Shown here in pieces: positions 1-64,000 of a DNA stretch of 64,000 nt. Below the pieces are notes generated by a model. The model saw nothing but the letters and a program-made list of their open reading frames with translations. It was not told the origin of the DNA and did not search any database. This stretch comes from Paraburkholderia megapolitana (lineage in GTDB: Bacteria > Pseudomonadota > Gammaproteobacteria > Burkholderiales > Burkholderiaceae). The stretch covers positions 1,651,001 to 1,715,000 of the forward strand of contig NZ_CP041745.1 of assembly GCF_007556815.1 (NCBI RefSeq). Reading direction: 5' to 3'. Position 1 is the first letter of the stretch. Each line of letters starts with the position of its first letter. The translations under genes and the position numbers were made by a program.

Positions 1-255
1 TGCATAACGGCCGAGCGGATCGGCGGCGAGCAGATGACGGCGGTATCCATTGGGGCTGCCTTCGCGTTGTGCCGGCGACAGCAGTGTCGGGCTCGCGGCG
101 GCCTCGGCAAGTGCTGCGCGCATGCGGGTGGCGAAGGTTGCGCAGCGCGCCGGATCGCCGGGGCTGGTACACACGGCTAACGCTGCATCGAGTGCGCGGG
201 CGAGGCGGGCGACGGCCGGAGCCGCGATAGATGGCGGGCGGGTAGTGTGATTCAT
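1..255 (-). CDS. Cysteine dioxygenase family protein, N-terminal part
   Basis: The minus strand opens at an ATG at 255 (MNHTTRPP...) and stays open for 85 codons to the window edge, so the C-terminal part is missing. The visible end, with PAQREG and RRHLLAADPLGRYA, resembles the N-terminal region of bacterial cupin-fold cysteine dioxygenases, which oxidise L-cysteine to cysteine sulfinate with non-haem iron. The metal-binding histidines would lie in the missing part and cannot be checked. It is divergent from the Lrp-type gene at 386 across about 130 bp, a layout in which the regulator often controls its neighbour. The family call is from recalled similarity only. Confidence 0.6.
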   Translation of the reverse strand, partial: MNHTTRPPSIAAPAVARLARALDAALAVCTSPGDPARCATFATRMRAALAEAAASPTLLSPAQREGSPNGYRRHLLAADPLGRYA

Positions 256-385
256 CAAAACTTCCGCGATATATTTGATCAGTTGTTGGACACTGCTATT
301 TATACCGACTTGTACGGAGAAAGAGGTTCCTTATAATTCCTCTAAAAACGGGATAAGTAGAATAATTTTCTATATTGGTGCACTC

Positions 386-853
386 ATGGGAATGGATATC
401 ATCGACCGCAAGCTGCTGGAACTGCTGCAGGAAGATGCGACGATGCCGGTCGCGGAACTCGCGCAACGCGTGAACCTGTCGCAGACGCCATGCTGGAAAC
501 GGGTGCAGCGTCTGAAGGAGATGGGCGTGATTCGGGCGCAGGTCGCGTTATGCGATCCGCGTAAGCTCGGAGTGGGAACGACGGTGTTCGTCGCGGTGCG
601 GACGAACCAGCACACGGAGGAATGGGCGCGTACGTTCACGCAGGCCGTGCAGGATATTCCGGAGGTGGTGGAGGTGTACCGGATGAGCGGCGAGACGGAT
701 TATCTGCTGCGCGTCGTGGTGTCGGATATCGACGACTACGATCGGGTTTATAAGCTGCTCATTCGTGCGGTGCCGCTTTATGACGTCAGTTCTAGTTTTG
801 CTATGGAGCAGATCAAGTATTCGACGGCGTTGCCGGTGCGCTTTTCTGTGTAG
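386..853 (+). CDS. Lrp/AsnC family transcriptional regulator
   Basis: The 155-residue product has the standard two-domain build. An N-terminal winged helix-turn-helix (about residues 5-55, DRKLLELLQEDATMPVAELA then LSQTPCWKRVQRL) is followed by the RAM/AsnC ligand domain (about 65-145, with GETDYLLRVVV). Length is normal for the family. I chose the ATG at 386; an ATG at 392 is also possible, and in-frame extension to 275 adds an unlikely leader. It probably senses an amino acid and may control the divergent cysteine dioxygenase gene. Its last codons (811-853) are the insertion point of the large element that follows, and the present 3' end is presumably supplied by the element. Confidence 0.9.
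   Translation: MGMDIIDRKLLELLQEDATMPVAELAQRVNLSQTPCWKRVQRLKEMGVIRAQVALCDPRKLGVGTTVFVAVRTNQHTEEWARTFTQAVQDIPEVVEVYRMSGETDYLLRVVVSDIDDYDRVYKLLIRAVPLYDVSSSFAMEQIKYSTALPVRFSV
811..838. repeat. attL, left attachment site of the 54.6-kb element
   Basis: The 18 bases GATCAAGTATTCGACGGC (811-828), one variable base, then TTGCCGGTG (830-838) recur at 55397-55424 with only that one base different. Similarity continues weakly for about 26 bases. The site is in the last codons of the Lrp-type gene (IKYSTALPV) and a tyrosine integrase starts about 180 bp downstream. This is the usual arrangement for an element that integrates into a gene's 3' end and restores the reading frame. Confidence 0.85.
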
Positions 854-951
854 TCCTTATCTGGCCGTGAGATGCCCGTCAGGCGGGAGTTTCGGGCCAA
901 TCTATGCGCCTCTTGTTCACCCGGTTATCCTCACTTTCCCCCTTGTTTTTG

Positions 952-995
952 CGGTGCCAAGGCTCCAAAATAGGTGCCATTTTTCCGTGGCACCT
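952..995. promoter_or_regulatory. Hairpin and direct repeat in the integrase leader
   Basis: GGTGCCA occurs at 952-958 and again at 973-979. The second copy is half of a perfect 8-bp hairpin, AGGTGCCA (972-979) with TGGCACCT (988-995). It lies between attL and the chosen integrase start at 1019. It could be an arm-type integrase/excisionase site or a translational control element; the sequence alone does not decide. Confidence 0.4.
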
Positions 996-1018
996 CAACA
1001 CAGAACAACGGGGCAAGA

Positions 1019-2113
1019 GTGGGCACAATTACACCAAGAGAGAACAAAGATGGAAGTACCTCGTACAAGGCGCAGGTCCGCGTACGGAAAGGCAACAAGG
1101 TGCTGCATCAAGAGACCAAGACGTTCGAGCGCCGACAGGCTGCCCAGATCTGGATCAAACAGCGGGAGGCTGCGTTATCACATGCCGATGGGTTGAGAGC
1201 AGCGCTGCAAGAGAATCCGCCAGTCAAAGAGATGATCGGGCAGTACGTTGAGGAACTGGGCAAGCCGCTTGATCGTACGAAGAAAATGATCCTCAAACAG
1301 ATAAGCGGTTCGACCCTCGGCGAGATAACGGCAGCGGAGCTTAAAAGCTCGGACATTGTTGGATTCATGCGCACAGTGGACGTTGCGCCGTCGACGCGGG
1401 GGCACTATCTCGCGCACTTGTCCAGCGTAATTACCGTCGCACGGCCGGCATGGGGCTACCCCGTGGATGCGTCCGTAGTTAGTGACGCGCGGATTGCGCT
1501 GACTCGGATGGGGTTGGTTGGGCGTTCAAAGCATCGCGAGCGGCGGCCGACTTTGGATGAAATGGACCGCTTGATGGTTGCGTTCGGCAGGATCAGAGAG
1601 GGTGTTCCCGGCAGTATTCCGATGCAAGAACTCGCGGCCTTCACGATTTATTCGCTGCGTCGGATCAGTGAGATCTGTCGGCTTCGTTGGGATGACTTGG
1701 ATGAGGAGGGGAGTCGCGTTATGGTGCGCGACCTGAAGCATCCGAACACGAAGATGGGGAACGACACGTGGGTGGACCTGACACCAGAGGCGTTACGGAT
1801 CGCCTTGGCGCAGCCACGATTGGGTGACCTGATTTTCCCGTACCGGCCACTTACCGCGAGCACTGCATTCACAAATACCGTACAGGTGCTGGGGATCGAA
1901 GACTTGCATCTGAACGACCTGCGCCATGAGGGCGCGAGTCGATTGTCAGAAATGGGATGGACGATTCAGCGGGTGGCTGCTGTAAGCGGCCACCGTAGCT
2001 GGAATACTTTGAAGCGGTATACGCATGTGCGTAAGGTGGGAGACAAGTACAAAGACTGGAACTGGCTGGAAGTGATAGCGCCGTTACAGAATCATGCTGT
2101 ACCGGTGAGCTGA
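1019..2113 (+). CDS. int: Phage tyrosine integrase
   Basis: This 364-residue protein is a site-specific tyrosine recombinase. An N-terminal DNA-binding region starts GTITPRENKDGS, a core-binding region follows, and the C-terminal catalytic domain carries the conserved residues: Arg in YSLRRISEICRLRW, the LNDLRHEGASRL box (His-x-x-Arg equivalent), the VSGHRS box, and the nucleophile Tyr in LKRYTHV. I chose the GTG at 1019 because GGGG lies 5 bp upstream and the product then matches the usual start of this subfamily; an in-frame GTG at 974 sits inside a hairpin. It lies just inside attL, so it most likely integrates and excises the whole element at the lrp 3' end. Confidence 0.93.
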   Translation: MGTITPRENKDGSTSYKAQVRVRKGNKVLHQETKTFERRQAAQIWIKQREAALSHADGLRAALQENPPVKEMIGQYVEELGKPLDRTKKMILKQISGSTLGEITAAELKSSDIVGFMRTVDVAPSTRGHYLAHLSSVITVARPAWGYPVDASVVSDARIALTRMGLVGRSKHRERRPTLDEMDRLMVAFGRIREGVPGSIPMQELAAFTIYSLRRISEICRLRWDDLDEEGSRVMVRDLKHPNTKMGNDTWVDLTPEALRIALAQPRLGDLIFPYRPLTASTAFTNTVQVLGIEDLHLNDLRHEGASRLSEMGWTIQRVAAVSGHRSWNTLKRYTHVRKVGDKYKDWNWLEVIAPLQNHAVPVS

Positions 2114-2358
2114 GCGCATTCTTTCGTTGCCGCTGCGCGTCGCTCGTCGATGTAGTTCGCCAGATCCTGCACGTACACGCCCTTCGCACTCTTTTGCGAT
2201 GATTCGATCCGAACGAGGGGTAGCTTGATCTCTCCGTAGGTGATCTTGCGGAGCAGCTTATCCACTTCGAGGTGCGAGAAGTACGAGCAGCACACTTCGT
2301 CAATCGGAATGACAGCGCGCGCACCGAACTGTGCCATCAAGAGGAAAACAGTATTCAT
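2092..2358 (-). CDS. PrtN-like pyocin activator family protein
   Basis: The 88-residue product (MNTVFLLMAQFGARAVIPID..., with LLRKITYGEIKLPLVRIESS and LQDLANYID-like text) matches the pyocin activator PrtN family, small DNA-binding proteins with a MerR/Xis-like fold. Its last 22 bp overlap the 3' end of the convergent integrase gene. It is the last gene of a minus-strand operon starting at 3525 and overlaps the upstream ParB-like gene by 4 bp (ATGA). In pyocin clusters PrtN activates late genes. Here the position beside int suggests a recombination directionality factor instead, but that is inference. Confidence 0.8.
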   Translation of the reverse strand: MNTVFLLMAQFGARAVIPIDEVCCSYFSHLEVDKLLRKITYGEIKLPLVRIESSQKSAKGVYVQDLANYIDERRAAATKECAQLTGTA

Positions 2359-3269
2359 TTGATATCCCGTGCCGGTCTTTCGCGTACTCGTCTTTTTGGT
2401 AGATCAAGCAGTCCCACGTGAGGGGTCAATGCGGCATGCACGCTGGCGATCGTTTGTGGTGATAGTTTGCCGAACACCGAATCGTGAAGCACAGCCTGCA
2501 GGGCCTGCAAAAGTTGCTTTGCGTGCGGCTCAGTGATCTTCTTCGCGGCGACCTGCTTGGCGAGGGTCTTCTTCGTGACCTTCGCCTTGCCCGATGCTTT
2601 CGCATTTGACGCGGCCGTGGTCAACCGTTCCATCGCTTTCTCGGTGCCGTGTGCGCGGATTTCCTCGATCGCGAGCGTCGACGACACAACCTTGTCGCGG
2701 ACAAGCTTGTGGAGCCCAGCCGGTGCATTCACGAGCAGCAACACATCGCGGATCGTCTGTTCCGTGATATTCAGGCGCTTGCAGATTGTCGTGTTCTCTT
2801 CGCCGAGCGCCAGCAACTCGACGACTTTTTCGGCCAGCTGCAGCGGTGTCAGCTTGTCGCTGTCGTTGTTTGTAATGCCGGCGTAGATCAGGTTCGCTCG
2901 CGTGACAGACTTCGCTTCGTCAATGACGATGGGCAGGCGATCGATCTTCGTACCCTCCTTTATCGCGAGCAATGCGCCGTGATACCGATGCTGACCTTCA
3001 TACACGAAGATCAGATCGTCGCCTTCGACCTTGCGCACGAAACAACCCAACGGCTTCTTGCGGTCGTAACCATTCGCCTTGATCAGGTCCGCGACGTGGC
3101 GAACACGGGCCGGGTCGAGAGGACGCACATTGTCGCGCGGATCGAAGCGGATGCTTTGGGGCGGAACCGTCCACAGATCGGAAGATCCACCGCCGGCTGC
3201 TTTCACTGCGGCCTTGGTGTTACCGGTGACGATCGGCTCGGCGATTGCCCGGGGGCTTGTCCTAGGCAT
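2355..3269 (-). CDS. ParB-like nuclease/partition domain protein
   Basis: The 304-residue product has a ParB/Srx N-terminal domain (about residues 30-115, IRFDPRDNVRPL, then FVYEGQHRYHGALLA, the GxHR-type box) and a helix-turn-helix region (about 135-190, LTPLQLAEKVVELL and NITEQTIRDVLLL). The lysine-rich C-terminus may add DNA contacts. The start at 3269 (MPRTSPRAIAEP) gives an 8-bp overlap with the upstream gene; a 13-codon longer form is open but would overlap it more. No ParA partner is visible, so plasmid-type partition is unlikely. In prophages such orphan ParB proteins are thought to act in DNA regulation or maintenance. Confidence 0.8.
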   Translation of the reverse strand: MPRTSPRAIAEPIVTGNTKAAVKAAGGGSSDLWTVPPQSIRFDPRDNVRPLDPARVRHVADLIKANGYDRKKPLGCFVRKVEGDDLIFVYEGQHRYHGALLAIKEGTKIDRLPIVIDEAKSVTRANLIYAGITNNDSDKLTPLQLAEKVVELLALGEENTTICKRLNITEQTIRDVLLLVNAPAGLHKLVRDKVVSSTLAIEEIRAHGTEKAMERLTTAASNAKASGKAKVTKKTLAKQVAAKKITEPHAKQLLQALQAVLHDSVFGKLSPQTIASVHAALTPHVGLLDLPKRRVRERPARDIK

Positions 3270-3525
3270 GTTGCACCCCCGCAGCGATGCGTTCAATGCC
3301 GCCGACATTTGTCAGGGTCAGGTCGGCGGGTTGGGGCTGAAACAACGAAACGCCCACCGCGATCGCCGCAGCGATAAATACGGCACGCCAGACCTTCGAT
3401 TTTTCAAAGTCACTTTGGCGCACGACGGTGTGACCGTCTGGCGGCTCGACGGCCAGCCCCTGCTCGATACGCAGCCACGTCCTGCGCGCCTCGCCGTTCC
3501 AATCAATGCTGTCGGTGCTTTTCAT
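3262..3525 (-). CDS. Small membrane protein, prophage early operon
   Basis: The 87-residue product has a hydrophilic N-terminal half and one likely membrane helix (about 47-65, VWRAVFIAAAIAVGVSLF). I do not recognise a family. It is the first gene of the minus-strand early operon (this gene, the ParB-like gene, the PrtN-like gene) and overlaps the next start by 8 bp, so translation is probably coupled. The operator at 3570-3589 lies directly upstream, which supports a promoter just before this gene. Confidence 0.55.
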   Translation of the reverse strand: MKSTDSIDWNGEARRTWLRIEQGLAVEPPDGHTVVRQSDFEKSKVWRAVFIAAAIAVGVSLFQPQPADLTLTNVGGIERIAAGVQHA

Positions 3526-3569
3526 GCGGATCTCCGGATCAAGGGACGCACAGGTCGCGTCCGCACCGA

Positions 3570-3589
3570 AGTATCCCGCAAGGGATATT
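3570..3589. promoter_or_regulatory. Repressor operator upstream of the leftward early operon
   Basis: AGTATCCC, four spacer bases, GGGATATT form an inverted repeat with one mismatch. It matches the perfect copy at 4690-4709 in arm sequence and in the 4-base spacer. A weaker partial site (GGGATATC, 3608-3615) lies next to it. The pair is in the gap 3526-3687, where the leftward operon must start. The prophage repressor at 4103-4624 is the obvious ligand, by inference. Confidence 0.6.
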
Positions 3590-3687
3590 TTACTGTCAAT
3601 CCTCTTAGGGATATCTTTTTGCGGAAATGTTCCCCGGATCCGGCTGACGCACCGGGTCCGGGGCGAGCATTAACCTGTTCGGGATTT

Positions 3688-4170
3688 TTACGGAAGCCTT
3701 GTTCGGGCCAGAAGTGTGCCGACAAGCAGCTGGCTGCAGAGCATCAGTGCGACGTCGAGCCACGCAATCGTGTTGATGTACGTTGCGGCCAGAAAGCAGA
3801 TAGACGTTGCCGGAAGCAGGCGGATGAAACCCTGCTGGAACGAGCCTGCGCGTCGTGGGCGAATGGCGTGCGCCCGGATGATGTCCGACAGCCCGTCGAG
3901 CTCGTCGGCGATCTGTGCGGCGACTTCCGGATCAATGCCTTTCGCGGTTACGCTGACCTGTCCGTCCGCGCGTAGCAGAACGGTGGCGGCAGCAATCGCA
4001 GGGTTGCGATCATGCTGTGCCGTCAGATTGAAGAGGTACTCCCGGATGGCCTTGTGCCGGGTGGTGGTCGCGCTGCTTTCGTAAGGGGAGAAAGGGTAGA
4101 CGTTACCCGCTCCGTTTCCTCGGTCCTCGTTTTCTGGTCGTGTTGTTATGCGTGTTATCTGTGTCATCAA
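3688..4170 (-). CDS. Prophage membrane protein of unknown function
   Basis: The product (160 residues from 4170, 159 from the second Met) has a soluble N-terminal part of about 110 residues and two likely membrane helices near the C-terminus (ATSICFLAATYINTIAWL and ALMLCSQLLVGTLLA). I recognise no family. It lies directly downstream of the repressor gene on the same strand and overlaps it by about 67 bp, so the two may be co-transcribed in the lysogen. Expression from an immunity promoter would fit an exclusion or lysogenic-conversion role, but no motif shows this. Confidence 0.5.
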   Translation of the reverse strand: MMTQITRITTRPENEDRGNGAGNVYPFSPYESSATTTRHKAIREYLFNLTAQHDRNPAIAAATVLLRADGQVSVTAKGIDPEVAAQIADELDGLSDIIRAHAIRPRRAGSFQQGFIRLLPATSICFLAATYINTIAWLDVALMLCSQLLVGTLLARTRLP

Positions 4171-4624
4171 TACTCAACGATTGGTCTGATAATGGTCGTT
4201 GAGCGGCCCGCCCGGCCCGCAGTCGTTGCTGCGCTCCAGGGGTGACCTCTTTTGAGACGGTGAGAGATCCGTCAGCCTCGATCTTCGTGTTGCCGGCCTG
4301 GCTGAGTACGAAGTCGATATAGCTTTTGATTTTGGCCTGTTCTGTCTCAGGCAATGCCGCAAAGCGCGAGCGGTCGTATTGCAAAGCCCCTTTGGCGTTT
4401 GCCTCGTCTTCGAGTAATTCGGCCGCGCTCACGCCGATGGCATCGGCGAGTGACTCGACGATGCCGATCTGTGTGTCCACGTTGCCTGCGACGACCCGGG
4501 CCACGGAGCTTTGTGAAATCCCGGCCCGCTTCGCGAGCTTCGCCTGCGTGTCGACGGTGGGCACGATGCTCATGTAGCGGCGGACATTCGCGGCGAGGAC
4601 CTCGCGGAGGGGCTTCCTGTTCAT
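4103..4624 (-). CDS. Prophage repressor, XRE family
   Basis: The 173-residue product has an XRE-type helix-turn-helix near the N-terminus (about residues 25-65, TQAKLAKRAGISQSSVARVV then NVDTQIGIVESLADAIGVS) and a charged C-terminus (NTTRKRGPRKRSG). No LexA/CI autoprotease domain is present, so classic RecA-stimulated self-cleavage is not expected. I chose the ATG at 4624; an in-frame TTG at 4642 is possible. It is divergent from a small Cro-like gene, with two operator-like palindromes between them, which makes it the likely lysogeny repressor. Confidence 0.8.
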   Translation of the reverse strand: MNRKPLREVLAANVRRYMSIVPTVDTQAKLAKRAGISQSSVARVVAGNVDTQIGIVESLADAIGVSAAELLEDEANAKGALQYDRSRFAALPETEQAKIKSYIDFVLSQAGNTKIEADGSLTVSKEVTPGAQQRLRAGRAAQRPLSDQSLSIDDTDNTHNNTTRKRGPRKRSG

Positions 4625-4646
4625 ACGCGAAATATTGCCCAAAATG

Positions 4647-4709
4647 AAATTCCCCTGCGGGATAAATGGGGCGGGTTTCCGGTTGCAGAAATATCCCCTA
4701 AGGGATATT
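4647..4709. promoter_or_regulatory. Immunity operator region between repressor and cro-like gene
   Basis: A perfect inverted repeat, AATATCCC, CTAA, GGGATATT, occupies 4690-4709. A degenerate relative with the same 4-base spacer (AAATTCCC, CTGC, GGGATAAA) lies at 4647-4666 just before the repressor start. The same arms occur again at 3570-3589. The spacing on both sides of divergent start codons is typical of phage OR regions, so repressor and Cro probably compete here. Confidence 0.7.
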
Positions 4710-4742
4710 ATCGCGATACAAATTGACTCGTGAGGTAGTCCG

Positions 4743-4976
4743 GTGGGGATAAACCAGGAACCAATGCTTGCGACCGTCCTGCGCCGTCTGGATCAGGCAA
4801 AAGGCGCATGGCCAGACATTGCCAGAGAAAGCGGGGTGCCGTACCAGACCCTGACCAAGATCGCCTGCCGGATCGTCTGCGATCCCCGCGTCTCTACGGT
4901 TCAAACATTGTTCGACTACTTCGCGGCCCACGCGGATCGACCGGCGACGGCCGTTCGCGCTCACGCTGTGCACTGA
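4743..4976 (+). CDS. Cro-like small DNA-binding protein
   Basis: The 77-residue product contains a helix-turn-helix segment (about residues 24-45, PDIARESGVPYQTLTKIA) and little else. It is divergent from the repressor across the operator region and heads the rightward early genes, which points to a Cro-type function. The GTG at 4743 has GAGG 8 bp upstream; an ATG at 4764 with AGGA 4 bp upstream would remove seven residues. The identification rests on size, motif and position. Confidence 0.65.
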   Translation: MGINQEPMLATVLRRLDQAKGAWPDIARESGVPYQTLTKIACRIVCDPRVSTVQTLFDYFAAHADRPATAVRAHAVH

Positions 4977-5087
4977 CGTTTTCCTGAACATGTTGTCTGT
5001 CGATGATCGGGGAAGGTTTGCATCGTACGGCGACCGGACCACGGTAAACACAATGAAACACACCCAATCCAAAGAATCGGGGTTGCA

Positions 5088-5615
5088 ATGACGTGCAGAT
5101 ATAGCGGGACCGAGTGGCTCGACGTGCTTTACACGTCGGTGCGCAATACGCCGGGGGGCGTGGCGGACGCGGCGAATTTTCTGACGTTGCGTCGCGGCAG
5201 GGGGATCACGACCGAATCGTTGCGTCTGCGTCTTCGCGGAGAAGGCGACAACCGTCTCTCGATGGAGATGTTCGAGCTGCTGATCGAGTGGATGCAGGAG
5301 AAGCGTGACAGTGATTCCCATGCACTCGATGCCCTGCATGCGCTCAATGCGCGTTTCGGGCTGGTGGCCGAAGCCATCGAGGACCAGGGCGACGGCGAAC
5401 AGGCCGTCATCGAACTTACGCAGCTCGTCTCCACGGCTCTCCACCTGCAGGCGCATGTCGGGCATGTCGCGGGGGAAGTCCAGCGTGCGATTGAAGATGC
5501 CCGGATCGATGAACGCGAAGCCGAACAGATCATTGCGACCGGGCGCAAGGGGCAGCGCCTGTTCCAGCGGCTGATGCACACCGCGCGCGATCTTGCCGCA
5601 CGTCGACGTCGATAA
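5088..5615 (+). CDS. Phage regulatory protein, CII (CP76)-like
   Basis: The 175-residue product begins with a region (VLYTSVRNTPGGVADAANFL, then TTESLRLRLRG and RLSMEMFELLIEWMQ) that resembles the CP76/CII family of P2-type and Burkholderia phages. The second half is helical and ends ARRRR. It lies between the Cro-like gene and the replication helicase, where early regulators sit. A Shine-Dalgarno-like GGGG lies about 6 bp before the ATG. The family call is moderate; it could be another early DNA-binding protein. Confidence 0.55.
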   Translation: MTCRYSGTEWLDVLYTSVRNTPGGVADAANFLTLRRGRGITTESLRLRLRGEGDNRLSMEMFELLIEWMQEKRDSDSHALDALHALNARFGLVAEAIEDQGDGEQAVIELTQLVSTALHLQAHVGHVAGEVQRAIEDARIDEREAEQIIATGRKGQRLFQRLMHTARDLAARRRR

Positions 5616-5666
5616 ACCCGTCCCGCCGTGGCGCGGGAATCAATTACTTTTCCGGAGACTTACATC

Positions 5667-7049
5667 ATGGGTGCATACGAGCCTGCAGTCGGCCCGTCGG
5701 ATACGCACGCGCAAACATCGGCGCCAGACGCGGAACAGTGCGTTCTAGGTGCACTGTTGCTGGACAACGGGGTACTCGAAGAAATATCGGGCAAGGTCTC
5801 GGACGCTGACTTCACGGTTGGCGAGTACGCCGTCATTTTCAGGGCCATCCGTGACCTCATCGTGCGTGGCAGTGCGGCCGACCCCGTCACCGTTTTCGAG
5901 CGCCTGCAGTCGACCGGCTCGAAGATCGAACGCCCGCTTGTGCTGCTGAACGAATTGGCGGCCAACACGCCCGGTACGAAGAATGTCCGGTACTACGCCG
6001 AGATCGTCCAGAATCGTTCGATTGCCCGCAGGATGCTGCGTGTGTCTTCACAGATCCGCGACACGGTGCTCACCCCGAATGGTCGAACGCCGCATGAGCT
6101 GCTCGACGCCGCGCAGGCCAGTCTGCTCGCGATCTCGGACGCGAAACAGTCATCTGAACAGGAATTCCAGCCGCTCGACGCTGCGCTCACACGCGTGATC
6201 GAGAAGATTGACCAGCGCTTCCAGGCGGGGCCGGGGCAGCACCTCGGCGGAACCGCCACAGGTTTCGTGGATCTCGATCGCATGACAGACGGCATGCACG
6301 GTGGTGAACTCATCATCGTGGGTGGCAGGCCGTCGATGGGCAAGACCTCGCTGGCGATGAACATCGCCGAACACGTCGCGGTCGTACTCGGCCTGCCCGT
6401 CGCGGTGGTCTCCCTCGAAATGCCCGCCGAGCAGCTTGCCCAGCGCATGCTTGCCGGAACGGCCCGGATTAACCAGCACAAACTGCGTACCGCCAACCTG
6501 CGTGACGACGACTGGAGCCGGATCACGCACGGCACGCAGACGCTCGTCGGCGCGCCACTCTATACGATCGAAGACTCGAACATGACGCCGCTGCAGTTCA
6601 AGGCCAAGGTGCGGCGCCTGCAGCGTCAGCTCGGCCGGCCGCTCGGCCTGATCGTTGTGGATTACCTGCAGCTGATGTCGGGCGAGAGTAGCGGAGAAAA
6701 CCGGACGTTCGAGCTTTCGCACATCTCGCGCGAACTGAAGAAGGCCGCAAAGGAATTCAACGTACCCATCCTGGCGCTCTCCCAACTGAATCGCGCGGTC
6801 GAGCAGCGCCCGAACAAGCGGCCTGTGATGTCCGATATCCGCGAGTCCGGCTCGATCGAACAGGACGCGGACGTGATCTATTTCATCTACCGCGACGAGG
6901 TCTATCACCCGGACAGCCAGGACCGCGGCTGCGCCGAAGTCATCATCGCGAAGCAGCGTAACGGTCCGCTCACGACGGTGCGCCTTGCCTTCCGCAACGA
7001 ACTCACCCGATTCGAAAACTTTGCCGATCCTGCACCGGGACCGGTCTAG
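5667..7049 (+). CDS. dnaB: Replicative DNA helicase, DnaB family
   Basis: The 460-residue protein is a phage copy of the hexameric 5'-3' replicative helicase. The N-terminal domain (about 20-120, DAEQCVLGALLLDN) is followed by the RecA-like ATPase domain with Walker A GGRPSMGKTSLAMN, Walker B LIVVDYLQLM, the LSQLNRAVEQRPNKRP segment and SGSIEQDADVIYFIYRDE. I chose the ATG at 5667 because GGAG lies 9 bp upstream and conserved text starts soon after; a longer form from 5628 is open. It precedes the initiator gene by 9 bp, so the pair is probably one replication operon in which the initiator loads this helicase. Confidence 0.93.
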   Translation: MGAYEPAVGPSDTHAQTSAPDAEQCVLGALLLDNGVLEEISGKVSDADFTVGEYAVIFRAIRDLIVRGSAADPVTVFERLQSTGSKIERPLVLLNELAANTPGTKNVRYYAEIVQNRSIARRMLRVSSQIRDTVLTPNGRTPHELLDAAQASLLAISDAKQSSEQEFQPLDAALTRVIEKIDQRFQAGPGQHLGGTATGFVDLDRMTDGMHGGELIIVGGRPSMGKTSLAMNIAEHVAVVLGLPVAVVSLEMPAEQLAQRMLAGTARINQHKLRTANLRDDDWSRITHGTQTLVGAPLYTIEDSNMTPLQFKAKVRRLQRQLGRPLGLIVVDYLQLMSGESSGENRTFELSHISRELKKAAKEFNVPILALSQLNRAVEQRPNKRPVMSDIRESGSIEQDADVIYFIYRDEVYHPDSQDRGCAEVIIAKQRNGPLTTVRLAFRNELTRFENFADPAPGPV

Positions 7050-7058
7050 ACACAGCGC

Positions 7059-8159
7059 ATGACAGCCATCCACACATCCTTTACCTGGCGCCGTGCGATG
7101 CGCCAGAGCACGCTGACGAGCACCACGAAGCTGGTGCTGTACACGCTGGCCGATTACGCGAACGCGGCCGACGACAACTGCTGGCCCTCGATCGAGCGTC
7201 TGGCGGACGACGCCACGCTCTCGGAGCGTGCGGTGAGCAAGCACCTCGCGATTGCCGAAGAGGCAGGGTGGGTGACGCGCTGGAAGTCCCGCCAGAAGGA
7301 CCGCAGGTGGGCGCACGGCCACTACCGCCTGACGTTGCCGGAGGACGTCGCACGCACCCTGCGGGACGCGATCGACTTCGAACTGGCCGGGTCGGACAGT
7401 ACCCGTGAACTGGCGTCCCGGAATGCGAAGTTACCGGAACGTCGTTCAGGTAACTTCGCATTACCTGCACCACGTTCCGGTAACTTCGATGTATCACCTG
7501 AACCACGTTCGGGTAATCCGGCTGAATCACCTGAACCGGGTTCCGGTGATGGCGAATGTGTTCCCGAAAACGGACCCGATGACGAAAGTTACCTGAACCA
7601 CGTTCCTACTAACTACCCAGTAAACAGAAATACGTTAACACCTACTCTCTATCAACCACCGGTGGTTAGCACAGGTGGGGAGCGTGCCAGAGAGGAGGTT
7701 CGTCAGGAGCGTAGCCCGGCATCCATGGCGCAGTGGATGTTCGAGCGACTGCGTTCATTCGATCCAGGCTTCGGCTCGGTAGACCTGCGGTCGTGGACCG
7801 GTGAGGTCGAAGCCATGCAGCAGGTCGACGGTCGCGACACGGATCACATTGCCGTGCTGTTCAGGTGGGCAACCGAGGACGGGTTCTGGCGAAACATCAT
7901 CACGTCGCCACAGCGCCTGCGCAAGCACTGGGACGAGCTGCGGCGACGCCGCAACGATGCAATCGGCAGGAAGAAGCAGGACACGCAGGCCGCGTCGACG
8001 GGCGCATCAGCTGGCGCACCGACCGCCGGTGTTGACCGGCGCTGCGCACACGTTGACGAGGGCGGGTGCCGTTGCACACACACGGCGACAACGATTATCG
8101 GTGCGGGTGCATCACGACGCGGTTACTGCCGCCAGCACCTCGACCACTACGACAACTAG
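7059..8159 (+). CDS. Phage replication initiator (O-like) with winged-helix domain
   Basis: The 366-residue product starts with a winged helix-turn-helix (about 15-90, TKLVLYTLADYANAADDNCW and LSERAVSKHLAIAEEAGWVT) of the kind found in lambda O-type and DnaD/HTH_36 initiators. A low-complexity middle (about 125-190) contains repeated PEPRSGN-like units. Behind it are a helical region like the helicase-interacting parts of phage initiators (MAQWMFERLRSFDPGFG) and a Cys/His-containing tail (CAHVDEGGCRCTHTATT). The protein repeat is the translation of five palindromic DNA repeats at 7431-7611, so the gene seems to contain its own origin, as in lambda. It follows the DnaB-type helicase gene directly. 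Confidence 0.75.
   Translation: MTAIHTSFTWRRAMRQSTLTSTTKLVLYTLADYANAADDNCWPSIERLADDATLSERAVSKHLAIAEEAGWVTRWKSRQKDRRWAHGHYRLTLPEDVARTLRDAIDFELAGSDSTRELASRNAKLPERRSGNFALPAPRSGNFDVSPEPRSGNPAESPEPGSGDGECVPENGPDDESYLNHVPTNYPVNRNTLTPTLYQPPVVSTGGERAREEVRQERSPASMAQWMFERLRSFDPGFGSVDLRSWTGEVEAMQQVDGRDTDHIAVLFRWATEDGFWRNIITSPQRLRKHWDELRRRRNDAIGRKKQDTQAASTGASAGAPTAGVDRRCAHVDEGGCRCTHTATTIIGAGASRRGYCRQHLDHYDN
7431..7611. repeat. Five iterons inside the initiator gene, putative phage origin
   Basis: Five 23-bp units start at 7431, 7461, 7494, 7527 and 7589. Each begins TTACC or TCACC, has a core near TGAACCACGTTC and, except the last, ends GGTAA or GGTGA, so each is itself an imperfect palindrome. The steps are 30, 33, 33 and 62 bp. 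An AT-rich stretch (about 7604-7660) follows the array. Iterons inside an initiator gene with an AT-rich flank are the layout of lambdoid origins. Confidence 0.7.
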
Positions 8160-8175
8160 ACCAGAGCGAACGGAC

Positions 8176-8583
8176 ATGACGCTTGAAGAACGGCTGGAGA
8201 ACTGGGCACGCGCGATACGCGGTGGTGCGGGCGGTGGTGACTCGCTGACAGCGAATATCTACTTTCAGACGGTGCGGGGCCGTGCCGTGAACTCGACGCT
8301 GGACGACGAAGACGCTGCACTCGTTGAACGGACGATTCGCCGTCTCATGCCGATGGATCGCAAGCTGCTGCAGATGCATTACGTGTGGCGTGCGTCGCCG
8401 CCGTTCATCTGCCGCAAGCTCGGCCTGCGGGTACGTCCGACCTCGATCTTCGATCTCGCGCTGGCACACGCACGTCGGGCGATCGATGAAAAGCTCTCCG
8501 AATCAAGTGTCGTGCAACGCCCGGCGTACGTGTCGATGAAAGAAATCATCGAAAAACTGAAAGAGGGTGTTGCACAATCGTAA
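8176..8583 (+). CDS. Putative late-gene regulator, Q/sigma-region-4-like
   Basis: The 135-residue product ends with a helix-turn-helix-like section (about 55-105, DRKLLQMHYVWRASPPFICRK then ALAHARRAIDEKL) that recalls sigma region 4 and phage antitermination Q proteins. It is the last early gene. A strong terminator-like hairpin (8677-8707) stands between it and the late genes, and several more hairpins interrupt the late region, which is what a Q-type antiterminator would have to read through. The name is inferred from position and the motif; no close family was confirmed. Confidence 0.5.
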   Translation: MTLEERLENWARAIRGGAGGGDSLTANIYFQTVRGRAVNSTLDDEDAALVERTIRRLMPMDRKLLQMHYVWRASPPFICRKLGLRVRPTSIFDLALAHARRAIDEKLSESSVVQRPAYVSMKEIIEKLKEGVAQS

Positions 8584-8676
8584 GATGCCGGGGTAAACTT
8601 CGGTCCACAATCTGATTCCGGTTAATACCGAGCGACGCGGCCTGTTCCGGGTCGCTGCTCGCCTGAAGAATTTCGA

Positions 8677-8707
8677 AGCCCTGAGTGCGCAAGCCTCAGG
8701 GCTTTTT
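8677..8707 (+). terminator. Intrinsic terminator before the late region
   Basis: AGCCCTGAG (8677-8685) pairs perfectly with CTCAGGGCT (8695-8703), followed by a T tract at 8703-8707. This is a 9-bp stem with an unpaired loop of about 9 bases. It lies between the Q-like gene and the first late gene. Confidence 0.8.
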
Positions 8708-8723
8708 GCATTGGGGCGTGAGA

Positions 8724-8915
8724 ATGCGAGTACGTGTGACTGACAACGATCCGCGCGAGATCTGGTCTGTGTGGGACGAGGAGTATGTGCGCGGCGGGAT
8801 CACCGCACGCTGTCATCTGGCCGATGGCACGCTCGACCGCATCATGCGGGCGCGGGACTACGCGTACGGCCATCAATGCGATCTGCGGGCGTCCGATCTC
8901 GCGGCGATGGTCTGA
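8724..8915 (+). CDS. Small phage protein of unknown function
   Basis: The 63-residue product (MRVRVTDNDPREIWSVWDEE...) has no motif I recognise. I chose the ATG at 8724 because the in-frame start at 8685 lies inside the terminator hairpin. Small genes of this size are common between the Q-type gene and the small terminase subunit. A 7-bp hairpin (ATGCCAG with CTGGCAT, 8916-8937) follows the stop codon. Confidence 0.5.
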   Translation: MRVRVTDNDPREIWSVWDEEYVRGGITARCHLADGTLDRIMRARDYAYGHQCDLRASDLAAMV

Positions 8916-9040
8916 ATGCCAGCCTTATGACTGGCATGCCTGAAAAATGAGCAGCCGGGGACCCTGCAGGCGCCCGGAGACACGGGGGCTCGCACCCGCG
9001 TTTTTTCTCTACTGGTGACGTTGCAAGGGGGGTCATATTC

Positions 9041-9532
9041 ATGCCAACCCAGACCGAAATCGCACACTACCTCGACCTCGACCAGTCGGCCGTTTCGCGC
9101 CTGGTCGACCGGCTCTGCATTGACTATCGCAACGCCACGATGGACGAGGTGCGTGTGGCGTACATCCGCCACCTGCGCGAAGTCGCGGCCGGCCGGTCGA
9201 GCGAGAGCGGCGTCGATCTCGTCACCGAGCGCGCGATGACCGAGCGGGTCGACCGTGAGATCAAGATGCTGACGCTGGCCGAGAAGAAGGGGCTGCTCGT
9301 GAACGCGAAGCAGCTCGAACAGGCGTACGGCCAGATGGTCGGCGCATTCCAGACCGAACTGCTCTCACTGCCCGACAGGATGGTGCAGGAGCTGCGCACG
9401 CTGTATGGCGTCGAAGTCGATGTTGAACTGCTGAACGAGCATATCAATGGTTGTCTTGAGCAGCTTGCTGGATACGAGCCAGACAGTCCGGGCGGTGATC
9501 CGGCGGATAGCGAGGCTGCTGAGTCCGCCTGA
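9041..9532 (+). CDS. Terminase small subunit, Nu1-like
   Basis: The 163-residue product opens with a helix-turn-helix typical of small terminase subunits (residues 4-30, TEIAHYLDLDQSAVSRLVD), then a helical region (IKMLTLAEKKGLLVNAKQLE) and a segment ending before the acidic C-terminus. It recognises the packaging site on phage DNA and hands it to the large subunit, whose gene overlaps its 3' end by 86 bp. A strong ribosome site (AAGGGGGG) lies 8-10 bp before the ATG. The gap before it (8938-9040) may hold the cos site; no cos consensus was recognised. Confidence 0.85.
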   Translation: MPTQTEIAHYLDLDQSAVSRLVDRLCIDYRNATMDEVRVAYIRHLREVAAGRSSESGVDLVTERAMTERVDREIKMLTLAEKKGLLVNAKQLEQAYGQMVGAFQTELLSLPDRMVQELRTLYGVEVDVELLNEHINGCLEQLAGYEPDSPGGDPADSEAAESA

Positions 9533-11567
9533 GCGGATCAGTACCACGGACTGGGCGAAGCGCCACCGGCGCATGAGCGCGAAGGCATCCGCCAGTCCCG
9601 GCCGGTACAACCCGAACATCACGCCGTGGGTGGTCGGCATGCATGCGGCGCTCGACAGTCCGCGCGTGCAGAAAGTGGTGTGCATGAAGTCGGCGCAGGT
9701 GGCGTGGACCGATGGCGTGCTGCTCAACTACATCGGCCGCCGGATCGACACCGATCCGTGCCCGATGATCCTAATGTTCGCGAAGGAAAAATCGGCGAAG
9801 AAATTCAACCTCGAAAAGTTTGAACCGATGGTCGAGGTGACGCCCCGGCTGCTCGCAAAGGTGCCGGTTCACGCGGGACGCGATCGCAACAACCTGTGGG
9901 ATCACAAGAACTTCACGCGCGGCTTTCTGAAGTTCATCACGTCGAATGCGCCGGATGACGTGAAGTCGACCCCGGCCCCGGTGGTCGCGGTCGAAGAGCC
10001 GGACGACGCGAACCAGAACGTGCGCGAGCAGGGCGACTCGATCACGCTGCTGGAGGAGCGCAACAAGAGTTATTCGGACAGCCGCCGCAAGGTGATCTTT
10101 GGCGGCACGCCGACGATCGACGGATTCTCACGGATCCAGCAGGCGTACGAGGCATCGGACCAGCGCCGCTATCTGGTGCCGTGTCCCGACTGCAGCGAAG
10201 AGCACGAGCTCGCGTGGGAAAACGTCGGCTGGCTCGAAGATGCCGATGCCGCGCACGAAGTGTTCGGGCTCGCGCGGCCGGAGTCGGCGTGGTACGCGTG
10301 CCCGCACTGCGGCAGCACATGGGACGATGCGGTGCGTGTGCGGGCTGCGCGTCACGGCCGGTGGGTGGCGACAGCAGCGTTTCACGGCACGGCCGGGTTT
10401 CGCATCAATGAACTGGTGTCGCCATTCCCCGGTTCGCGCCTTGCCGAGCTGGTCAAGAAGTGGCTCACTGCCGAGAAGGCACTGCGCGCAGGTGACGACA
10501 CGAAGATGCGTTCGTTCGTGAACAACTCGCAGGGGCGGCCGTACCGGTATCGCAGCGAGCTGCCGGAAACGGACATCCTTGCCGAGCGGGCGCTGCCGTA
10601 CGCGGTGTTCACGGTGCCGGCTGCGGCGCTGGTGCTCACGATTGGCATCGACGTGCAGCACGACCGGCTGGCCGTCATCATCCGCGCATGGGGACGCGGC
10701 GAGGAAAGCTGGCTTGTCCTGTGGGACGAGATCTACGGCAACGTGCTGGAGCAGGGACAGGATCCGCTGGCCGGTGGGGTGTGGGGTGCGTTGACGGAGC
10801 TGCTGACGCTGGCGTACCGCCACGAGAACGGCTGGTCACTGCGGATCAAGGCAGCATCGATCGACTCGTCGGACGGCTCGACTTCCGATGCGGTCTACAA
10901 GTACGTCCGGGCCGCGCAACGTCGTGGCATTCACATCATGGCGGTCAAGGGCGGTACAGATGCGGGGAGCGAGATTTTCAGCGTACCGAAAGCGTCCGTC
11001 GATTCGGTGCGGAACAACAGCAAGGCTGCGAAGTATGGTCTGCGTCCGTTCATTGTCGGTGTCAGCAAAGCCAAGGATCTGATTCTGGAGAACCGCTTGA
11101 AGCTCACGGGCGATGGCCCCGGACGCATGCACTGGTATCGAGACGTGCGTGCCGACTATCTCGCGCAGCTCACCGCCGAGGTGAAGGTGCCGGGCCGCGT
11201 CGGCAGCAAACGGATCTGGCAGAAGAAGGCGGGCGCACGCAACGAGGCACTCGATGCGGAGGTGTACGCATTGCACGCTGCACGCAGTATCAAGACACAC
11301 CTGATGCTCGAAGCGCACTGGCTGCTCGAACAGCAGCGCGTGTCGCAGGTGTCGCTCTTCGATGCCGTGCCGGTGGTCGAGGCGTTGCCGGGTGCGCAGG
11401 TGCTTGAACCTGCATCAGATCCACCACCTGATCCGGACATCAGTGTCGACGTCGATTCGGATGTCGAGACGATTGAACAGAAACATCAACCCGAAACCCC
11501 GCCATTGAGCGGGGTTTCTCGCAATCAGGCGCGACGATTTACGCGCTCGACGTACCTGGGACGTTAG
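9447..11567 (+). CDS. Terminase large subunit, GpA family
   Basis: The 706-residue protein belongs to the lambda gpA-type packaging ATPase/nuclease family. An ATPase domain fills the first half, with the motor segment VVCMKSAQVAWTDG, the typical entry DWAKRHRRM and the Zn-like CPDCSEEHELAWENV and CPHCGSTWDD pairs. The C-terminal nuclease half has IGIDVQHDRLAVIIRAWG and ASIDSSDGSTSDAVYKYV. Length is slightly above the usual 620-680. The last 25 codons run through a perfect terminator-like hairpin (11493-11518), so the C-terminus may be a recent extension. It packages DNA into the lambda-type head encoded next. Confidence 0.93.
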   Translation: MVVLSSLLDTSQTVRAVIRRIARLLSPPERISTTDWAKRHRRMSAKASASPGRYNPNITPWVVGMHAALDSPRVQKVVCMKSAQVAWTDGVLLNYIGRRIDTDPCPMILMFAKEKSAKKFNLEKFEPMVEVTPRLLAKVPVHAGRDRNNLWDHKNFTRGFLKFITSNAPDDVKSTPAPVVAVEEPDDANQNVREQGDSITLLEERNKSYSDSRRKVIFGGTPTIDGFSRIQQAYEASDQRRYLVPCPDCSEEHELAWENVGWLEDADAAHEVFGLARPESAWYACPHCGSTWDDAVRVRAARHGRWVATAAFHGTAGFRINELVSPFPGSRLAELVKKWLTAEKALRAGDDTKMRSFVNNSQGRPYRYRSELPETDILAERALPYAVFTVPAAALVLTIGIDVQHDRLAVIIRAWGRGEESWLVLWDEIYGNVLEQGQDPLAGGVWGALTELLTLAYRHENGWSLRIKAASIDSSDGSTSDAVYKYVRAAQRRGIHIMAVKGGTDAGSEIFSVPKASVDSVRNNSKAAKYGLRPFIVGVSKAKDLILENRLKLTGDGPGRMHWYRDVRADYLAQLTAEVKVPGRVGSKRIWQKKAGARNEALDAEVYALHAARSIKTHLMLEAHWLLEQQRVSQVSLFDAVPVVEALPGAQVLEPASDPPPDPDISVDVDSDVETIEQKHQPETPPLSGVSRNQARRFTRSTYLGR
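11493..11518 (+). terminator. Perfect hairpin inside the terminase 3' end
   Basis: GAAACCCCGC (11493-11502) pairs perfectly with GCGGGGTTTC (11509-11518) over 10 bp, with a 6-base loop. It lies within the last codons of the large terminase gene. It looks like a rho-independent terminator stem but lacks a long T tract. Confidence 0.5.
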
Positions 11568-11577
11568 GAACAGCACG

Positions 11578-11784
11578 ATGGCTTACACACTGGCGGATCT
11601 TGAGCGCATCCAGGCGGCGATCGCGAAGGGCGAACTGGAAGTCCAGTACGCCGATCGCAAGGTGCGTTACCGGTCCATTGGCGAACTGCGTGATGCGCAG
11701 AGCGAGATTGTTCGCGCGCTCGACGGTGCAAGCGGACGTTCACGCATGATCCGGCTTCGGCACGGTGGCAAGGGGATGCGATGA
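11578..11784 (+). CDS. Head-tail joining protein, gpW family
   Basis: The 68-residue product (MAYTLADLERIQAAIAKGELEVQYADRKV..., with ELRDAQSEIVRAL) matches the lambda gpW / head-tail connector family in length and sequence pattern. The protein completes the capsid after packaging and forms the site for tail attachment. Its stop overlaps the portal start by 4 bp (ATGA), as in lambda, where W precedes B. Confidence 0.85.
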   Translation: MAYTLADLERIQAAIAKGELEVQYADRKVRYRSIGELRDAQSEIVRALDGASGRSRMIRLRHGGKGMR

Positions 11785-13270
11785 GCGGTACATATCCCTC
11801 GCTCTCCCGGCGCGGCTTTGTCGTGCCGACGCGGCTGAAAGCATCTGCCTACGAGTCCGCGAGTTCGCAGGGCGCGCGGGCGAAATCGTGGAAGGCATCG
11901 AGCGCCGGGCCGAACGCATCGGCGGTGCAGAACCTGCCGCTGATGCGCCACCGCGCACGCGATGCGATCCGCAATGATCCGTGGGCGAAGACGGCGATTG
12001 CCCGGCTGGTGTCGAACACGATCGGCACGGGCATACAGGCGCATCCGCAGCATCCGGACGCAGCGATCCGGCAGCAGCAAAAGCAACTTTGGGAGGACAG
12101 CGGCACGGAACTCGATGCCGATGGCCTGCTGGACCAGTACGGCCTGCAGACACTCGCTGCGCGCGCGTTTTTCAGCGACGGTGAGGTGCTGGTACGTCGG
12201 CGTCTGCGCAATCCCCACTCGGGGCTTGCCGTGCCGTTGCAGATCCAGCTGCTCGAAGGCGACCTGTTGCCGGTCGAGCGGAACGATCAACTGGTGAACG
12301 GTGGCGAGATCGTCAATGGCGTCGAGTTTGATGCGGACGGCCAGCGTGTCGCCTATCACCTGCTTGCCCGTCATCCCGGCGAGTACAACCGGGCGATGAA
12401 AGGGAACATGCAGACGGTGCGCGTACCGGCGTCCGAGGTCGCGCACGTGTTCCACGTGCTGCGGCCGGGGCAGGTGCGCGGCGTGCCGGAACTGTCGACC
12501 GTGCTGCTTCGCCTGCACTCGCTCGACAACTTCGATGATGCGGTGCTGTACCGGCAGGAAGTCAGCAACCTGTTTGCGGGCTTCATTGTGAAGCCGCACG
12601 TGGAAGTCGGACCGATGGGGATCCACTCAGCGGTGCGCCGCTCGCGTTCGATGCGGACGGGTTTTCGCCGGTCGTGTCGCTGGAGCCGGGCGGCATGCAG
12701 GAACTGGCGCCGGGCGAGGACGTGCGGTTCGCGTCGCCACCGGGAGCCGGGACTGATTACGCGCCGTTCATGCGTCAGCAGTTGATGGCGGCAGCGGCAT
12801 CGGTCGGCATGCCGTACGAAGTGCTGACAGGCGATCTGCGCGATGTGAGCGACCGGGTGCTGCGCGTGCTGCTGAACGAGTTTCGTCGTTCGATCGAACA
12901 GTTTCAGTGGAATGTATTCATTCACCAGTTCTGCCGCACGGTGTGGGCGTGGTGGGTCGATGCGTGCCAGCTATCGGGAGCGATGGCGATGCCGGGCTTT
13001 CACCGCACGCGTCGCGAGTATCTGCGGGTGCGCTGGGTGCCGCAGGGCTGGCCGTATATCCACCCGGTGCAGGACGTCGCCGCGAAACAGCAGGAGATCC
13101 GCGCGGGCCTGACGAGCCGGACGGCCGCGATCCTGGGTAAAGGCGAAGACCCGGAACAGGTCGATGACGAGAACGCGGCCGATCTCGCGCGTGCGCAGCG
13201 ACTCGGTCTGTCGTACGACACGCACGCACCGGACGGCTCGACGCCGGACAGTGCATTGAATGGGGAGTAA
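11781..13270 (+). pseudogene. Portal protein (lambda family), frameshifted
   Basis: The first frame runs 11781 to about 12620 and encodes the N-terminal two thirds of a lambda gpB-type portal (YGLQTLAARAFFSDGEVLVR, RVPASEVAHVFHVLRPGQVRGV). Homology then jumps to the next frame (DPLSGAPLAFDADGFSP, then VSLEPGGMQELAPGEDVRF) and continues to 13270. Adding one G to the GGGG run at 12617-12620 would restore a single reading frame of about 496 codons, the normal length. A one-base loss or a sequencing error are equally possible. If real, the prophage cannot build heads, because the portal ring is essential. Confidence 0.85.
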
Positions 13271-13272
13271 GC

Positions 13273-14385
13273 ATGCAGAAAAACCGTAAATGGTGGGACA
13301 TCCGGGCGCTGGCGAACGCGCAAGGGGGACAGGATGAAGTCGAGATCCGGATCTATAGCGACATCGGCTTCTGGGGAACGGATGCACAGACGTTCGTGAC
13401 GCAACTCGACGCAGCGGCGGCGAACGCCTTGACGATCGTCGTCGCGATCAACTCGATGGGCGGCGACGTATTCGACGCTTTCGCGATCTATAACGCGCTG
13501 CGTCGACATGCTGGCAAGGTAAAGGTCCGGGTCGATGGCATCGCGGCGTCGGCAGCGTCGCTCATTGCGATGGCAGGCGACGAGATCGAGATGCCGGAGA
13601 ACGCGATGCTCATGATCCATAACGCCCACACGGTGACGGCGGGTGAAGCGAAGGATCTGCGACGGGTGGCCGATCTGCTCGACAGTGCGGGCGACGGCAT
13701 CGTTGCTGCCTATGCAGCGAAGAGCGGCCAGTCTGTCGACGAGATCAGGGCGATGATGGACGCGGAAACCTGGCTGACGGCAGCGCAGGCGAAGGAAAGG
13801 GGTTTCTGTGATGCCATCGGAGCGCCGGTGAAACTGTCGGCATCAGCGAACTCGACACAATTACTTGCGCGATTCTCGGCGCTGCCTGACGGTATCCGGG
13901 CGCTGGTCGAAGAGGGTGATGTGACGGAGGGCACGCCGACAACTGTGTCGCCTGAACCGCCCGAATTGCCTGCAGCCGCAGCTGCACCGCAGCCCGATCC
14001 GGAACCGGTCCAGACCGCGCCCGATGTCGGTGCATTGGCGGCGCACGTTTTCAATGCCTGCCGTGAGGCGAGGCTGGCTCATTGCGCGGAAAGCATCGTG
14101 ACGGCGACCGGTCTCAGGGATCGTGCAACGGTCGACGCAGCGATCGGAAACGCGGGTGATATCGCGGGAATCTGTATCGCGGCGAAGCTTCCTGAACTGA
14201 CGACGCAGTTTGTCGCGGATGGTCTGACGCCGGATCAGGTACGCGCCCGACTGTTCGAGCGGTTGACCGCGAAGGCTCTGATCGTCAACAGCCGGGCGAA
14301 ACCGGAACCACAAGACCGCCTCCCTGTACCGGTCGCGGGACCAAAGGCATCGATGATCTACGCTGCCCGTTACTGCGCAAAGTAA
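13273..14385 (+). CDS. Head maturation protease, ClpP-like (lambda gpC type)
   Basis: The 370-residue protein has an N-terminal ClpP/S14-type protease domain (about 20-190). The likely catalytic Ser93 is in GIAASAASLIAMAG and His116 in AMLMIHNAH; the NSMGGDVFDAFAIYNALR segment is typical. A linker rich in Pro/Glu (about 215-255) leads to a helical C-terminal part that may serve as scaffold, as in lambda where C and the nested scaffold Nu3 share sequence. It stands between portal and capsid genes and would cut head proteins during assembly. Confidence 0.92.
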   Translation: MQKNRKWWDIRALANAQGGQDEVEIRIYSDIGFWGTDAQTFVTQLDAAAANALTIVVAINSMGGDVFDAFAIYNALRRHAGKVKVRVDGIAASAASLIAMAGDEIEMPENAMLMIHNAHTVTAGEAKDLRRVADLLDSAGDGIVAAYAAKSGQSVDEIRAMMDAETWLTAAQAKERGFCDAIGAPVKLSASANSTQLLARFSALPDGIRALVEEGDVTEGTPTTVSPEPPELPAAAAAPQPDPEPVQTAPDVGALAAHVFNACREARLAHCAESIVTATGLRDRATVDAAIGNAGDIAGICIAAKLPELTTQFVADGLTPDQVRARLFERLTAKALIVNSRAKPEPQDRLPVPVAGPKASMIYAARYCAK

Positions 14386-14388
14386 CTT

Positions 14389-14745
14389 TTAACTGATCAG
14401 TCGATCGCTGGTGGAGTTCATCCACGGCCGTAGCAGATAGGCGTTAGCGATACACGGTAGCGTAATCAGGGCACCGACCTCTGCGATCGAGAGGGCGTGG
14501 AAGGTTACCACCAGTCCGACAACCCCCATCACGCCGGTCAGGGCATTCAGCGCATTTACACCAAATGCAACAAGTTTCAGCCAGCGAGGCGACCCTTTGC
14601 GAAAGGCACAGATGGCCAGCACAAACGGCACGATCGTCTGTAAATGGTGGAAAGCCACTTCGTGATATCGAAACGCAGAATTAGCCATTCCAATCACCAC
14701 GGCGCCTGTTATCAACCAGTTTATGCAGAGAACCACGAGTCGCAT
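14389..14745 (-). CDS. Four-helix membrane protein, moron on the opposite strand
   Basis: The 118-residue product is almost entirely hydrophobic, with about four membrane helices (LCINWLITGAVVIGMA, HLQTIVPFVLAICAF, ALTGVMGVVGLVVTF, VGALITLPCIANAYLL). I do not recognise the family. It is the only minus-strand gene inside the late structural module, lies between the protease and decoration genes, and ends 3 bp past the protease stop. Independent orientation and its own upstream space (14746-14964) are typical of a moron that may be expressed from the lysogen. Confidence 0.6.
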   Translation of the reverse strand: MRLVVLCINWLITGAVVIGMANSAFRYHEVAFHHLQTIVPFVLAICAFRKGSPRWLKLVAFGVNALNALTGVMGVVGLVVTFHALSIAEVGALITLPCIANAYLLRPWMNSTSDRLIS

Positions 14746-14964
14746 ATAGACAAACTCCTGTTATCGAGATCTGCGGGTTAGAAACAGCGCGATGTGCTGG
14801 AGCCGTGATTGTCGTCCGTCCTGATGAATTAGTCGAACCTTGTGTGTCGGCTTTCTACGGCATGTCGACGGCCCCTCGTATCTTGCCGCTACCTTCACGC
14901 GGATGACGACAGATCAATCTCGGAATACAGATACCCCATTTAACCCGTAAGTTGAGGATGCAAC

Positions 14965-15309
14965 ATGTCAAACATCAGGACACAGGGTTCGCTGCCCGCT
15001 GAATTTCTTCTCTCCGAAGGCAATGGCCAGATCTCGCGCGAGCGGATCGTGGTGAAGGAGGGGCCGGCGCTGCCGTCCGGTCAGGTACTGGGTGTGACCG
15101 GGACGGGCCAATATGCCCCGTACAGCAACACCGCGAACGACGGCTCGGAAGCTGCAGCCGCGATTCTTTATGCGCCCCTGCCGGCAGACAGTGAGCCGCG
15201 CTGGGCCACCGTGATTGTCCGGCTTGCCGAAGTGAGCGCATCGCTGCTCACGGACCTTGATGCGGCTGGTCGCTCGGATCTGGCTACACACATGATCATC
15301 GTGCGCTGA
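14965..15309 (+). CDS. Head decoration protein, lambda gpD family
   Basis: The 114-residue product (SLPAEFLLSEGNGQISRERI, VLGVTGTGQYAPYSNTANDG, AAAILYAPLP) matches the lambda D-type capsid stabilisation family in length, pattern and gene order, directly before the major capsid gene. The protein sits on the three-fold axes of the expanded capsid. A promoter may be needed in the 14746-14964 gap because the minus-strand moron interrupts the late operon. Confidence 0.88.
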   Translation: MSNIRTQGSLPAEFLLSEGNGQISRERIVVKEGPALPSGQVLGVTGTGQYAPYSNTANDGSEAAAAILYAPLPADSEPRWATVIVRLAEVSASLLTDLDAAGRSDLATHMIIVR

Positions 15310-15356
15310 ATTCCGCGTATCGAATCTCGTATCGCACTTCGTAATGAACCCTGCAC

Positions 15357-15393
15357 GGGCCGCGCATCCTTTTACGGATATCTCGCGCGGCCC
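15357..15393 (+). terminator. Hairpin between decoration and capsid genes
   Basis: GGGCCGCGC (15357-15365) pairs perfectly with GCGCGGCCC (15385-15393); the loop contains a further ATCC/GGAT pair. It ends 38 bp before the capsid start. There is no long T run, so it may act as a pause or an RNA stability element. Confidence 0.5.
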
Positions 15394-15431
15394 ATTTCCG
15401 TTTACCTGCTGCTCATTTACCGGGAGGCCAC

Positions 15432-16427
15432 GTGGCCGACATTGCCATCTTCAACGACGACGCATTCACGCTCTCGTCACTTACCGCTGCAATCAACGAA
15501 CAGCCCTTTGTGCCGGGCCGTATTTCCGAACTGGGCATATTCGGTGAAGAGGGGATCACGCACACCACCATCCAGATCGAGCGCGACGGTGACACGCTCG
15601 CGCTCGTCGCGTCCAGTTCACGAGGCTCGCCCGCCGCGGTTGTCACGGGCAGCAGGCGCAACCTTATTCCGTTCAACACGGTGCACCTGCCGCAGCGTGC
15701 CGCGATCCTTGCCGACGAGATTCAGAACCTGCGTGCGTTCGGGCAGGAGACCGAGCTCGAAGCGCTGCAGACGGTGGTCAACCGGCGTCTCGCGAAGATG
15801 CGCCTGCAGCTTGATGCGACGCATGAGTTTCATCGCATCGGTGCGATCAAGGGGAAGATTCTCGATGCGGATGGTGCATCGGTAGTGGTCGACCTGATGG
15901 ACCGTTTCGGCATCAAACAGCAGGTGGTCGCGTACGGGCTCGATGATCCGAAAACCGAGATCCGCAACAGGAATCAGGACGTGCTCGAAGCCGTGGAGGA
16001 TGCGCTCGGCAGCACGCCGTTCTCCGGCGTGCGTGTCGTGTGCGGTCGCAATTTCTGGCGCAAGCTGCTGGTGCTGCCGACTGTCAAGGAAACATTCCTG
16101 AACACGACCATGGCGGCAGCGCTGCGGGGTGATCCGCGTGGCTCGCTGGAACTCGATGCTCTGGTGTTTGAGCGCTACCGGGGCCGGGTCGGTGGTGTGG
16201 GCTTCATCGGCGACGATGAGGCGTACGCGGTGCCGGAAGGCGTGCCCGATCTGTTCATCTCGCGTTTCGCGCCTGGTGACTATATGGAAGCGGTCAATAC
16301 GACGGGCCTGCCGTACTACGCGAAGCAGGAAATCATGCCGTTCAACAAGGGTGTCGAGATCGAGGCGCAGTCGAACCCGATCCACCTGTGCACGCGACCG
16401 AAGGCCGTCATCAGGCTGAAGGCATAA
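15432..16427 (+). CDS. Major capsid protein, lambda gpE family
   Basis: The 331-residue product fits the lambda E major capsid family: N-terminal FTLSSLTAAINEQPFVPGRI, a central RTVHLP-like NTVHLPQRAAILADEIQ, and C-terminal VPEGVPDLFISRFAPGDYME and IEAQSNPIHLCTRPKAVIRL. Length is that of lambda-type coats (about 340). The GTG start at 15432 follows GGGAGG at a distance of 6 bp. It forms the icosahedral shell with the decoration protein encoded just upstream. Confidence 0.92.
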   Translation: MADIAIFNDDAFTLSSLTAAINEQPFVPGRISELGIFGEEGITHTTIQIERDGDTLALVASSSRGSPAAVVTGSRRNLIPFNTVHLPQRAAILADEIQNLRAFGQETELEALQTVVNRRLAKMRLQLDATHEFHRIGAIKGKILDADGASVVVDLMDRFGIKQQVVAYGLDDPKTEIRNRNQDVLEAVEDALGSTPFSGVRVVCGRNFWRKLLVLPTVKETFLNTTMAAALRGDPRGSLELDALVFERYRGRVGGVGFIGDDEAYAVPEGVPDLFISRFAPGDYMEAVNTTGLPYYAKQEIMPFNKGVEIEAQSNPIHLCTRPKAVIRLKA

Positions 16428-16437
16428 GGAGGCCGCG

Positions 16438-16731
16438 ATGGCATTCCGCGATCTCGTCGCGGATCTCGACGCTGCAGTGGTCCGGGATCTGGCGGATGAC
16501 GACATCAGGATCGACGGGGAGCCAGTGCCGGGCATGTTTGCCGCGCCCTGGCTAGGTCCTGATCTCGGGCACCAGCGAACGCAGTTGGAGCACCCGCAGG
16601 TGAGTGTGCGGGATACCGACGCGACCGGTATACGTGTGGGCAGCATCGTCGATGCTGGTGGCAGTCGATACCGCGTGTTTGAGCTGCAGCCGGATGGCAC
16701 CGGATGGACGGTGCTGTTACTCAGGGAGTGA
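16438..16731 (+). CDS. Head-tail attachment protein, lambda gpFII-like
   Basis: The 97-residue product (MAFRDLVADLDAAVVRDLAD..., later RVGSIVDAGGSRYRVFELQP) has the size, position and pattern of the lambda FII-type head-tail joining family. It follows the capsid gene by 10 bp with AAGGAGG before its ATG. The protein would complete the neck between head and tail. Confidence 0.8.
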   Translation: MAFRDLVADLDAAVVRDLADDDIRIDGEPVPGMFAAPWLGPDLGHQRTQLEHPQVSVRDTDATGIRVGSIVDAGGSRYRVFELQPDGTGWTVLLLRE

Positions 16732-16733
16732 CG

Positions 16734-17273
16734 ATGGACAGACTCACGGTCGAGGTCGACGTCAGAGGTGTCACAGCAGCCCTTGCCGGGCTGTCGTCTG
16801 CCGCCATGCAGGCTGCGTGGCGGCGAACACTACGCAAGACAGCAGCGTGGATCAAGAGCCGGACGGGCAAGGAAGTATCGGCTGCAACGAAGATTCCGCA
16901 GAAGGTCATCAGGAGCCGGACGTATTTCTTCCTGCGTTCGGCGGACACGGGGAAAGTCTGGCTCGGCCTGAATCCCGTAGAAGCTCACCGTCTCGGCACG
17001 GTGACGGGCACCCGGAAGGGCATGCGGGCCGGGCGGAACACGTTCGAGGGCGCGTGGCGGCAGACGAAGGCGAAGCCGGACGGGCCGATCTACCGGCGAA
17101 CTGGAAAGGCCCGCACGCCGTTCGAGGTGGTGACAGTCGACTGGTCGAAGTCGGGTGACCCGGCGTTTCGTCGTGCGGCACAGATGTGTGAGGCGCGGCT
17201 GATGACGATCCTGAAACAGGAAGTGAACTACGAAATGCAGAAGGCCATGGGAAAAGCGAAGCATGCTCGATAA
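16734..17273 (+). CDS. Minor tail protein, gpZ family
   Basis: The 179-residue product (MDRLTVEVDVRGVTAALAGL..., LRKTAAWIKSRTGKEVSAAT, KTRGTR-like and RTPFEVVTVDW) matches the lambda gpZ / prophage minor tail Z family, which helps terminate the tail and join it to the head. I chose the ATG at 16734, two bases past the previous stop; a longer form would overlap the FII-like gene. It overlaps the next gene by 11 bp. Confidence 0.82.
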   Translation: MDRLTVEVDVRGVTAALAGLSSAAMQAAWRRTLRKTAAWIKSRTGKEVSAATKIPQKVIRSRTYFFLRSADTGKVWLGLNPVEAHRLGTVTGTRKGMRAGRNTFEGAWRQTKAKPDGPIYRRTGKARTPFEVVTVDWSKSGDPAFRRAAQMCEARLMTILKQEVNYEMQKAMGKAKHAR

Positions 17274-17790
17274 CCTGAAAATGCTTCACGATGCGATCGT
17301 GAGCGGACTGCGCGCGAAGATTGCCGGCATGGAGTGCATCGACGCGTATCCGAAGCTCGGCAGGAAGATCCCGACGCCGTGCGTGGTGATAGAACTGTCC
17401 GAGATGGAGCCAGGCCACGATCCCGGCACAGGCCAGACATCGCTGATCGGCCGCTTTCAGGCACGTGCGATCGTCGATCCGCTTGTCGATGGTGCGGACC
17501 TCGGCGTGCGTGAGCTGGGTGCACGTGTTGCACAAGCGATTCACGGCGAGACGTGGGAGGTGCCGGTGACGCCTGCGAAGCTGGTGCAGATCGCGGAGGA
17601 TCCGTTCCGGCCGGAGCTCGATGTATATCTCGTCTGGCTGGTCGAGTGGACACATGAGTTTGATCTTGGTGATGTGATGCCGCCGTTTCCGCCTGGCGGT
17701 TCGGTGGTGGTATGGGGTGTCGACCCGCAGACGGGGCAGGGGCATGAGACCGCCTACTGGAACGCGGGCCGGGCGCAGGAACCCGCATGA
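17263..17790 (+). CDS. Putative tail completion/terminator protein
   Basis: The 175-residue product (MLDNLKMLHDAIVSGLRAKI..., PTPCVVIELSEMEPGHDPGT, LVWLVEWTHEF) has the pattern of small phage tail completion proteins similar to Mu gp37 or lambda gpU: a helix, a beta-rich core and a variable Pro-rich end. It sits between the gpZ-like gene and the baseplate gpV-like gene and overlaps the latter by 4 bp. Family assignment is from pattern and context only. Confidence 0.6.
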   Translation: MLDNLKMLHDAIVSGLRAKIAGMECIDAYPKLGRKIPTPCVVIELSEMEPGHDPGTGQTSLIGRFQARAIVDPLVDGADLGVRELGARVAQAIHGETWEVPVTPAKLVQIAEDPFRPELDVYLVWLVEWTHEFDLGDVMPPFPPGGSVVVWGVDPQTGQGHETAYWNAGRAQEPA

Positions 17791-18464
17791 GCGACTACGA
17801 CATCGGCGAGATTGACCGGCTGATCGCGAGCATTGTGCAGGCCGGCGTCGTCGATAGCGTCCAGTACGATCCGCCGCGCTGCAGGGTTCGCAATGGTGAG
17901 TGGGTGAGCGCGTTGCTGCCGTGGAAGACGTTCGCGGCCGGGCGGGTGCGTACATGGTGCCCGCCATCGGTCGGAGAGCAGGCAATCATCCTTGCACCAT
18001 CCGGCACGCTCGCGGGCGCGTTTGTGCTGGCCGGCTTCTATACCAGCACGCACGGTGACGCCAACGGTAGCGCGGCGAACATCACGGCGACCGACTACCC
18101 GGATGGAGCGCACGAGCACTATGACCACGACGCGCACGAGTATGTGTTTTCGGTGCCGGCCGGCGGGCGCATCGTGTTCCGCATCGGCGGCACGCAGATG
18201 GAGCTGACGACGGCCGGCATCACGCAGACCACACCGAAACTGCTGGTCGATGCGCCTGACTCTACGTTCACCGGCAACAGCACCACGGTGAAGCGACTTT
18301 CGTTCCTTGGTGGCATCACGGGTAAGAACGCCGCTGGTGGGCCGGCGTCGACGATTGAAGGTGACGCCGACTTCACCGGCAATGTGACCTCGAAGGGCAA
18401 ATCGCTGCCACATCACACCCATCGGGAACAGGGCGACGGTGCGCCGACCAGCGAGCCGTTGTGA
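17787..18464 (+). CDS. Baseplate assembly protein V (spike), gpV family
   Basis: The 225-residue product has an N-terminal OB-fold-type phage baseplate V domain (about 10-100, IDRLIASIVQAGVVDSVQYD, WCPPSVGEQAIIL) and a repetitive beta region (SVPAGGRIVFRIGGTQMELT, STFTGNSTTVKRLSFLGG) expected to form a beta-helix spike. The end contains a His-rich HHTHRE. It is the membrane-piercing spike of P2-type contractile tails. Confidence 0.88.
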   Translation: MSDYDIGEIDRLIASIVQAGVVDSVQYDPPRCRVRNGEWVSALLPWKTFAAGRVRTWCPPSVGEQAIILAPSGTLAGAFVLAGFYTSTHGDANGSAANITATDYPDGAHEHYDHDAHEYVFSVPAGGRIVFRIGGTQMELTTAGITQTTPKLLVDAPDSTFTGNSTTVKRLSFLGGITGKNAAGGPASTIEGDADFTGNVTSKGKSLPHHTHREQGDGAPTSEPL

Positions 18465-18529
18465 GGGTTAGCGCAGTCGGTTTAATCTTGACGCATGCGC
18501 GGTTCCGCGCTGGAGCACAGTCTCTCTTT

Positions 18530-19168
18530 ATGGACAATTGGCGTAAGATCGTCAGGCGTCGCCCGCTGTGCCTTATAAACTCATCCGCAGAGCTGGGCGA
18601 GCTTACGTCATTTGATAAAAGCCAACAGGTGCATCGCTTGAACAAACTACCTATGTATGGATACACGCTTATCCTGGCATCGCTGTTTTGTTTTGCGATG
18701 CCCATAGGGTTGCACCGTGAAGAAGTGGCAAAGAAAACATGGCCGTCTGCATCAGGCCTGATCGTCGAGGCTCCAAAGTTTATTCGAACAACGCGCGCTT
18801 ACCTCGAAACCCCGACGGTAGGCCGAACAGCACGAGACGACACGTATTACCGTGATGTAAAAGTCTGGGCATTGACTACGGAATATAGGTATCAGGTAGC
18901 CGGACAAAACTACATAGGCACACAGGCTACGTCCACAAATCACGTGGACAAGATAAGTGACTACCCTGACGGCCCCAGTCAACAGATGGTTGAATGGAGC
19001 AGTCAGCTATCGAAGGGCGCGTCGGTCACCATACACTACGACCCATTGACTCCGTATGAGAGCTATGCAATCTACACCGAAAATTCCATACAGAACGTGC
19101 TCGTCATAGGTTGTGTCTTGATGATTCTCGGGATTATTCTGGTTGCAGCACCTCGTTTCTCTCGATAG
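18530..19168 (+). CDS. DUF3592-like membrane protein, probable moron
   Basis: The 212-residue product has an N-terminal membrane helix (YGYTLILASLFCFAMPIGL) and a C-terminal one (NVLVIGCVLMILGIILVAA), with an extracellular part between that contains EYRYQVAGQNYIGTQAT and VTIHYDPLTPYESY, the pattern of DUF3592 proteins. Base composition is visibly lower in GC than the tail genes around it. It lies between baseplate V and W genes, where P2-like phages have no membrane protein. The start is uncertain: reading continues open to 18461, overlapping the gpV gene by 4 bp, and no good ribosome site precedes 18530. A lysogenic conversion role is inferred. Confidence 0.6.
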   Translation: MDNWRKIVRRRPLCLINSSAELGELTSFDKSQQVHRLNKLPMYGYTLILASLFCFAMPIGLHREEVAKKTWPSASGLIVEAPKFIRTTRAYLETPTVGRTARDDTYYRDVKVWALTTEYRYQVAGQNYIGTQATSTNHVDKISDYPDGPSQQMVEWSSQLSKGASVTIHYDPLTPYESYAIYTENSIQNVLVIGCVLMILGIILVAAPRFSR

Positions 19169-19384
19169 AACAGTTGTTCAGTTTTGATAAGGCGCTGATG
19201 AGGGCCTTGTTCAGCAACGCAGATGCCACGTTGGTTGCGGACGCAACTTGCAGCCTTGACACAAACATCCTTGCCGAAGCTATTCCACGGATTCGCGATT
19301 TTCTGACTTATGAGTAAGTTTCAGTTCAGGGCTGCTTGACTCGGGTAATTGTCAGGCGCTGATTCAATCCGGCAAAACAACTTT

Positions 19385-19411
19385 GGCCTCGCATCCGTGC
19401 GGGGCCTTTTT
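19385..19411 (+). terminator. Terminator-like hairpin before gene at 19428
   Basis: GGCCTCGCA (19385-19393) pairs with TGCGGGGCC (19398-19406, one T-G pair), with a T tract at 19407-19411. It closes the moron insert and stands 17 bp before the next start codon. The gap 19169-19384 shows no convincing gene. Confidence 0.65.
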
Positions 19412-19427
19412 ATTCTGGGGCATCGAT

Positions 19428-19631
19428 ATGCTGCAAGCCAAGGAAGTCATTGCCTTCCCGCAGGCCACCGTGGCTTCGTTTCGCGACAAGGCGTTCCGCT
19501 CGCGTACGGTTGTGTTTCCCGATGGCGACACCGCAATGGTCGAGAAGAGCCTGGTCACTGTGTCCGATCCGGGACACGTCACGTTCCTCGACCGGCATGC
19601 TGACTTCGAGCGTGTCGATGGGAGTGCCTGA
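19428..19631 (+). CDS. Small phage protein, unknown
   Basis: The 67-residue product (MLQAKEVIAFPQATVASFRD..., VVFPDGDTAMVEKSLVTVSD) reads as a small beta-rich protein; I do not recognise a family. The ATG at 19428 follows a GGGG-type ribosome site after the terminator hairpin. It ends 2 bp before the baseplate W gene, so it belongs to the tail operon. Confidence 0.55.
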   Translation: MLQAKEVIAFPQATVASFRDKAFRSRTVVFPDGDTAMVEKSLVTVSDPGHVTFLDRHADFERVDGSA

Positions 19632-19633
19632 AC

Positions 19634-19969
19634 ATGGAAGCGCTAACCGGAATGGACCGGCACACCGGCAGACCCATTACGGGAATCGCTCACCTGAAGC
19701 AGAGCATCGGCGACATTCTCTCAACTCGCAAGGGCACACGTCGCGAACGGCCCGAATACGGGTCCGACATCCCCCGGATGGTCGATCTGCCTGTTACACG
19801 CGGATGGATCTCAAGCGTACAGGCTGAAGCCGCGCGGGCGATTAGTCGATGGGAGCCCCGTATCACCCTCTCGCGCGTCACGGTGCTGTCGGTTCTCGAC
19901 GGGCGCGTGACGTTCAGGATTCAGGGCGCTTATTTGGGTGAAGACCTCCTGTTCGAGGTAACTGCATGA
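19634..19969 (+). CDS. Baseplate wedge protein, gpW/gp25 family
   Basis: The 111-residue product contains the gp25-like segment HLKQSIGDILSTRKGTRRER and ITLSRVTVLSVLDGRVTFRI. This is the P2 gpW / T4 gp25 family, a wedge component that binds the end of the sheath and starts contraction. It overlaps the gpJ gene by 4 bp, in the order W-J-I used by P2. Confidence 0.9.
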   Translation: MEALTGMDRHTGRPITGIAHLKQSIGDILSTRKGTRRERPEYGSDIPRMVDLPVTRGWISSVQAEAARAISRWEPRITLSRVTVLSVLDGRVTFRIQGAYLGEDLLFEVTA

Positions 19970-20868
19970 CAACAATTGATCTGACTGCGATCGAACCACC
20001 GGACGTCGTTGAAGCACTTGACTTCGAGGACATCTATCAGGAACTGGTCGAAGACTACAGGGGCAGCTATCCGCACTGGACCGCTGCGCTGGAATCCGAT
20101 CCTGTAGTCAAGCTGATGGAGCTGGCCGCTTATCGTGAAGTACGTTTCAGGGCGCGAGTGAACGACGCTGCGCGTTCGGTGATGCTCGCATTCGCGACAG
20201 GCACGACGCTCGAACACCTCGCTGCGCTGTTCGGTATCAGGCGGCTCGCTTTCACGCCGGTCGACCTGGACAGTAACGGGCAAGGAGACAAGCCGGAGAT
20301 CCGGGAAAAAGACGACGATCTGCGCTCGCGCACGCAACTGGCTCCCCAAGGCTACTCGGTAGCGGGTCCGGAGGGAGCCTACCGGTCGCATGCATTAAAT
20401 TCGGACGGCCGTGTGCTGTCTGTTTCGGTAATCAGCCCGCTCCCGTGCGAGATCGTCGTCACGATCCTGTCGCGTGAAGGCGACGGCACTGCGAGCGACG
20501 AGCTGGTCGGCATCGTGTCGAAGGCGCTGAGGGCCGATGACGTGCGGCCGCTTTCAGAAAAGGTCACGGTACGCAGTGCGGAGGTCATCCGGTACCAGAT
20601 CCGCGCAACGCTTAAATTCTTCGCCGGGCCTGACCGGTCGGTCGTGCTTGCCGAGTCGAAGAAGCACACGCAACAGTATGCCGACGACATGCACCGGCTC
20701 GATATGGAGGTGACGACCGACGGTCTACATGCTGCGATCCGTGTCCCTGGTGTGCAGAAGGTCATTCTGGAGTCGCCCATTGACGGCATCAAGGTCACGA
20801 AGCAGCAGGCGACGTTCTGCACCGGCATCGAACTGATCGACGGGGGCGTATATGACGGAAGTGCCTGA
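19966..20868 (+). CDS. Baseplate assembly protein J, gpJ family
   Basis: The 300-residue product fits the P2 gpJ family (LVEDYRGSYPHWTAALESDP, LMELAAYREVRFRARVNDAA, LEHLAALFGIRRL, PEGAYRSHALNSDGRVLSVS). Gene order W, J, I is conserved. It forms the rim of the contractile-tail baseplate and links to the tail fibre. It overlaps the gpI gene by 17 bp. Confidence 0.93.
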   Translation: MTTIDLTAIEPPDVVEALDFEDIYQELVEDYRGSYPHWTAALESDPVVKLMELAAYREVRFRARVNDAARSVMLAFATGTTLEHLAALFGIRRLAFTPVDLDSNGQGDKPEIREKDDDLRSRTQLAPQGYSVAGPEGAYRSHALNSDGRVLSVSVISPLPCEIVVTILSREGDGTASDELVGIVSKALRADDVRPLSEKVTVRSAEVIRYQIRATLKFFAGPDRSVVLAESKKHTQQYADDMHRLDMEVTTDGLHAAIRVPGVQKVILESPIDGIKVTKQQATFCTGIELIDGGVYDGSA

Positions 20869-21421
20869 GGCTGCTGTGCGGATGCCGGGTCTGTTGCCGG
20901 TGAATTCGACACCTCTGGAGCGCAGTATCGCGGCGACCACTGCGCGAACCTTCGACATTCCTGTGCCGCTTGCCGATCTGATGAATCCGGACACGATTCC
21001 GCTCGCACTGCTGCCGTGGCTGGCGTGGCACCTCGGTGTCGACACATGGAAGGACTACTGGCCTGAACAGGTCAAGCGTGCACGTGTCAAGGCGGCGATC
21101 CCGATTGCGCGGAAGCGGGGCACAGCTGCGGCGGTGCGCGATGTGGTCGCCACCTTTGGCGCGAACATTGCGATGCGCGAATGGTTCGAACTGGAGCCAC
21201 CGGGCGTTCGGGGCACATTCGAAATTGTCATGACGGTCAGCAGCCGGGATGGCACCCCTGCGACGGCCGCCTACGTGGCCGACATCATCGCCGAGATCGA
21301 CCGCGTCAAACGCGCGAGTGCGCACTACACGTTCACGCAGGGCCTGTCGATGCAGGGGACGCAACGCGTTGCTGCAGCCGTACGGCCGGCCCTGTACCGG
21401 CGCCTCTCGCTGACAGACTGA
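20852..21421 (+). CDS. Tail protein I, gpI family
   Basis: The 189-residue product (LLPVNSTPLERSIAATTART, PLALLPWLAWHLGVDTWKDY, RGTAAAVRDVVATFG) is a P2 gpI family member of normal length. It connects baseplate and tail fibre and precedes the fibre gene as in P2. Confidence 0.92.
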   Translation: MTEVPEAAVRMPGLLPVNSTPLERSIAATTARTFDIPVPLADLMNPDTIPLALLPWLAWHLGVDTWKDYWPEQVKRARVKAAIPIARKRGTAAAVRDVVATFGANIAMREWFELEPPGVRGTFEIVMTVSSRDGTPATAAYVADIIAEIDRVKRASAHYTFTQGLSMQGTQRVAAAVRPALYRRLSLTD

Positions 21422-21452
21422 ATTGACGGACAGATTCACGGATATCTGACAT

Positions 21453-23462
21453 ATGGCTGGAACTCTCATCACCATCACGGACGCGGGCCGTGCTGCTCTC
21501 GTCGCACCGGGTAACGCGGGTACGAATGCGCACACGGTTGCGAAGATCGGCCTGTCCAACGTTGCGTTCGCGGCAGTCGGGGGGCTGACGAAGCTGCCCG
21601 GCGAACTCAAGCGCATCTCGACGTTTGCAGGCGAGAACGTCGCACCGGACACGATCCACGTCACGCTCAGGGACGACACGGCTGACCAGTACACGCTCTA
21701 TGGTTTTGGCCTGTACCTCGAAAACGATGTGCTCTTTGCGGTCTACAGCCAGCCTGCGCCCATCATGGAGAAGTCGCCCCAGGCGCTGCTTCTACTCTCG
21801 GCCGATCTGTTGTTCGCCACGATCGACGCGGCACAGCTCGTGTTCGGTGATGCGTCTTTCACGAACCCGCCGGCCACGACCGAGCGACAAGGCGTGATCG
21901 AGCTGGCGACGCAGTCCGAAACGGATGCCGGCACTGACGACACCCGTGCCGTCACACCGAGGACGGCCGCGAAGCGATATGCAGCGCTTAGCGGTGCCGA
22001 TTTCGCCGGTCCGATCAGTGCAAAGAATACGAGTCTCGGTGCTGGCACGCGACGCGCGAATATTTCCAGCGATGCGACGACGGCCTATTACTACAGCGAC
22101 GGGAACGCATGGCTGGGCTCGTCTGGCGTCGAGGGAATGACCGGGCTCGTCGCGGGCAACCGGGAGGCGGCCCGCATCTTGCCGAGTGGCCGCGTGCTTG
22201 TCGGCACGACCGACGACGATGGTTCGAGCGTGCTGCAGGCGGGTGGCAGCGTCCGGATCGATGGCAATCTGTCTGTGCGCCGCAGCGGCGAGGCGCAGAT
22301 CTACGCCGGCCAGAACGACGGCTACTTCTTTGCGAACGCGCGGCAGGCCGGCTGGTACTCGCCTACGCTGGGCCAGTTCCAGTTTGACTTCGCGAAGAAG
22401 AACCTCTTTGTCGGTAACCAGCCAGTCTGGCATGGCGGCAATCTGAACCCGCTCGACAAGGGAACGGGTGGCACGATCGGAGGGGACGTCACATTTGCAG
22501 CAGGCAAGCGGCTGTATCTCGACGAAGGGAGCGCCGCCTATCCGTCGCTCACGTTCGTCAACGATGGTGCGCCGGATACCGGCTTCTACCACGTCATCGA
22601 TGGCTCGTTTGCCATTGCGTGCAACGCCGTGCCGACCGTGACGTTCTCGCCGAGTGCGACCACGTTCCATAAGCCCGTGACTGGTCCGACACCGCCGGCC
22701 GGTGACAGCTCGATACTGCTTGCGACTACTGCATGGGTGACGTCGTCAATCGCATCGGCCTCGATCGGCCAGATCGTCATGGAACCGCGTACGACCGCGC
22801 GCGCGGGTTTTCTCAAGGCTAACGGCGCGGTGGTGAATCGGGTCGACTACCCAGCCCTGTGGGCCTACGCACAGGCGAGCGGTGCGCTCGTCGCGGATGC
22901 GGCGTGGGGGGCAAATAACTTTGGTTGCTTCTCGTCGGGCGATGGCGCCGCGACGTTCCGTCTTCCCGAGCTGCGCGGCGAGTTTCTGCGGTGCCTCGAC
23001 GATGGGCGTGGCGTGGATCCGGGGCGCGGTATTGGCACATGGCAGGACAGCCAGAATCGCGCGCACGTGCATGGCGCGTCGGCCGATGCGGTTGGCGATC
23101 ACGCACACGGCGCCTGGACCGACGCCCAGGGCTGGCACGGCCACCACGGCAACACCGCAGGCGTGGGCGATCACCAGCACGTCGTCCCCTACGGCGAGAA
23201 CGTGGGCTTCCCCTGGGGCGTCTATGCCGGCGGTCAGCAGGGATCCAAAGGGGGGCTCGACGGTGATAACAACTGGCCGTACACGAGCCCAAGCGGTAGT
23301 CACGCCCACAGTTTTGACACGGAAGGTGCAGGGAACCACGGCCACAACGTCGGCATCGGCGGTGCCGGCAATCACAGTCACACGATCCGTATCAATGCGG
23401 ATGGCGGAGCCGAGACGCGCGTTCGTTCCGTTGCGCTACTCGCCATGATCCGCGCTTTCTGA
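21453..23462 (+). CDS. Tail fibre/collar protein, gpH-like
   Basis: The 669-residue product begins with the P2-type tail-collar fibre domain (about 1-150, MAGTLITITDAGRAALVAPG, LPGELKRISTFAGENV). A beta-repeat shaft follows, then a collar-type tip (MEPRTTARAGFLKANGAVVNR, LPELRGEFLRCLDDGRGVDP) and a glycine/histidine-rich end with about eight His-x-His units (HVH, HAH, HGHH, HQH, HAH, HGH, HSH). In T4 gp37 such HxH units bind iron in the fibre needle. This is the host-recognition protein; the assembly protein gene follows 11 bp later. Confidence 0.9.
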   Translation: MAGTLITITDAGRAALVAPGNAGTNAHTVAKIGLSNVAFAAVGGLTKLPGELKRISTFAGENVAPDTIHVTLRDDTADQYTLYGFGLYLENDVLFAVYSQPAPIMEKSPQALLLLSADLLFATIDAAQLVFGDASFTNPPATTERQGVIELATQSETDAGTDDTRAVTPRTAAKRYAALSGADFAGPISAKNTSLGAGTRRANISSDATTAYYYSDGNAWLGSSGVEGMTGLVAGNREAARILPSGRVLVGTTDDDGSSVLQAGGSVRIDGNLSVRRSGEAQIYAGQNDGYFFANARQAGWYSPTLGQFQFDFAKKNLFVGNQPVWHGGNLNPLDKGTGGTIGGDVTFAAGKRLYLDEGSAAYPSLTFVNDGAPDTGFYHVIDGSFAIACNAVPTVTFSPSATTFHKPVTGPTPPAGDSSILLATTAWVTSSIASASIGQIVMEPRTTARAGFLKANGAVVNRVDYPALWAYAQASGALVADAAWGANNFGCFSSGDGAATFRLPELRGEFLRCLDDGRGVDPGRGIGTWQDSQNRAHVHGASADAVGDHAHGAWTDAQGWHGHHGNTAGVGDHQHVVPYGENVGFPWGVYAGGQQGSKGGLDGDNNWPYTSPSGSHAHSFDTEGAGNHGHNVGIGGAGNHSHTIRINADGGAETRVRSVALLAMIRAF

Positions 23463-23473
23463 CAGGACACACC

Positions 23474-24130
23474 ATGCTGATTCACCAGTACGACAACCAG
23501 ACCGGCCAGTACATCGCGAGCCGGCTCGCGGACGAAGATCCACGCAATCCCGGCCGCTGGCTTGTGCCGGCGTTCGCAACTGCGGACCCGCTGCCCGAAC
23601 GTCTCTCATTGACCTGGCCGTTTTACCGCGACGGCGTGTGGGGGCTGTTGCCTGACTGGCGCGGACGCATGCTGTACCGGCGCACGGGTAGTGATGCCGG
23701 TACAACGGCGGAAATCCTGATGGCGGGTATCACGCCCGACGAGGGCGGACTCACGGATGTTCCGCGCCCGTCTGACAGACACATCTGGAGTGAGCGGGGC
23801 TGGGTGCTGGATCCGGCTGCCGTCGCGGCGGAAAAGCACGCAGCAGGCATGGCCGAATTTGAGCGGCGCCTCGGGATCGCGCGTGCGAAGAACACGGGCC
23901 GCGCCGATGCCTATGCGGCGGGTCTCCTCGACGATGAACAGATCTACTACTTCAAGGCGTGGTCGACGTACCAGATGGACCTTGTGCGCGTGATCAACAG
24001 CGACGCGTTTCCGGATGCGCCCATCTGGCCCGACGAGCCGACGCCGTATGTGGCAAACCCGGTGGCGCCACCGGTGCCACCGCCCGAGCCGGAAACTGAA
24101 CAGCCGGCGACGGAATCGCCGGCCGCCTGA
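23474..24130 (+). CDS. Tail fibre assembly/attachment protein
   Basis: The 218-residue product has an N-terminal half like the fibre-adhesin or DUF4376-type proteins (LTWPFYRDGVWGLLPDWRGR) and a C-terminal helical part (GLLDDEQIYYFKAWSTYQMD, RVINSDAFPDAPIWPDEP) typical of caudoviral tail fibre assembly chaperones. The end is Pro/Glu-rich. Position directly after the fibre gene supports the call. Confidence 0.75.
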   Translation: MLIHQYDNQTGQYIASRLADEDPRNPGRWLVPAFATADPLPERLSLTWPFYRDGVWGLLPDWRGRMLYRRTGSDAGTTAEILMAGITPDEGGLTDVPRPSDRHIWSERGWVLDPAAVAAEKHAAGMAEFERRLGIARAKNTGRADAYAAGLLDDEQIYYFKAWSTYQMDLVRVINSDAFPDAPIWPDEPTPYVANPVAPPVPPPEPETEQPATESPAA

Positions 24131-24154
24131 CCAGCCTCTACGTCAACACCAATG

Positions 24155-24185
24155 ACCGCCGCAGCCAGAACCTGCGGCGGTTTTT
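24155..24185 (+). terminator. Terminator after fibre assembly gene
   Basis: ACCGCCGCAG (24155-24164) pairs perfectly with CTGCGGCGGT (24172-24181), a 10-bp stem with a 7-base loop, followed by TTTTTCTTTTT. It ends about 20 bp before the sheath start. Confidence 0.8.
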
Positions 24186-24204
24186 CTTTTTCTGGAGGGA
24201 TTGA

Positions 24205-25386
24205 ATGGGTGCAGCATCGTTTTTCCATGGGGTGACCGTGTCGCTGGTCGACAGCGGTCCACGTACCATCGCCGTGCCGTCGTCCTCAATTGTCGGCCTG
24301 GTCAATACGTACACCCCTGGCCCGGATCTGGCGTCCCCGAACGTGCCGGTCCAGCTGACCAGCTATCGCGAGGCGGTCGCAGCATTCGGCGAGCGCAGCG
24401 CAGTTGCGCAGGCTGCACGCGCGGTCTACGCACAGAGCAGGGCTGTCATCGTTGCAACGGGTGTAGCGGCAGGCGCGAAAGACGGCAACGACGCGGCAGC
24501 GCTTACCTCGGCGGTGATCGGTGGCGTGACGGCCGGTGGTGCCCGTACGGGCCTGCAGTCGCTGCTCGATGCGAAGTCGAAATACAACGTGCAGCCGCGC
24601 CTGCTGCTGGCACCGGGCTTCTCGTCGACACAGGCCGTTGCTACGGCGATGGATACGCTGGCCGGCAAGCTGCGCGCGATCGGCATCATCGACGGCCCGA
24701 ACACCGACGACGAGGCTGCAATCGCCTATGCGGCGAACTTCGGCAGCAAGCGGCTCTACATGGTCGATCCCGGTGCAACCGTGTGGGATACAACCGCGAA
24801 TGCTGACGTCGGCGCACCGGCGTCGTCGTATGCGGCAGGTCTCTTCTGCCAGACGGACGCGGCGATCGGCTTCTGGGCGTCGCCGTCGAACAAGGAGCTG
24901 GTCGACGTCACCGGCACGAAGCGGCCGATCGAATTCCTCGACGGCGACGAGACGTGCCGCGCGAACCTGCTGAACAACGCGAAGATTGCGACCATCATCC
25001 GCGACGGCGGTTATCGCCTGTGGGGCAACCGTACGCTGTCGAGCGACCCCAAATGGTCATTCGTCACGCGGGTACGTACGCTCGACATCGTGATGGATGC
25101 CGTACTCGCGGGCCATAAGTGGGCTGTCGACCGGAGCATCACGGCGACGTATGTCGATGACGTGTCGAAGGGACTGCAGGCGTTCATGCGCGATCTGAAG
25201 CGTCAGGGCGCCTTGATCAACTTCGAGGTGTATGCCGACCCCGAACTGAATACGGCGAGCCAGCTCGAACAGGGCAAGGTCTACTGGAACATCCGGTTCA
25301 CAGACGTTCCACCGGCAGAAAACCCCATCTTCCGCTTCGAGATCACAAACCAGTGGCTCACCGAAGTGCTCGATACCCACTCTTAA
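24205..25386 (+). CDS. Contractile tail sheath protein, gpFI family
   Basis: The 393-residue product fits the P2 FI-type sheath family: N-terminal FFHGVTVSLVDSGPRTIAVP, central LRAIGIIDGPNTDDEAAIAY, and C-terminal YRLWGNRTLSSDPKWSFVTR and FTDVPPAENPIFRFEITNQW. It polymerises around the tube and contracts on infection. The ATG at 24205 has GGAGGG 7 bp upstream. Confidence 0.95.
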   Translation: MGAASFFHGVTVSLVDSGPRTIAVPSSSIVGLVNTYTPGPDLASPNVPVQLTSYREAVAAFGERSAVAQAARAVYAQSRAVIVATGVAAGAKDGNDAAALTSAVIGGVTAGGARTGLQSLLDAKSKYNVQPRLLLAPGFSSTQAVATAMDTLAGKLRAIGIIDGPNTDDEAAIAYAANFGSKRLYMVDPGATVWDTTANADVGAPASSYAAGLFCQTDAAIGFWASPSNKELVDVTGTKRPIEFLDGDETCRANLLNNAKIATIIRDGGYRLWGNRTLSSDPKWSFVTRVRTLDIVMDAVLAGHKWAVDRSITATYVDDVSKGLQAFMRDLKRQGALINFEVYADPELNTASQLEQGKVYWNIRFTDVPPAENPIFRFEITNQWLTEVLDTHS

Positions 25387-25396
25387 GAGGTGACGT

Positions 25397-25900
25397 GTGA
25401 TTCCGGAAACACTGAGCAATTACAACCTGTACGTCGACGGCAAGGGCTTCGCGGGCCTGTCGACGTCCGTGACGCTGCCCAAGCTGAAGATCAAGACCGA
25501 CGAGCATCGCGGGGGAGGTATGGATGCGCCCGTGAAGATGGACCTCGGGATGGAAGCGATGGAAGCCTCGTTCGCGATGGCGTCGATGACGCGCGAGGTG
25601 CTGGTGTTCTTTGGTCTTGCCGACGCCACGGCATTCAACGGCGTCTTTCGCGGTGCGTTCAAGGACATGAAGGGCAAGACGAAGGCGGTGGCGGCCACGC
25701 TGCGCGGCATGCTGTCCGAGATCGATCCGGGTGACTGGAAGCCCGGCGAAAAGTCGGAATCCAAGTTCACCGTGTCGTTGACGTACTACAAGCTCGAAAT
25801 CGACGGATCTGCGGTGTATGAGATCGACCCGATGGGTATGGTGCGCATCATCAACGGCGTGGACCAGCTCGCAGAGATCAGCAAGGCGATCGGCATGTAA
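25397..25900 (+). CDS. Tail tube protein, gpFII family
   Basis: The 167-residue product (MIPETLSNYNLYVDGKGFAG, KMDLGMEAMEASFAMASM, TVSLTYYKLEIDGSAVYEID) is a P2 FII-type major tail tube protein of normal length. The GTG start at 25397 follows GAGG 4 bp upstream. It builds the inner tube through which DNA passes. Confidence 0.93.
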   Translation: MIPETLSNYNLYVDGKGFAGLSTSVTLPKLKIKTDEHRGGGMDAPVKMDLGMEAMEASFAMASMTREVLVFFGLADATAFNGVFRGAFKDMKGKTKAVAATLRGMLSEIDPGDWKPGEKSESKFTVSLTYYKLEIDGSAVYEIDPMGMVRIINGVDQLAEISKAIGM

Positions 25901-25935
25901 GCAGCCAGTTACGCTGCAAAGTAACTTTTTCCCAT

Positions 25936-25960
25936 ACGGCGGACACGCAATGTCCGCCGT
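25936..25960 (+). terminator. Hairpin between tube and tail chaperone genes
   Basis: ACGGCGGACA (25936-25945) pairs perfectly with TGTCCGCCGT (25951-25960), a 10-bp stem with a 5-base loop, followed by a short pyrimidine run. It follows the GTTAC/GTAAC motif at 25908-25925 and ends 18 bp before the next start. Confidence 0.6.
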
Positions 25961-25978
25961 TTCTATTTGAGGTGCTCG

Positions 25979-26302
25979 ATGGATACCGTAACGATCAGGC
26001 TGGACTATCCGGCGACATTCGATGGCGTGACGCGCGACAGCATCACGCTGCGCCGACCGAAGGTACGCGACCAGCGTGCTGCACAGAAGCTTTATCCGGA
26101 AGATCCGGCGGGGCAGGAACTCGCGCTCTTTGCAGCGCTGGCGGAGGTCGCGCCGAACGACCTGGAGGGCATGGATCTCGGCGACTACAACCGCGTGCAG
26201 GATGCCTACTTTCGCTTTCGAACCCCTCGCAAGGATCAGCCCGTCGACGCTCAAAAAGCTGGCGAAACGGCTGGTGAACGAACTGCGGATGTCGCCGCAT
26301 GA
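25979..26302 (+). CDS. Tail assembly chaperone, gpE-like (unshifted product)
   Basis: The 107-residue product (MDTVTIRLDYPATFDGVTRD, LRRPKVRDQRAAQKLYPEDP, LGDYNRVQDAYFRFRTP) matches the short phage tail assembly chaperone family that lies between tube and tape-measure genes. I chose the ATG at 25979 with GAGG upstream. The last 16 or so residues after AQK are unlike the family, while the +1 frame encodes a typical chaperone end, so this is the zero-frame product of a programmed frameshift gene. Confidence 0.85.
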   Translation: MDTVTIRLDYPATFDGVTRDSITLRRPKVRDQRAAQKLYPEDPAGQELALFAALAEVAPNDLEGMDLGDYNRVQDAYFRFRTPRKDQPVDAQKAGETAGERTADVAA

Positions 26303-26351
26303 TGTCGACGGGCTCACGCTCGATGACGTGATCTGGTGGCTCACTGATTAA
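25979..26351 (+). CDS. Tail assembly chaperone, frameshifted E-E' fusion
   Basis: The frame needed for the second product ends at 26351 and encodes KLAKRLVNELRMSPHDVDGL then TLDDVIWWLTD, the kind of C-terminal extension made by frameshifting in most tailed phages. The required shift is +1 or -2. The sequence CAAAAAG at 26252-26258 allows a lysine tRNA on AAA (26255-26257) to re-pair two bases back (26253-26255), giving AAG CTG GCG next. A -2 shift at this locus is known in phage Mu; here it is inferred from sequence. Confidence 0.65.
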
Positions 26352-26367
26352 CCAGTAGGGGTGTGGG

Positions 26368-28794
26368 ATGGCAAATGACATCGCATTGGGGATTGTCATC
26401 GCGGGTGCCGTATCGGCGACGTTTGGCAAGGCCATCACCGAGACAAGCTCACGTATCACCGGTCTGAAGAAGACGGCGAATGACACGCGGCTCTGGCAGC
26501 GCACGATCGGCGACACGATCAAGCTGCAGGATGAGTTCCGGCGCCTCCATCAGGCCGGCGACTCGGCGGCCGATGGTATCCGTCGCAAACTCGATTCGAA
26601 CCTGCGCTCGCTGCGTGAGGCCGGCATCGAGGTCGACCGGCTCGACCGTTCGTATCAGCGACTCGGGCGCACCGCGCGTGGCCTCGATCTGAAGGCCGCA
26701 GGCCACGAACGTATCGCAGCGGGGCGGGAGGGCGTTCGAGGCACGATCGGCGATGCCGTCAAGTTCTCGGCAGCGGTCGCCGTGCCGACCGCGATCTCGG
26801 CGGACTATCAGGCAATCATCCGCGACATTGCGATCAAGGCGGGTATCGCGCGGACTGAACAGGAAGCGACGATGGGGCGCCGTATCCGGCGGGATGCCTC
26901 GGCGAACGGAATCGGGCGCAATGAGCTGGCCGAAGCGGTGAACCAGATGGTCGCCGCCGGCATGGACGTCAATCGCGCGCTCGACTTCGCACCCCTTGCC
27001 GCGAAGTTCTCCATCGGCCAGGGAGCGACGACCGGTGAGACCGCCCGGATGATCCAGGCGCTGCAGCAGAACGCGAGGATCTCGGATCCGGCTCAGATGA
27101 GCCGTGCGTTCGAGGCCGTCGCGTTTCTAGGCAAGGAGGGCTCGTTCGAGTCGGCAGATATGGCCCGGTGGTTTCCTGTGCTGCTCGCCGAAATGCAGAA
27201 GATCGGCATCACCGGGCAGGACTCGGTGTCGCAGCTCGGCGCCATGCTGCAGGTCCAGATGAAGACGGCCGGCACTGCAGACGAAGCGGCGAACAACCTC
27301 AAAAACTGGTTTTCAAAGATCGGATCCAATGAAACCGCGAACAACTACAAAAAGGCTGGCGTCGACTACGAAGCAAAAATGCGCGAAGCGATCGGCAAGG
27401 GCTGGTCGACGCTTGAGGCTTCCTTCGTTCTGGCGCGTGCATACATCGACCGCACCGATCCCGCGAAAGCAAAACAGCTTGCCGATGCTGCGATGAACAT
27501 AAACGGCGAGTCGGATCCGCAGAAGCGTCGTGCGCAGATCGCGGCGTTTGAAGACAGCCTGAAAACCGGGGATCTCTTCAACGACATGCAGGTCAAGGCG
27601 GCACTCACTGCCTACCTGCAGAACGCGGATCTGTACCAGCGGTTAAAGAAGGAATCGGCGCAGGCCAGTGGCGAGATCGTGAAGGATCTTGCTGACCGGC
27701 GCGATGCATCCAAACAGATCTGGAGCGAAGTCGGGCAGCAGTGGAATGACGCGATGCGCAGCATTGGCGACGCGCTGCGGCCCGTGACCGATGCGGTTGG
27801 ACACGCGGCGAAGGCAACGGGTGAAGGGCTCGCGAAGGTAACCGACGCAGCTCCGAAAGCGACGCTGATCGTTGCGGGCATCGCGGCCGGCTTTATTGCG
27901 TATCGCGGCGCAAAGTCGCTTTTCCAGATCGGGCGCGGGGCACTCGACATCGCGCGAGGTTCGATCCTCGCCGGGCGCGCGGGGGCTACTGGCCGGGCCG
28001 CTGCTGGTGGCGGCAAGGTCGGTGTGGTGGCACGCGTGGCGGAGGCGCTGGGCGGTGCTGTGGGTGGCGTGCAACGCGTGTTCGTTGTGAATCTGCCCGG
28101 TGGTGGTGTGGGTGGTGCGGTTGGAGCGATCGCGGGCGAGCTCGGTGATGTAGCGGCCGGCGGGGCGCGTGGCGCAGGCAAGGGCGGTCGCGTTGCGCGG
28201 GTGCTGCGTGGTGCCCGTGGCCTGATCGGTCGCGTCATGCCTTATGCAAGCAAGCTCGCGGCGGCCGGCACGGTACTCAAGATCGGCATGGCAGCGACGA
28301 ACGTGTGGGGTGTTGCGACAAGCGATGGCAACCGGGCGGAGAAGGCGAAGGGTTTCGCTGGTATCGCCGGCAGTCTGGCGGGCGGTGTGCTCGGCGCGAA
28401 GACGGGGGCAATCATCGGCGCAGCCGCTGGCCCGATCGGTATCGCGATCGGCGGGCTGGTTGGTGGAGCGATTGGCGCCTACGCGGGCGAGAAGGTTTTG
28501 GGCGCTGTCACGAAATGGGCGTTCTCACGTGGCGATGCTCACCCTGCGGTTGACGCCGCGGTCAAGGCGAAGGGACTGGAGAAGGCGGCCGGGTCCGACA
28601 GGCCTGTCATGAAGGTCGACCAGAAGAACACCTTCGCACCGGTCTTTCACGTGACGTTGCAGGGTGAGCAAGGCAACGGTAACGACGCGGCCGACCGTTT
28701 TCTCGCGAGGGTCTCGCCGCAGCTGCAACGCATGATGAAAGACCAGATCGCGAAGAGCAACCGTTCGGCGATGTTCGATTCACCGCATCTGTAA
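26368..28794 (+). CDS. Tail tape measure protein
   Basis: The 808-residue product carries a TP901-type tape measure core (about 130-330, ISADYQAIIRDIAIKAGIAR, ELAEAVNQMVAAGMDVNRAL, AVAFLGKEGSFESADMARW), flanking helical regions, and a Gly/Ala-rich hydrophobic part (about 500-720, IGGLVGGAIGAYAGEKVLG) that may insert into the host membrane during DNA delivery. As the largest tail protein it sets tail length. It follows the frameshifted chaperone gene by 16 bp, the canonical order. Confidence 0.93.
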   Translation: MANDIALGIVIAGAVSATFGKAITETSSRITGLKKTANDTRLWQRTIGDTIKLQDEFRRLHQAGDSAADGIRRKLDSNLRSLREAGIEVDRLDRSYQRLGRTARGLDLKAAGHERIAAGREGVRGTIGDAVKFSAAVAVPTAISADYQAIIRDIAIKAGIARTEQEATMGRRIRRDASANGIGRNELAEAVNQMVAAGMDVNRALDFAPLAAKFSIGQGATTGETARMIQALQQNARISDPAQMSRAFEAVAFLGKEGSFESADMARWFPVLLAEMQKIGITGQDSVSQLGAMLQVQMKTAGTADEAANNLKNWFSKIGSNETANNYKKAGVDYEAKMREAIGKGWSTLEASFVLARAYIDRTDPAKAKQLADAAMNINGESDPQKRRAQIAAFEDSLKTGDLFNDMQVKAALTAYLQNADLYQRLKKESAQASGEIVKDLADRRDASKQIWSEVGQQWNDAMRSIGDALRPVTDAVGHAAKATGEGLAKVTDAAPKATLIVAGIAAGFIAYRGAKSLFQIGRGALDIARGSILAGRAGATGRAAAGGGKVGVVARVAEALGGAVGGVQRVFVVNLPGGGVGGAVGAIAGELGDVAAGGARGAGKGGRVARVLRGARGLIGRVMPYASKLAAAGTVLKIGMAATNVWGVATSDGNRAEKAKGFAGIAGSLAGGVLGAKTGAIIGAAAGPIGIAIGGLVGGAIGAYAGEKVLGAVTKWAFSRGDAHPAVDAAVKAKGLEKAAGSDRPVMKVDQKNTFAPVFHVTLQGEQGNGNDAADRFLARVSPQLQRMMKDQIAKSNRSAMFDSPHL

Positions 28795-28820
28795 CGCAAA
28801 CGAAGTGAGAGAGGTGTGCC

Positions 28821-29714
28821 GTGGATTTTGTGACACAGATTACGCAGGCAGCAACGCAGGCCAGCATCGCAACCGAGCGTGTACGCGGCATGAACCGCGT
28901 CTATGAGCGCAACCGCCCGGCCAGCGAAAACACCGTAGCCGTGCTGCAGAAACTGGCGACCGGCAACCTCGATAACGCGGCCGAACTGCTGTCAGGTGCG
29001 GGCAGTGCGCTGTCGGTCGCGGGGGATCTCAGCCCGAAGGTCGGCACGATCATGCGCGGCTTCAACGCCGTCCAGTCGTCGGCCGGCAGCGTGCTGAAGA
29101 TGGCGGGTGCATCGGGCAATCCGGTGATCAAGGCCGCAGCCGAATCGGTGACGGGCGCACTCGGCGATGTCCGCACGAAGTTCAATGCATGGGCGGGCAT
29201 CAAGGAGACGCCAGCGCCGGGCTCAGTTGGCACATCCGTCGCGACGTCGACTGGTGCGGGGACACTGTTCTCCGGTCTCACTGGTGGTGCCTCGACGGCG
29301 ACGCCTCACCTGATGACCCTGAGCTCGGACAGAGGCGACACGTTCCACTTCAACCTGTCCACGGCCGCCTTCGACCGCCTGCGTCGCACCACGAAGTACA
29401 AGGTCGCGTCGCAGGAGCGTCTGAACCGTCAGGAAGCACTGCAGGCGGTTAGCCAGGGTGGCGAAACCATCACGCTCTCGGGCGTGGTGTTCGCAGCGTC
29501 AGGCGCTGGTGCGCGGCAGCTCGATGCACTGCGCGCGATCGGTGGACGCATGGTGCCGGTGCTGCTGACGACCGGCTACGGCGAAGTGCTCGGCCGCTGG
29601 TATCTGCAGGGTGTCGAGGAAGAGCAGGAAGCGTTGATGTCGGACGGCACCCCGCGCAAACAGACTTTTAGCCTGGAGTTCGGCCGCTATGGCGAAGACT
29701 ATAAGAACGTGTGA
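28821..29714 (+). CDS. Tail protein, gpU family with N-terminal extension
   Basis: The C-terminal 130 or so residues (LMTLSSDRGDTFHFNLSTAA, ETITLSGVVFAASGAGARQL, RWYLQGVEEEQEALM) match P2 gpU, which normally is about 150 residues. The first 160 residues are a helical, Ala/Gly-rich extension without a family I recognise. The start is a GTG at 28821. It overlaps the gpX gene by 26 bp, keeping the P2 order U-X-D. Confidence 0.82.
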   Translation: MDFVTQITQAATQASIATERVRGMNRVYERNRPASENTVAVLQKLATGNLDNAAELLSGAGSALSVAGDLSPKVGTIMRGFNAVQSSAGSVLKMAGASGNPVIKAAAESVTGALGDVRTKFNAWAGIKETPAPGSVGTSVATSTGAGTLFSGLTGGASTATPHLMTLSSDRGDTFHFNLSTAAFDRLRRTTKYKVASQERLNRQEALQAVSQGGETITLSGVVFAASGAGARQLDALRAIGGRMVPVLLTTGYGEVLGRWYLQGVEEEQEALMSDGTPRKQTFSLEFGRYGEDYKNV

Positions 29715-29895
29715 GGGCGACGTGCTCGACACGATCTGCTACGCGGTGTACGGGTCGCTGGCCGGAACGGTCGAGGCGGTCTATGAAGCCAATCCGGGCC
29801 TCGCGTCATACGAACAGCCGTTCGCCGCCGGCATCACGATCGTGATGCCAGACGTCGACGCGCCGCGCAGCGAGCCGGTGCAACTGTGGACCTGA
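29689..29895 (+). CDS. Tail protein X, gpX family (LysM-like)
   Basis: The 68-residue product (GDVLDTICYAVYGSLAGTVE, NPGLASYEQPFAAGITIVMP) is a P2 gpX family member, a small LysM-like fold in the baseplate region. It overlaps the end of the gpU gene by 26 bp. Confidence 0.88.
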   Translation: MAKTIRTCEGDVLDTICYAVYGSLAGTVEAVYEANPGLASYEQPFAAGITIVMPDVDAPRSEPVQLWT

Positions 29896-29938
29896 TGCAG
29901 ATGGTGGGCGGGTCCGATGATGAAGAGCGGGAGCAGAC

Positions 29939-30991
29939 ATGCAGGCAGTGTTCCAGATCGTCGCGAATGGCGACGACATCACGAAGGTGATTCAGGATCG
30001 TGTGCTGCGGATCCACACGGTCGACAAGCCGGGGCTCGATGCCGACGAGTGCGAGATCGAGCTCGACGACCGGGACGGCAAGATCGAGTTTCCGCCCAAG
30101 GGCGCTACGCTGAAAATCTCGCTCGGCTGGCTGGGCAGCGGTCTTGCCTTTCTCGGCGAGTACACGATCGACGAGATCGCGCTGAAGGGACCGCCGTCTT
30201 CGGTGATCATTCGCGGCCGTCCCTCGAACATGCGGGCGAGCTCGAAGACCCATCGTTACGGTAGCTGGGAGAACGTCAGGCTGGCCGACGTGGTCGGCGA
30301 CATCGCACGGCGCAACGGGTGGACGCCGGTCTGCGCGATCGACGCGATGGTGCCGAGAGCCGACCAGTTCGGGGAAAGTGATCTGCACTTCGTCACGCGC
30401 CTCTCACGGCTGCACGGTGCGACGGCCACCGTGAAGGCCGGCAAGCTGATCGTCGCGGGTCGCGGCGCGGGCAGAAGCGCGAGCGGCCTGCCGCTGCCGT
30501 CGATCACCCTCACACCGGACGTACTCATCGACTACGAGATCACATTCGCGGACCGCGCAAGTTTCGCGGCAGTCCGCACGCGCGTGCATGACACGAAGAC
30601 GGGCAAGAAAATTGACCTGGTCATACCGAACCCTGACGCCCCAAAGGGAGCGACCGCAGTGCATACGGAGCGGCATGCCTTCGCGAGTCACGAAGCAGCG
30701 AAGGCAGCGGCCGATGCCCGGTTACAGAAGCTGAACCACCACACCGCGAAGAGCACGATGCTGATGCAGGGGCGCGCGGACTTCTCTGCCGAGAAGACGG
30801 TCACGCTGAAGGGTTTCAAGAAGGAGGCGGACGGCGATTTCCTGATCGACTCGGTGACGCACGACTATGCGGGCCGCAGCTGGGAAACGCGGGTCGATCT
30901 CAACGCCGGCAACAAGGGCAAGGCGAAGGTCGGGCACGGCAAAAAGCCGACGAAGACCGTCAATCTCGTCGTGCCGGCACCACCGCATTGA
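29939..30991 (+). CDS. Tail protein gpD (late control D family)
   Basis: The 350-residue product (DITKVIQDRVLRIHTVDKPG, DECEIELDDRDGKIEFPPKG, ESDLHFVTRLSRLHGATATV) belongs to the P2 gpD / VgrG-hub family (PF05954). It forms the hub of the contractile-tail baseplate, structurally the N-terminal part of a VgrG. Its C-terminus is lysine-rich. It closes the tail module; the T6SS VgrG encoded 4.3 kb downstream shares the same evolutionary fold but is a separate gene. Confidence 0.92.
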   Translation: MQAVFQIVANGDDITKVIQDRVLRIHTVDKPGLDADECEIELDDRDGKIEFPPKGATLKISLGWLGSGLAFLGEYTIDEIALKGPPSSVIIRGRPSNMRASSKTHRYGSWENVRLADVVGDIARRNGWTPVCAIDAMVPRADQFGESDLHFVTRLSRLHGATATVKAGKLIVAGRGAGRSASGLPLPSITLTPDVLIDYEITFADRASFAAVRTRVHDTKTGKKIDLVIPNPDAPKGATAVHTERHAFASHEAAKAAADARLQKLNHHTAKSTMLMQGRADFSAEKTVTLKGFKKEADGDFLIDSVTHDYAGRSWETRVDLNAGNKGKAKVGHGKKPTKTVNLVVPAPPH

Positions 30992-31047
30992 GATGACGTA
31001 TCGCAGCAGTGCGGAACGTCGATGCAGGACAGCGAATCACGACAACG

Positions 31048-31074
31048 AGCCGCCGACATCGAGGCGGCTTTTTT
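31048..31074 (+). terminator. Terminator between tail and lysis modules
   Basis: AGCCGCC (31048-31054) pairs perfectly with GGCGGCT (31063-31069), followed by a T tract that runs up to the ATG at 31075. Confidence 0.75.
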
Positions 31075-31566
31075 ATGGAAATGGGCGGCCCGATGGTGGA
31101 TCAGCGAAGTGAGCAGCGTAATGCGCAGCACAACACCGATCTCGCGGTGCAAATTGCGCGCTTTGGGGAGCAGCTGCGCAACGTGGCGGCCAGCGTCGAG
31201 GACATCAAGACGTCAGTGAAACCCGTTGCAGCACTCGATCGTGCGATTGCGGAAATGTCGATCCACAACCAGAACGCGCGCAAGGACATCGAGCTGCTGT
31301 GGGCGCGGATGGATGAGGGCAAGAAAGGCCGCGACGCACTCGCAGAAGCGATCGATGGCGTAGACGGGCGGGTCGCAGCGATGCGCAACACGGCGAAGGG
31401 TGCGATGTGGGTCCTTGGCATCGTGCTGGGCGTCGTTCAGACACTCATGGTGGGCTCAATCGTGTGGGTGTTCACCCATATCAACGAGGGTGACATTCTC
31501 AATCGCGTGCAGCAGCAGCGCATTGAGGTTCTTGAACAGGTCATTAACAAGGGGGCGAAGCAATGA
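31075..31566 (+). CDS. Lysis-module membrane protein with coiled coil
   Basis: The product (up to 163 residues) is a helical, probably coiled-coil protein (AVQIARFGEQLRNVAASVED, IELLWARMDEGKKGRDALAE) with one C-terminal membrane helix (MWVLGIVLGVVQTLMVGSIV). The start is uncertain: ATGs at 31075, 31081 and 31093 are in frame, and the first directly abuts the terminator T tract. It overlaps the endolysin start by 4 bp, so a holin- or spanin-like role is likely, although no family was recognised. Confidence 0.55.
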   Translation: MEMGGPMVDQRSEQRNAQHNTDLAVQIARFGEQLRNVAASVEDIKTSVKPVAALDRAIAEMSIHNQNARKDIELLWARMDEGKKGRDALAEAIDGVDGRVAAMRNTAKGAMWVLGIVLGVVQTLMVGSIVWVFTHINEGDILNRVQQQRIEVLEQVINKGAKQ

Positions 31567-32126
31567 CGCTTGATACAAAAATCAATGCAAAAATCGACGC
31601 ACTGATCGGCCGGGAAGGCGGGTATTCGAACAATCCGGCGGATGCGGGTGGCGAGACGATGTGGGGGATCACCATCGCGGTAGCCCGCGCGTTCGGCTAT
31701 ACCGGTCCGATGCGTGATCTGCCGCGCACGACGGCTGCACAGACCTATCGTAGCCGCTACTGGCTGCAGCCGAAGTTCGATCTCATCGATGCGGTATCGC
31801 CTGCGCTCGCTGGGAAGCTGTTCGATATCGGTGTGAATTCCGGGCAGGCTACGGGCGTGCTGTTCCTGCAGCGCGCACTGAACGTGCTGAACCAGAACGG
31901 GCGGGCGTTTCCCGATATCGCCGTGGACGGTGGGGTCGGTGCACTGACCGTGGCCGCGCTGAAAGCATTTCTTGCCGCGCGTGGTGCGGACGGACATCGG
32001 GTGCTGCTCGGCATGGTGGCCGCGCAGCAATCGGTCTGGTACATCGAGTGCGCCGAAAGGCGTCCGGCAAACGAGACGTTCGAATACGGCTGGCAGCTCA
32101 ACCGGGCATTCGGGGTGAGCGAATGA
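31563..32126 (+). CDS. Endolysin, glycoside hydrolase family 108 type
   Basis: The 187-residue product has the EGGY motif (Glu18, in IGREGGYSNNPADAGGET) that carries the catalytic Glu of GH108 N-acetylmuramidases, and a C-terminal peptidoglycan-binding domain (about 100-180, FLQRALNVLNQNGR, DGGVGALTVAALKAFL). It cuts cell-wall glycan at the end of the phage cycle. It is flanked by two membrane-protein genes with 4-bp overlaps on both sides, a compact lysis cassette. Confidence 0.92.
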   Translation: MTLDTKINAKIDALIGREGGYSNNPADAGGETMWGITIAVARAFGYTGPMRDLPRTTAAQTYRSRYWLQPKFDLIDAVSPALAGKLFDIGVNSGQATGVLFLQRALNVLNQNGRAFPDIAVDGGVGALTVAALKAFLAARGADGHRVLLGMVAAQQSVWYIECAERRPANETFEYGWQLNRAFGVSE

Positions 32127-32737
32127 TGGATCTATTGAAAACCGTTGCGCCCTGGCTTGTAACTGCGTTGACGGGTGGAGTGCCGGGCATCGCCGCAATG
32201 GCGGCATCCGCAATCGCGGGCAGGCTCGGATTCGACGACAGTTCGGTCGATGCGGTGAAAACTGCGCTCACCAGCCAGCCCATGACGCCCGAGCAGCTGC
32301 TCACACTTAAACAGGCCGACGACGACTTCGCCCTGAAAATGCAGCAGGCCGGATTCACGCACGCGGAGAACATGGCGGGTATTCAGGCGCAGGCCGACCG
32401 CGTTGCAGCTGACGACCGGGCGAATGCGCGCAATCTCGCGGTGACCGAGCACGATCACACTGCGCGCAATCTTGCCTACATGTACACGGTCGCGCTCTTC
32501 GCAGTGATCGGTCTGGAGTTCGTGCTCGCGGCGAAACAGATCAGGCTCGACGAGGGCGTCATGCGTGCGCTCGATACGCTCTTCGGAATTCTGATCGCGA
32601 TGGTGCTGGGCTCGAAGGAATATTTCTTCGGCTCGTCGTCGCGTGCGGACCGGCAGGCTGCTGCAATCACGCAGTTTGCGGTATCACCGGATACGGTCGT
32701 GACGCAGGCCGCGTCGCGGACATCGTCCGGAGTTTGA
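32123..32737 (+). CDS. Holin-like membrane protein
   Basis: The 204-residue product has an N-terminal hydrophobic segment (VAPWLVTALTGGVPGIAAMA), a charged helical middle, and two membrane helices near the C-terminus (YMYTVALFAVIGLEFVLA, LDTLFGILIAMVLGSKEYFF). It starts at an ATG overlapping the endolysin stop (ATGATGG). Topology and position suit a holin of the type found in Burkholderia phages, but no characterised relative was recognised. Confidence 0.6.
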   Translation: MMDLLKTVAPWLVTALTGGVPGIAAMAASAIAGRLGFDDSSVDAVKTALTSQPMTPEQLLTLKQADDDFALKMQQAGFTHAENMAGIQAQADRVAADDRANARNLAVTEHDHTARNLAYMYTVALFAVIGLEFVLAAKQIRLDEGVMRALDTLFGILIAMVLGSKEYFFGSSSRADRQAAAITQFAVSPDTVVTQAASRTSSGV

Positions 32738-32772
32738 TGCACTTGCATCAGACGAGTCGCAAAGCAACTTTG

Positions 32773-32791
32773 ATCACGGTGTACCCGTGAT
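32773..32791. other. Hairpin after the lysis cassette
   Basis: ATCACGG (32773-32779) pairs with CCGTGAT (32785-32791). It directly follows a CAAAGCAACTTTG motif (32759-32772 region). The gap 32738-32932 has no gene and probably ends the late transcript. Confidence 0.4.
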
Positions 32792-33157
32792 GAGAGAACA
32801 GGGCGACGGGGAGTCTGTTAGCGCATTCTTCCCGCCACCTTTCCACTGCATCAACCAGTGAATTAGCCACGGCCCTGCTACCTGTCGACAGGCGGCCCGG
32901 ATTCTACCAGAACCACAAAAGGCAACTTCACGATGGCTCTTCCCATCATTCCATGGATCGGCGGCAAGCGCCGTCTCGCGGATCATCTCATTCCACGCTT
33001 TCCGGCACATGAGTGCTATGTGGAGGTTTTTGCGGGCGGCGCAGCGCTGTACTTCATGCGTCCGCCGGCGAAGGTCGAAGTCATCAACGACGTGAACGGC
33101 GAACTGGTCAACCTCTATCGCGTGGTGCAGCACCACCTCGAAGAGTTTGTGAGGCAG

Positions 33158-34483
33158 TAATGATATGGTCAGCCCACCCTCCGGGGTACGCTAACTCTCT
33201 CATTGCCGCCAGGAGTTGTCATGGAAACCGTCACGCTGTTGGGGATCGATCTCGGTAAGCATAGCTTCCACGTTCACGCCCAAAGTCGTACCGGGCATCA
33301 GGTCTGGCGGAAGAAACTGAATCGCTCGCAACTCATCGAGACGGTGGCCAACACACCGATTTGCAGGATCGTCATGGAGTCGTGTTCCGGAGCACATTTT
33401 CTCGCACGGAAGTTCGCGCAGTTCGGGCATGACGTGCGCCTGATTGCCCCGCAGTACGTCAAACCGTTCGTCAAGGGAAACAAGAACGACTTTGTCGATG
33501 CGGAAGCGATCTGTGAAGCAGCCTCCCGCCCGGCAATGCGCTTCGCGGCGGCCAGGAATGAGCATCAGCAGACCATGTCAGCATTGCACAGAACCCGGGA
33601 CCTGCTGATCCGGAATCGCGGATCAGCACACAACCAGATCCATGCCTACCTGGTTGAATTCGGCATAGCGATCAGCAAGGGACCCGCGGCCATCAGAAAG
33701 TTGCCGGCGGTCCTGGAAGCGAACGAGCTGCCGCCCCGTCTGGTCGCGCTGCTCGAACAACTCCGGAATCACATTATTTACCTCAATGAACAGATCCAGA
33801 CGATCGAATGCGAATTGAAGGCACTGCTGTCGGAAGACGAAGCAGCGCAACGTCTGCTCACGATCCCGGGTATTGGCCCAATCACGGCAAGTGTTCTTGC
33901 GACGCAGGCCGGGAACGTTCGGCAATGCAGGACTAGCCGCGATTTCGCCGCCTCGCTGGGCCTGGTGCCGCGTCAGTACAGCACGGGAGGCAAGTCGACG
34001 CTGCTCGGCATATCGAACGCGGGGACAAGCACCTGCGGACGCTGCTTGTCCAATGTGCCCGAGCAATCATGATGCACATTCACAAACGAACTGACGCCAT
34101 GGCTATGTGGGTACGACAGCTCCTTGAGCGCCGGCATTCAAGTGTCGTGGCCTGTGCACTTGCAAGCAAGCTGGCGAGGATCGCCTGGGCAGTGTTGAGC
34201 GGCAGCGCTGCCTACATTCCCCACCCGACACGAGCTGTTCGGTAGATTTATCAAGCCTTCCTGTTTTTGCGGCGACAAACGTAGATGACGACAACGGCAA
34301 TCGGCCTCGCGAAGAACCTGACATTTGAATCAGCTTTCGTAGCTGCGACAGTTTTGAGGATCGTGGGGTGCGAATTTTCATCGTGGACGAGGGGGATGTT
34401 CTCTCCTGCAAGAGTCCGGATACATTAGTGCACGCTTTTGCCTTCGTCGAAGTTTGTGGTTGCAAAAAATGGGCTGACCATAC
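33158..34483 (+). mobile_element. IS110-family element, IS1111 group, in dam gene
   Basis: The element fills the space between two halves of the dam codon sequence and is 1326 bp long. Subterminal inverted repeats TATGGTCAGCCCA (33164-33176) and TGGGCTGACCATA (34470-34482) are perfect over 13 bp, set a few bases inside the ends. There is no target duplication. Subterminal repeats of this kind are the hallmark of the IS1111 subgroup. Confidence 0.85.
33221..34245 (+). pseudogene. IS110-family transposase, frameshifted near the end
   Basis: The reading frame gives the N-terminal DEDD domain (TLLGIDLGKHSFHVHAQ, NKNDFVDAEAICEAASRP) and the helical linker, then the transposase_20 domain (LLTIPGIGPITASVLATQAG). 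After LLGIS, about 34020, the frame drifts; one extra base there restores RGDKHLRTLLVQCARAIM... to a stop at 34245, giving about 342 codons, the normal length. As it stands the protein ends at 34072 without its conserved C-terminus and is probably inactive. Confidence 0.8.
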
Positions 34484-35079
34484 ATTCAAGTGGGCACTGT
34501 CGAGCCGGCAGGTGTTCAGGTGGTTGCAGGATACGGTCCCGGAAACGCTCACCGATATCCAGCGCGCAGCACGCTTCTACTACCTGCAGCAGAACTGCTT
34601 TGGCGGCAAGCTGGAAAGCCAGACGTTCGGCACGGCGACGACCGCACCGCCAGGCCTGAACCTGCTGCGTCTCGAAGAGAACCTGTCGGCAGCGCATTTG
34701 CGCCTGTCGAGTACTTACATCGAGCAGCTCGACTGGAGGGCTTGCGTCGACAAATATGATCGACCGCATACGCTGTTCTATCTCGATCCGCCGTATTTTG
34801 AAACCCAGGGCTACGGTGTGCCGTTTCCCTATTCTGAATATGTCGAGATGGCATCCCGGCTTCGCTCGTTGAAATGAAAGGCGATTGTAAGTTTAAATGA
34901 TCACCCTGATATCCGCAGTGCGTTTGACGGCTTTCACATCGAAACAGTCGATATCAGATACACGGTAGGCGGGGTGGTCAGGAGGCACTGCGCCGGGAGG
35001 TCATCATTTTCAACTGGGACGAGGCCACGCAACCTGCTGGACTATTCTGAGCGACTGGCCGGTAGGGCAATAGGGACAA

Positions 35080-35104
35080 GGGATGCCGGGAAATTTGGCA
35101 TCCC
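35080..35104. terminator. Hairpin between prophage end and vgrG
   Basis: GGGATGCC (35080-35087) pairs perfectly with GGCATCCC (35097-35104) around a 9-base loop. It lies 30 bp after the end of the dam remnant. The gap 35051-35319 contains this, a CAAAGTCACTTTT motif and the vgrG promoter, but no gene. Confidence 0.5.
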
Positions 35105-35319
35105 GTCGCAGCCGTCGGCAAAGTCACTTTTGACGGTGCCGGCTCTTGCCAGTACGCTCGCGCCCTTAGTCGCGACTTGTCGCTGGGCTCCTGATTCATA
35201 CTGCATAGCTGGGTTTTAGGGTTAATGGATTTAACATTCCCTTAGATTTTCTCTGTTACCGAACGATGACGGGCATGTAAAATCAGACGATACGAGCTGA
35301 ATATAAAGTCAGAGGCGGC

Positions 35320-38169
35320 ATGGATACCCAAAACATAATCGGGGCGATCAGGGGCGGTCTTTCGCAGCAGGACCGCCTGCTTAAACTGGACACACCGGCA
35401 GGAAATAATGTCCTGCTGCCCCAGCGAGCCATCGGGCGCTCGCGAATTGGCCGCGACTTCACGTGGACGATCGATGTCGTGTCCACGTCCGGCGATGTCC
35501 AGCTCAAGACGCTGATTGCCCAGCCGGTCACCCTGTGGGTCCAGCAGACGGACCATTCCTATCACCCGCATCATGGTTACGTTCATACCGCCCGGCGTCT
35601 TGGTGCGGACGGTGGGCTGACTTCGTACCAGCTTTCGTGCGCCTCATGGATGTACTTCCTCCGGTACCGCCGCGACCAGAAGTACTGGCAGGACAAGCCG
35701 GCTGACCAGATCATCTCGGACGTCTTCAACCAGCACCCGCAGGCGCAGGGGATGTTCCGTTTCGCTCTCTCGCAACCGCTGCCGTCGCGCTCGTATTGCC
35801 GCCAGGATGAGACCGACTGGAACTTCGTCCACAGACTGCTCGAATCCGAAGGCCTGTACGGGTTCTGGCAGCAGGCCGATGACGGCAAGTCGCACACGCT
35901 GGTGATTACCGACCGACTCCAGACACTCCCGGCGTTGACGCCGGAGCAGGTCAAGTTCTACCGCGCGGGTACAGGCAGTGAAACGGATGCGCTCGTGCAA
36001 TGGGCGGGTACCCGCACGCTGCAATCGGCGCTACTGACAACCCGCACGTTCGATTATAAAAGTCCGTCGACGCCCTTTAATCCGAAGGCGACGAACATTC
36101 CGACGATGGCGAACCAGGGTTCGTTGCCGTCGCAGATGGAGGTGTACGAATACACGGGCGGCTATACGTATCCGGAGCAGACACGGGGCGACCATCTTTC
36201 GAAGATCCGCATGGAGGAGTGGGAGTCGCAAGCGAAACGCTTCGAAGGTGAAGGCGGGCTTCGCGCGATCGATGCGGGGATGCGCTTCACGATTGCCGAT
36301 CACCCGGAACACGATCAGGACGCAGCGGGTGAGCGGGAGTTCGCAACGATCGAGGTGGTGTGGACCATCCTGAACAACCTGCCGCTGTCAGGGCATGAGG
36401 CTAACTATCCGCATAGCCTGTCCCGAGAGTTGAAACAGGCTCAGGCTGCTGACGCAGGCGGTAAGTCCAAGGTGTCACATGCCGACGGTTCGACGGGTTT
36501 TTACCATGTCGGAATCGAGGCGCAGCGCACGACGGTGCCGTACCGCAGCCCGTTCGAACACCGGAAGCCGGACGCGAAGCTGGAAACGGCGATTGTGGTC
36601 GGCCCGAAGGGAGCTGAGGCGTTCACTGACGAACTGAACCGGATCAAGGTGATGTTTGTCTGGGACCGGATCAACCAGGGTGATGAGCGTGCGTCATGCT
36701 GGGTGCGCGTGGCGCAGTCGGATACGGGTGATGGCTACGGCTCGGTGCACATGCCGCGCGCGGGTGAGGAGCTGCTCATCGGCTACGTCGGAAATGATAT
36801 TGACAGGCCAATCGCCCTTCATCGCGTCTATAACGGCGCAGCGAAACCGCAGTGGCATTCGAACAGCCTGCTTTCAGGCTTTCGATCGAAGGAGTTCTCG
36901 GGAGACGGCTTCAACCAGATGGTCATGGACGACTCGACCGGCCAGAACCGTGTGCATCTTTATTCGAGCAGCGCGAATGCGCAGCTCCACCTCGGATATC
37001 TGATTAACCAGAGCGGCAACAGTCGCGGCAACTTCCTTGGCAGCGGCTTCGACCTGAGTTCAGACGCGTATGGGGCACTGCGCGCGGGCCAGGGCCTATA
37101 CGTGACGACGCATCCAGTCACCAGCCAGCCGCTCGATGCGCGTCAGGCGAGTAACCAGCTGGTCGGTTCAGAGGGTGTGCTGGAGGCATCGTCGCAGGCG
37201 AGCGAAGCCTCACAGGCTGAAAGCCTGAAGGATGGACACGACGCGCTGAAGAGCTTCACCGATGCGACGCAGCACAGTACGTCGGGGGCAACAGGCGGGG
37301 GCGGTGTCACGGCCGGCGGCGGCTCAGGAAACGCCAATGCTTTCTCACAGCCGGTGATGCTGTTTGCCGCGCCGTCAGGCATCGCGCTGTCGACGCAGAA
37401 GTCGGCGCATATTGCGACCGATCAGCACATCAACCTGGTAAGTGGCCAGAGCACGCACATCGCGACAGGCAAGTCGCTGATCGCGAGCATCACGAACCGG
37501 TTGAGCCTGTTCGTGCAGAACGCGGGCATGAAGCTGTTTGCGGCGAAGGGCAAGATTCAGGTGCAGGCGCATGCGGACAATGTCGAGGTGACTGCGCAGA
37601 AATCATTGCTGCTGGTCTCGGCGACGGAGAAGATCCAGGCGGCCGCGCAGCAGGAGGTTCTGCTCACCTCCGGGGGCGCGTATATCCGCATCAAGGATGG
37701 CAATATCGAGATCCACGCGCCTGGGAAAATCGACTTCAAGGGTGCAGACCACGCGTTTAGTGGCCCGACACGGATGGACGTCACCAACCCCGCGTTCAAG
37801 GACATGCCGACGCGCCGTTTGACGTTGAACACCTTTGCGTCGCCGGCAGCGACGGGTGTCGTCCCAGCGGGCATGCCATACAAGCTGTTTGCGGACGGTG
37901 CGCTGGTGAAGCAGGGTGTGTTCGACAAGACTGGCCAGTTGCCAATCGATCATCACGTGACGACACAGAAATACACGCTTGAGATGTCCAACGGTGACAA
38001 ACATGAGATTCCGGTTCCAGGCGAGTATCGGGACCCGGTCAATGGAGCGCTCGCGAATCAGGGGTTCCAGTTTCATCAGGGGTCCCCTGAAGGCGGCGCC
38101 ACACCATCGGACCGGGCCGCACACCGCCAGGACTACAGTAACCTGCTCAATCCTCCCTCGGAGGCATAG
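35320..38169 (+). CDS. vgrG: Type VI secretion VgrG spike protein
   Basis: The 949-residue product has the gp27-like N-terminal hub (about 20-330, DFTWTIDVVSTSGDVQLKTL, RQDETDWNFVHRLLESEGLY), the gp5-like OB region (NRIKVMFVWDRINQGDERAS then WVRVAQ, MPRAGEELLIGYVGNDIDRP), a beta-helix DUF2345 region (MLFAAPSGIALSTQKSAHIA, GGAYIRIKDGNIEIHAPGKI) and a C-terminal transthyretin-like extension (MPYKLFADGALVKQGVFDKT), which in other VgrGs docks an effector. It tips the T6SS tube. The effector, immunity and PAAR genes follow in one operon with 3-27 bp gaps. Confidence 0.95.
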   Translation: MDTQNIIGAIRGGLSQQDRLLKLDTPAGNNVLLPQRAIGRSRIGRDFTWTIDVVSTSGDVQLKTLIAQPVTLWVQQTDHSYHPHHGYVHTARRLGADGGLTSYQLSCASWMYFLRYRRDQKYWQDKPADQIISDVFNQHPQAQGMFRFALSQPLPSRSYCRQDETDWNFVHRLLESEGLYGFWQQADDGKSHTLVITDRLQTLPALTPEQVKFYRAGTGSETDALVQWAGTRTLQSALLTTRTFDYKSPSTPFNPKATNIPTMANQGSLPSQMEVYEYTGGYTYPEQTRGDHLSKIRMEEWESQAKRFEGEGGLRAIDAGMRFTIADHPEHDQDAAGEREFATIEVVWTILNNLPLSGHEANYPHSLSRELKQAQAADAGGKSKVSHADGSTGFYHVGIEAQRTTVPYRSPFEHRKPDAKLETAIVVGPKGAEAFTDELNRIKVMFVWDRINQGDERASCWVRVAQSDTGDGYGSVHMPRAGEELLIGYVGNDIDRPIALHRVYNGAAKPQWHSNSLLSGFRSKEFSGDGFNQMVMDDSTGQNRVHLYSSSANAQLHLGYLINQSGNSRGNFLGSGFDLSSDAYGALRAGQGLYVTTHPVTSQPLDARQASNQLVGSEGVLEASSQASEASQAESLKDGHDALKSFTDATQHSTSGATGGGGVTAGGGSGNANAFSQPVMLFAAPSGIALSTQKSAHIATDQHINLVSGQSTHIATGKSLIASITNRLSLFVQNAGMKLFAAKGKIQVQAHADNVEVTAQKSLLLVSATEKIQAAAQQEVLLTSGGAYIRIKDGNIEIHAPGKIDFKGADHAFSGPTRMDVTNPAFKDMPTRRLTLNTFASPAATGVVPAGMPYKLFADGALVKQGVFDKTGQLPIDHHVTTQKYTLEMSNGDKHEIPVPGEYRDPVNGALANQGFQFHQGSPEGGATPSDRAAHRQDYSNLLNPPSEA

Positions 38170-38172
38170 GAC

Positions 38173-40221
38173 ATGACGAATCCGGCTAGTAGTGCCCCCG
38201 CATCGATAAGCAGCCCTATTTCGCTTGATATCTCGGCGTCGCTCAATACCGTCACCTCCACAACGCCGTGTGCGCTGAACCAGACGAGCAGCGGGACAGT
38301 AAACATGCGATGGTTCGTGGAGTACACGGAATATGACCCGTGTGGTGCCACGTTCCAGCCGCTCATAAACGGCGAGAATGCGTTCCGCCGGATATACGAC
38401 GCGATTTTAAGTGCGAATCACACCGTCGACATCATCTGCTGGGGGTTCCAGCCATCGATGTATTTCAGGCGGGATGGCACAGGGATGAAAATCGGCGAGC
38501 TGCTCGAACACGTGGGGAAAACGAAAAACGTCAAGGTTCGACTGCTCTGCTGGGAGGACCCAACGCACCTGGCGGAGTTGAACGAGAACAACATGCCGGG
38601 CAACAGTGTGCTTACCGGGGTAAAGGCAGGTTTGAAAGACGCCACGTATGCGAAGCACCCGACGACGCTCGCAAAAGACTACCAGACCGACGATGAGCGG
38701 AAATTCGACACTGAATGGTACTGGCGTGCGAACCTGAACAATGTCACGTCCCCCGGGCTTCTTGCAACTGTCGTCCCTATTGATGCGGCAAGGTCGGCCT
38801 ATTTCAAAAAGCAGGCGATCAAGAATCTTGATTTTGCCACGCGCGGATTTAGCACGTTCAACCGTGCGGAAATCGCGTGGTACACCTTCTGGCATGGCAA
38901 GGACAAGAAGCGTGACCTGCAAACCAAGGCAGAGAACAGCGCGACCATGGGCCTCACGGCGCCAACGCATCATCAGAAGATGGTGCTGGTCGACTACGAA
39001 GATCCGGAAAACGCCGTTGGCTTTGTGATGGGCCACAACATGCTCGACCAGTACTGGGATACGAGCGCTCACAGCTGCACGCCCAAGACACCCTCGACTG
39101 GGCGTAACGGCCCATATCCGTGGCAGGACATGTCGAGCTTCGTCACGGGCCCGGCCTTGCAGTACCTGAACGAGAACTTCTGCGAAGCATGGGACGATGC
39201 GACCGGCCAGAATCTGACCAAAGCCCGTAAGGGGCTGAAAACGCGGCTGAAGCTAAAGGCCGGCGTCACGCCGTTGATGGCGCAGGTGCTGCGCACGCAG
39301 TCGCAGAAGGGCAAGCGCGACATCGAGAAGCTGTATCTTCGGGCAGCGAACAACGTCGCGCAGCACATCTTCATCCAGAACCAGTATTTCCGATGGGTGC
39401 CGCTTGCCGACGCGATCAAGGCGACTGCGAAGAAACAGTATGGCGATGGACGGGACGCTGGCAAACACGGCCCGATATATCTGTTCGTTATCACGAACTC
39501 CAGCGATGCGGCGATTGCCTTCGGAACGGTCAACACCTATCGTATGCTCGATGCCCTGGGACAGGCAAAGGACATCCCGGGCGTCGCATCACTGGAGCTG
39601 GATGATGCGCGACAGGCCGACCTGAAGAAGCAACTCGCAGATGTCTCGTATCATCAGCAGGATGCAAATAACGACCTTCTCGGCGCAATGGAGATCCAGG
39701 GCGACGGTGATTCACCGGCCGCTGCACAGCAACTGGCAGATGCGAAGCAGAAGGTGGCCCAGTTAAAGCAGCAAAGAGCCCACATCGAGTCGCAGATGAA
39801 GAGCGCACCGCCGGAGGCCATGAACCGGGACTATCCAGGACTGAAGGTGCAAATCTGTACGCTCGTCGCGCCAGATTCGCCGCCTGGCAAGTGGGTTGAT
39901 ATTTACGTTCACGCCAAGGTGATGACCGTCGACGATGCGTTCACGACGCTGGGCTCGGCGAACATCAATAACCGCAGCATGGAAGGCGACAGTGAATTGA
40001 ATATCTGTCATGTGGACGGAGACACGACGAAGCTATTGCGCCAAGATTTGTGGGGCTTGCATACCGCAGGACGAGGCGTCGACGACAACCCGACTGAAGC
40101 TTTCAACCAATGGACGAAAATCGTTGACCGGAATGCAGATAACCAAAATAAGCATCTCGCGCCTGTTGCTTCTCTTGTCGGCTTTATGCGAACGTCCAAT
40201 GTTCGTACTTACGTGGACTGA
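38173..40221 (+). CDS. Phospholipase D-type T6SS effector, Tle5-like
   Basis: The 682-residue product has the two HxKxxxxD motifs of the phospholipase D family: HQKMVLVD from His267 and HAKVMTVD from His580, the latter followed by GSANINNRSM. Tle5-type lipases are delivered by VgrG into rival cells, where they degrade phosphatidylethanolamine. No signal peptide is seen, as expected for T6SS cargo. It follows vgrG by 3 bp and precedes a Sel1-repeat lipoprotein, the class of immunity protein known for Tle5b in Pseudomonas. Confidence 0.88.
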   Translation: MTNPASSAPASISSPISLDISASLNTVTSTTPCALNQTSSGTVNMRWFVEYTEYDPCGATFQPLINGENAFRRIYDAILSANHTVDIICWGFQPSMYFRRDGTGMKIGELLEHVGKTKNVKVRLLCWEDPTHLAELNENNMPGNSVLTGVKAGLKDATYAKHPTTLAKDYQTDDERKFDTEWYWRANLNNVTSPGLLATVVPIDAARSAYFKKQAIKNLDFATRGFSTFNRAEIAWYTFWHGKDKKRDLQTKAENSATMGLTAPTHHQKMVLVDYEDPENAVGFVMGHNMLDQYWDTSAHSCTPKTPSTGRNGPYPWQDMSSFVTGPALQYLNENFCEAWDDATGQNLTKARKGLKTRLKLKAGVTPLMAQVLRTQSQKGKRDIEKLYLRAANNVAQHIFIQNQYFRWVPLADAIKATAKKQYGDGRDAGKHGPIYLFVITNSSDAAIAFGTVNTYRMLDALGQAKDIPGVASLELDDARQADLKKQLADVSYHQQDANNDLLGAMEIQGDGDSPAAAQQLADAKQKVAQLKQQRAHIESQMKSAPPEAMNRDYPGLKVQICTLVAPDSPPGKWVDIYVHAKVMTVDDAFTTLGSANINNRSMEGDSELNICHVDGDTTKLLRQDLWGLHTAGRGVDDNPTEAFNQWTKIVDRNADNQNKHLAPVASLVGFMRTSNVRTYVD

Positions 40222-40224
40222 TCA

Positions 40225-41535
40225 GTGAACAAGGCCTACCTGTTCATTCCGCTCGCGCTGCTTATTTGTGCCTGCACACACAAGGAAGACACAGTGGTTT
40301 CCTCGTTACCAGACTTGAGCGCTGTACGCGCCAACCTCGCTTTCACATGTACGCATGAGACCGATCACCTTCCACCGCTCGACCCGCAGGCGGACGCTCT
40401 GTTCCAGTATGGAAGGTATCTGCAGAAGAAGGATGGCCCGAAGGACTTCAATGGCGTCGCGCGCTACTACCGGATCGCTGCGGCCCATGGTCACTACAAG
40501 GCCAATCAAAACGTCCAGTTGCTGGTCTCTCAGGGGCTCGCAGATTCACCGGACGCTCCGAAGGAAACGGTCGCACTCGCTGCACAACTGGTCGAGCAGG
40601 GCGTCGCTGGTGGTTACTATGACATCGGCCATTATCTTGAAGCGGGCTATGGCCTGAAACGAGACCCCGAAATGGCTCTCCGCTATTTCCGCAAGGCCGC
40701 TGATCTTGGCAGTCCCGAAGCCCAGGCTTATGTTGGCAAACTATTGGCGCCGATGGAAAAGGCGCCAATGATTGCCAGACAAATGCGTCGATGCGCGACT
40801 GATCAGGGATTTGGGGAAGCCGCGAGCGCGCTAGGTATTGACCTAAGCGGTGACAAGGACTATGCAGACGCAGTTAGGGCATTTCAACGGGGTGTCGAAG
40901 CTGGAAGCACAGAATCGGCCTCTTTTTTAAGAGATGGGTTCAAGGGGCCGCCACCTTCGGATCAATTGAATTACCTCGCACTATCCAACGACCCCGAGCG
41001 TTCGCGACGTTACGGGTTAATCGGGAACTTCCTTGACGCCAATGATGGCCGAAACCCGAAGGTCCCGGATGTCGACAAGATCGTGCCACTGCCGCCCGCA
41101 AAGCTGCCGCCCTGGGACGGTAGCTTCCAGTGGCAGAAGGAGCAGGACGCGGCAGTGCCACCGCAGAAACCGTCAGACGAACTCATCGATCAGCTCGCGA
41201 AAACGAAGAATCTTGATCCAGCAACTGGCCTGCCGCTCGCTGGTTTTTCAACCAAGACCGCGGTGACAGATCAACCCGCGACTGTCGCCGCGCGCCTGCC
41301 GATCGGGACGCTTGCCACCACCGGTGATCTATGTCCCGAAGACGGCGTCTGGTGCGCAAAGCTTGGCAAAGGCCAGACGGGCGACGGGCAGCGGCGCTTC
41401 CTGAAGGGCGACGTGTTGCCATCGCTCGTCGTGCATGAGCCGCGCAAAGTAGCTTTTCTGGATCAGGTAATGGGACCGCGCCAGCAGATGTCGAAAGTGC
41501 AGTGGGAACTTGTCGGATACATTGACCAGGCCTGA
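40225..41535 (+). CDS. Sel1-repeat lipoprotein, likely immunity to the Tle5-like effector
   Basis: The 436-residue product has a lipoprotein signal (MNKAYLFIPLALLICAC, lipobox ending ICAC, Cys17 as acyl site). Several Sel1/TPR-like repeats follow (DALFQYGRYLQKKDGPKDFN, GHYLEAGYGLKRDPEMALRY then FRKAADLG). The C-terminal half (GTLATTGDLCPEDGVWC...) is a separate domain seen in related lipoproteins. Location in the periplasm and position right after the effector fit protection of the cell against its own or sister-cell Tle5. Confidence 0.82.
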   Translation: MNKAYLFIPLALLICACTHKEDTVVSSLPDLSAVRANLAFTCTHETDHLPPLDPQADALFQYGRYLQKKDGPKDFNGVARYYRIAAAHGHYKANQNVQLLVSQGLADSPDAPKETVALAAQLVEQGVAGGYYDIGHYLEAGYGLKRDPEMALRYFRKAADLGSPEAQAYVGKLLAPMEKAPMIARQMRRCATDQGFGEAASALGIDLSGDKDYADAVRAFQRGVEAGSTESASFLRDGFKGPPPSDQLNYLALSNDPERSRRYGLIGNFLDANDGRNPKVPDVDKIVPLPPAKLPPWDGSFQWQKEQDAAVPPQKPSDELIDQLAKTKNLDPATGLPLAGFSTKTAVTDQPATVAARLPIGTLATTGDLCPEDGVWCAKLGKGQTGDGQRRFLKGDVLPSLVVHEPRKVAFLDQVMGPRQQMSKVQWELVGYIDQA

Positions 41536-41562
41536 TCTGCCCGACATAACGGAACCACGACC

Positions 41563-41850
41563 ATGACCCGCTACATCATCCAGACCGGCGACAAGACCAC
41601 GGCCAACGGCACGGTGCTGGCCCGCTCCACCACGCTCGGATTAAACGACCGCAACATTGCGCACGAAAACGATGAAGTTTCGTGTCCTGCATGCAACGCG
41701 ACCGGCAAGATCCAGTGTGATGGCCCACGCGTTCCGATGAAGGGGCCGGACGGGCGACGTGTGGCGTTGAATGATGACCTGTGCATCTGCAAATGCGATC
41801 CACCGCCGAAACTAGTCGCCTCGCAGCAGGCAATGTCGGTTGACGTGTGA
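41563..41850 (+). CDS. PAAR domain tip protein
   Basis: The 95-residue product (RYIIQTGDKTTANGTVLARS, VSCPACNATGKIQCDGPRVP, LNDDLCICKCDPPPKLVASQ) has the pattern of PAAR-family proteins that sharpen the VgrG spike and bind a metal with Cys/His residues; four CxxC/CxC cysteines are visible. It ends the T6SS cassette. No T6SS structural genes (tssA-M) are in the window, so this is an orphan cassette. Confidence 0.85.
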   Translation: MTRYIIQTGDKTTANGTVLARSTTLGLNDRNIAHENDEVSCPACNATGKIQCDGPRVPMKGPDGRRVALNDDLCICKCDPPPKLVASQQAMSVDV

Positions 41851-41881
41851 CGTAGGCTCTACGCCTATGGTGCATTTAAGG

Positions 41882-43021
41882 CTAGGGGATTGTTTCCGGG
41901 ACGTTAGAACGCTGAAAGAACGCGTTGGCTACTCTGGATACGATGTCTTCGTGTGGGGACGGGATAGCGGGGGTTGCCAGCCCAATTTTGTAGTACCACA
42001 GCGCTGTCCGGACGGGGTGAACGAAGTCTTTGAGGAAGTAGTGTGTTGGATCGTTGGTAAACACAATGCCGTTTGCGGGGAACCTCTCCGTCTTGAAGCC
42101 GTGGTTGTCGCAGTCCTCCACTGTGGCCTGTAGTTCGCGCAGCCATGACTGATATTCAGTATCGCTCGATGGTGGTGGGAGATTGACGTCGATAAAGATG
42201 TAGTAGGGGATTTTTGTTTTGAGTGTGAGCGCGTCGTGTAACGCGCGAACTATACCGATGGATTCTCCTGGTACCCATTGTTTGCCGTTCCTCTGGCCAT
42301 GTATGCCAGGTCTGTGGCGACTTTTAGCCTCGACTGCGAAACGAACACCAGTAGCGGGATCGGTCGCGATGAACTCCGGGTGGTCGGTGGTGTTGTCTTT
42401 TTCATTCTCAAATTCGATTGTGAATCCTGCAGCGATAATGCTTGCTGTAACGCATAGCTCGTACAACGCCCCCTGAAACTGGTCGATTATGCGGAGTCGT
42501 TTGAGTATGGTTTTGGTAAGCGTTGCGTTGTTGCGAATCGTGAAGAGGTCGTAGGACATCCTGAGCCACGTTCCTTTCGCGCCGATGGGTGCGAAACCTA
42601 CGGGCGTAGGTGGTTGGTTTGGATCTTCGTCGTGGGCTGTCATAGCATTTGCCCAATCTCCTAATGGGTGTCGCGATCCCTGCGATTTGGCTCGTTCTGC
42701 GTCGAGCCAGTCGTAGCCAATGGTTGTAGCGCCGAAGTAGTTTAGGAAAGCGGGAAAATTACATGTATCGGTATCGACTCGGTGAAGCTCGCTACCTACC
42801 GCAAAAATGTGGCCACCGCCGAATGATGCGTGAACAGGCATGCGTGCGCGACCATGTTTCTCACGGAACACCCCTTGAAGGGCTGCTTCTCTTGCGAAGT
42901 GTTCAGCGGCCTTTCTGAACGTTTCCTGTGAGGGTGCGTTCGAAACGAGCGCGTGGCAGTTCTTGTATTCTTTTCCACTACCACACGCACACCGCAATTT
43001 ATTTTCTGCTTTCTTTGTCAT
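41882..43021 (-). CDS. SEC-C motif protein with PD-(D/E)XK-like nuclease core
   Basis: The 379-residue product begins with a SEC-C zinc motif (Cys11-x-Cys13 ... Cys22-His23 in RCACGSGKEYKNCH). The middle has GFTIEFENEKDN, HPEFIATDPATGVRFAVEAK: an acidic strand followed by E-A-K, the pattern of PD-(D/E)XK nucleases and Holliday-type enzymes. No partner gene is obvious; it converges on the PAAR gene and is divergent from nothing nearby. GC is lower than in the prophage. It could be an orphan restriction-like or anti-phage nuclease; I saw no characterised relative. Confidence 0.65.
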   Translation of the reverse strand: MTKKAENKLRCACGSGKEYKNCHALVSNAPSQETFRKAAEHFAREAALQGVFREKHGRARMPVHASFGGGHIFAVGSELHRVDTDTCNFPAFLNYFGATTIGYDWLDAERAKSQGSRHPLGDWANAMTAHDEDPNQPPTPVGFAPIGAKGTWLRMSYDLFTIRNNATLTKTILKRLRIIDQFQGALYELCVTASIIAAGFTIEFENEKDNTTDHPEFIATDPATGVRFAVEAKSRHRPGIHGQRNGKQWVPGESIGIVRALHDALTLKTKIPYYIFIDVNLPPPSSDTEYQSWLRELQATVEDCDNHGFKTERFPANGIVFTNDPTHYFLKDFVHPVRTALWYYKIGLATPAIPSPHEDIVSRVANAFFQRSNVPETIP

Positions 43022-43036
43022 GGTCCACCTTCGTGA

Positions 43037-43351
43037 TTAACCGCCCCAAAGTTTCCGAAAATCCGGTGCGTTCGGGTGCGGAGTGGGGCGCGCTCCATAT
43101 ACCTGACCGGCTCGCCTCTGCTGACTCTCAACGCCTCGACACAGTTCTTTCAGCGCGGCCAGGCGGGTAGCTAGTGGTCTGTCGTCCTCGGTAAGACTCC
43201 GGCATCGCCCGGCGATCTGACTAAGATCCGACACAAAGTACCGCTGATTCTGTACCTCCAGTATCAGGCGCCGAACATCGTCTATCGGGTACTGGTGCCA
43301 CCAGGCCCGCAGTTCGTCGTACTTGGGCGGCTCGAAAGGGGGAAGGATCAT
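43037..43351 (-). CDS. Hypothetical protein next to DUF72 gene
   Basis: The 104-residue product (MILPPFEPPKYDELRAWWHQ, YPIDDVRRLILEVQNQRYFV, LATRLAALKELCRG) is soluble and helical; I do not recognise a family. The ATG at 43351 is preferred because a longer open frame to 43492 would overlap the divergent DUF72 start at 43443. The gap between the two starts, 43352-43442, would hold the shared promoters. Confidence 0.6.
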   Translation of the reverse strand: MILPPFEPPKYDELRAWWHQYPIDDVRRLILEVQNQRYFVSDLSQIAGRCRSLTEDDRPLATRLAALKELCRGVESQQRRAGQVYGARPTPHPNAPDFRKLWGG

Positions 43352-43620
43352 TTGATGGACATTTGATGCTGTATGAATATACAGTATAGGCTCGACTTTC
43401 GATAACGCGGTAGTGCCTGCGAGCCGCGAAAAAGGGGGAGCGATGTCGATCAGAATTGGTACCGCGTCCTGGACAGATGTCACGCTTATCAAGAGCGGTC
43501 GTTTCTATCCGAAGGGCTGCACAAGCGCCGAGGCGCGTCTCAGGTTCTACGCCGGCCATTTCCCCTTGGTCGAAGTCGACTGGTAGTCCCCCCGCATTTA
43601 ACGGAGTTCAGAAGTAGAGG

Positions 43621-44448
43621 TCATGCCGCGATGGGCAACTTCTGTTTCGGCGGTACGCCGCCGATAGCCGTGTTCGGCCGCTCGTGATTGTATGACCATA
43701 GCCACCTGGTCGCATACTCCTGAACATCGGCCACCGTCTCGAAGAGGTAGTGGGCGAGCCAGTCGTATCGAACCGTTTTGTTGTAACGCTCGATGTACGC
43801 GTTCTGTTGCGGCTTGCCGGGCTGGATAAACTGCAGAACGATGCCGCGTCTCATGGCCCAGTCCCTGAGCGCATCGCTGACATATTCCGGCCCGTTGTCG
43901 CAACGGATCTTCAGCGGCTTGCCGCGCCATTCGATCACCTGATCCAGCGACCGGATAACGCGTAGCGCAGGCAACGAGAAGTCCACCTCGATACACAGGC
44001 CTTCCCGGTTGAAGTCGTCGATCACGTTGAACAGCCGGATGCTACGGCCATCAGCAAGCTGATCGTGCATGAAATCCATTGACCAGCACTCGTTCAGTGC
44101 TTGCGGCACGGCCAGCGGTTCCGGCTGCTCACGCACCAGCCGTTTGCGTGGCCTGATCCGCAGATTCAGCTCCAGTTCGCGATAGATGCGATAAACACGT
44201 TTGTGATTCCAGGTAAAGCCCTTGACATTGCGCAGGTACAAGAAACACAGGCCGAAGCCCCAGTTGCGCTGGTTGTGCGTGAGTCTCACAAGCCACTCGG
44301 CGATCACGCTGTTTTCCGCGCAACGCTTTGCCCGGTAACGGTAGCAGGTCTCGCTTACGCCGAACGCCTCACAGGCCGCCCGTACGCTCATTGCCCGTTC
44401 TCTGACTGCACGCATGGCCATCTCGCGGCGACGAGATGGCCTCACCAC
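43621..44448 (-). CDS. IS3-family transposase OrfB (DDE integrase domain)
   Basis: The 275-residue frame carries the HTH_21 segment ([20 protein letters not shown]) and the rve catalytic core with the DDE residues: Asp in [11 protein letters not shown], Asp in [12 protein letters not shown], and Glu in [16 protein letters not shown]. It overlaps orfA by 7 bp. It is normally made as an OrfAB fusion by -1 frameshift at the A-rich site at the end of orfA. Confidence 0.93.
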
Positions 44449-44708
44449 TTTTTTTCAAGCGCCTCGCGCACCACCTCGGCCTTGAGTCGCTCTTCAGCGT
44501 ACATCTTTTTGAGTCTCGCGTTCTCCGCCTCAAGCTCCTTCATCCGGGTCATCAGTGCCGCGTCCATGCCGCCGTACTTCGAGCGCCATTTGTAGAAGCT
44601 CGCGCTGCTCATCCCGTGCTCGCGACACAACTCCGGAACGGGTGTTCCGGCTTCGGCCTGCTTCAAGATCCCAATGATCTGGCTTTCCGTGAATCTGGAC
44701 GTCTTCAT
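44442..44708 (-). CDS. IS3-family OrfA (helix-turn-helix)
   Basis: The 88-residue product ([60 protein letters not shown]) is the DNA-binding and leucine-zipper part of an IS3-type transposase. Its end reads GAA AAA AAG, a classic -1 slippery site for the OrfAB fusion. Confidence 0.93.
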
Positions 44709-45646
44709 GCAAAATTCCCTGTCAATCTGCTGCTAGAAAATTCTACCTTGAACACCCGTTAATTCGCGGGGGGACTACCGACTCATCCTATTACGCGATG
44801 CCAAGTGCCAGTAATAGCGCGCTGTGGGTCGAACGCACGCCCGGTGGTTTCACCTTCAACATGAAGGCGTTCCGCCTGTTCACGGGCCATCAGACTGAGC
44901 GAAAGTTTTTCCCGAAGGATCTGCAGAGTGAGCTACCACAGACGGGCAAAGCCAGTCTGTATTACCGCGACGTGCCGGCGCCGGTCATTGAGGAAATGTG
45001 GGCTCGATATTTCGAAGCGATCGAACCGCTGCGGGTAGCGGGCAAACTGGGCGCTGTGCTGTTCCAGTTCGCGCCGTGGATGACGAGCGAGCCGAAGAAC
45101 AGGGCGCACGTCGAGCACTGTGCCAAACGGATGCATCCATACCTGACGGCCTTCGAGTTCCGGAACAAAAGCTGGCTGGACGAAAGGCACTCGCAATCGA
45201 CACTCGACTTTGAGCGTGAGCACGGCATCGTGCACGTAATCATGGACGCGCCCGAAGGGGTGTCGAATCGTGCGCACACGGTTTGGGATGTGACGTCGCC
45301 GGAGCTTGCCATTGTCCGGCTGCACGGCCGCAATGCGGAGACATGGAGCGGTAGTTCATCGGCCGCGGAACGGTTCAATTATGACTATAGCGACGCCGAG
45401 CTATGCGAACTATCCGGGCCAGTGCGTGAGGTTGCGGCGAGGGCGGGGCAGGCACACGTTATTTTCAATAACTGTTACGAGGATGCAGCGCAGCGCAATG
45501 CGCTCACGATGATGAATACCCTGAAGTGAGCGGCGTGAACATCGTAATCGAGTGGTATGAAAACAATCTGCGTTTACGGTTGAAATTCAAGCACCCCGCC
45601 ATCGGCGCGCACGGCGGAGCGAGACCTAGAACAAAGTACCTTTGAT

Positions 45647-46168
45647 TCAAAGGTCGAACGGGGTGAGTTCTGGGTTTAGAGAGCGGTCCATATTGAACAC
45701 GAGTTGACGGAAGACTCGTGCGTCTCCTTCAAAACTCGACAGAAATCCAAGACAGTGGCCGCAGGCGAGTAACACAACATCTGCTTCGCTGCTTTCGCGA
45801 ACGTCTTCGATACCTGACATTGTTGCGGCCTCGCGCAGATAGATTTCCTTGACCCTGTCGAACTTCCGGGCTCTCTGAGGAGATTGTAGCGTGTGTGCGA
45901 TGACGTTGCGAAAGGCGTTCAGCGCCGCGATTAAATCCCATTCGCCCAAGTCGTTTTTTCGTAAACACAGCGCTCGACAGAGGTGTACCTTGCCAGCGAA
46001 ACTTAATCGCGCTTCCGCCACGTGTTCACGATGGAAGACGAATTGATCAATGATTCTGCTGAGCGCTTCCTCAATTAGTAGATGTCCTTTGAGCAACACA
46101 TGAACCGTGTTGTCAACAACACCCATCTCCTCAACAAAGCGGGCATGCGCTTTCTGGATTTCGTTCAT
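45647..46168 (-). CDS. HEPN-like RNase domain protein
   Basis: The 173-residue product, starting at MNEIQKAHARFVEEMGVV, is helical and contains an R-x4-H motif (Arg87-Asn-Val-Ile-Ala-His92 in LNAFRNVIAHTL), the catalytic signature of HEPN ribonucleases. The segment LLIEEALSRIIDQFVFHREH before it resembles HEPN helix 1. A longer open frame continues upstream to 47299 but that part is the antisense of the ATPase gene. It is divergent from the GHKL-ATPase gene across 186 bp, so the three genes may form one locus. Confidence 0.6.
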   Translation of the reverse strand: MNEIQKAHARFVEEMGVVDNTVHVLLKGHLLIEEALSRIIDQFVFHREHVAEARLSFAGKVHLCRALCLRKNDLGEWDLIAALNAFRNVIAHTLQSPQRARKFDRVKEIYLREAATMSGIEDVRESSEADVVLLACGHCLGFLSSFEGDARVFRQLVFNMDRSLNPELTPFDL

Positions 46169-46354
46169 TGTTGTCCTCGGAGTTACACGTCCGACGGGGT
46201 TTGTGGCTTGGGAAGCGGAGATACCACGCGGACAAACCGCGCGCAGCGGTGAGTGTAACTCCACCGCTATTTCTCTGTTAGTCTCTCGGAAGACAGCCCG
46301 GGGATCGTAACAACTCCGGCTCCACGAGAGGTGGTGCTTGCGGACCGATACGAC

Positions 46355-47542
46355 ATGATTTCCTTTCCGACTGCAGTTAGCATAAAAGAGATTGAGGAAG
46401 CGTACACGATGCTTCCCAATGACCATACCCTGCAACTTACCACCGGTCTGAAGTTCGGTGGCAATGTCGGAGTCCCGGGGGCTCTCATGCAATTTTTGGC
46501 CGCGTGGTCGCGAAGAGTAGACCGGCCAACATTGCGACTCTATAGCAGAAGCACGACTGAGGCGTCCGAGGCCCTGGCAAGGGAACCGCATGGAATTGTT
46601 GCCGCGTACTTTGCCGACGCCATCCAAACCGTTGGTGGTCGGTCGCTCTCGACACGTGAGGCCTTGGCGGACGCAGTCTCCCGAATTGAGGCAATGCAGA
46701 ATGGAGCCTTTCGGGAGACGATGCACGGGCGGGGTGCGTTCTTGGGTTGCTTCGCACGTGCAAAGAATGAATTTCTCATTCCTTTGTATTCTCGACCTGA
46801 GATCGGTGCTGTACGCTCGCGCGACGAATTTGTCACACTGACGTCGCGGTTGATTGCTGCGTGTGCGCCGGTGGCCGAGCGGAGACTGACAGACACTTGG
46901 CGAGTCGCCCTCGGGACACTTCTTTACGAGCTTTTCCGAAATACGGATGAACACGCCACAATGGACGAAGAAGGACGGCCGTATGCCAGAAACGTCCGAG
47001 CGGTCATGGCGAAGTACATCACCTACGATGCCAAAAATGCATCGGCACATCTCGGCGAAGACGACCCATCGCTTGGCTTTTTCATACTGCATAATATTGC
47101 GAACCGGCCGAGATTCACGACTACTGAAGGGCGTCGGGAGCAGAATCGCGAGAGCGCTCTGCTTGAACTTACGATTATGGACACTGGACCCGGGCTGGCG
47201 CGGCGATGGCTGTCCCACTACGGTCATGCTGGCGATCAGATTGAGAAACTTCCGATTGATGACGAAGTATCGCTTGTGAAAAAGTGCTTTGAGCTTCACG
47301 CCACGACAAAAACAACGGCAGGTAGTGGAGGCGGTCTTTCATACGTTTTGCAAACGCTTCAGCGACTGAACGCTTACCTTCGCCTTAGAACGGGAAGGGT
47401 TTGCTTGGTACAGGATTTCTCTGTTCCGAAAGAGGATGTGACGTTTGCACCGAGACATTGGTTAACGGAGCGCCCGGAGCTACCGATGGCAGCTGGTGCC
47501 TGCTATTCGATTGTTGTCCCGCTGACGAAGGGCCTGCTATGA
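46355..47542 (+). CDS. GHKL-type ATPase of unknown system
   Basis: The 395-residue product has an N-terminal region without recognised domain and a C-terminal GHKL (HSP90/histidine-kinase-like) ATPase fold. The N box is ELFRNTDEHA (Asn about 196), the G1 box DTGPG (about 276-280), and the lid/G2 is GSGGGLSYVLQTL (about 323-335). There is no H box or receiver, so it is not a sensor kinase; MORC-, MutL- or Paraoxonase-like defence ATPases use this fold. The start is uncertain: a GTG at 46331 adds eight residues. It overlaps the next gene by 4 bp (ATGA). Confidence 0.75.
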   Translation: MISFPTAVSIKEIEEAYTMLPNDHTLQLTTGLKFGGNVGVPGALMQFLAAWSRRVDRPTLRLYSRSTTEASEALAREPHGIVAAYFADAIQTVGGRSLSTREALADAVSRIEAMQNGAFRETMHGRGAFLGCFARAKNEFLIPLYSRPEIGAVRSRDEFVTLTSRLIAACAPVAERRLTDTWRVALGTLLYELFRNTDEHATMDEEGRPYARNVRAVMAKYITYDAKNASAHLGEDDPSLGFFILHNIANRPRFTTTEGRREQNRESALLELTIMDTGPGLARRWLSHYGHAGDQIEKLPIDDEVSLVKKCFELHATTKTTAGSGGGLSYVLQTLQRLNAYLRLRTGRVCLVQDFSVPKEDVTFAPRHWLTERPELPMAAGACYSIVVPLTKGLL

Positions 47543-49770
47543 AAGGGTTCTTCACTTTTGATTTTATCTTGTCCGACGAGGGCGCGATCCGGAATTTCCA
47601 TTTCCTGTTCAAGGCGCCCGGCACGCGGAACGATACATATCTGGCTGATGCTATCGAGAATGGACTACAGGCAGTCTCTGCGCCTGATGTAGTTGCAATC
47701 GTTTGCCCTTCAGAAGAAGAAACTGAGATCGGGGCCGCATTTGGAGCGCCCGTTCTCAGTCAAGCAGCTGACCGAACATCAAACAAAGTGTGCCTTTGCG
47801 TCTGTACGTTCGATCCGGACGGCACCATTCGGCTAGGCCACCAGTTACGAAACGCGATCGAAGGTCTGGATGCACTACTGCAAAACAAAACTGATGCCAT
47901 TCGCTTTGCAGGTTTGCAGAAACTTTTTTCTGCACACCATGTACTGGTAAGTGCACCGCCTGGATTCACGTTCGTGAAGCCGTCGCAAAGGCGTTCGACA
48001 CATTTCCTGCGAACCGAAGAAGCATTAACAGAGGTCGAGGGAGTGCAATTTCTCGCCTATGCGCTGTTGCACAAACTGCGGAAACGAGCGGATGTCTACA
48101 AAGACCATCTTGATGTCATCTATATCGACTCGATGGGAATTGCTAGCGTGGCGTACGCACTTCGGGACATGTATTGTGCAATGTATGGAGCGCCGCGACC
48201 ACGCGTGGTTAGCTTCCACTCCCATGATGGTATTGAACATGTCGATGTGCCGCTCTCTGGCACTTCGTTCTGTCTGATTTCGGCGTCCTCATCTCTGAAT
48301 CTCGAACGAGAGTGGCAGAAGCGCACGCGCTGCCATCAGGATGAAGTCGTCACGCTCCTTACACTTGAAGATGCTCACGGCCGCGAGAACGCGATTTTTG
48401 CGTTGCCCGCACCTGAATGGATAGGCGCTGGTCAATCGCAAAAGCATCTGCGCGATTTACCAATTGTGGGCGAGAGATTTGCTGCAGCTGACCTCATGCC
48501 CAAGTCAGTGCTTCTCAGAAAGGATCACAAAGAAAGACAGGCGGAAGAATTTTGTCGAAGATTCGTTATGACGGGCAGGCTTGGAATCCAGGGGCGTGGT
48601 CGTGGAGGCGGCAAGGTGAGGCCGCTTTATCTCGACGGAACTAACTTCTCCAGCACGCTCGGTTTCGATGAATTTCTGAACCGCACTCTCCGCCAAAATA
48701 CGGTGGCGTCGGTCAGTGCGATCATTTACCAGGACGATCAAGCATCTGAAGAACTCGCCCGAGTATGTGCGCATTTGCTTGCGCAAATAATGCTTCGAGT
48801 ATCCGGCCTGCGGATAATCAATGAGAACAGTCTAGGAACGCCGCAGGGATGGATCGAAAAGGAGGCCGGGCTACTTATCGTGGCAACGGTTGTTGGTCGT
48901 GGCACCCGATTGCTGTCTATCAGTCGCGACCTTAGAGACATTCACGAGGGCGCTCGCACTTACCTGATCGGGGCTCAGATTGCCGAGACAGCGAACCAGA
49001 TGAAGGTGCTCGCGAACAATCTGAAATATTCAGCGACCAAGGCGAACATCGAAATTGCGCGATTTGCTCAGATTGCCATCGGTATCGGTTTAGGTGATTC
49101 GTACGTCGACGAGGCACAGCTATTTCAGAACACCGATACTTCGTTTGGCGAAAGACACAACGTTCGAAAAAACACACTCACCGGAACGCCGTCGGGGCAG
49201 AATGAAGCGGCGTTTATTGGGTCGAATTTTGATTTGACTCAACCAATGAAGCTCCGGCTCGACTTCGCTTTCTGGGGTTTCAAATACAATGCTGATACGG
49301 CCTGTACCACTTCGAGTGTATTCGCGATGATCGGTGCCATTCTTCAGAACGCGAGAGAGAGTAAATTCGAAGATCAGACGTTGCGCTTGTCCACAGATGC
49401 GTTTCAACAGGTAATTCTGGACCCCGAAAACTTCACCCGTTACAACGATGGTGTGATTCAAGCCGCGTTGCTACGGTGTGCCAGGGTCGGCGAACTAGAC
49501 TACTCGAAGGAGCAAGGATCGAGTCAGTTCATGCTTGATCTACTGAAAAGCATTTTTCAGCAACACGATAGACGCCAAGGCGAAGCTGCGGCGGAATTTG
49601 CGCTCGCTCTAAGGCTCAAAAAACTCCGTCTGCATACCGAGCACGAACTGGCGCTCAGTGAGTATCTTGGCGACAAACTCCCGGCTGACACTCCGAGGCT
49701 TCGTCTCATTCGCGCTCTCCTCGGCATTGATCCGATGCCGGATGTAGGCCGATTGCCATCCGAATTCTGA
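47539..49770 (+). CDS. 743-residue protein, possibly two phosphoribosyltransferase-like domains
   Basis: I do not recognise this 743-residue family. Two stretches look like type I phosphoribosyltransferase folds: 190-255 (HLDVIYIDSMGIASVAYALR, then FCLISASSSLN where the PRPP loop is expected) and about 440-482 (AGLLIVATVVGRGTRLLSIS, DLRDIHEGARTYLIGAQIAE, like a VVDDxxxTGxT loop). The rest is mixed alpha/beta, no transmembrane segments. It starts 4 bp inside the ATPase gene, so translation is coupled and the two proteins very likely work together. The pair is AT-richer than the prophage. Function unknown. Confidence 0.6.
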   Translation: MKGFFTFDFILSDEGAIRNFHFLFKAPGTRNDTYLADAIENGLQAVSAPDVVAIVCPSEEETEIGAAFGAPVLSQAADRTSNKVCLCVCTFDPDGTIRLGHQLRNAIEGLDALLQNKTDAIRFAGLQKLFSAHHVLVSAPPGFTFVKPSQRRSTHFLRTEEALTEVEGVQFLAYALLHKLRKRADVYKDHLDVIYIDSMGIASVAYALRDMYCAMYGAPRPRVVSFHSHDGIEHVDVPLSGTSFCLISASSSLNLEREWQKRTRCHQDEVVTLLTLEDAHGRENAIFALPAPEWIGAGQSQKHLRDLPIVGERFAAADLMPKSVLLRKDHKERQAEEFCRRFVMTGRLGIQGRGRGGGKVRPLYLDGTNFSSTLGFDEFLNRTLRQNTVASVSAIIYQDDQASEELARVCAHLLAQIMLRVSGLRIINENSLGTPQGWIEKEAGLLIVATVVGRGTRLLSISRDLRDIHEGARTYLIGAQIAETANQMKVLANNLKYSATKANIEIARFAQIAIGIGLGDSYVDEAQLFQNTDTSFGERHNVRKNTLTGTPSGQNEAAFIGSNFDLTQPMKLRLDFAFWGFKYNADTACTTSSVFAMIGAILQNARESKFEDQTLRLSTDAFQQVILDPENFTRYNDGVIQAALLRCARVGELDYSKEQGSSQFMLDLLKSIFQQHDRRQGEAAAEFALALRLKKLRLHTEHELALSEYLGDKLPADTPRLRLIRALLGIDPMPDVGRLPSEF

Positions 49771-50055
49771 AGAAATATCCATGGACGGGCTCGCTAGGTA
49801 CACATAGGTCAGATTTCCAGTAGTCGACTAAGTCTTCCCCTGCGCGCTTGAGGAAGACGTACCTCATAACATCGTAATTGAGCGATACGTCACAACGTCA
49901 AAGAAGCGTTGACCCACTTAGATTGGCGCGTTGGCGAAGGCCACTTATATCAATCCCAACTTCGTCTTCGAGACCAATTAGATAACTCTGAATCCCCTCA
50001 GGAAGAGCCAGCCCAAAGGGCTGTTGTATCTTTATAAACGGTTCTAGCATGCTTT

Positions 50056-50823
50056 TTAGTCCTTCGCCGGTACTACGTCTTTGTGGATGATTCGCGTTAG
50101 CGCTTCAGTTATCCGTTCACGTTCAAGGAACCGAAGCTCGCCGGACGACGTTCCGCCCCGGAGTACCATGCCGGCGAACCATATCTTGCTTAGATTTGGA
50201 TAACTCTGAAGTACCTGAAATACTGGTGCACCGCTCATTCCATCAAAGGATTCAATCTGATCCGCACAGTGAACTCGGAGCACGTGAACTCGATCGGATA
50301 CACAGGGACCTGCATACTCGGCGTCTATTAGCATTGGCCTAGAGATAATTGCTTCAAGCTCGGTCTCGCACTCGATGGCATGGAGGTGTGACGGGTATCC
50401 TTGCACAACGAAAATAGAGGTTTTGTCAAAGATCGGTGGCGCCTCAGAATCTGATAGTTCGTAGGGAGGCGCGTCGGAGAACAATGAGATGTCCAGCTTC
50501 GATCCATCGACTTCGAAGATGACGAGATCATACTGATCCGTATCAGACGGGTCGCCTCCCGCAAAGACATACCGGAAAGACATCGGTACAAAGCCATACA
50601 CGCTTGGATGGTATTGCATGCACGCATGTGCAAGATCAAAGTTTGCTGTTACATGTCGAGCAGTGATAGCGAAGACCCTTCTGTGATATCTAACAAGAAA
50701 CCCTGACCCACAAATCGAAAATGGAAATTCCGGATACTCAGAATAAAACAGTATTGGCCTAGCACAACGAAATATCGCCAAGACGGAGGTGCGCATGGTA
50801 ACGATTTTCACGTCAGAATTCAT
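50056..50823 (-). CDS. Trypsin-like serine protease
   Basis: The 255-residue product has the trypsin-type fold with a visible triad: His57 in VFAITARHVT, Asp99 in DQYDLVIFEVD and Ser197 in FDGMSGAPVFQV. N-terminal CGSGFLVRYHRR is typical. No signal peptide is seen, so it is probably cytoplasmic. Its ATG overlaps the stop of the upstream ApeA-like gene by 11 bp, so the two form one operon. Proteases coupled to HEPN or sensor proteins are known in several anti-phage systems, and that role is inferred here. Confidence 0.8.
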   Translation of the reverse strand: MNSDVKIVTMRTSVLAIFRCARPILFYSEYPEFPFSICGSGFLVRYHRRVFAITARHVTANFDLAHACMQYHPSVYGFVPMSFRYVFAGGDPSDTDQYDLVIFEVDGSKLDISLFSDAPPYELSDSEAPPIFDKTSIFVVQGYPSHLHAIECETELEAIISRPMLIDAEYAGPCVSDRVHVLRVHCADQIESFDGMSGAPVFQVLQSYPNLSKIWFAGMVLRGGTSSGELRFLERERITEALTRIIHKDVVPAKD

Positions 50824-52540
50824 TCGCCCCGCCTCTTTCTGGAGCTTCGACTTTGACTACAGGGACACTGGCGGGACATGCTGCCGCAAGTTTCGATTCA
50901 TCAAAAATGTAGGCAGAATGAAACTCCAAAGCTTTTCCTTCGCACTCGACGTACATGTGAGAGACATGCCGGACCACGTCTGGCGAAACACCGAAGATCT
51001 GATCCGCAGTAAACACGCCCTTATGATGCCCCATGTGCCAATCCTTATGCATCTGCGTATAGTGCTCAGAGAAGGTTATTTCACGATTCGGTCCCTCTGT
51101 GAAGCAAGCGAAAACACCGGAGCCGCTGTAGGAAGACAGATGGCCGAAGCCGTCAGCATCTAAGGCGAAGAACGCTGCAGCGTCGGTCACGCGCGCTAAG
51201 TGTTTTTCATCTACCTGTGCGAGCCGGCGTAAGCGGTTAAAAGGGCTCTTCAATCCCTTCAAGAAGTCGCCCTTTGATAGACCAAAGTCCACATATGCCC
51301 AGTATGTCAGCAGTAGTTCGATTCGAGTAACGACGATGTGAATCTGTTGGAACTCTGCTTCCTTCAGTTCGATAGCATCGCCATGTGCGATCTTGTCCCG
51401 GACTTTTTTTATCAGCCGGAAATTCTCACCCGTGATGTTGATGATCTTGACTATGTCCGCGTCGGTGGAGGCGATCGCCGTCGCATATTTCTCGGGAAAC
51501 GTCGCCTCCTGCAGATGAGAAAATGCTTGACGGACAGCATCGAGGACATCGGTAAGCATCCGCGAATCAAGCCGTGGTGAGACACCATTCAGCGCATCTT
51601 GCAGTTTACTCATCGACTTAGCACGGGGTGGCACTACAATTTTCTTGAGTAAATTGTGACTGACGTAGCTGTCCAGGAGCGAGACATAGCCGAGCGTTTT
51701 GTATTCCCAAAACCCCTCATAGCGTTGCATGCCGGCGAGGCGCATCCATCGAATTTTTCGATGAGCAGACTGGAAATATTTTTGAATAACTGATTCCCAA
51801 TACGCGTCGAGCCAGTGCTTCTGTGTAAAACAGTCTCGGAGGAAATCGTTGATAGATGTGTCCCGGACAACCGGTCTGAACGTCGGAAAGTAAAGTGCGA
51901 AATTGCGCCCCGCTTGAGTTTGGACGGTCACCGCTAGAATGGAGACCGGCTGAGCAATTAGGATCGACAGTAGACATGCAAACTCCATCGCTTTTTCTTT
52001 CGCATCCTGCGCTGTCAAGCGCCCACTTGCAGGTCGGATCGCAAACTCGATGTACTCGTGCAAAACATGATCTTTCCCGTTGTGACCTACATAACCTACG
52101 TACTCGGTCGTCAGATGGAACCGCCGATTGGCGTCGTCGAAATCTGCTGATATTTTCTGGGGAAGTCCTGACCATGTAAGTTTCTCACCGACCACCCCGT
52201 CAATCGTTCGCCATTGCAGAAACCACTCGGAGATGTCGCTGTAGCGGATATCGATGCGCTGAAACTCGGCGTCAGGCACGTCGCCAGCGATCAGGTAGTC
52301 TGCGTAGATGGCATGGCCGTACACCTTGCATCCATGCAACGTGAATGATTTCCCTTTTTCTGAGCGAGCGTGCACTGGTCCCAATGGATAACCGGATTCC
52401 CCATTTGGTAGGCGGTTCATCATCGACAATTGGATGCTTATTGGTCCACCCCCGCCGAACGTCAGCTTTCCATCACCCAACCCACCGCGTTCATTACTGT
52501 TCAGTTCTACGCGGTGAGCCTCTTGTTCTAGGAAGGTCAT
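50813..52540 (-). CDS. ApeA-like protein with HEPN domain
   Basis: The 575-residue product has an N-terminal beta-rich region (about 20-240, GPISIQLSMMNRLPNGESGY, AIYADYLIAGDVPDAEFQRI) like the ApeA N-terminal domain, and a helical HEPN domain with the motif R381-DKIA-H386 in VRDKIAHGDAI. ApeA proteins are known to abort phage infection. The C-terminal 150 residues (VDEKHLARVTDAAAFFALDA, GVFTADQIFGVSPDVVRHVS) are an extra part I do not recognise. The trypsin-like gene that overlaps its stop codon is not part of the described single-gene ApeA system. Confidence 0.75.
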   Translation of the reverse strand: MTFLEQEAHRVELNSNERGGLGDGKLTFGGGGPISIQLSMMNRLPNGESGYPLGPVHARSEKGKSFTLHGCKVYGHAIYADYLIAGDVPDAEFQRIDIRYSDISEWFLQWRTIDGVVGEKLTWSGLPQKISADFDDANRRFHLTTEYVGYVGHNGKDHVLHEYIEFAIRPASGRLTAQDAKEKAMEFACLLSILIAQPVSILAVTVQTQAGRNFALYFPTFRPVVRDTSINDFLRDCFTQKHWLDAYWESVIQKYFQSAHRKIRWMRLAGMQRYEGFWEYKTLGYVSLLDSYVSHNLLKKIVVPPRAKSMSKLQDALNGVSPRLDSRMLTDVLDAVRQAFSHLQEATFPEKYATAIASTDADIVKIINITGENFRLIKKVRDKIAHGDAIELKEAEFQQIHIVVTRIELLLTYWAYVDFGLSKGDFLKGLKSPFNRLRRLAQVDEKHLARVTDAAAFFALDADGFGHLSSYSGSGVFACFTEGPNREITFSEHYTQMHKDWHMGHHKGVFTADQIFGVSPDVVRHVSHMYVECEGKALEFHSAYIFDESKLAAACPASVPVVKVEAPERGGANEF

Positions 52541-53169
52541 GTCTTTTCTGGCTGTAATAGATGAGTGCTCTAACGATTTCGGTTTATTTTATGGGATGCC
52601 GTTCGTGGGAGTTTCTCGAAGCAGGTTCGCAGTTTTTGCATCCCACCCGGATCGCACTACCATAATAACTGTGACTCAGCGCGATACGCGCGCGATCAAT
52701 GGTCAACAGTCATCGCTGAGACCGGGCGGTGATATGCACGGGTGTCCGACGACCGATCTGCCATAGGATCAAGAGAACGCTCGCCGTATGCGCGGAAAGC
52801 GCTGCGACGGTCGAGCGCGGAACGGCGGAGAAAGGAGGTGACTGTGACCGACTGGATGCGGCGAGCTAAGGGGGCCAGCGCGAACCCTAGGGTCGCGCCT
52901 TTTCGGGAGGGCAGCGCTCTCGCGATAGCCCTATTCTGGACAGATCCTTTTTCGCCTCCGCACTCCCCATAAACTCCCCACGACCACGAAGAATGCCGTC
53001 ACAGAAGGTGGTTCGAGTCCGGTCCCCGGCACCAACGTGCAATTTCCAGAACCGATCGACCACGGCCATTCGCCGTCGCTAGCGCGCGGACATTCGGTTG
53101 TCCGATTCGGCCCGGACGCGGCCGTTGGATCGATCGTGGCTGCCTAGGTCGTCTGATCTTGGGACCTAC
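52541..53169. other. Gene-free stretch with a tRNA-3'-end-like remnant
   Basis: No supported gene lies in these 629 bp. At 53010-53034 the text GGTTCGAGTCCGG and CCCCGGCACCA reads like the T arm and 3' end of a tRNA, but the rest of the gene is missing and the T stem does not pair. A similar fragment, GGTTCGAGTC at 55627, lies near attR. These may be decayed attachment sites of earlier elements. Confidence 0.3.
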
Positions 53170-54738
53170 TTAAGGGCCACTTTGGACTATCACACCATCA
53201 ATAATACCGTTTTGGGCGAGATGAATACGCCATGTGGTGGACCCCGCCTCGTGGGTAACCTGATATATGTCCCAACCTTGGTTGCCAACACCGACAAAGC
53301 TGATACCTTTAATGGGGCCCAATTCATTCAGACCTTCTTTCAGATCAGGCAGCTGTTCCCGTGTAACCCGTTGCAATTCGGGCGACATTTCGGAATATAT
53401 CGGGTTCCCCGACTGCAAACCTTCAATGTTCCGACGCAGTGCAGCTTCAGTCCCCGGAGTGGCAAGCTGGCTCTTGACCTTCGCAGCGAGAGTCGCCTCA
53501 ATTCTCTCCCCCTCGGCAGTGGGGATACGTGGCAGAGTCTGTTCCTGACCGTTCTGGTGAACTGTCGTGGCTGTAACGTGTCCCTGATCGTCGACAACAA
53601 ACATCTGGATTACCTTGACGGCCTTTGCAAAAAACTCCGTATCAGTCATCGGAAACTTTTCAATCCATCCTTGTCCCGTACGTTGCGTAGCGATGTGGTC
53701 TCCTTCGCGTCGGACTTTCATCACTGATGTATCGCTAGCCTTGTACGTGCCGACATATCGATCCAGAATTTCAGCCGATACCGGTACTTGAGTGTGTTCG
53801 TTCGAAGCATCGTTCATGATAGGTGGGCTCACTTGTGCGGCCAGAGTGACCAGCGTGATTGACATGCATCCAAGAAGTACTACAACCAGTAATTTCCGCT
53901 TAGCCGGTTTACGTAGCATCAGTTTTAAACGTCGCTCCAAAAACGACCGGGACTCGGACATACCCGCTACTGATCCTATATATCGCGATTGCCGCTCCCC
54001 GACCGCAATCAGCGTTTCACCATAGACAGCAAACTTGTGCCCGGCCTTCAGTACTCTGGCGTCGCAGTCGACCTCGATGGCACACCTGAGTCGTCGCAAC
54101 TGCCACCAAAGTGGCAGATTCCACGGCATGAGCGCAATCAGGCAGAGTGCGATCGTAAGGAGAGCCGGGTCATAGGCATCAATATGCGATTTTTCGTGCG
54201 CCATGACGGCAGTCTGTTGCTCGACAGGCGAATCGAGAAGCCACGCTGGAAGAACGATCCGAGGGCGGAGGAGACCGACAACTGCAGGGCCAACGTCAGT
54301 TGACAGATACACTAAAGTGCCGCAGACGGATGTGGTAGTCCATTGACGCCTGCGCCACTGCAGATGCGTCGCGCTGACCAGCAAAACCAGAATCATCAAT
54401 ATCGACGCGCCGTACCAAACGTCTTTGGCATGGAATTGAATGTGCTGGAACGTTGGGGAGCCACTATCGTGGTTCTCGATCCAGACTGCAGGGGATAAAT
54501 ACGTCGATGTGATCTCATGCAGGGCGATCACATTCCGGGGCACTGATGGACTTAGCTCTATGGGGATATCAATTGAAATCGACGTCATAGCCGCCGGAAT
54601 TACTAGCGATGCGACGATCGCGAGAAGCCAGAACCATCTGCTGGGCGATCGCCGTTGTCGTGCGGAGTGTTCGGCAATGAGCGCGGCTGCGGATAGGACC
54701 GCTGATACCGACACCGCATAAATCATCCACGTCAGCAT
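53170..54738 (-). CDS. BlaR1-type M56 membrane metallopeptidase
   Basis: The 522-residue product has about four membrane helices in the first 320 residues and an M56 zinc protease loop with His181-Glu-Lys-Ser-His185 (MAHEKSHIDAYDP) and a downstream Glu in IEVDCDARV. The C-terminal third (EILDRYVGTYKASDTSVMKV) resembles DUF3471-like domains instead of a penicillin-binding domain, so the signal is probably not a beta-lactam. It would cut or inactivate the BlaI-type repressor encoded 6 bp upstream. Host of the target is unknown. Confidence 0.82.
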   Translation of the reverse strand: MLTWMIYAVSVSAVLSAAALIAEHSARQRRSPSRWFWLLAIVASLVIPAAMTSISIDIPIELSPSVPRNVIALHEITSTYLSPAVWIENHDSGSPTFQHIQFHAKDVWYGASILMILVLLVSATHLQWRRRQWTTTSVCGTLVYLSTDVGPAVVGLLRPRIVLPAWLLDSPVEQQTAVMAHEKSHIDAYDPALLTIALCLIALMPWNLPLWWQLRRLRCAIEVDCDARVLKAGHKFAVYGETLIAVGERQSRYIGSVAGMSESRSFLERRLKLMLRKPAKRKLLVVVLLGCMSITLVTLAAQVSPPIMNDASNEHTQVPVSAEILDRYVGTYKASDTSVMKVRREGDHIATQRTGQGWIEKFPMTDTEFFAKAVKVIQMFVVDDQGHVTATTVHQNGQEQTLPRIPTAEGERIEATLAAKVKSQLATPGTEAALRRNIEGLQSGNPIYSEMSPELQRVTREQLPDLKEGLNELGPIKGISFVGVGNQGWDIYQVTHEAGSTTWRIHLAQNGIIDGVIVQSGP

Positions 54739-54743
54739 CGCGA

Positions 54744-55112
54744 TTACTCCTCGCCAGGTCTTTCTTTCAGTAGCTCACGCATACGACGAATTTCCTTGGG
54801 CGTGAGATTTTTGTCGGCCACCAGCTGCGCAAACAGCAGCTCTGTCGATCCTGCGAATAGCTTGCTCGTGAGGTGCCGCAAAGCACTCTTTCGGGCCGCC
54901 TGCTGCTGAACGGCGGCGGCATAGCGATGCCCGCGACCTTCTTCTACATGGGTTACGTAACCCTTGCTTTCCAGCGTTCGAAGGATCGTCAGAACTGTGG
55001 TGTAGGCGAGGTCATCGGTAAGTCCATCACGAACCTCACTCACAACTGAGGGGCCACGCTCCCACAATATCTGCATGACGTCGGCTTCGCGGTCAGTCAG
55101 CGAGATGTCCAA
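54744..55112 (-). CDS. blaI: BlaI/MecI-type transcriptional repressor
   Basis: The 122-residue product (LTDREADVMQILWERGPSVV, LAYTTVLTILRTLESKGYV) is a full-length BlaI-type winged-helix repressor with a C-terminal dimerisation helix region. The start is a TTG at 55112 with AGGAGG 5 bp upstream; no ATG fits as well. It forms an operon with the BlaR1-type gene. A palindrome at 55121-55138, just upstream of the ribosome site, is the likely operator. Confidence 0.88.
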   Translation of the reverse strand: MDISLTDREADVMQILWERGPSVVSEVRDGLTDDLAYTTVLTILRTLESKGYVTHVEEGRGHRYAAAVQQQAARKSALRHLTSKLFAGSTELLFAQLVADKNLTPKEIRRMRELLKERPGEE

Positions 55113-55120
55113 AATGCCTC

Positions 55121-55138
55121 CTACTAAAGATGTAGTAG
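55121..55138. promoter_or_regulatory. Likely BlaI operator
   Basis: CTACTA (55121-55126) and TAGTAG (55133-55138) form a perfect inverted repeat with a 6-base spacer, 9 bp before the BlaI start codon. BlaI/MecI proteins bind TACA/TGTA-type palindromes in front of their own operon. Confidence 0.6.
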
Positions 55139-55396
55139 ATCGTAGGATCGAAGCGATGTGCTGTCAACTATTTTTCTAGTTGATGCGGGTGCCGAAGCCT
55201 CGCCACCGAAGCTAGGGCTTCCGAAGCTGCTATCGTTGGAGTTTGTAGCGGTTGCCGACTTACCATCGTCCACCCTCCCTGGCGGGCGCCATGTAGCATT
55301 GCCCCGACGCGAAGTAGCGGTGCCATAGAGGTGCCATGCGTGTGAGGCCTGACCCCAGGCAATTGATCTGAAAGAGAATCCCAGTGAACTCTATCG
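55139..55396. other. Gap between blaI and attR, no gene seen
   Basis: Nothing coding can be supported here. The stretch probably carries the blaI promoter (an AT-rich part at about 55160-55180) and ends at the right attachment site. Confidence 0.4.
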
Positions 55397-55424
55397 GATC
55401 AAGTATTCGACGGCATTGCCGGTG
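55397..55424. repeat. attR, right attachment site of the 54.6-kb element
   Basis: GATCAAGTATTCGACGGC (55397-55414) and TTGCCGGTG (55416-55424) repeat the attL bases at the end of the Lrp-type gene with one difference. The flanking codons also read IKYSTALPVRFSV as in the Lrp C-terminus, so this is the displaced original 3' end of that gene. It marks the return to host chromosome. Confidence 0.85.
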
Positions 55425-55828
55425 AGGTTTTCGGTGCGATGCTTGTCTGGAAGTGAGGCGATTGCCTCGCCGCTGACTCAGACTATGAATTTATCGGCAC
55501 CGCCCGGGCGACCCGGGGTGGAATTGACTGTCGCAACTCGATCGGTATGATTTTTACTCGGTTGTGCGGCCGATTCGCACCCTCTAAAAGTCCCGATGCC
55601 CGTGAAGAACACCGATGTGGATATTGGTTCGAGTCAGGTCTCCGGTGCCGTTGATTTTTCCAACGATGCCCATCAGTGAAAGAAGTGCGAAGCGGCTCCT
55701 CAGAAGGGGAGCTTCTATCATCAGATTTCGTTGCAGGCGAACACGACAAATCAGCTAAAAAAACTACAATTTCCAGCACCGACTCTCTATACGATGGACG
55801 TCCCTCCATTCCGCTTTCCCGATCATCG
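55425..55828. other. Host gap between attR and the acetyltransferase gene
   Basis: No convincing gene. A short inverted repeat GAGGCGATTGCCTC (55456-55469) may be the old terminator of the Lrp-type gene, and a tRNA-3'-like fragment GGTTCGAGTC begins at 55627. Confidence 0.35.
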
Positions 55829-56566
55829 ATGCCCTTGCATTCGTCCTTCGACCCCGATCGTTTCCAGCCGCACGATGCCTGGGTAACTCCATCCGCCCGC
55901 CGACAGACAATCCGCGCATTCATCGACGGTTACTGCGCCGCGCACGACCAGAGCGCGGCAGCAGTTTCAGCTTTCACATACGGCTATGCGGTCCACTTCC
56001 AACCTGGGATGGGACGCGAGTTCGAGCATTTCGTGATCGAAACGCCAGCGTCGCAGCCGGACGAGACTTTTCCCATAGGTGCATGGGTCACGCGTTTCGG
56101 TCAGGCTGACTTGCCGCCTGAGCTGCATGGGCATATGCAGCCGCTCATCGACGAGCACCTGATGCTTGCGGACATCGGCGCACTACCCCATGAGGCCGCC
56201 TTGATCGACTCCACCTGGCTACGCAGCGAGCACGAGATCGCAGCATTCAACGCCAGCGGTCGATTTCCAGGTTTTGCGCCAAATCCACGTGCGTTTCTAT
56301 TCTCGGTGAAGATCGACGGAGATTTCGCGGCGGCCGCCCGCTACGGCATCACAACTGACGGCGACATTGTGATCGACCGTGTCGCAACCGCTGAGGAGTA
56401 TCGTCGGCGCGGTCTTGCTTCGCAGCTTCTCTCGGCCATCGCCGCCCACGCACGTCGAGCCAACGCGCGAAACGCTTTGTTGATCTCGAGCCATGCAGGG
56501 GAGCCGTTGTACCGGCGCGCGGGTTTCACGAATCTCGCGCCGGTTGCAGTCGCCAAGATCGTGTAG
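55829..56566 (+). CDS. GNAT family N-acetyltransferase
   Basis: The 245-residue product has a C-terminal GNAT domain with the acetyl-CoA loop ATAEEYRRRGLASQLLSAIA (R/Q-x-x-G-x-A type) and SSHAGEPLYRRAGF at the end. The N-terminal half (FDPDRFQPHDAWVTPSARRQ) is unassigned. I chose the ATG at 55829; upstream in-frame starts only add low-complexity sequence. Substrate unknown. Confidence 0.82.
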   Translation: MPLHSSFDPDRFQPHDAWVTPSARRQTIRAFIDGYCAAHDQSAAAVSAFTYGYAVHFQPGMGREFEHFVIETPASQPDETFPIGAWVTRFGQADLPPELHGHMQPLIDEHLMLADIGALPHEAALIDSTWLRSEHEIAAFNASGRFPGFAPNPRAFLFSVKIDGDFAAAARYGITTDGDIVIDRVATAEEYRRRGLASQLLSAIAAHARRANARNALLISSHAGEPLYRRAGFTNLAPVAVAKIV

Positions 56567-56593
56567 CACACCGCCGATTGGCGAGCCGTCTGA

Positions 56594-56941
56594 CTACTTC
56601 TCATGTACCCGCTTCAACCGGACAAAATGCACGCCATCATAGGCATTCGTAAGCGCCCGTCCATCGCTCTTTCTGATCTTGAGAAAGAACAGGGTAGGCG
56701 ACACGTTCGGGTCGCCACCGCATTCCTGCGTGTGATTTTCCCGCACACGGACGACGAAATACGATCGCTCATCGGAGGTTTCAAATTCCAGGCAATCGAT
56801 CTTGTCCGTGGTTAGCTGGTACTTGCTTGTGAGCATTTCGGCCCTGTCCGCGGCGCGATCGTCGTCAGGAATAGCCAGAGGCTTCGCACTGGCGTGCGTG
56901 CAAACGGAGAGTGCAATAACAGCGAGTGCATGACGAATCAT
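56594..56941 (-). CDS. Small secreted protein of unknown function
   Basis: The 115-residue product has a clear signal peptide (MIRHALAVIALSVCTHASA) and a mature part with two cysteines (CLEFETSDERSYFVVRVREN, TQECGGDPNVSPTLFFLKIR) that could form a disulfide. I do not recognise a family. It converges on the acetyltransferase gene. Confidence 0.65.
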   Translation of the reverse strand: MIRHALAVIALSVCTHASAKPLAIPDDDRAADRAEMLTSKYQLTTDKIDCLEFETSDERSYFVVRVRENHTQECGGDPNVSPTLFFLKIRKSDGRALTNAYDGVHFVRLKRVHEK

Positions 56942-57059
56942 GATGTTCCCGTGCTGTCGTACTGGTCGAATATGTGTGCGCGAACGATCGATCGATCGGC
57001 TTTAGCTTGACCACTTGTTTCGCTTCTGTAGTGTATCCGCGATTACTTCTTCGACCTAG

Positions 57060-58239
57060 GGAAAGTCTGCAAAAGTCCTGGCATTGACGAGCGTATGGAC
57101 TATCGTGTGATCGGGAGAATTCAAGGAGCGGTTTGATGAGGCAACGAGGTCTTGATCTGGATCTGTCAACGAAACGTACGCGCAAGCGGGAATTTCTCGA
57201 AGAGATGAGGCGCGTGGTGCCGTGGTCGAAGCTGATTGCCCTGATTGAGCCGCACTATCCGAAGGGTAAGACTGGACGGCCACCGTTCCCGATTGCGACG
57301 ATGCTGCAGATCCATTTCATGCAGCAGTGGTTTGGCCTGTCGGACCCGGCGATGGAAGAGGCGCTGTATGACGTGCCGCTGTATCGGGATTTTGCGGGTC
57401 TGGACGGTGGCATGACGCGATTGCCTGACGAGAGCACGATTCTCCGGTTTCGTCATCTGCTTGAAGCACATGGTCTGGCTGTGCAGATGCTCGCACTGAT
57501 CAATGAGATCCTGAGCGAGAAAGGTCTGATGCTCAAGGCAGGTTCGGTGGTCGACGCCACATTGATTTCGGCCCCGACTTCGACGAAGAACGCTTCCGGT
57601 ACCCGGGACCCGGAAATGCACCAGACGAAGAAGGGCAATCAATGGTACTTCGGGATGAAGGCGCATATTGGCGTGGACGCGGAGTCGGGCCTGGTTCACA
57701 CGGTGATCGGCACAGCGGCCAATGTTCACGACATCAGTGCAGCCCAGGCGTTGTTGCATGGTGCAGAAACGAATGTGTACGCGGATGCCGGATATCAGGG
57801 AATGCAGAAGCGTTGTGGGGCCGCTTCAGTGCACTGGCATGTCGCGATGAAACCGGGCAGGCGTAGACAACTGGATCCGGGCGATCAACTGGATGCGATA
57901 TTCGATCAGATCGAACGCCTGAAAGCTGGTATCCGCGCCAGGGTAGAGCATCCATTCCGCATCCTCAAGCAACAGTTTGGCTACACAAAGACACGATACC
58001 GGGGCTTGATGAAGAACACCGCCCAGATCACGATGCTGTTTGCGCTGGGCAATCTGTGGATGGCGCGTAAGGCATTGCTCAATGCCTGAAACAGGCCACC
58101 ACAGGAATCATGTGCCCCGGCAAGCGCGAGTCGCTGCCACTAAAAAATATCGCACTCGATATGCAGCATTTTTCCATGGGCGTACACAACGTGGATCACA
58201 AACCATCACCGCGCCGAAAGCGGGTTTTGCAGACCTTCC
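57060..58239 (+). mobile_element. IS5-family element with CTAG duplication
   Basis: The 1180-bp element has imperfect terminal inverted repeats (GGAAAGTCTGCAAAAG at the left end; CTTTCGCG... reading GGAAGGTCTGCAAAAC from the right end) and is flanked by CTAG direct repeats at 57056-57059 and 58240-58243. The right CTAG supplies the stop codon of psuG. It carries one transposase gene. Confidence 0.9.
57136..58089 (+). CDS. IS5-family transposase
   Basis: The 317-residue product has the DUF772-type N-terminal domain (WSKLIALIEPHYPKGKTGRP, MLQIHFMQQWFGLSDPAMEE) and the DDE core (VVDATLISAPTS, VYADAGYQGMQKRCGA, with the C-terminal Glu region RARVEHPFRILKQQFG). It looks intact and full-length. 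Confidence 0.93.
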   Translation: MRQRGLDLDLSTKRTRKREFLEEMRRVVPWSKLIALIEPHYPKGKTGRPPFPIATMLQIHFMQQWFGLSDPAMEEALYDVPLYRDFAGLDGGMTRLPDESTILRFRHLLEAHGLAVQMLALINEILSEKGLMLKAGSVVDATLISAPTSTKNASGTRDPEMHQTKKGNQWYFGMKAHIGVDAESGLVHTVIGTAANVHDISAAQALLHGAETNVYADAGYQGMQKRCGAASVHWHVAMKPGRRRQLDPGDQLDAIFDQIERLKAGIRARVEHPFRILKQQFGYTKTRYRGLMKNTAQITMLFALGNLWMARKALLNA

Positions 58240-59175
58240 CTAGCTTCTCTGGGTAGTTAGCGCCGCATAAGCAACTGCGATCGCTGCCGCCAGTCTCGCG
58301 TTGTTAAGACCAAGCTGAACACTGCCAGTCCCACTGCTTCCCCCGGTCAACGCATCGACACGAGAAATCAGAAACGGTGTCACTGCCTTACCCGCGATAC
58401 CTTCTGCATCCGCTTCAGCCAAAGCCTGCTCGATCGCGAGATCGACGACCTCGCGGGGCAACGCAAATGGTTCGGGAATCGGATTGGCAACTACAAGCCC
58501 GCTATTCAAACCCAGTTCCCAGTTCGATTTCATAACCCGCGCGACCTGCTGAGGATCGTCAAGGCGTACATCGACGCCAAACCCGCTGTCGCGGCTAAAG
58601 TACCCGGGAAGGTTGGCAGTGCGATAGCCGATCACCGGTACGCCGTGCGTTTCCAGGTACTCCAGCGTCAGCCGGATATCGAGAATCGATTTGATCCCGG
58701 CGCACACCAGTGCCACCGGTGTGCGCGCAAGTTCCTGCAGATCGGCGGAGATATCGAAGCTCTCCTGCGCACCGCGATGCACACCGCCAAGCCCACCGGC
58801 TGCCACTACTCGAATTCCCGCCAGGTCGGCCATGATCATCGTCGCCGAGAGCGTCGTAGCGCCGCTGCCACCGGATGCCACGAGTATCCCGATGTCGCGT
58901 CGGCTAACCTTCGCCACCTCGTGACCGCCCCGGCTAAGGCTTGCAATCTCATCACTCGTCAGACCGATCTTGATGCGGCCACTCAGAATCGCGCAGGTAG
59001 CGGGTAGTGCGCCGTGCGCGCGTACTTCGGCTTCGAGCCTGAGCGCAGTCTCGGCGTTCTTTGGCCACGGGGAGCCATGCGCGACAATCGACGATTCCAG
59101 GGCGACAACGGGCTTACCGGCATTCAGCGCAACGGCAACCTCGGGGTGGATCTCCAATAGTTCGCTCAATGACAT
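58240..59175 (-). CDS. psuG: Pseudouridine-5'-phosphate glycosidase family enzyme
   Basis: The 311-residue product matches the PsuG/IndA (PF04227) family: VVALESSIVAHGSPWPKNAE, ASLSRGGHEVAKVSRRDIGI, ATTLSATMIMADLAGIRVVA, GGLGGVHRGAQESFDIS, VCAGIKSILDIRLTLEYLET and VPVIGYRTANLPGYFSRDSG. PsuG reversibly breaks the C-C glycosidic bond of pseudouridine phosphate. No PsuK kinase is nearby and the gene closes a catabolic operon, so the substrate may be different. The ATG at 59175 has AGGGAAT before it. The TAG stop lies within the CTAG target duplication of the IS5 element. Confidence 0.88.
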   Translation of the reverse strand: MSLSELLEIHPEVAVALNAGKPVVALESSIVAHGSPWPKNAETALRLEAEVRAHGALPATCAILSGRIKIGLTSDEIASLSRGGHEVAKVSRRDIGILVASGGSGATTLSATMIMADLAGIRVVAAGGLGGVHRGAQESFDISADLQELARTPVALVCAGIKSILDIRLTLEYLETHGVPVIGYRTANLPGYFSRDSGFGVDVRLDDPQQVARVMKSNWELGLNSGLVVANPIPEPFALPREVVDLAIEQALAEADAEGIAGKAVTPFLISRVDALTGGSSGTGSVQLGLNNARLAAAIAVAYAALTTQRS

Positions 59176-59222
59176 GATTCCCTTTCCCTCAAGACCGCCA
59201 GCAGCAACGCGTACTGCAGAAG

Positions 59223-60278
59223 TCACGCGGTGCTCGATACCGCGTTCGACGACACCCGCCCACGCGCTTTCGCCAAAGTAAGCGCGGTATCTTCGATCAT
59301 ATCCTCCTGACCACCCACCATGCCGCGGCGTCCGAGTTCAACAAGGATGTCGCGAGCCGGAACCCCGTACCTCTTCTCCGCGCGCTTCGCAAACAGAAGG
59401 AAGGAACCGTAAACACCCGCATAGCCGAGCGTCAGTGCATCACGATCGATGCGAATCGGAAAATCCATGATCGGCACGACAAGATCTTCGGCGACGTCCT
59501 GTATCTTCCAGACGTCGACACCTGTATCGATGCCCATGCGCTCGCACACCGCTACGAGGACTTCCATCGGTGTGTTGCCAGCACCGGCGCCGAGTCCCGC
59601 GGCGGCGGCATCGATGCGAGTCGCACCCACTTCGATAGCAGCGATGGAGTTGGCTACACCCATCGCGAGGTTGTGATGCCCGTGAAAACCGATTTCGGTT
59701 TCCGGCTTCAGTGCCGCACGCACGGCAGCGAGGCGACTCCGAACGTCGTCAGGCAACATGTAGCCTGACGAGTCCGTTACGTACACGCAGTTTGCACCAT
59801 AGCTTTCCATCAGCTTCGCTTGGTTTGCAAGACCTTCTGGCGAATTCATATGCGCCATCATCAGAAAGCCCACGGCATCCATGTCGAGTTTGCGCGCAAG
59901 CTCGATGTGCTGCTCCGACACATCGGCCTCGGTGCAATGCGTTGCGACGCGGATCGTTTTCACACCGAGTTCATGCGCGATCCTCAGATGATCGACCGTG
60001 CCGATTCCCGGGATCAACAGCGCGGAAATGCGCGCCTGCTTCATGAGCGGCACGACTGCGCAGAGGTATTCCTCGTCGCTGTGCGCGGGGAACCCATAGT
60101 TCACCGAGCTTCCGCCCAGGCCGTCACCGTGGGTCACTTCGATCAGCGGTACACCCGCATTGTCGAGACCTTGAGCGATCGCCTTCATCTGCTCGAGTGT
60201 CATCTGATGTCGCTTGGGATGCATACCGTCGCGCAATGTCATGTCATGCACGACGATCTTCCTGCCCTTGACGTTCAT
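59223..60278 (-). CDS. mhpE: 4-hydroxy-2-oxovalerate aldolase
   Basis: The 351-residue protein is a pyruvate aldolase of the HMGL-like TIM-barrel family, cutting 4-hydroxy-2-oxovalerate to pyruvate and acetaldehyde. [14 protein letters not shown] carries the catalytic Arg/Asp/His, [11 protein letters not shown] the metal-binding histidines, and the C-terminus has the dehydrogenase-contact domain. It follows the acetaldehyde dehydrogenase gene by 11 bp; the two enzymes form a channelled complex in known pathways. Confidence 0.93.
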
Positions 60279-60289
60279 ATGCGGTTTCC

Positions 60290-61207
60290 TCAGTGGATGA
60301 CGGGTTCGAGCTTGAGCGAGCCGCTCAGGATCTCTTCGGCGAACATCTCGGCGGTGCGCGCCGCGGCGGCCGTCATGATGTCCAGATTGCCGGCGTATTT
60401 CGGCAGATAGTCGCCGAGTCCTTCGACCTCAAGGTAGATCGAGACGCGCTCGCCGTCGAATACCGGACCATTGACTAGCCGGTAACCTGGCACATACTTG
60501 CGCACCTGTTCGATCATTTCGCGCACGGATTTTTCGATTGCCGCGGCATCGGGCGTTCCCTCCACGATGCAATGCACGGTGTCGCGCATGATGAGCGGCG
60601 GGTCTGCAGGGTTGATGACGATGATGGCCTTGCCCTGCGCTGCACCGCCCACCTTTGCGACAGCGCCTGCTGTCGTACGTGTGAACTCGTCGATATTCCT
60701 GCGCGTACCTGGCCCGGCCGAACGGCTCGATACCGTGGCGACGATTTCGGCGTACCGGACCGGCTGGACGCGCGAGACCGCGTGCACCATCGGTATCGTC
60801 GCCTGGCCGCCGCACGTCACCATGTTGACGTTCATCTCGCCCGTGCCCACGTGTTGGGCCAGATTCACCGACGGTACGCAATAAGGCCCGATAGCCGCGG
60901 GCGTCAGGTCGATCATCATGACGCCGAGTGCATTCAGTTTGCGCGAATTCTCTGCGTGCACATAGGCGCTCGTCGCATCGAAGGCGATCTGGATGCCGTC
61001 GGCTTTCACATGCGGCAGCAGGCCGTCTACGCCCTTGGCGGTGGTCTTCAGGCCTAGGGCCTGTGCTTTCTTGAGCCCGTCCGATTCGGGGTCGATGCCG
61101 ACCATCCACACCGGCTCCAGCACCTCGCTGCGTTGCAGCTTTGCCAGCAGATCGGTGCCGATGTTGCCGGGGCCGATCAATGCACACTTCACTTTGTTCG
61201 TTGACAT
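60290..61207 (-). CDS. mhpF: Acetaldehyde dehydrogenase (acylating)
   Basis: The 305-residue product has the NAD-binding start [20 protein letters not shown] and the catalytic cysteine in [15 protein letters not shown] (Cys132), as in MhpF/BphJ/DmpF. It oxidises acetaldehyde with CoA to acetyl-CoA. I chose the ATG at 61207; an upstream start at 61243 would add 12 residues into the preceding gene. It pairs with the aldolase encoded next. Confidence 0.93.
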
Positions 61208-61221
61208 GCCGACTCCTGAGA

Positions 61222-62004
61222 TCAGACAAACCGGACCAAGCAACTGCCGATGCCGTCGATGGAAACCTTGAGGCTGTCACCGGCTGCGACAGGTACCATC
61301 GCAGCCAGCGAGCCCGACAGCACCACGTCGCCGGCGTTTAGCGGCTCGTTTAGCTGGCCAAGCGTGTTGGCGAGCCATGCCACCGCTTCAAGCGGATTTC
61401 CAAGCGCGGCGGCGCCGGTACCCGTCGTCACCACCGTGCCGTTCTTCTCCAGCGTCATCGTGCAGCCGACGAGATCGACCTTGCGTGGATCGACCATCTG
61501 CTCACCAAGGACGAACACACCGCAAGACGCGTTGTCAGCCACCGTGTCTTCGATGCGAATCTTCCAGTCCTTGATGCGCGAATCGACGATCTCGAAGCAG
61601 GCCATCACGCCTGCGGTTGCGGCGAGGACATCGGCTACGCTCACGCCTGGGCCTTGCAGGTCGTGCCGGAGCACGAAGGCAATCTCTCCCTCGGCCTTCG
61701 GCTGGATCAACGAGGCGGCCGGGATCGCTTCGCCTTCGCGGTACAGCATCGCGTCGCTAAGCATGCCGAAATCGGGCTGATACACACCGAGCATGTCCAT
61801 CACGACCTGCGACGTGACGCCGATCTTTTTGCCTATCATGCGTTCGCCGGCTTCGATGCGTCGGGCGTTGACGCGCTGCTGGATGCGGTAGGCGTCGTCG
61901 ACCGTCAAGTCGGCGTGGCGGCTCGTGAGCGGTTCGAGCGCGCGGCATTCTTTCGCTGCGACATAGAGCTCGTCGCCGAGCGCGTTGATCAGCGTGTCGT
62001 TCAT
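61222..62004 (-). CDS. mhpD: 2-keto-4-pentenoate hydratase
   Basis: The 260-residue product matches the MhpD/BphH family: [78 protein letters not shown]. It adds water to 2-oxopent-4-enoate to form 4-hydroxy-2-oxovalerate, the aldolase substrate. It overlaps the PLP-enzyme stop by 4 bp, so expression is coupled. Confidence 0.93.
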
Positions 62005-62987
62005 GATTTCAGACTGTCGAGCGAGTTCGATTCAGCGGAATGGCGAGCCGCGAACAGATCGCCGTCGAGCGGGTAAAAATCGGACCACTCGAGCAACTGC
62101 TGGCTCGTCGTACCCACGCCACCGCAGGCGATCACCACGATGCGCTGCGCGTGCGGGAAATATTCGGGAATCCGCGAGAGTGCTGCCACCGATGCGCCGC
62201 ACGCCGGTTCGGTCAAAACACGGTGCTCCTCGAGCAGCATCACACTGCCCTGAATCGCTTCGGCATCCGTCACGAGGCAATTGCGAATCGGATGTTCTTT
62301 CGCGAGCGCCACGACGCGCTCGGCTACCTTGCTGGCGCCAAGCGACGTGGCCACGGAGTTGATCCCGGCGATCGTTACCGGCGTGCCTGCTTTGAGCGCC
62401 TGGTTGTAGGAATCCGCACCTTCGGTCTCGACCGTAAGCACCGGCGTGTCGCTCCAGCCCACTCGTCGCAGTCCTTCGATAACACCCGCGAGCAATCCAC
62501 CGCCGCCAACCGAGCAAACGATCAGATCAGGGCGTTCGGTTTGCCGCGCGATTTCCTCGATCATCGTCGCGTGTCCCGCCCATAGCAGTGGGTCATCGAA
62601 CGCATGGAGCCAGGCATCGTTGTCGGTCAGAATCGAGCGGGCGTACTCGTTGGATTCGATGAACGCGGCGCCGTGCACGACGACTTCGGCTTCTTCTGCG
62701 CGGATGAGCGACTTTGCGCGCTCGGAGGTCGTTTGCGGTACGACAACGGTCACCGGAATGCCAAGCTCGCGGCCCGCATACGCCACCGCATAACCGGCGT
62801 TGCCACCGGACGCGGTGACGAAACGCCGGGCACCGTTGCGCTTGTGTTCCTCGCACGCAAAGCCGACGCCGCGTAGCTTGAAGGAACCGCTTGGTTGCAG
62901 CGATTCCAGTTTGAGAAGAATGTCTCTACCGGTCTTGAGCGAGAGCGCGCGCGACTCGATCAGCGGTGTTTCGATATGCAGTGTCAT
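62001..62987 (-). CDS. PLP-dependent serine/threonine dehydratase-like enzyme
   Basis: The 328-residue product is a fold-type II PLP enzyme with the Schiff-base lysine Lys37 in SLQPSGSFKLRG, the asparagine loop VTASGGNAGYAVAYA and the phosphate loop CSVGGGGLLAGVIEG. Such enzymes eliminate a beta-hydroxyl group from serine, threonine or related amino acids, releasing an enamine. No regulatory ACT domain is present. In this operon an elimination product that RidA hydrolyses to 2-oxopent-4-enoate would join the downstream steps, so a vinyl- or allyl-type amino acid is a candidate substrate. This is inference. Confidence 0.82.
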   Translation of the reverse strand: MTLHIETPLIESRALSLKTGRDILLKLESLQPSGSFKLRGVGFACEEHKRNGARRFVTASGGNAGYAVAYAGRELGIPVTVVVPQTTSERAKSLIRAEEAEVVVHGAAFIESNEYARSILTDNDAWLHAFDDPLLWAGHATMIEEIARQTERPDLIVCSVGGGGLLAGVIEGLRRVGWSDTPVLTVETEGADSYNQALKAGTPVTIAGINSVATSLGASKVAERVVALAKEHPIRNCLVTDAEAIQGSVMLLEEHRVLTEPACGASVAALSRIPEYFPHAQRIVVIACGGVGTTSQQLLEWSDFYPLDGDLFAARHSAESNSLDSLKS

Positions 62988-63002
62988 TAGGTTCGACCGC
63001 CA

Positions 63003-63470
63003 TTAACCAAGCTGGATCACAGCGGACACTTCAACCGGGCAACGGAACGGCAGGCTCGATACGCCTACAGCGGCACGGGTGTGCCGGCCCTTGTCACCGA
63101 GAACTTCAACGAGAACGTCGGAGGTGCCGTTGATCACTTCCGGGTGCGCCGTAAATTCGGTTGCTGCATGCACGTAACCCGTCACGGAGCAAACGCGAAT
63201 CACGCTAACGTTGTCGTTCAACTGCGAACGCAATTGCGACAGAAGCGAAATTCCGGCGAGTCGTGCAGCTTCCTTTGCCCGCTCGATACTGACTTCCGTA
63301 CCCACCTGGCCGACCGCGAACGGTACGCCATCCTTGAATGCGACTTGCCCTGAAATGTGCAGGAAGCCCGCTGCCAGAACGGTAGGCACGTAGTTAGCGA
63401 TGGCCGCTTTCGGCGGCGGCAGTTCGATGCCCAGTTCCGCGAGGCGACGGTCGAGTTCAATGCGATTCAT
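63003..63470 (-). CDS. RidA family protein, probable enamine/imine or aminomuconate deaminase
   Basis: The 155-residue product has the RidA (YjgF/UK114) pattern: LHISGQVAFKDGVPFAVGQV, LAGISLLSQLRSQLNDNV, RAAVGVSSLPFRCPVEVSAV. Family members hydrolyse enamines or imines to keto acids; one branch (AmnD/NbaF) is 2-aminomuconate deaminase. It is the first gene of the operon and stands directly before the PLP dehydratase gene, whose enamine product it could hydrolyse. I chose the ATG at 63470; a longer frame to 63557 runs into the promoter region. Confidence 0.82.
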   Translation of the reverse strand: MNRIELDRRLAELGIELPPPKAAIANYVPTVLAAGFLHISGQVAFKDGVPFAVGQVGTEVSIERAKEAARLAGISLLSQLRSQLNDNVSVIRVCSVTGYVHAATEFTAHPEVINGTSDVLVEVLGDKGRHTRAAVGVSSLPFRCPVEVSAVIQLG

Positions 63471-63781
63471 AGATGCTCCTTGATGGCGAAACAGGTGGCG
63501 ACGCGTTCGGCGAACGGCACCAGTGGGTCGCTTAGGGTGACGATCATGGAAAGGCAACGACCTTTCCCCATGCCTCGAAGTTAAAGGACATGTGCCCGTT
63601 CCACTTGTAAAAAATTGAGTGGGTTGCGGTGCGTGAATCGGCTTGGCAGCGGGCGAGGGGATAGGGCTGCGCGGCGAACGTGCCGCATTGAGACAGCTTC
63701 GTGCAACTAGAGGGAATTAATCGGGCGAATCAGGCGACGCTGGCGATGCTTCAACGCATGCGTGTGCGGCAACCTGAAACA
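63471..63781. other. Promoter region of the catabolic operon
   Basis: The 311 bp between the AraC-type stop and the RidA start hold no gene. An AT-rich block with TTGTAAAAAATTGAG (read on the minus strand at about 63602-63618) lies where the promoter of the operon would be. No operator repeat was recognised. Confidence 0.4.
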
Positions 63782-64000
63782 TCAATACTTCGATGGCGAC
63801 ACACCGAACGCTTGCCGGAAGGCTCGATTGAAATGGCTCTGGTCGTAAAACCCCACCTCCTGCGCCACTTGCGTCAAACACGCGTCGGGGTGACTCAGCA
63901 AGGAACACGCGCGTTCCAGCCGCAGACGAACGAGCCATGCGTGCGGTGTCATACCGACGGTCTGCTTGAAGAGCTTGAGGAAATGGAAACGCTCGAGGGC
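63782..64000 (-). CDS. AraC family regulator, C-terminal part
   Basis: The frame is open from the window edge to a stop at 63782 and gives 72 residues: two helix-turn-helix units of an AraC/XylS DNA-binding domain (RFHFLKLFKQTVGMTPHAWL, VRLRLERACSLLSHPDACLT, VAQEVGFYDQSHFNRAFRQA, FGVSPSKY). The ligand domain lies outside the window. It probably controls the operon downstream on the same strand. Confidence 0.9.
   Translation of the reverse strand, partial: ALERFHFLKLFKQTVGMTPHAWLVRLRLERACSLLSHPDACLTQVAQEVGFYDQSHFNRAFRQAFGVSPSKY

What the first reader, a model, noticed from the sequence alone, without database searches (positions are those of the whole stretch)
45647..49770. Candidate new defence locus: HEPN gene divergent from a GHKL ATPase and a 743-residue partner
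A GHKL ATPase without kinase parts overlaps by 4 bp a large protein with two possible phosphoribosyltransferase-like regions; a divergent neighbour has an R-x4-H HEPN motif. Nucleotide-handling, ATPase and RNase parts together in an accessory region are the usual ingredients of conflict systems, but I cannot match this set to any named system. It could sense phage or nucleotide changes through the ATPase and respond through the HEPN RNase or through a nucleotide-modifying activity.
Basis: partly seen in the sequence, partly recalled or inferred. Interest (0 to 1): 0.8.

Follow-up and report, generated by a model that had tools for sequence, protein, structure and literature searches.

The report
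Two-gene phage-defence candidate, HEPN gene bystander
Two neighbouring bacterial genes, an ATP-binding switch protein and a large protein built from two apparently inactive nucleotide-enzyme folds, travel together on mobile DNA beside known phage-defence genes and probably form one defence system, whereas the nearby RNA-cutting-type gene looks like a chance neighbour.

Summary
The genes are real. The GHKL gene (46331-47542) and the 743-residue gene (47539-49770) form a conserved unit: the GHKL gene lies directly upstream in 27 of 27 pairs measured. They match PADLOC-DB candidate PDC-M65A/B (E 4.6e-25, 1.2e-75), so the pair is already listed, by sequence only.

The PRPP-loop acid pair is missing from the first in 28 of 28 sequences and from the second in 27 of 28. 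The GHKL part resembles SpoIIAB; its ATP motifs are kept in 29 of 29.

The HEPN gene is not part of it: its profile hits none of 30 loci with the pair or a piece of it, and its close relative lies in a genome without the pair. Some relatives of the pair sit beside Zorya, Wadjet, Hachiman, Lamassu or Qat genes. Here it lies on a roughly 72-kb island, empty in two relatives. Best reading: an ATP-driven switch controls a tandem pseudo-PRTase in phage defence; the mechanism is inferred.

The parts
46331..47542 (+). M65A: GHKL ATPase/kinase-like protein, 403 aa (395 if ATG 46355 is used); N-terminal alpha/beta domain ~1-135, SpoIIAB-type GHKL domain ~144-401
47539..49770 (+). M65B: 743 aa; PRTase-like fold 1 (~89-297), PRTase-like fold 2 (~343-513), conserved helical C-terminal domain (~590-735)
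45647..46168 (-). HEPN-type gene, 173 aa, R-x4-H; judged a neighbour, not a part of the system
   Evidence: motif; no association; no Pfam family over cut-off
811..871 (+). left copy of imperfect 61-nt direct repeat at the 3' end of the lrp/asnC-type gene (392-853), next to a tyrosine integrase (1019-2113): candidate left end of the island
55397..55457 (+). right copy of the 61-nt repeat (82%): candidate right end of the integrase-bearing element that holds the pair

Best explanation
The locus is a two-gene anti-phage defence candidate (M65A + M65B) carried as cargo of an integrated mobile island; the HEPN gene beside it is an independent passenger. M65A is an ATP-binding GHKL switch of the SpoIIAB/anti-sigma kinase type. 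It holds M65B, or changes its state by ATP binding, hydrolysis or phosphorylation, when infection is sensed. M65B carries two phosphoribosyltransferase-like folds that have lost the canonical PRPP acid pair. They most likely bind a phosphoribosyl or nucleotide-type ligand, or M65A itself, rather than run the classical reaction. Its strongly conserved helical C-terminal domain is the likeliest output part, with growth arrest or cell death as the outcome. Shown: pairing, predicted folds, motif losses and gains, island position, defence neighbours. Inferred: the defence function, the direction of control, the ligand and the output.
For: Pairing: M65A directly upstream, spacing -23 to +90 nt, in 27 of 27 pairs measured, -4 nt in 14 of them. 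Match to PDC-M65A/B. In 18 fetched family loci plus the window, A and B are in all 19 and no other gene cluster has more than 4 members. Folds: M65B; M65A. Profile alignment puts domain 2 on APRT (p 0.011, 104 columns) and OPRT (p 0.017) and domain 1 on OPRT (p 0.047). Loops and ATP motifs. Neighbours: 132 PADLOC families among 137 neighbour proteins against 39 among 128 control proteins at E <= 1e-15; ZorA, JetC, HamB, LmuB, RmrA-type; Qat. Patchy: 26 of 398 family genomes, 7 of them with short remnants only. Island.
Against: No phage-challenge data. PADLOC candidates were themselves picked partly by neighbourhood (recalled), so neighbours are not independent proof. The PADLOC counts are redundant models, and controls also held AbiE and other hits. 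Of 20 neighbour proteins that I picked for single scans, 6 of 10 had no match at 1e-10 and 3 of 10 none at 1e-3. The Pantoea plasmid locus sits among metabolic genes. PRTase sequence signals are weak: comparisons that should not match reached p 0.063-0.10 in the same run. No Pfam PRTase model matches the window protein. The M65B model has mean pLDDT 66.6 and pTM 0.50, and fold 1 rests on two PurR rows of 50. L048 keeps a canonical PRPP loop in domain 2. No interaction between A and B was tested.
Confidence: 0.55

Rival explanations
1. CapK/VapK-like reading: M65A is a DNA-damage- or phage-activated protein kinase (STAS-like domain + GHKL) that phosphorylates M65B and thereby releases its activity.
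For: M65A's GHKL domain is closest to SpoIIAB and aligns at E 4.9e-8 with four STAS-GHKL-type proteins from loci with a STAS-like (DUF4325) match. The order of helices and strands in its N-terminal domain fits a STAS fold, and W59 is kept in 24 of 29 rows. CapK and VapK are reported to bind ssDNA between STAS and GHKL through W68/F54 and to control immune outputs (PMC13373217; abstract, passages and sections 7 and 13 read).
Against: The N-terminal domain shows no profile match to STAS (p 0.84, four sequences); no Pfam STAS hit in 18 members; M65B has no recognised STAS or wHTH domain.
Confidence: 0.3
2. M65B is an active enzyme with an unconventional phosphoribosyl-type active site (conserved S/T-rich ISAS[ST] loop, D197, R158), making or consuming a nucleotide when M65A lets it.
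For: The ISAS[ST] loop is kept in 27 of 28, D197 in 28 of 28 and R158 in 26 of 28 sequences, strict for a dead site; L048 keeps LILDDVLITGDRL and reaches Pfam Pribosyltran at 0.0081, below its cut-off.
Against: Classical PRTases use the acid pair of the PRPP loop (general knowledge); at that place it is absent from domain 2 in 27 of 28 and from domain 1 in 28 of 28 sequences.
Confidence: 0.2
3. Three-gene system, with the HEPN protein as RNase output.
For: Close divergent placement (162 nt between the two genes) and an intact R-x4-H motif.
Against: HEPN found in none of 19 stretches holding 18 pair loci by tblastn at 1e-3 and in none of 30 loci with the pair or a piece of it by profile at E <= 1, with a positive control found. 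HEPN in 4 of 398 genomes, only the window's own also having M65B. HEPN relatives lie in other settings.
Confidence: 0.04
4. A stress or metabolic regulator (for example nucleotide-pool sensing) of the mobile island itself, not a phage defence.
For: PurR and PyrR, among the fold matches, are nucleotide-pool sensors (general knowledge); an anti-sigma-like partner; one plasmid locus among metabolic genes.
Against: More defence-gene matches near the pair than in controls and named systems beside several loci; scattered presence with remnants; no regulator recurs beside it.
Confidence: 0.15

Closest known systems
PADLOC-DB 2.0.0 candidate PDC-M65 (models PDLC04764/PDLC04765)
   Same: Both proteins match their models over most of the profile and are adjacent.
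   Different: Nothing seen; it is a member. PADLOC gives no description, and no paper in the held library contains 'PDC-M65'.
CapK/CapS and VapKSC (PMC13373217)
   Same: SpoIIAB-like GHKL protein paired with an adjacent partner in immune loci.
   Different: No STAS shown by sequence here; the partner is a tandem PRTase-like protein, not STAS-wHTH or STAS + PIN.
Type I phosphoribosyltransferase fold (OPRT, APRT, PyrR, PurR)
   Same: Two PRTase-like regions in the M65B model; an OPRT-like F..K.S...S..F segment in domain 1.
   Different: The acid pair of the PRPP loop is lost; extra N-terminal and C-terminal domains.
PRTase-containing defence systems: DprA-PRTase (PMC9122126, one passage read) and PRTase effectors of retrons (named there)
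   Same: A PRTase-type protein used in defence.
   Different: No DprA or reverse transcriptase found beside it; the partner is a GHKL protein and the PRTase is tandem.
DefensePredictor systems (PMC13092281, two figure-legend passages read)
   Same: Legends list a PRTase among domains of validated systems and a HATPase among predicted ones.
   Different: Whether either is this pair could not be seen.
VcSduA, GHKL-containing Shedu (PMC12137116, passages read)
   Same: GHKL ATPase as control part of a defence protein.
   Different: VcSduA is one protein with a PD-(D/E)xK nuclease; Pfam finds no nuclease domain in M65A or M65B.

Membership tests
PADLOC candidate PDC-M65 | protein A matches PDC-M65A | tested here: met
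   E 4.6e-25, profile positions 4-347 of 398
PADLOC candidate PDC-M65 | protein B matches PDC-M65B | tested here: met
   E 1.2e-75, two stretches; positions 1-272 and 398-739 of 763 in the genome search
PADLOC candidate PDC-M65 | A and B adjacent | tested here: met
   4-nt overlap here; adjacent in 27 of 27 pairs measured
PADLOC candidate PDC-M65 | protects against phage | not testable with these tools
   no experiment available
GHKL ATPase/kinase superfamily | Bergerat fold with N, G1 and G2 boxes | tested here: met
CapK/VapK-type immune kinases | STAS domain fused to the GHKL domain | tested here: inconclusive
   secondary-structure order fits; profile comparison p 0.84 with only four sequences; no Pfam STAS
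CapK/VapK-type immune kinases | adjacent STAS-domain substrate with conserved Ser | tested here: inconclusive
   no STAS found in M65B by Pfam or by the thin profile (p 0.13-0.34 for its four pieces)
CapK/VapK-type immune kinases | ssDNA-activated phosphorylation of the partner | not testable with these tools
   needs biochemistry
Type I phosphoribosyltransferases | PRTase fold | tested here: met
Type I phosphoribosyltransferases | PRPP loop with acid pair ([VI]-[VI]-[DE]-[DE]..TG; motif recalled) | tested here: not met
   absent in both domains of the window protein; at that place present only in domain 2 of L048 among 28 sequences
HEPN superfamily (gene 45647-46168) | R-x4-6-H motif | tested here: met
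   invariant in 4 of 4
HEPN superfamily (gene 45647-46168) | match to a HEPN profile | tested here: inconclusive
   no Pfam match for the window protein; best in relatives Csm6_HEPN 0.059 and HEPN_Cthe2314 0.17, one member each; no fold predicted
DprA-PRTase or retron PRTase systems | DprA-like or reverse-transcriptase partner | tested here: not met
   the only recurring partner is the GHKL protein; no such Pfam hit among the ten genes scanned around the locus

The most novel reading that the evidence does not exclude
An immune switch of a new make: a SpoIIAB/CapK-type ATP-driven kinase coupled to a tandem pseudo-phosphoribosyltransferase whose domains have been turned from enzymes into sensors of the nucleotide or PRPP pool. 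Phage take-over of nucleotide metabolism, or ssDNA, would then be read by the pair and converted into growth arrest through the M65B C-terminal domain.
Probability: 0.2. Interest if true: 0.75.

Novelty: new member of a known kind. Interest (0 to 1): 0.45.

Why it matters
It gives an anatomy to a defence candidate that PADLOC lists only as a pair of profile names: an anti-sigma-type GHKL switch joined to two repurposed phosphoribosyltransferase folds. If the function holds, it would be a case of PRTase folds used without their classical chemistry in immunity, and it supplies exact residues to mutate. It also shows that a tempting HEPN neighbour should not be counted as the effector.

Tried and rejected
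HEPN as third component: rejected. M65A as an ordinary histidine kinase: Pfam shows no DHp or phosphoacceptor domain; the GHKL domain is SpoIIAB-like. STAS identity of the M65A N-terminus by profile comparison: no signal with four sequences, left open. SIS-domain reading of M65B domain 1 (FraB-type SIS proteins appear in the Foldseek list at rmsd about 24): set aside because VIA-align gives PRTases at rmsd 2.5-4.2 and none of its 50 rows is a SIS protein; not excluded, as fold 1 is barely sampled there. Trypsin-like + ApeA genes downstream as part of the unit: ApeA relatives in five genus genomes lie, in the 9-14 kb fetched, without the trypsin gene, M65 or HEPN. Close DNA relatives of the neighbouring prophage: 2% of a 15.9-kb query matched one phage record. 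Phage records: none with M65B among 50,697 by tblastn; one IMG/VR contig (L050, one search pattern; an earlier single-sequence scan found none). Solved structures by sequence: no match for A or B at E <= 1. Literature: 'PDC-M65' in 0 papers; combinations of PRTase, GHKL, HEPN, SpoIIAB-type and PADLOC terms, of which I saw listings and passages of four papers, showed no description of this pair. The library lacks most subscription papers and all preprints, so this is not proof of absence.
Full report
WHAT IS THERE. 46331-47542 (+) encodes a GHKL protein (called M65A here), 47539-49770 (+) the 743-residue protein (M65B) with an ATGA overlap, and 45647-46168 (-) a 173-residue protein with R-x4-H. 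The long minus-strand ORF that runs to 47299 is not the gene: the relative in L070 starts at the methionine matching 46168, and the rest is antisense to conserved M65A.

THE PAIR IS A KNOWN CANDIDATE. Pfam and NCBIfam give almost nothing, but PADLOC-DB matches the two proteins to its candidate PDC-M65, parts A (E 4.6e-25) and B (E 1.2e-75). No paper in the held library contains 'PDC-M65'; that PDC stands for phage defence candidate is recalled. The genome is 7.6 Mb in 3 contigs. Its genus is probably Paraburkholderia, because the 'same genus' genome G040 has a contig of the same length (443,151) as the P. sartisoli record.

DISTRIBUTION. M65B is found in 26 of 398 genomes of the family. Eighteen of the other 25 were fetched with context. 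The remaining 7 show only short M65B pieces and no M65A in loci of 2.4-3.5 kb. Ten of 72,556 plasmid records, no phage record of 50,697 and one IMG/VR contig hold it; 11 loci came from named genomes, among them Collimonas, Massilia and Nitrosomonas. In 27 of 27 pairs measured, M65A ends between 23 nt past and 90 nt before the start of M65B; the spacing is exactly -4 in 14. Three further loci with both genes were not measured (L041, L050, L064). Clustering of genes in 18 family loci plus the window found M65A and M65B in all 19; the next largest clusters hold 4 members, one of them an IS3-type transposase.

THE HEPN GENE IS A PASSENGER. tblastn finds it in none of 19 stretches holding 18 pair loci at 1e-3. 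A profile of four HEPN sequences hits none of 30 loci with the pair or a piece of it at E <= 1 among 4,806 open frames, while it finds the known relative in L070. It occurs in 4 of 398 family genomes, two of them partial and weak; of these only the window's own is among the 26 with M65B. Its 75% relative lies in a 17-kb stretch without M65; more distant ones lie on Sinorhizobium, Pseudomonas and Vibrio records that are not among those with M65B. The HEPN fold itself was not tested, and Pfam is silent for the window protein.

DEFENCE SETTING. Of 137 proteins (up to three on each side of the pair in 24 loci) and 128 proteins from 16 control stretches of the G-handle genomes, PADLOC at E <= 1e-15 reports 132 and 39 families. 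The counts are redundant, only 25 are listed each, loci and controls are not matched one to one, and the controls include AbiE and PDC-S02. Concrete neighbours: ZorA and an RmrA-type regulator (L034), JetC (L032), HamB (L058), LmuB (L041, L043), and Qat genes on a P. aeruginosa plasmid (L051). Against this, 6 of 10 and 3 of 10 neighbour proteins that I picked for single scans matched nothing, and the Pantoea plasmid locus sits among metabolic genes.

MOBILITY OF THIS COPY. An lrp/asnC-type gene (392-853; the stretch 1-860 finds a match in 97 of 97 genus genomes, a weak one in one of them) ends at an imperfect 61-nt repeat (811-871; second copy 55397-55457, 82%) and is followed by a tyrosine integrase (1019-2113; by motif, recalled). 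In G183 and G505 the end of that gene is followed after 66 and 57 nt by sequence that here lies at window coordinate about 72,700, beyond the right end; G340 and G473 have about 7.0 and 4.5 kb of other DNA there. So the pair lies on an island of about 72 kb, of which the first 54.6 kb may be one integrated element. It holds tailed-phage genes (terminase, head, sheath, tape measure at 9.4-31 kb), insertion sequences, and the cargo with M65.

MECHANISM. Shown: conserved two-gene unit, ATP site kept, two predicted PRTase folds without the acid pair, island position, defence neighbours. Inferred: M65A is the ATP-driven switch and M65B the ligand-binding and output protein. The closest worked example of such a switch is CapK/CapS and VapKSC (PMC13373217; abstract, passages, sections 7 and 13 read), where a SpoIIAB-like kinase, activated by ssDNA, phosphorylates one partner. 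My estimates: HEPN not part 0.93; phage defence 0.7; two PRTase folds 0.8 (lowered from 0.85 on recheck because fold 1 rests on two rows and a near-background profile match); no classical PRTase reaction 0.8; M65A controls M65B 0.5; by phosphorylation 0.3.

VERDICT. A sound observation, half-right interpretation. It is a member of an existing, uncharacterised PADLOC candidate, with an anatomy that I did not see described in the listings and passages searched. A DefensePredictor legend (PMC13092281) mentions a PRTase in a validated system and a HATPase in a predicted one; whether either is this pair could not be seen.

Noticed in passing
window 811 to about 72,700 (8.7 kb past the right end): An island of about 72 kb sits at the 3' end of an lrp/asnC-type gene; empty in G183 and G505, other inserts in G340 and G473, so the site looks like an integration hotspot.
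   Followed up: partly
window 9447-30991: Contractile-tailed prophage genes (terminase, major head, sheath, tape measure, tail protein); 2% of a 15.9-kb stretch matched one phage record by megablast.
   Followed up: partly
window 50056-52540 (-): A trypsin-like protease gene overlaps by 11 nt an ApeA-type HEPN gene (PF18862 + PF18739); possibly a protease-HEPN defence pair of its own. ApeA relatives in five genus genomes lack the protease in the stretches fetched.
   Followed up: partly
L033:11625-12167 and L034:11361-11948: Small genes just upstream of M65A in two loci look PIN-like by eye (the L034 one matches PDC-S70), recalling the VapC partner in VapKSC; not tested as PIN.
   Followed up: no
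L048:338-3577: Divergent pair (B 18% identical to the window's) that keeps a canonical PRPP loop in domain 2; it may be an enzymatically active branch.
   Followed up: partly
window 41882-43021 (-): Gene with an N-terminal SEC-C motif and a long unassigned rest, between the prophage and the IS3 element.
   Followed up: no
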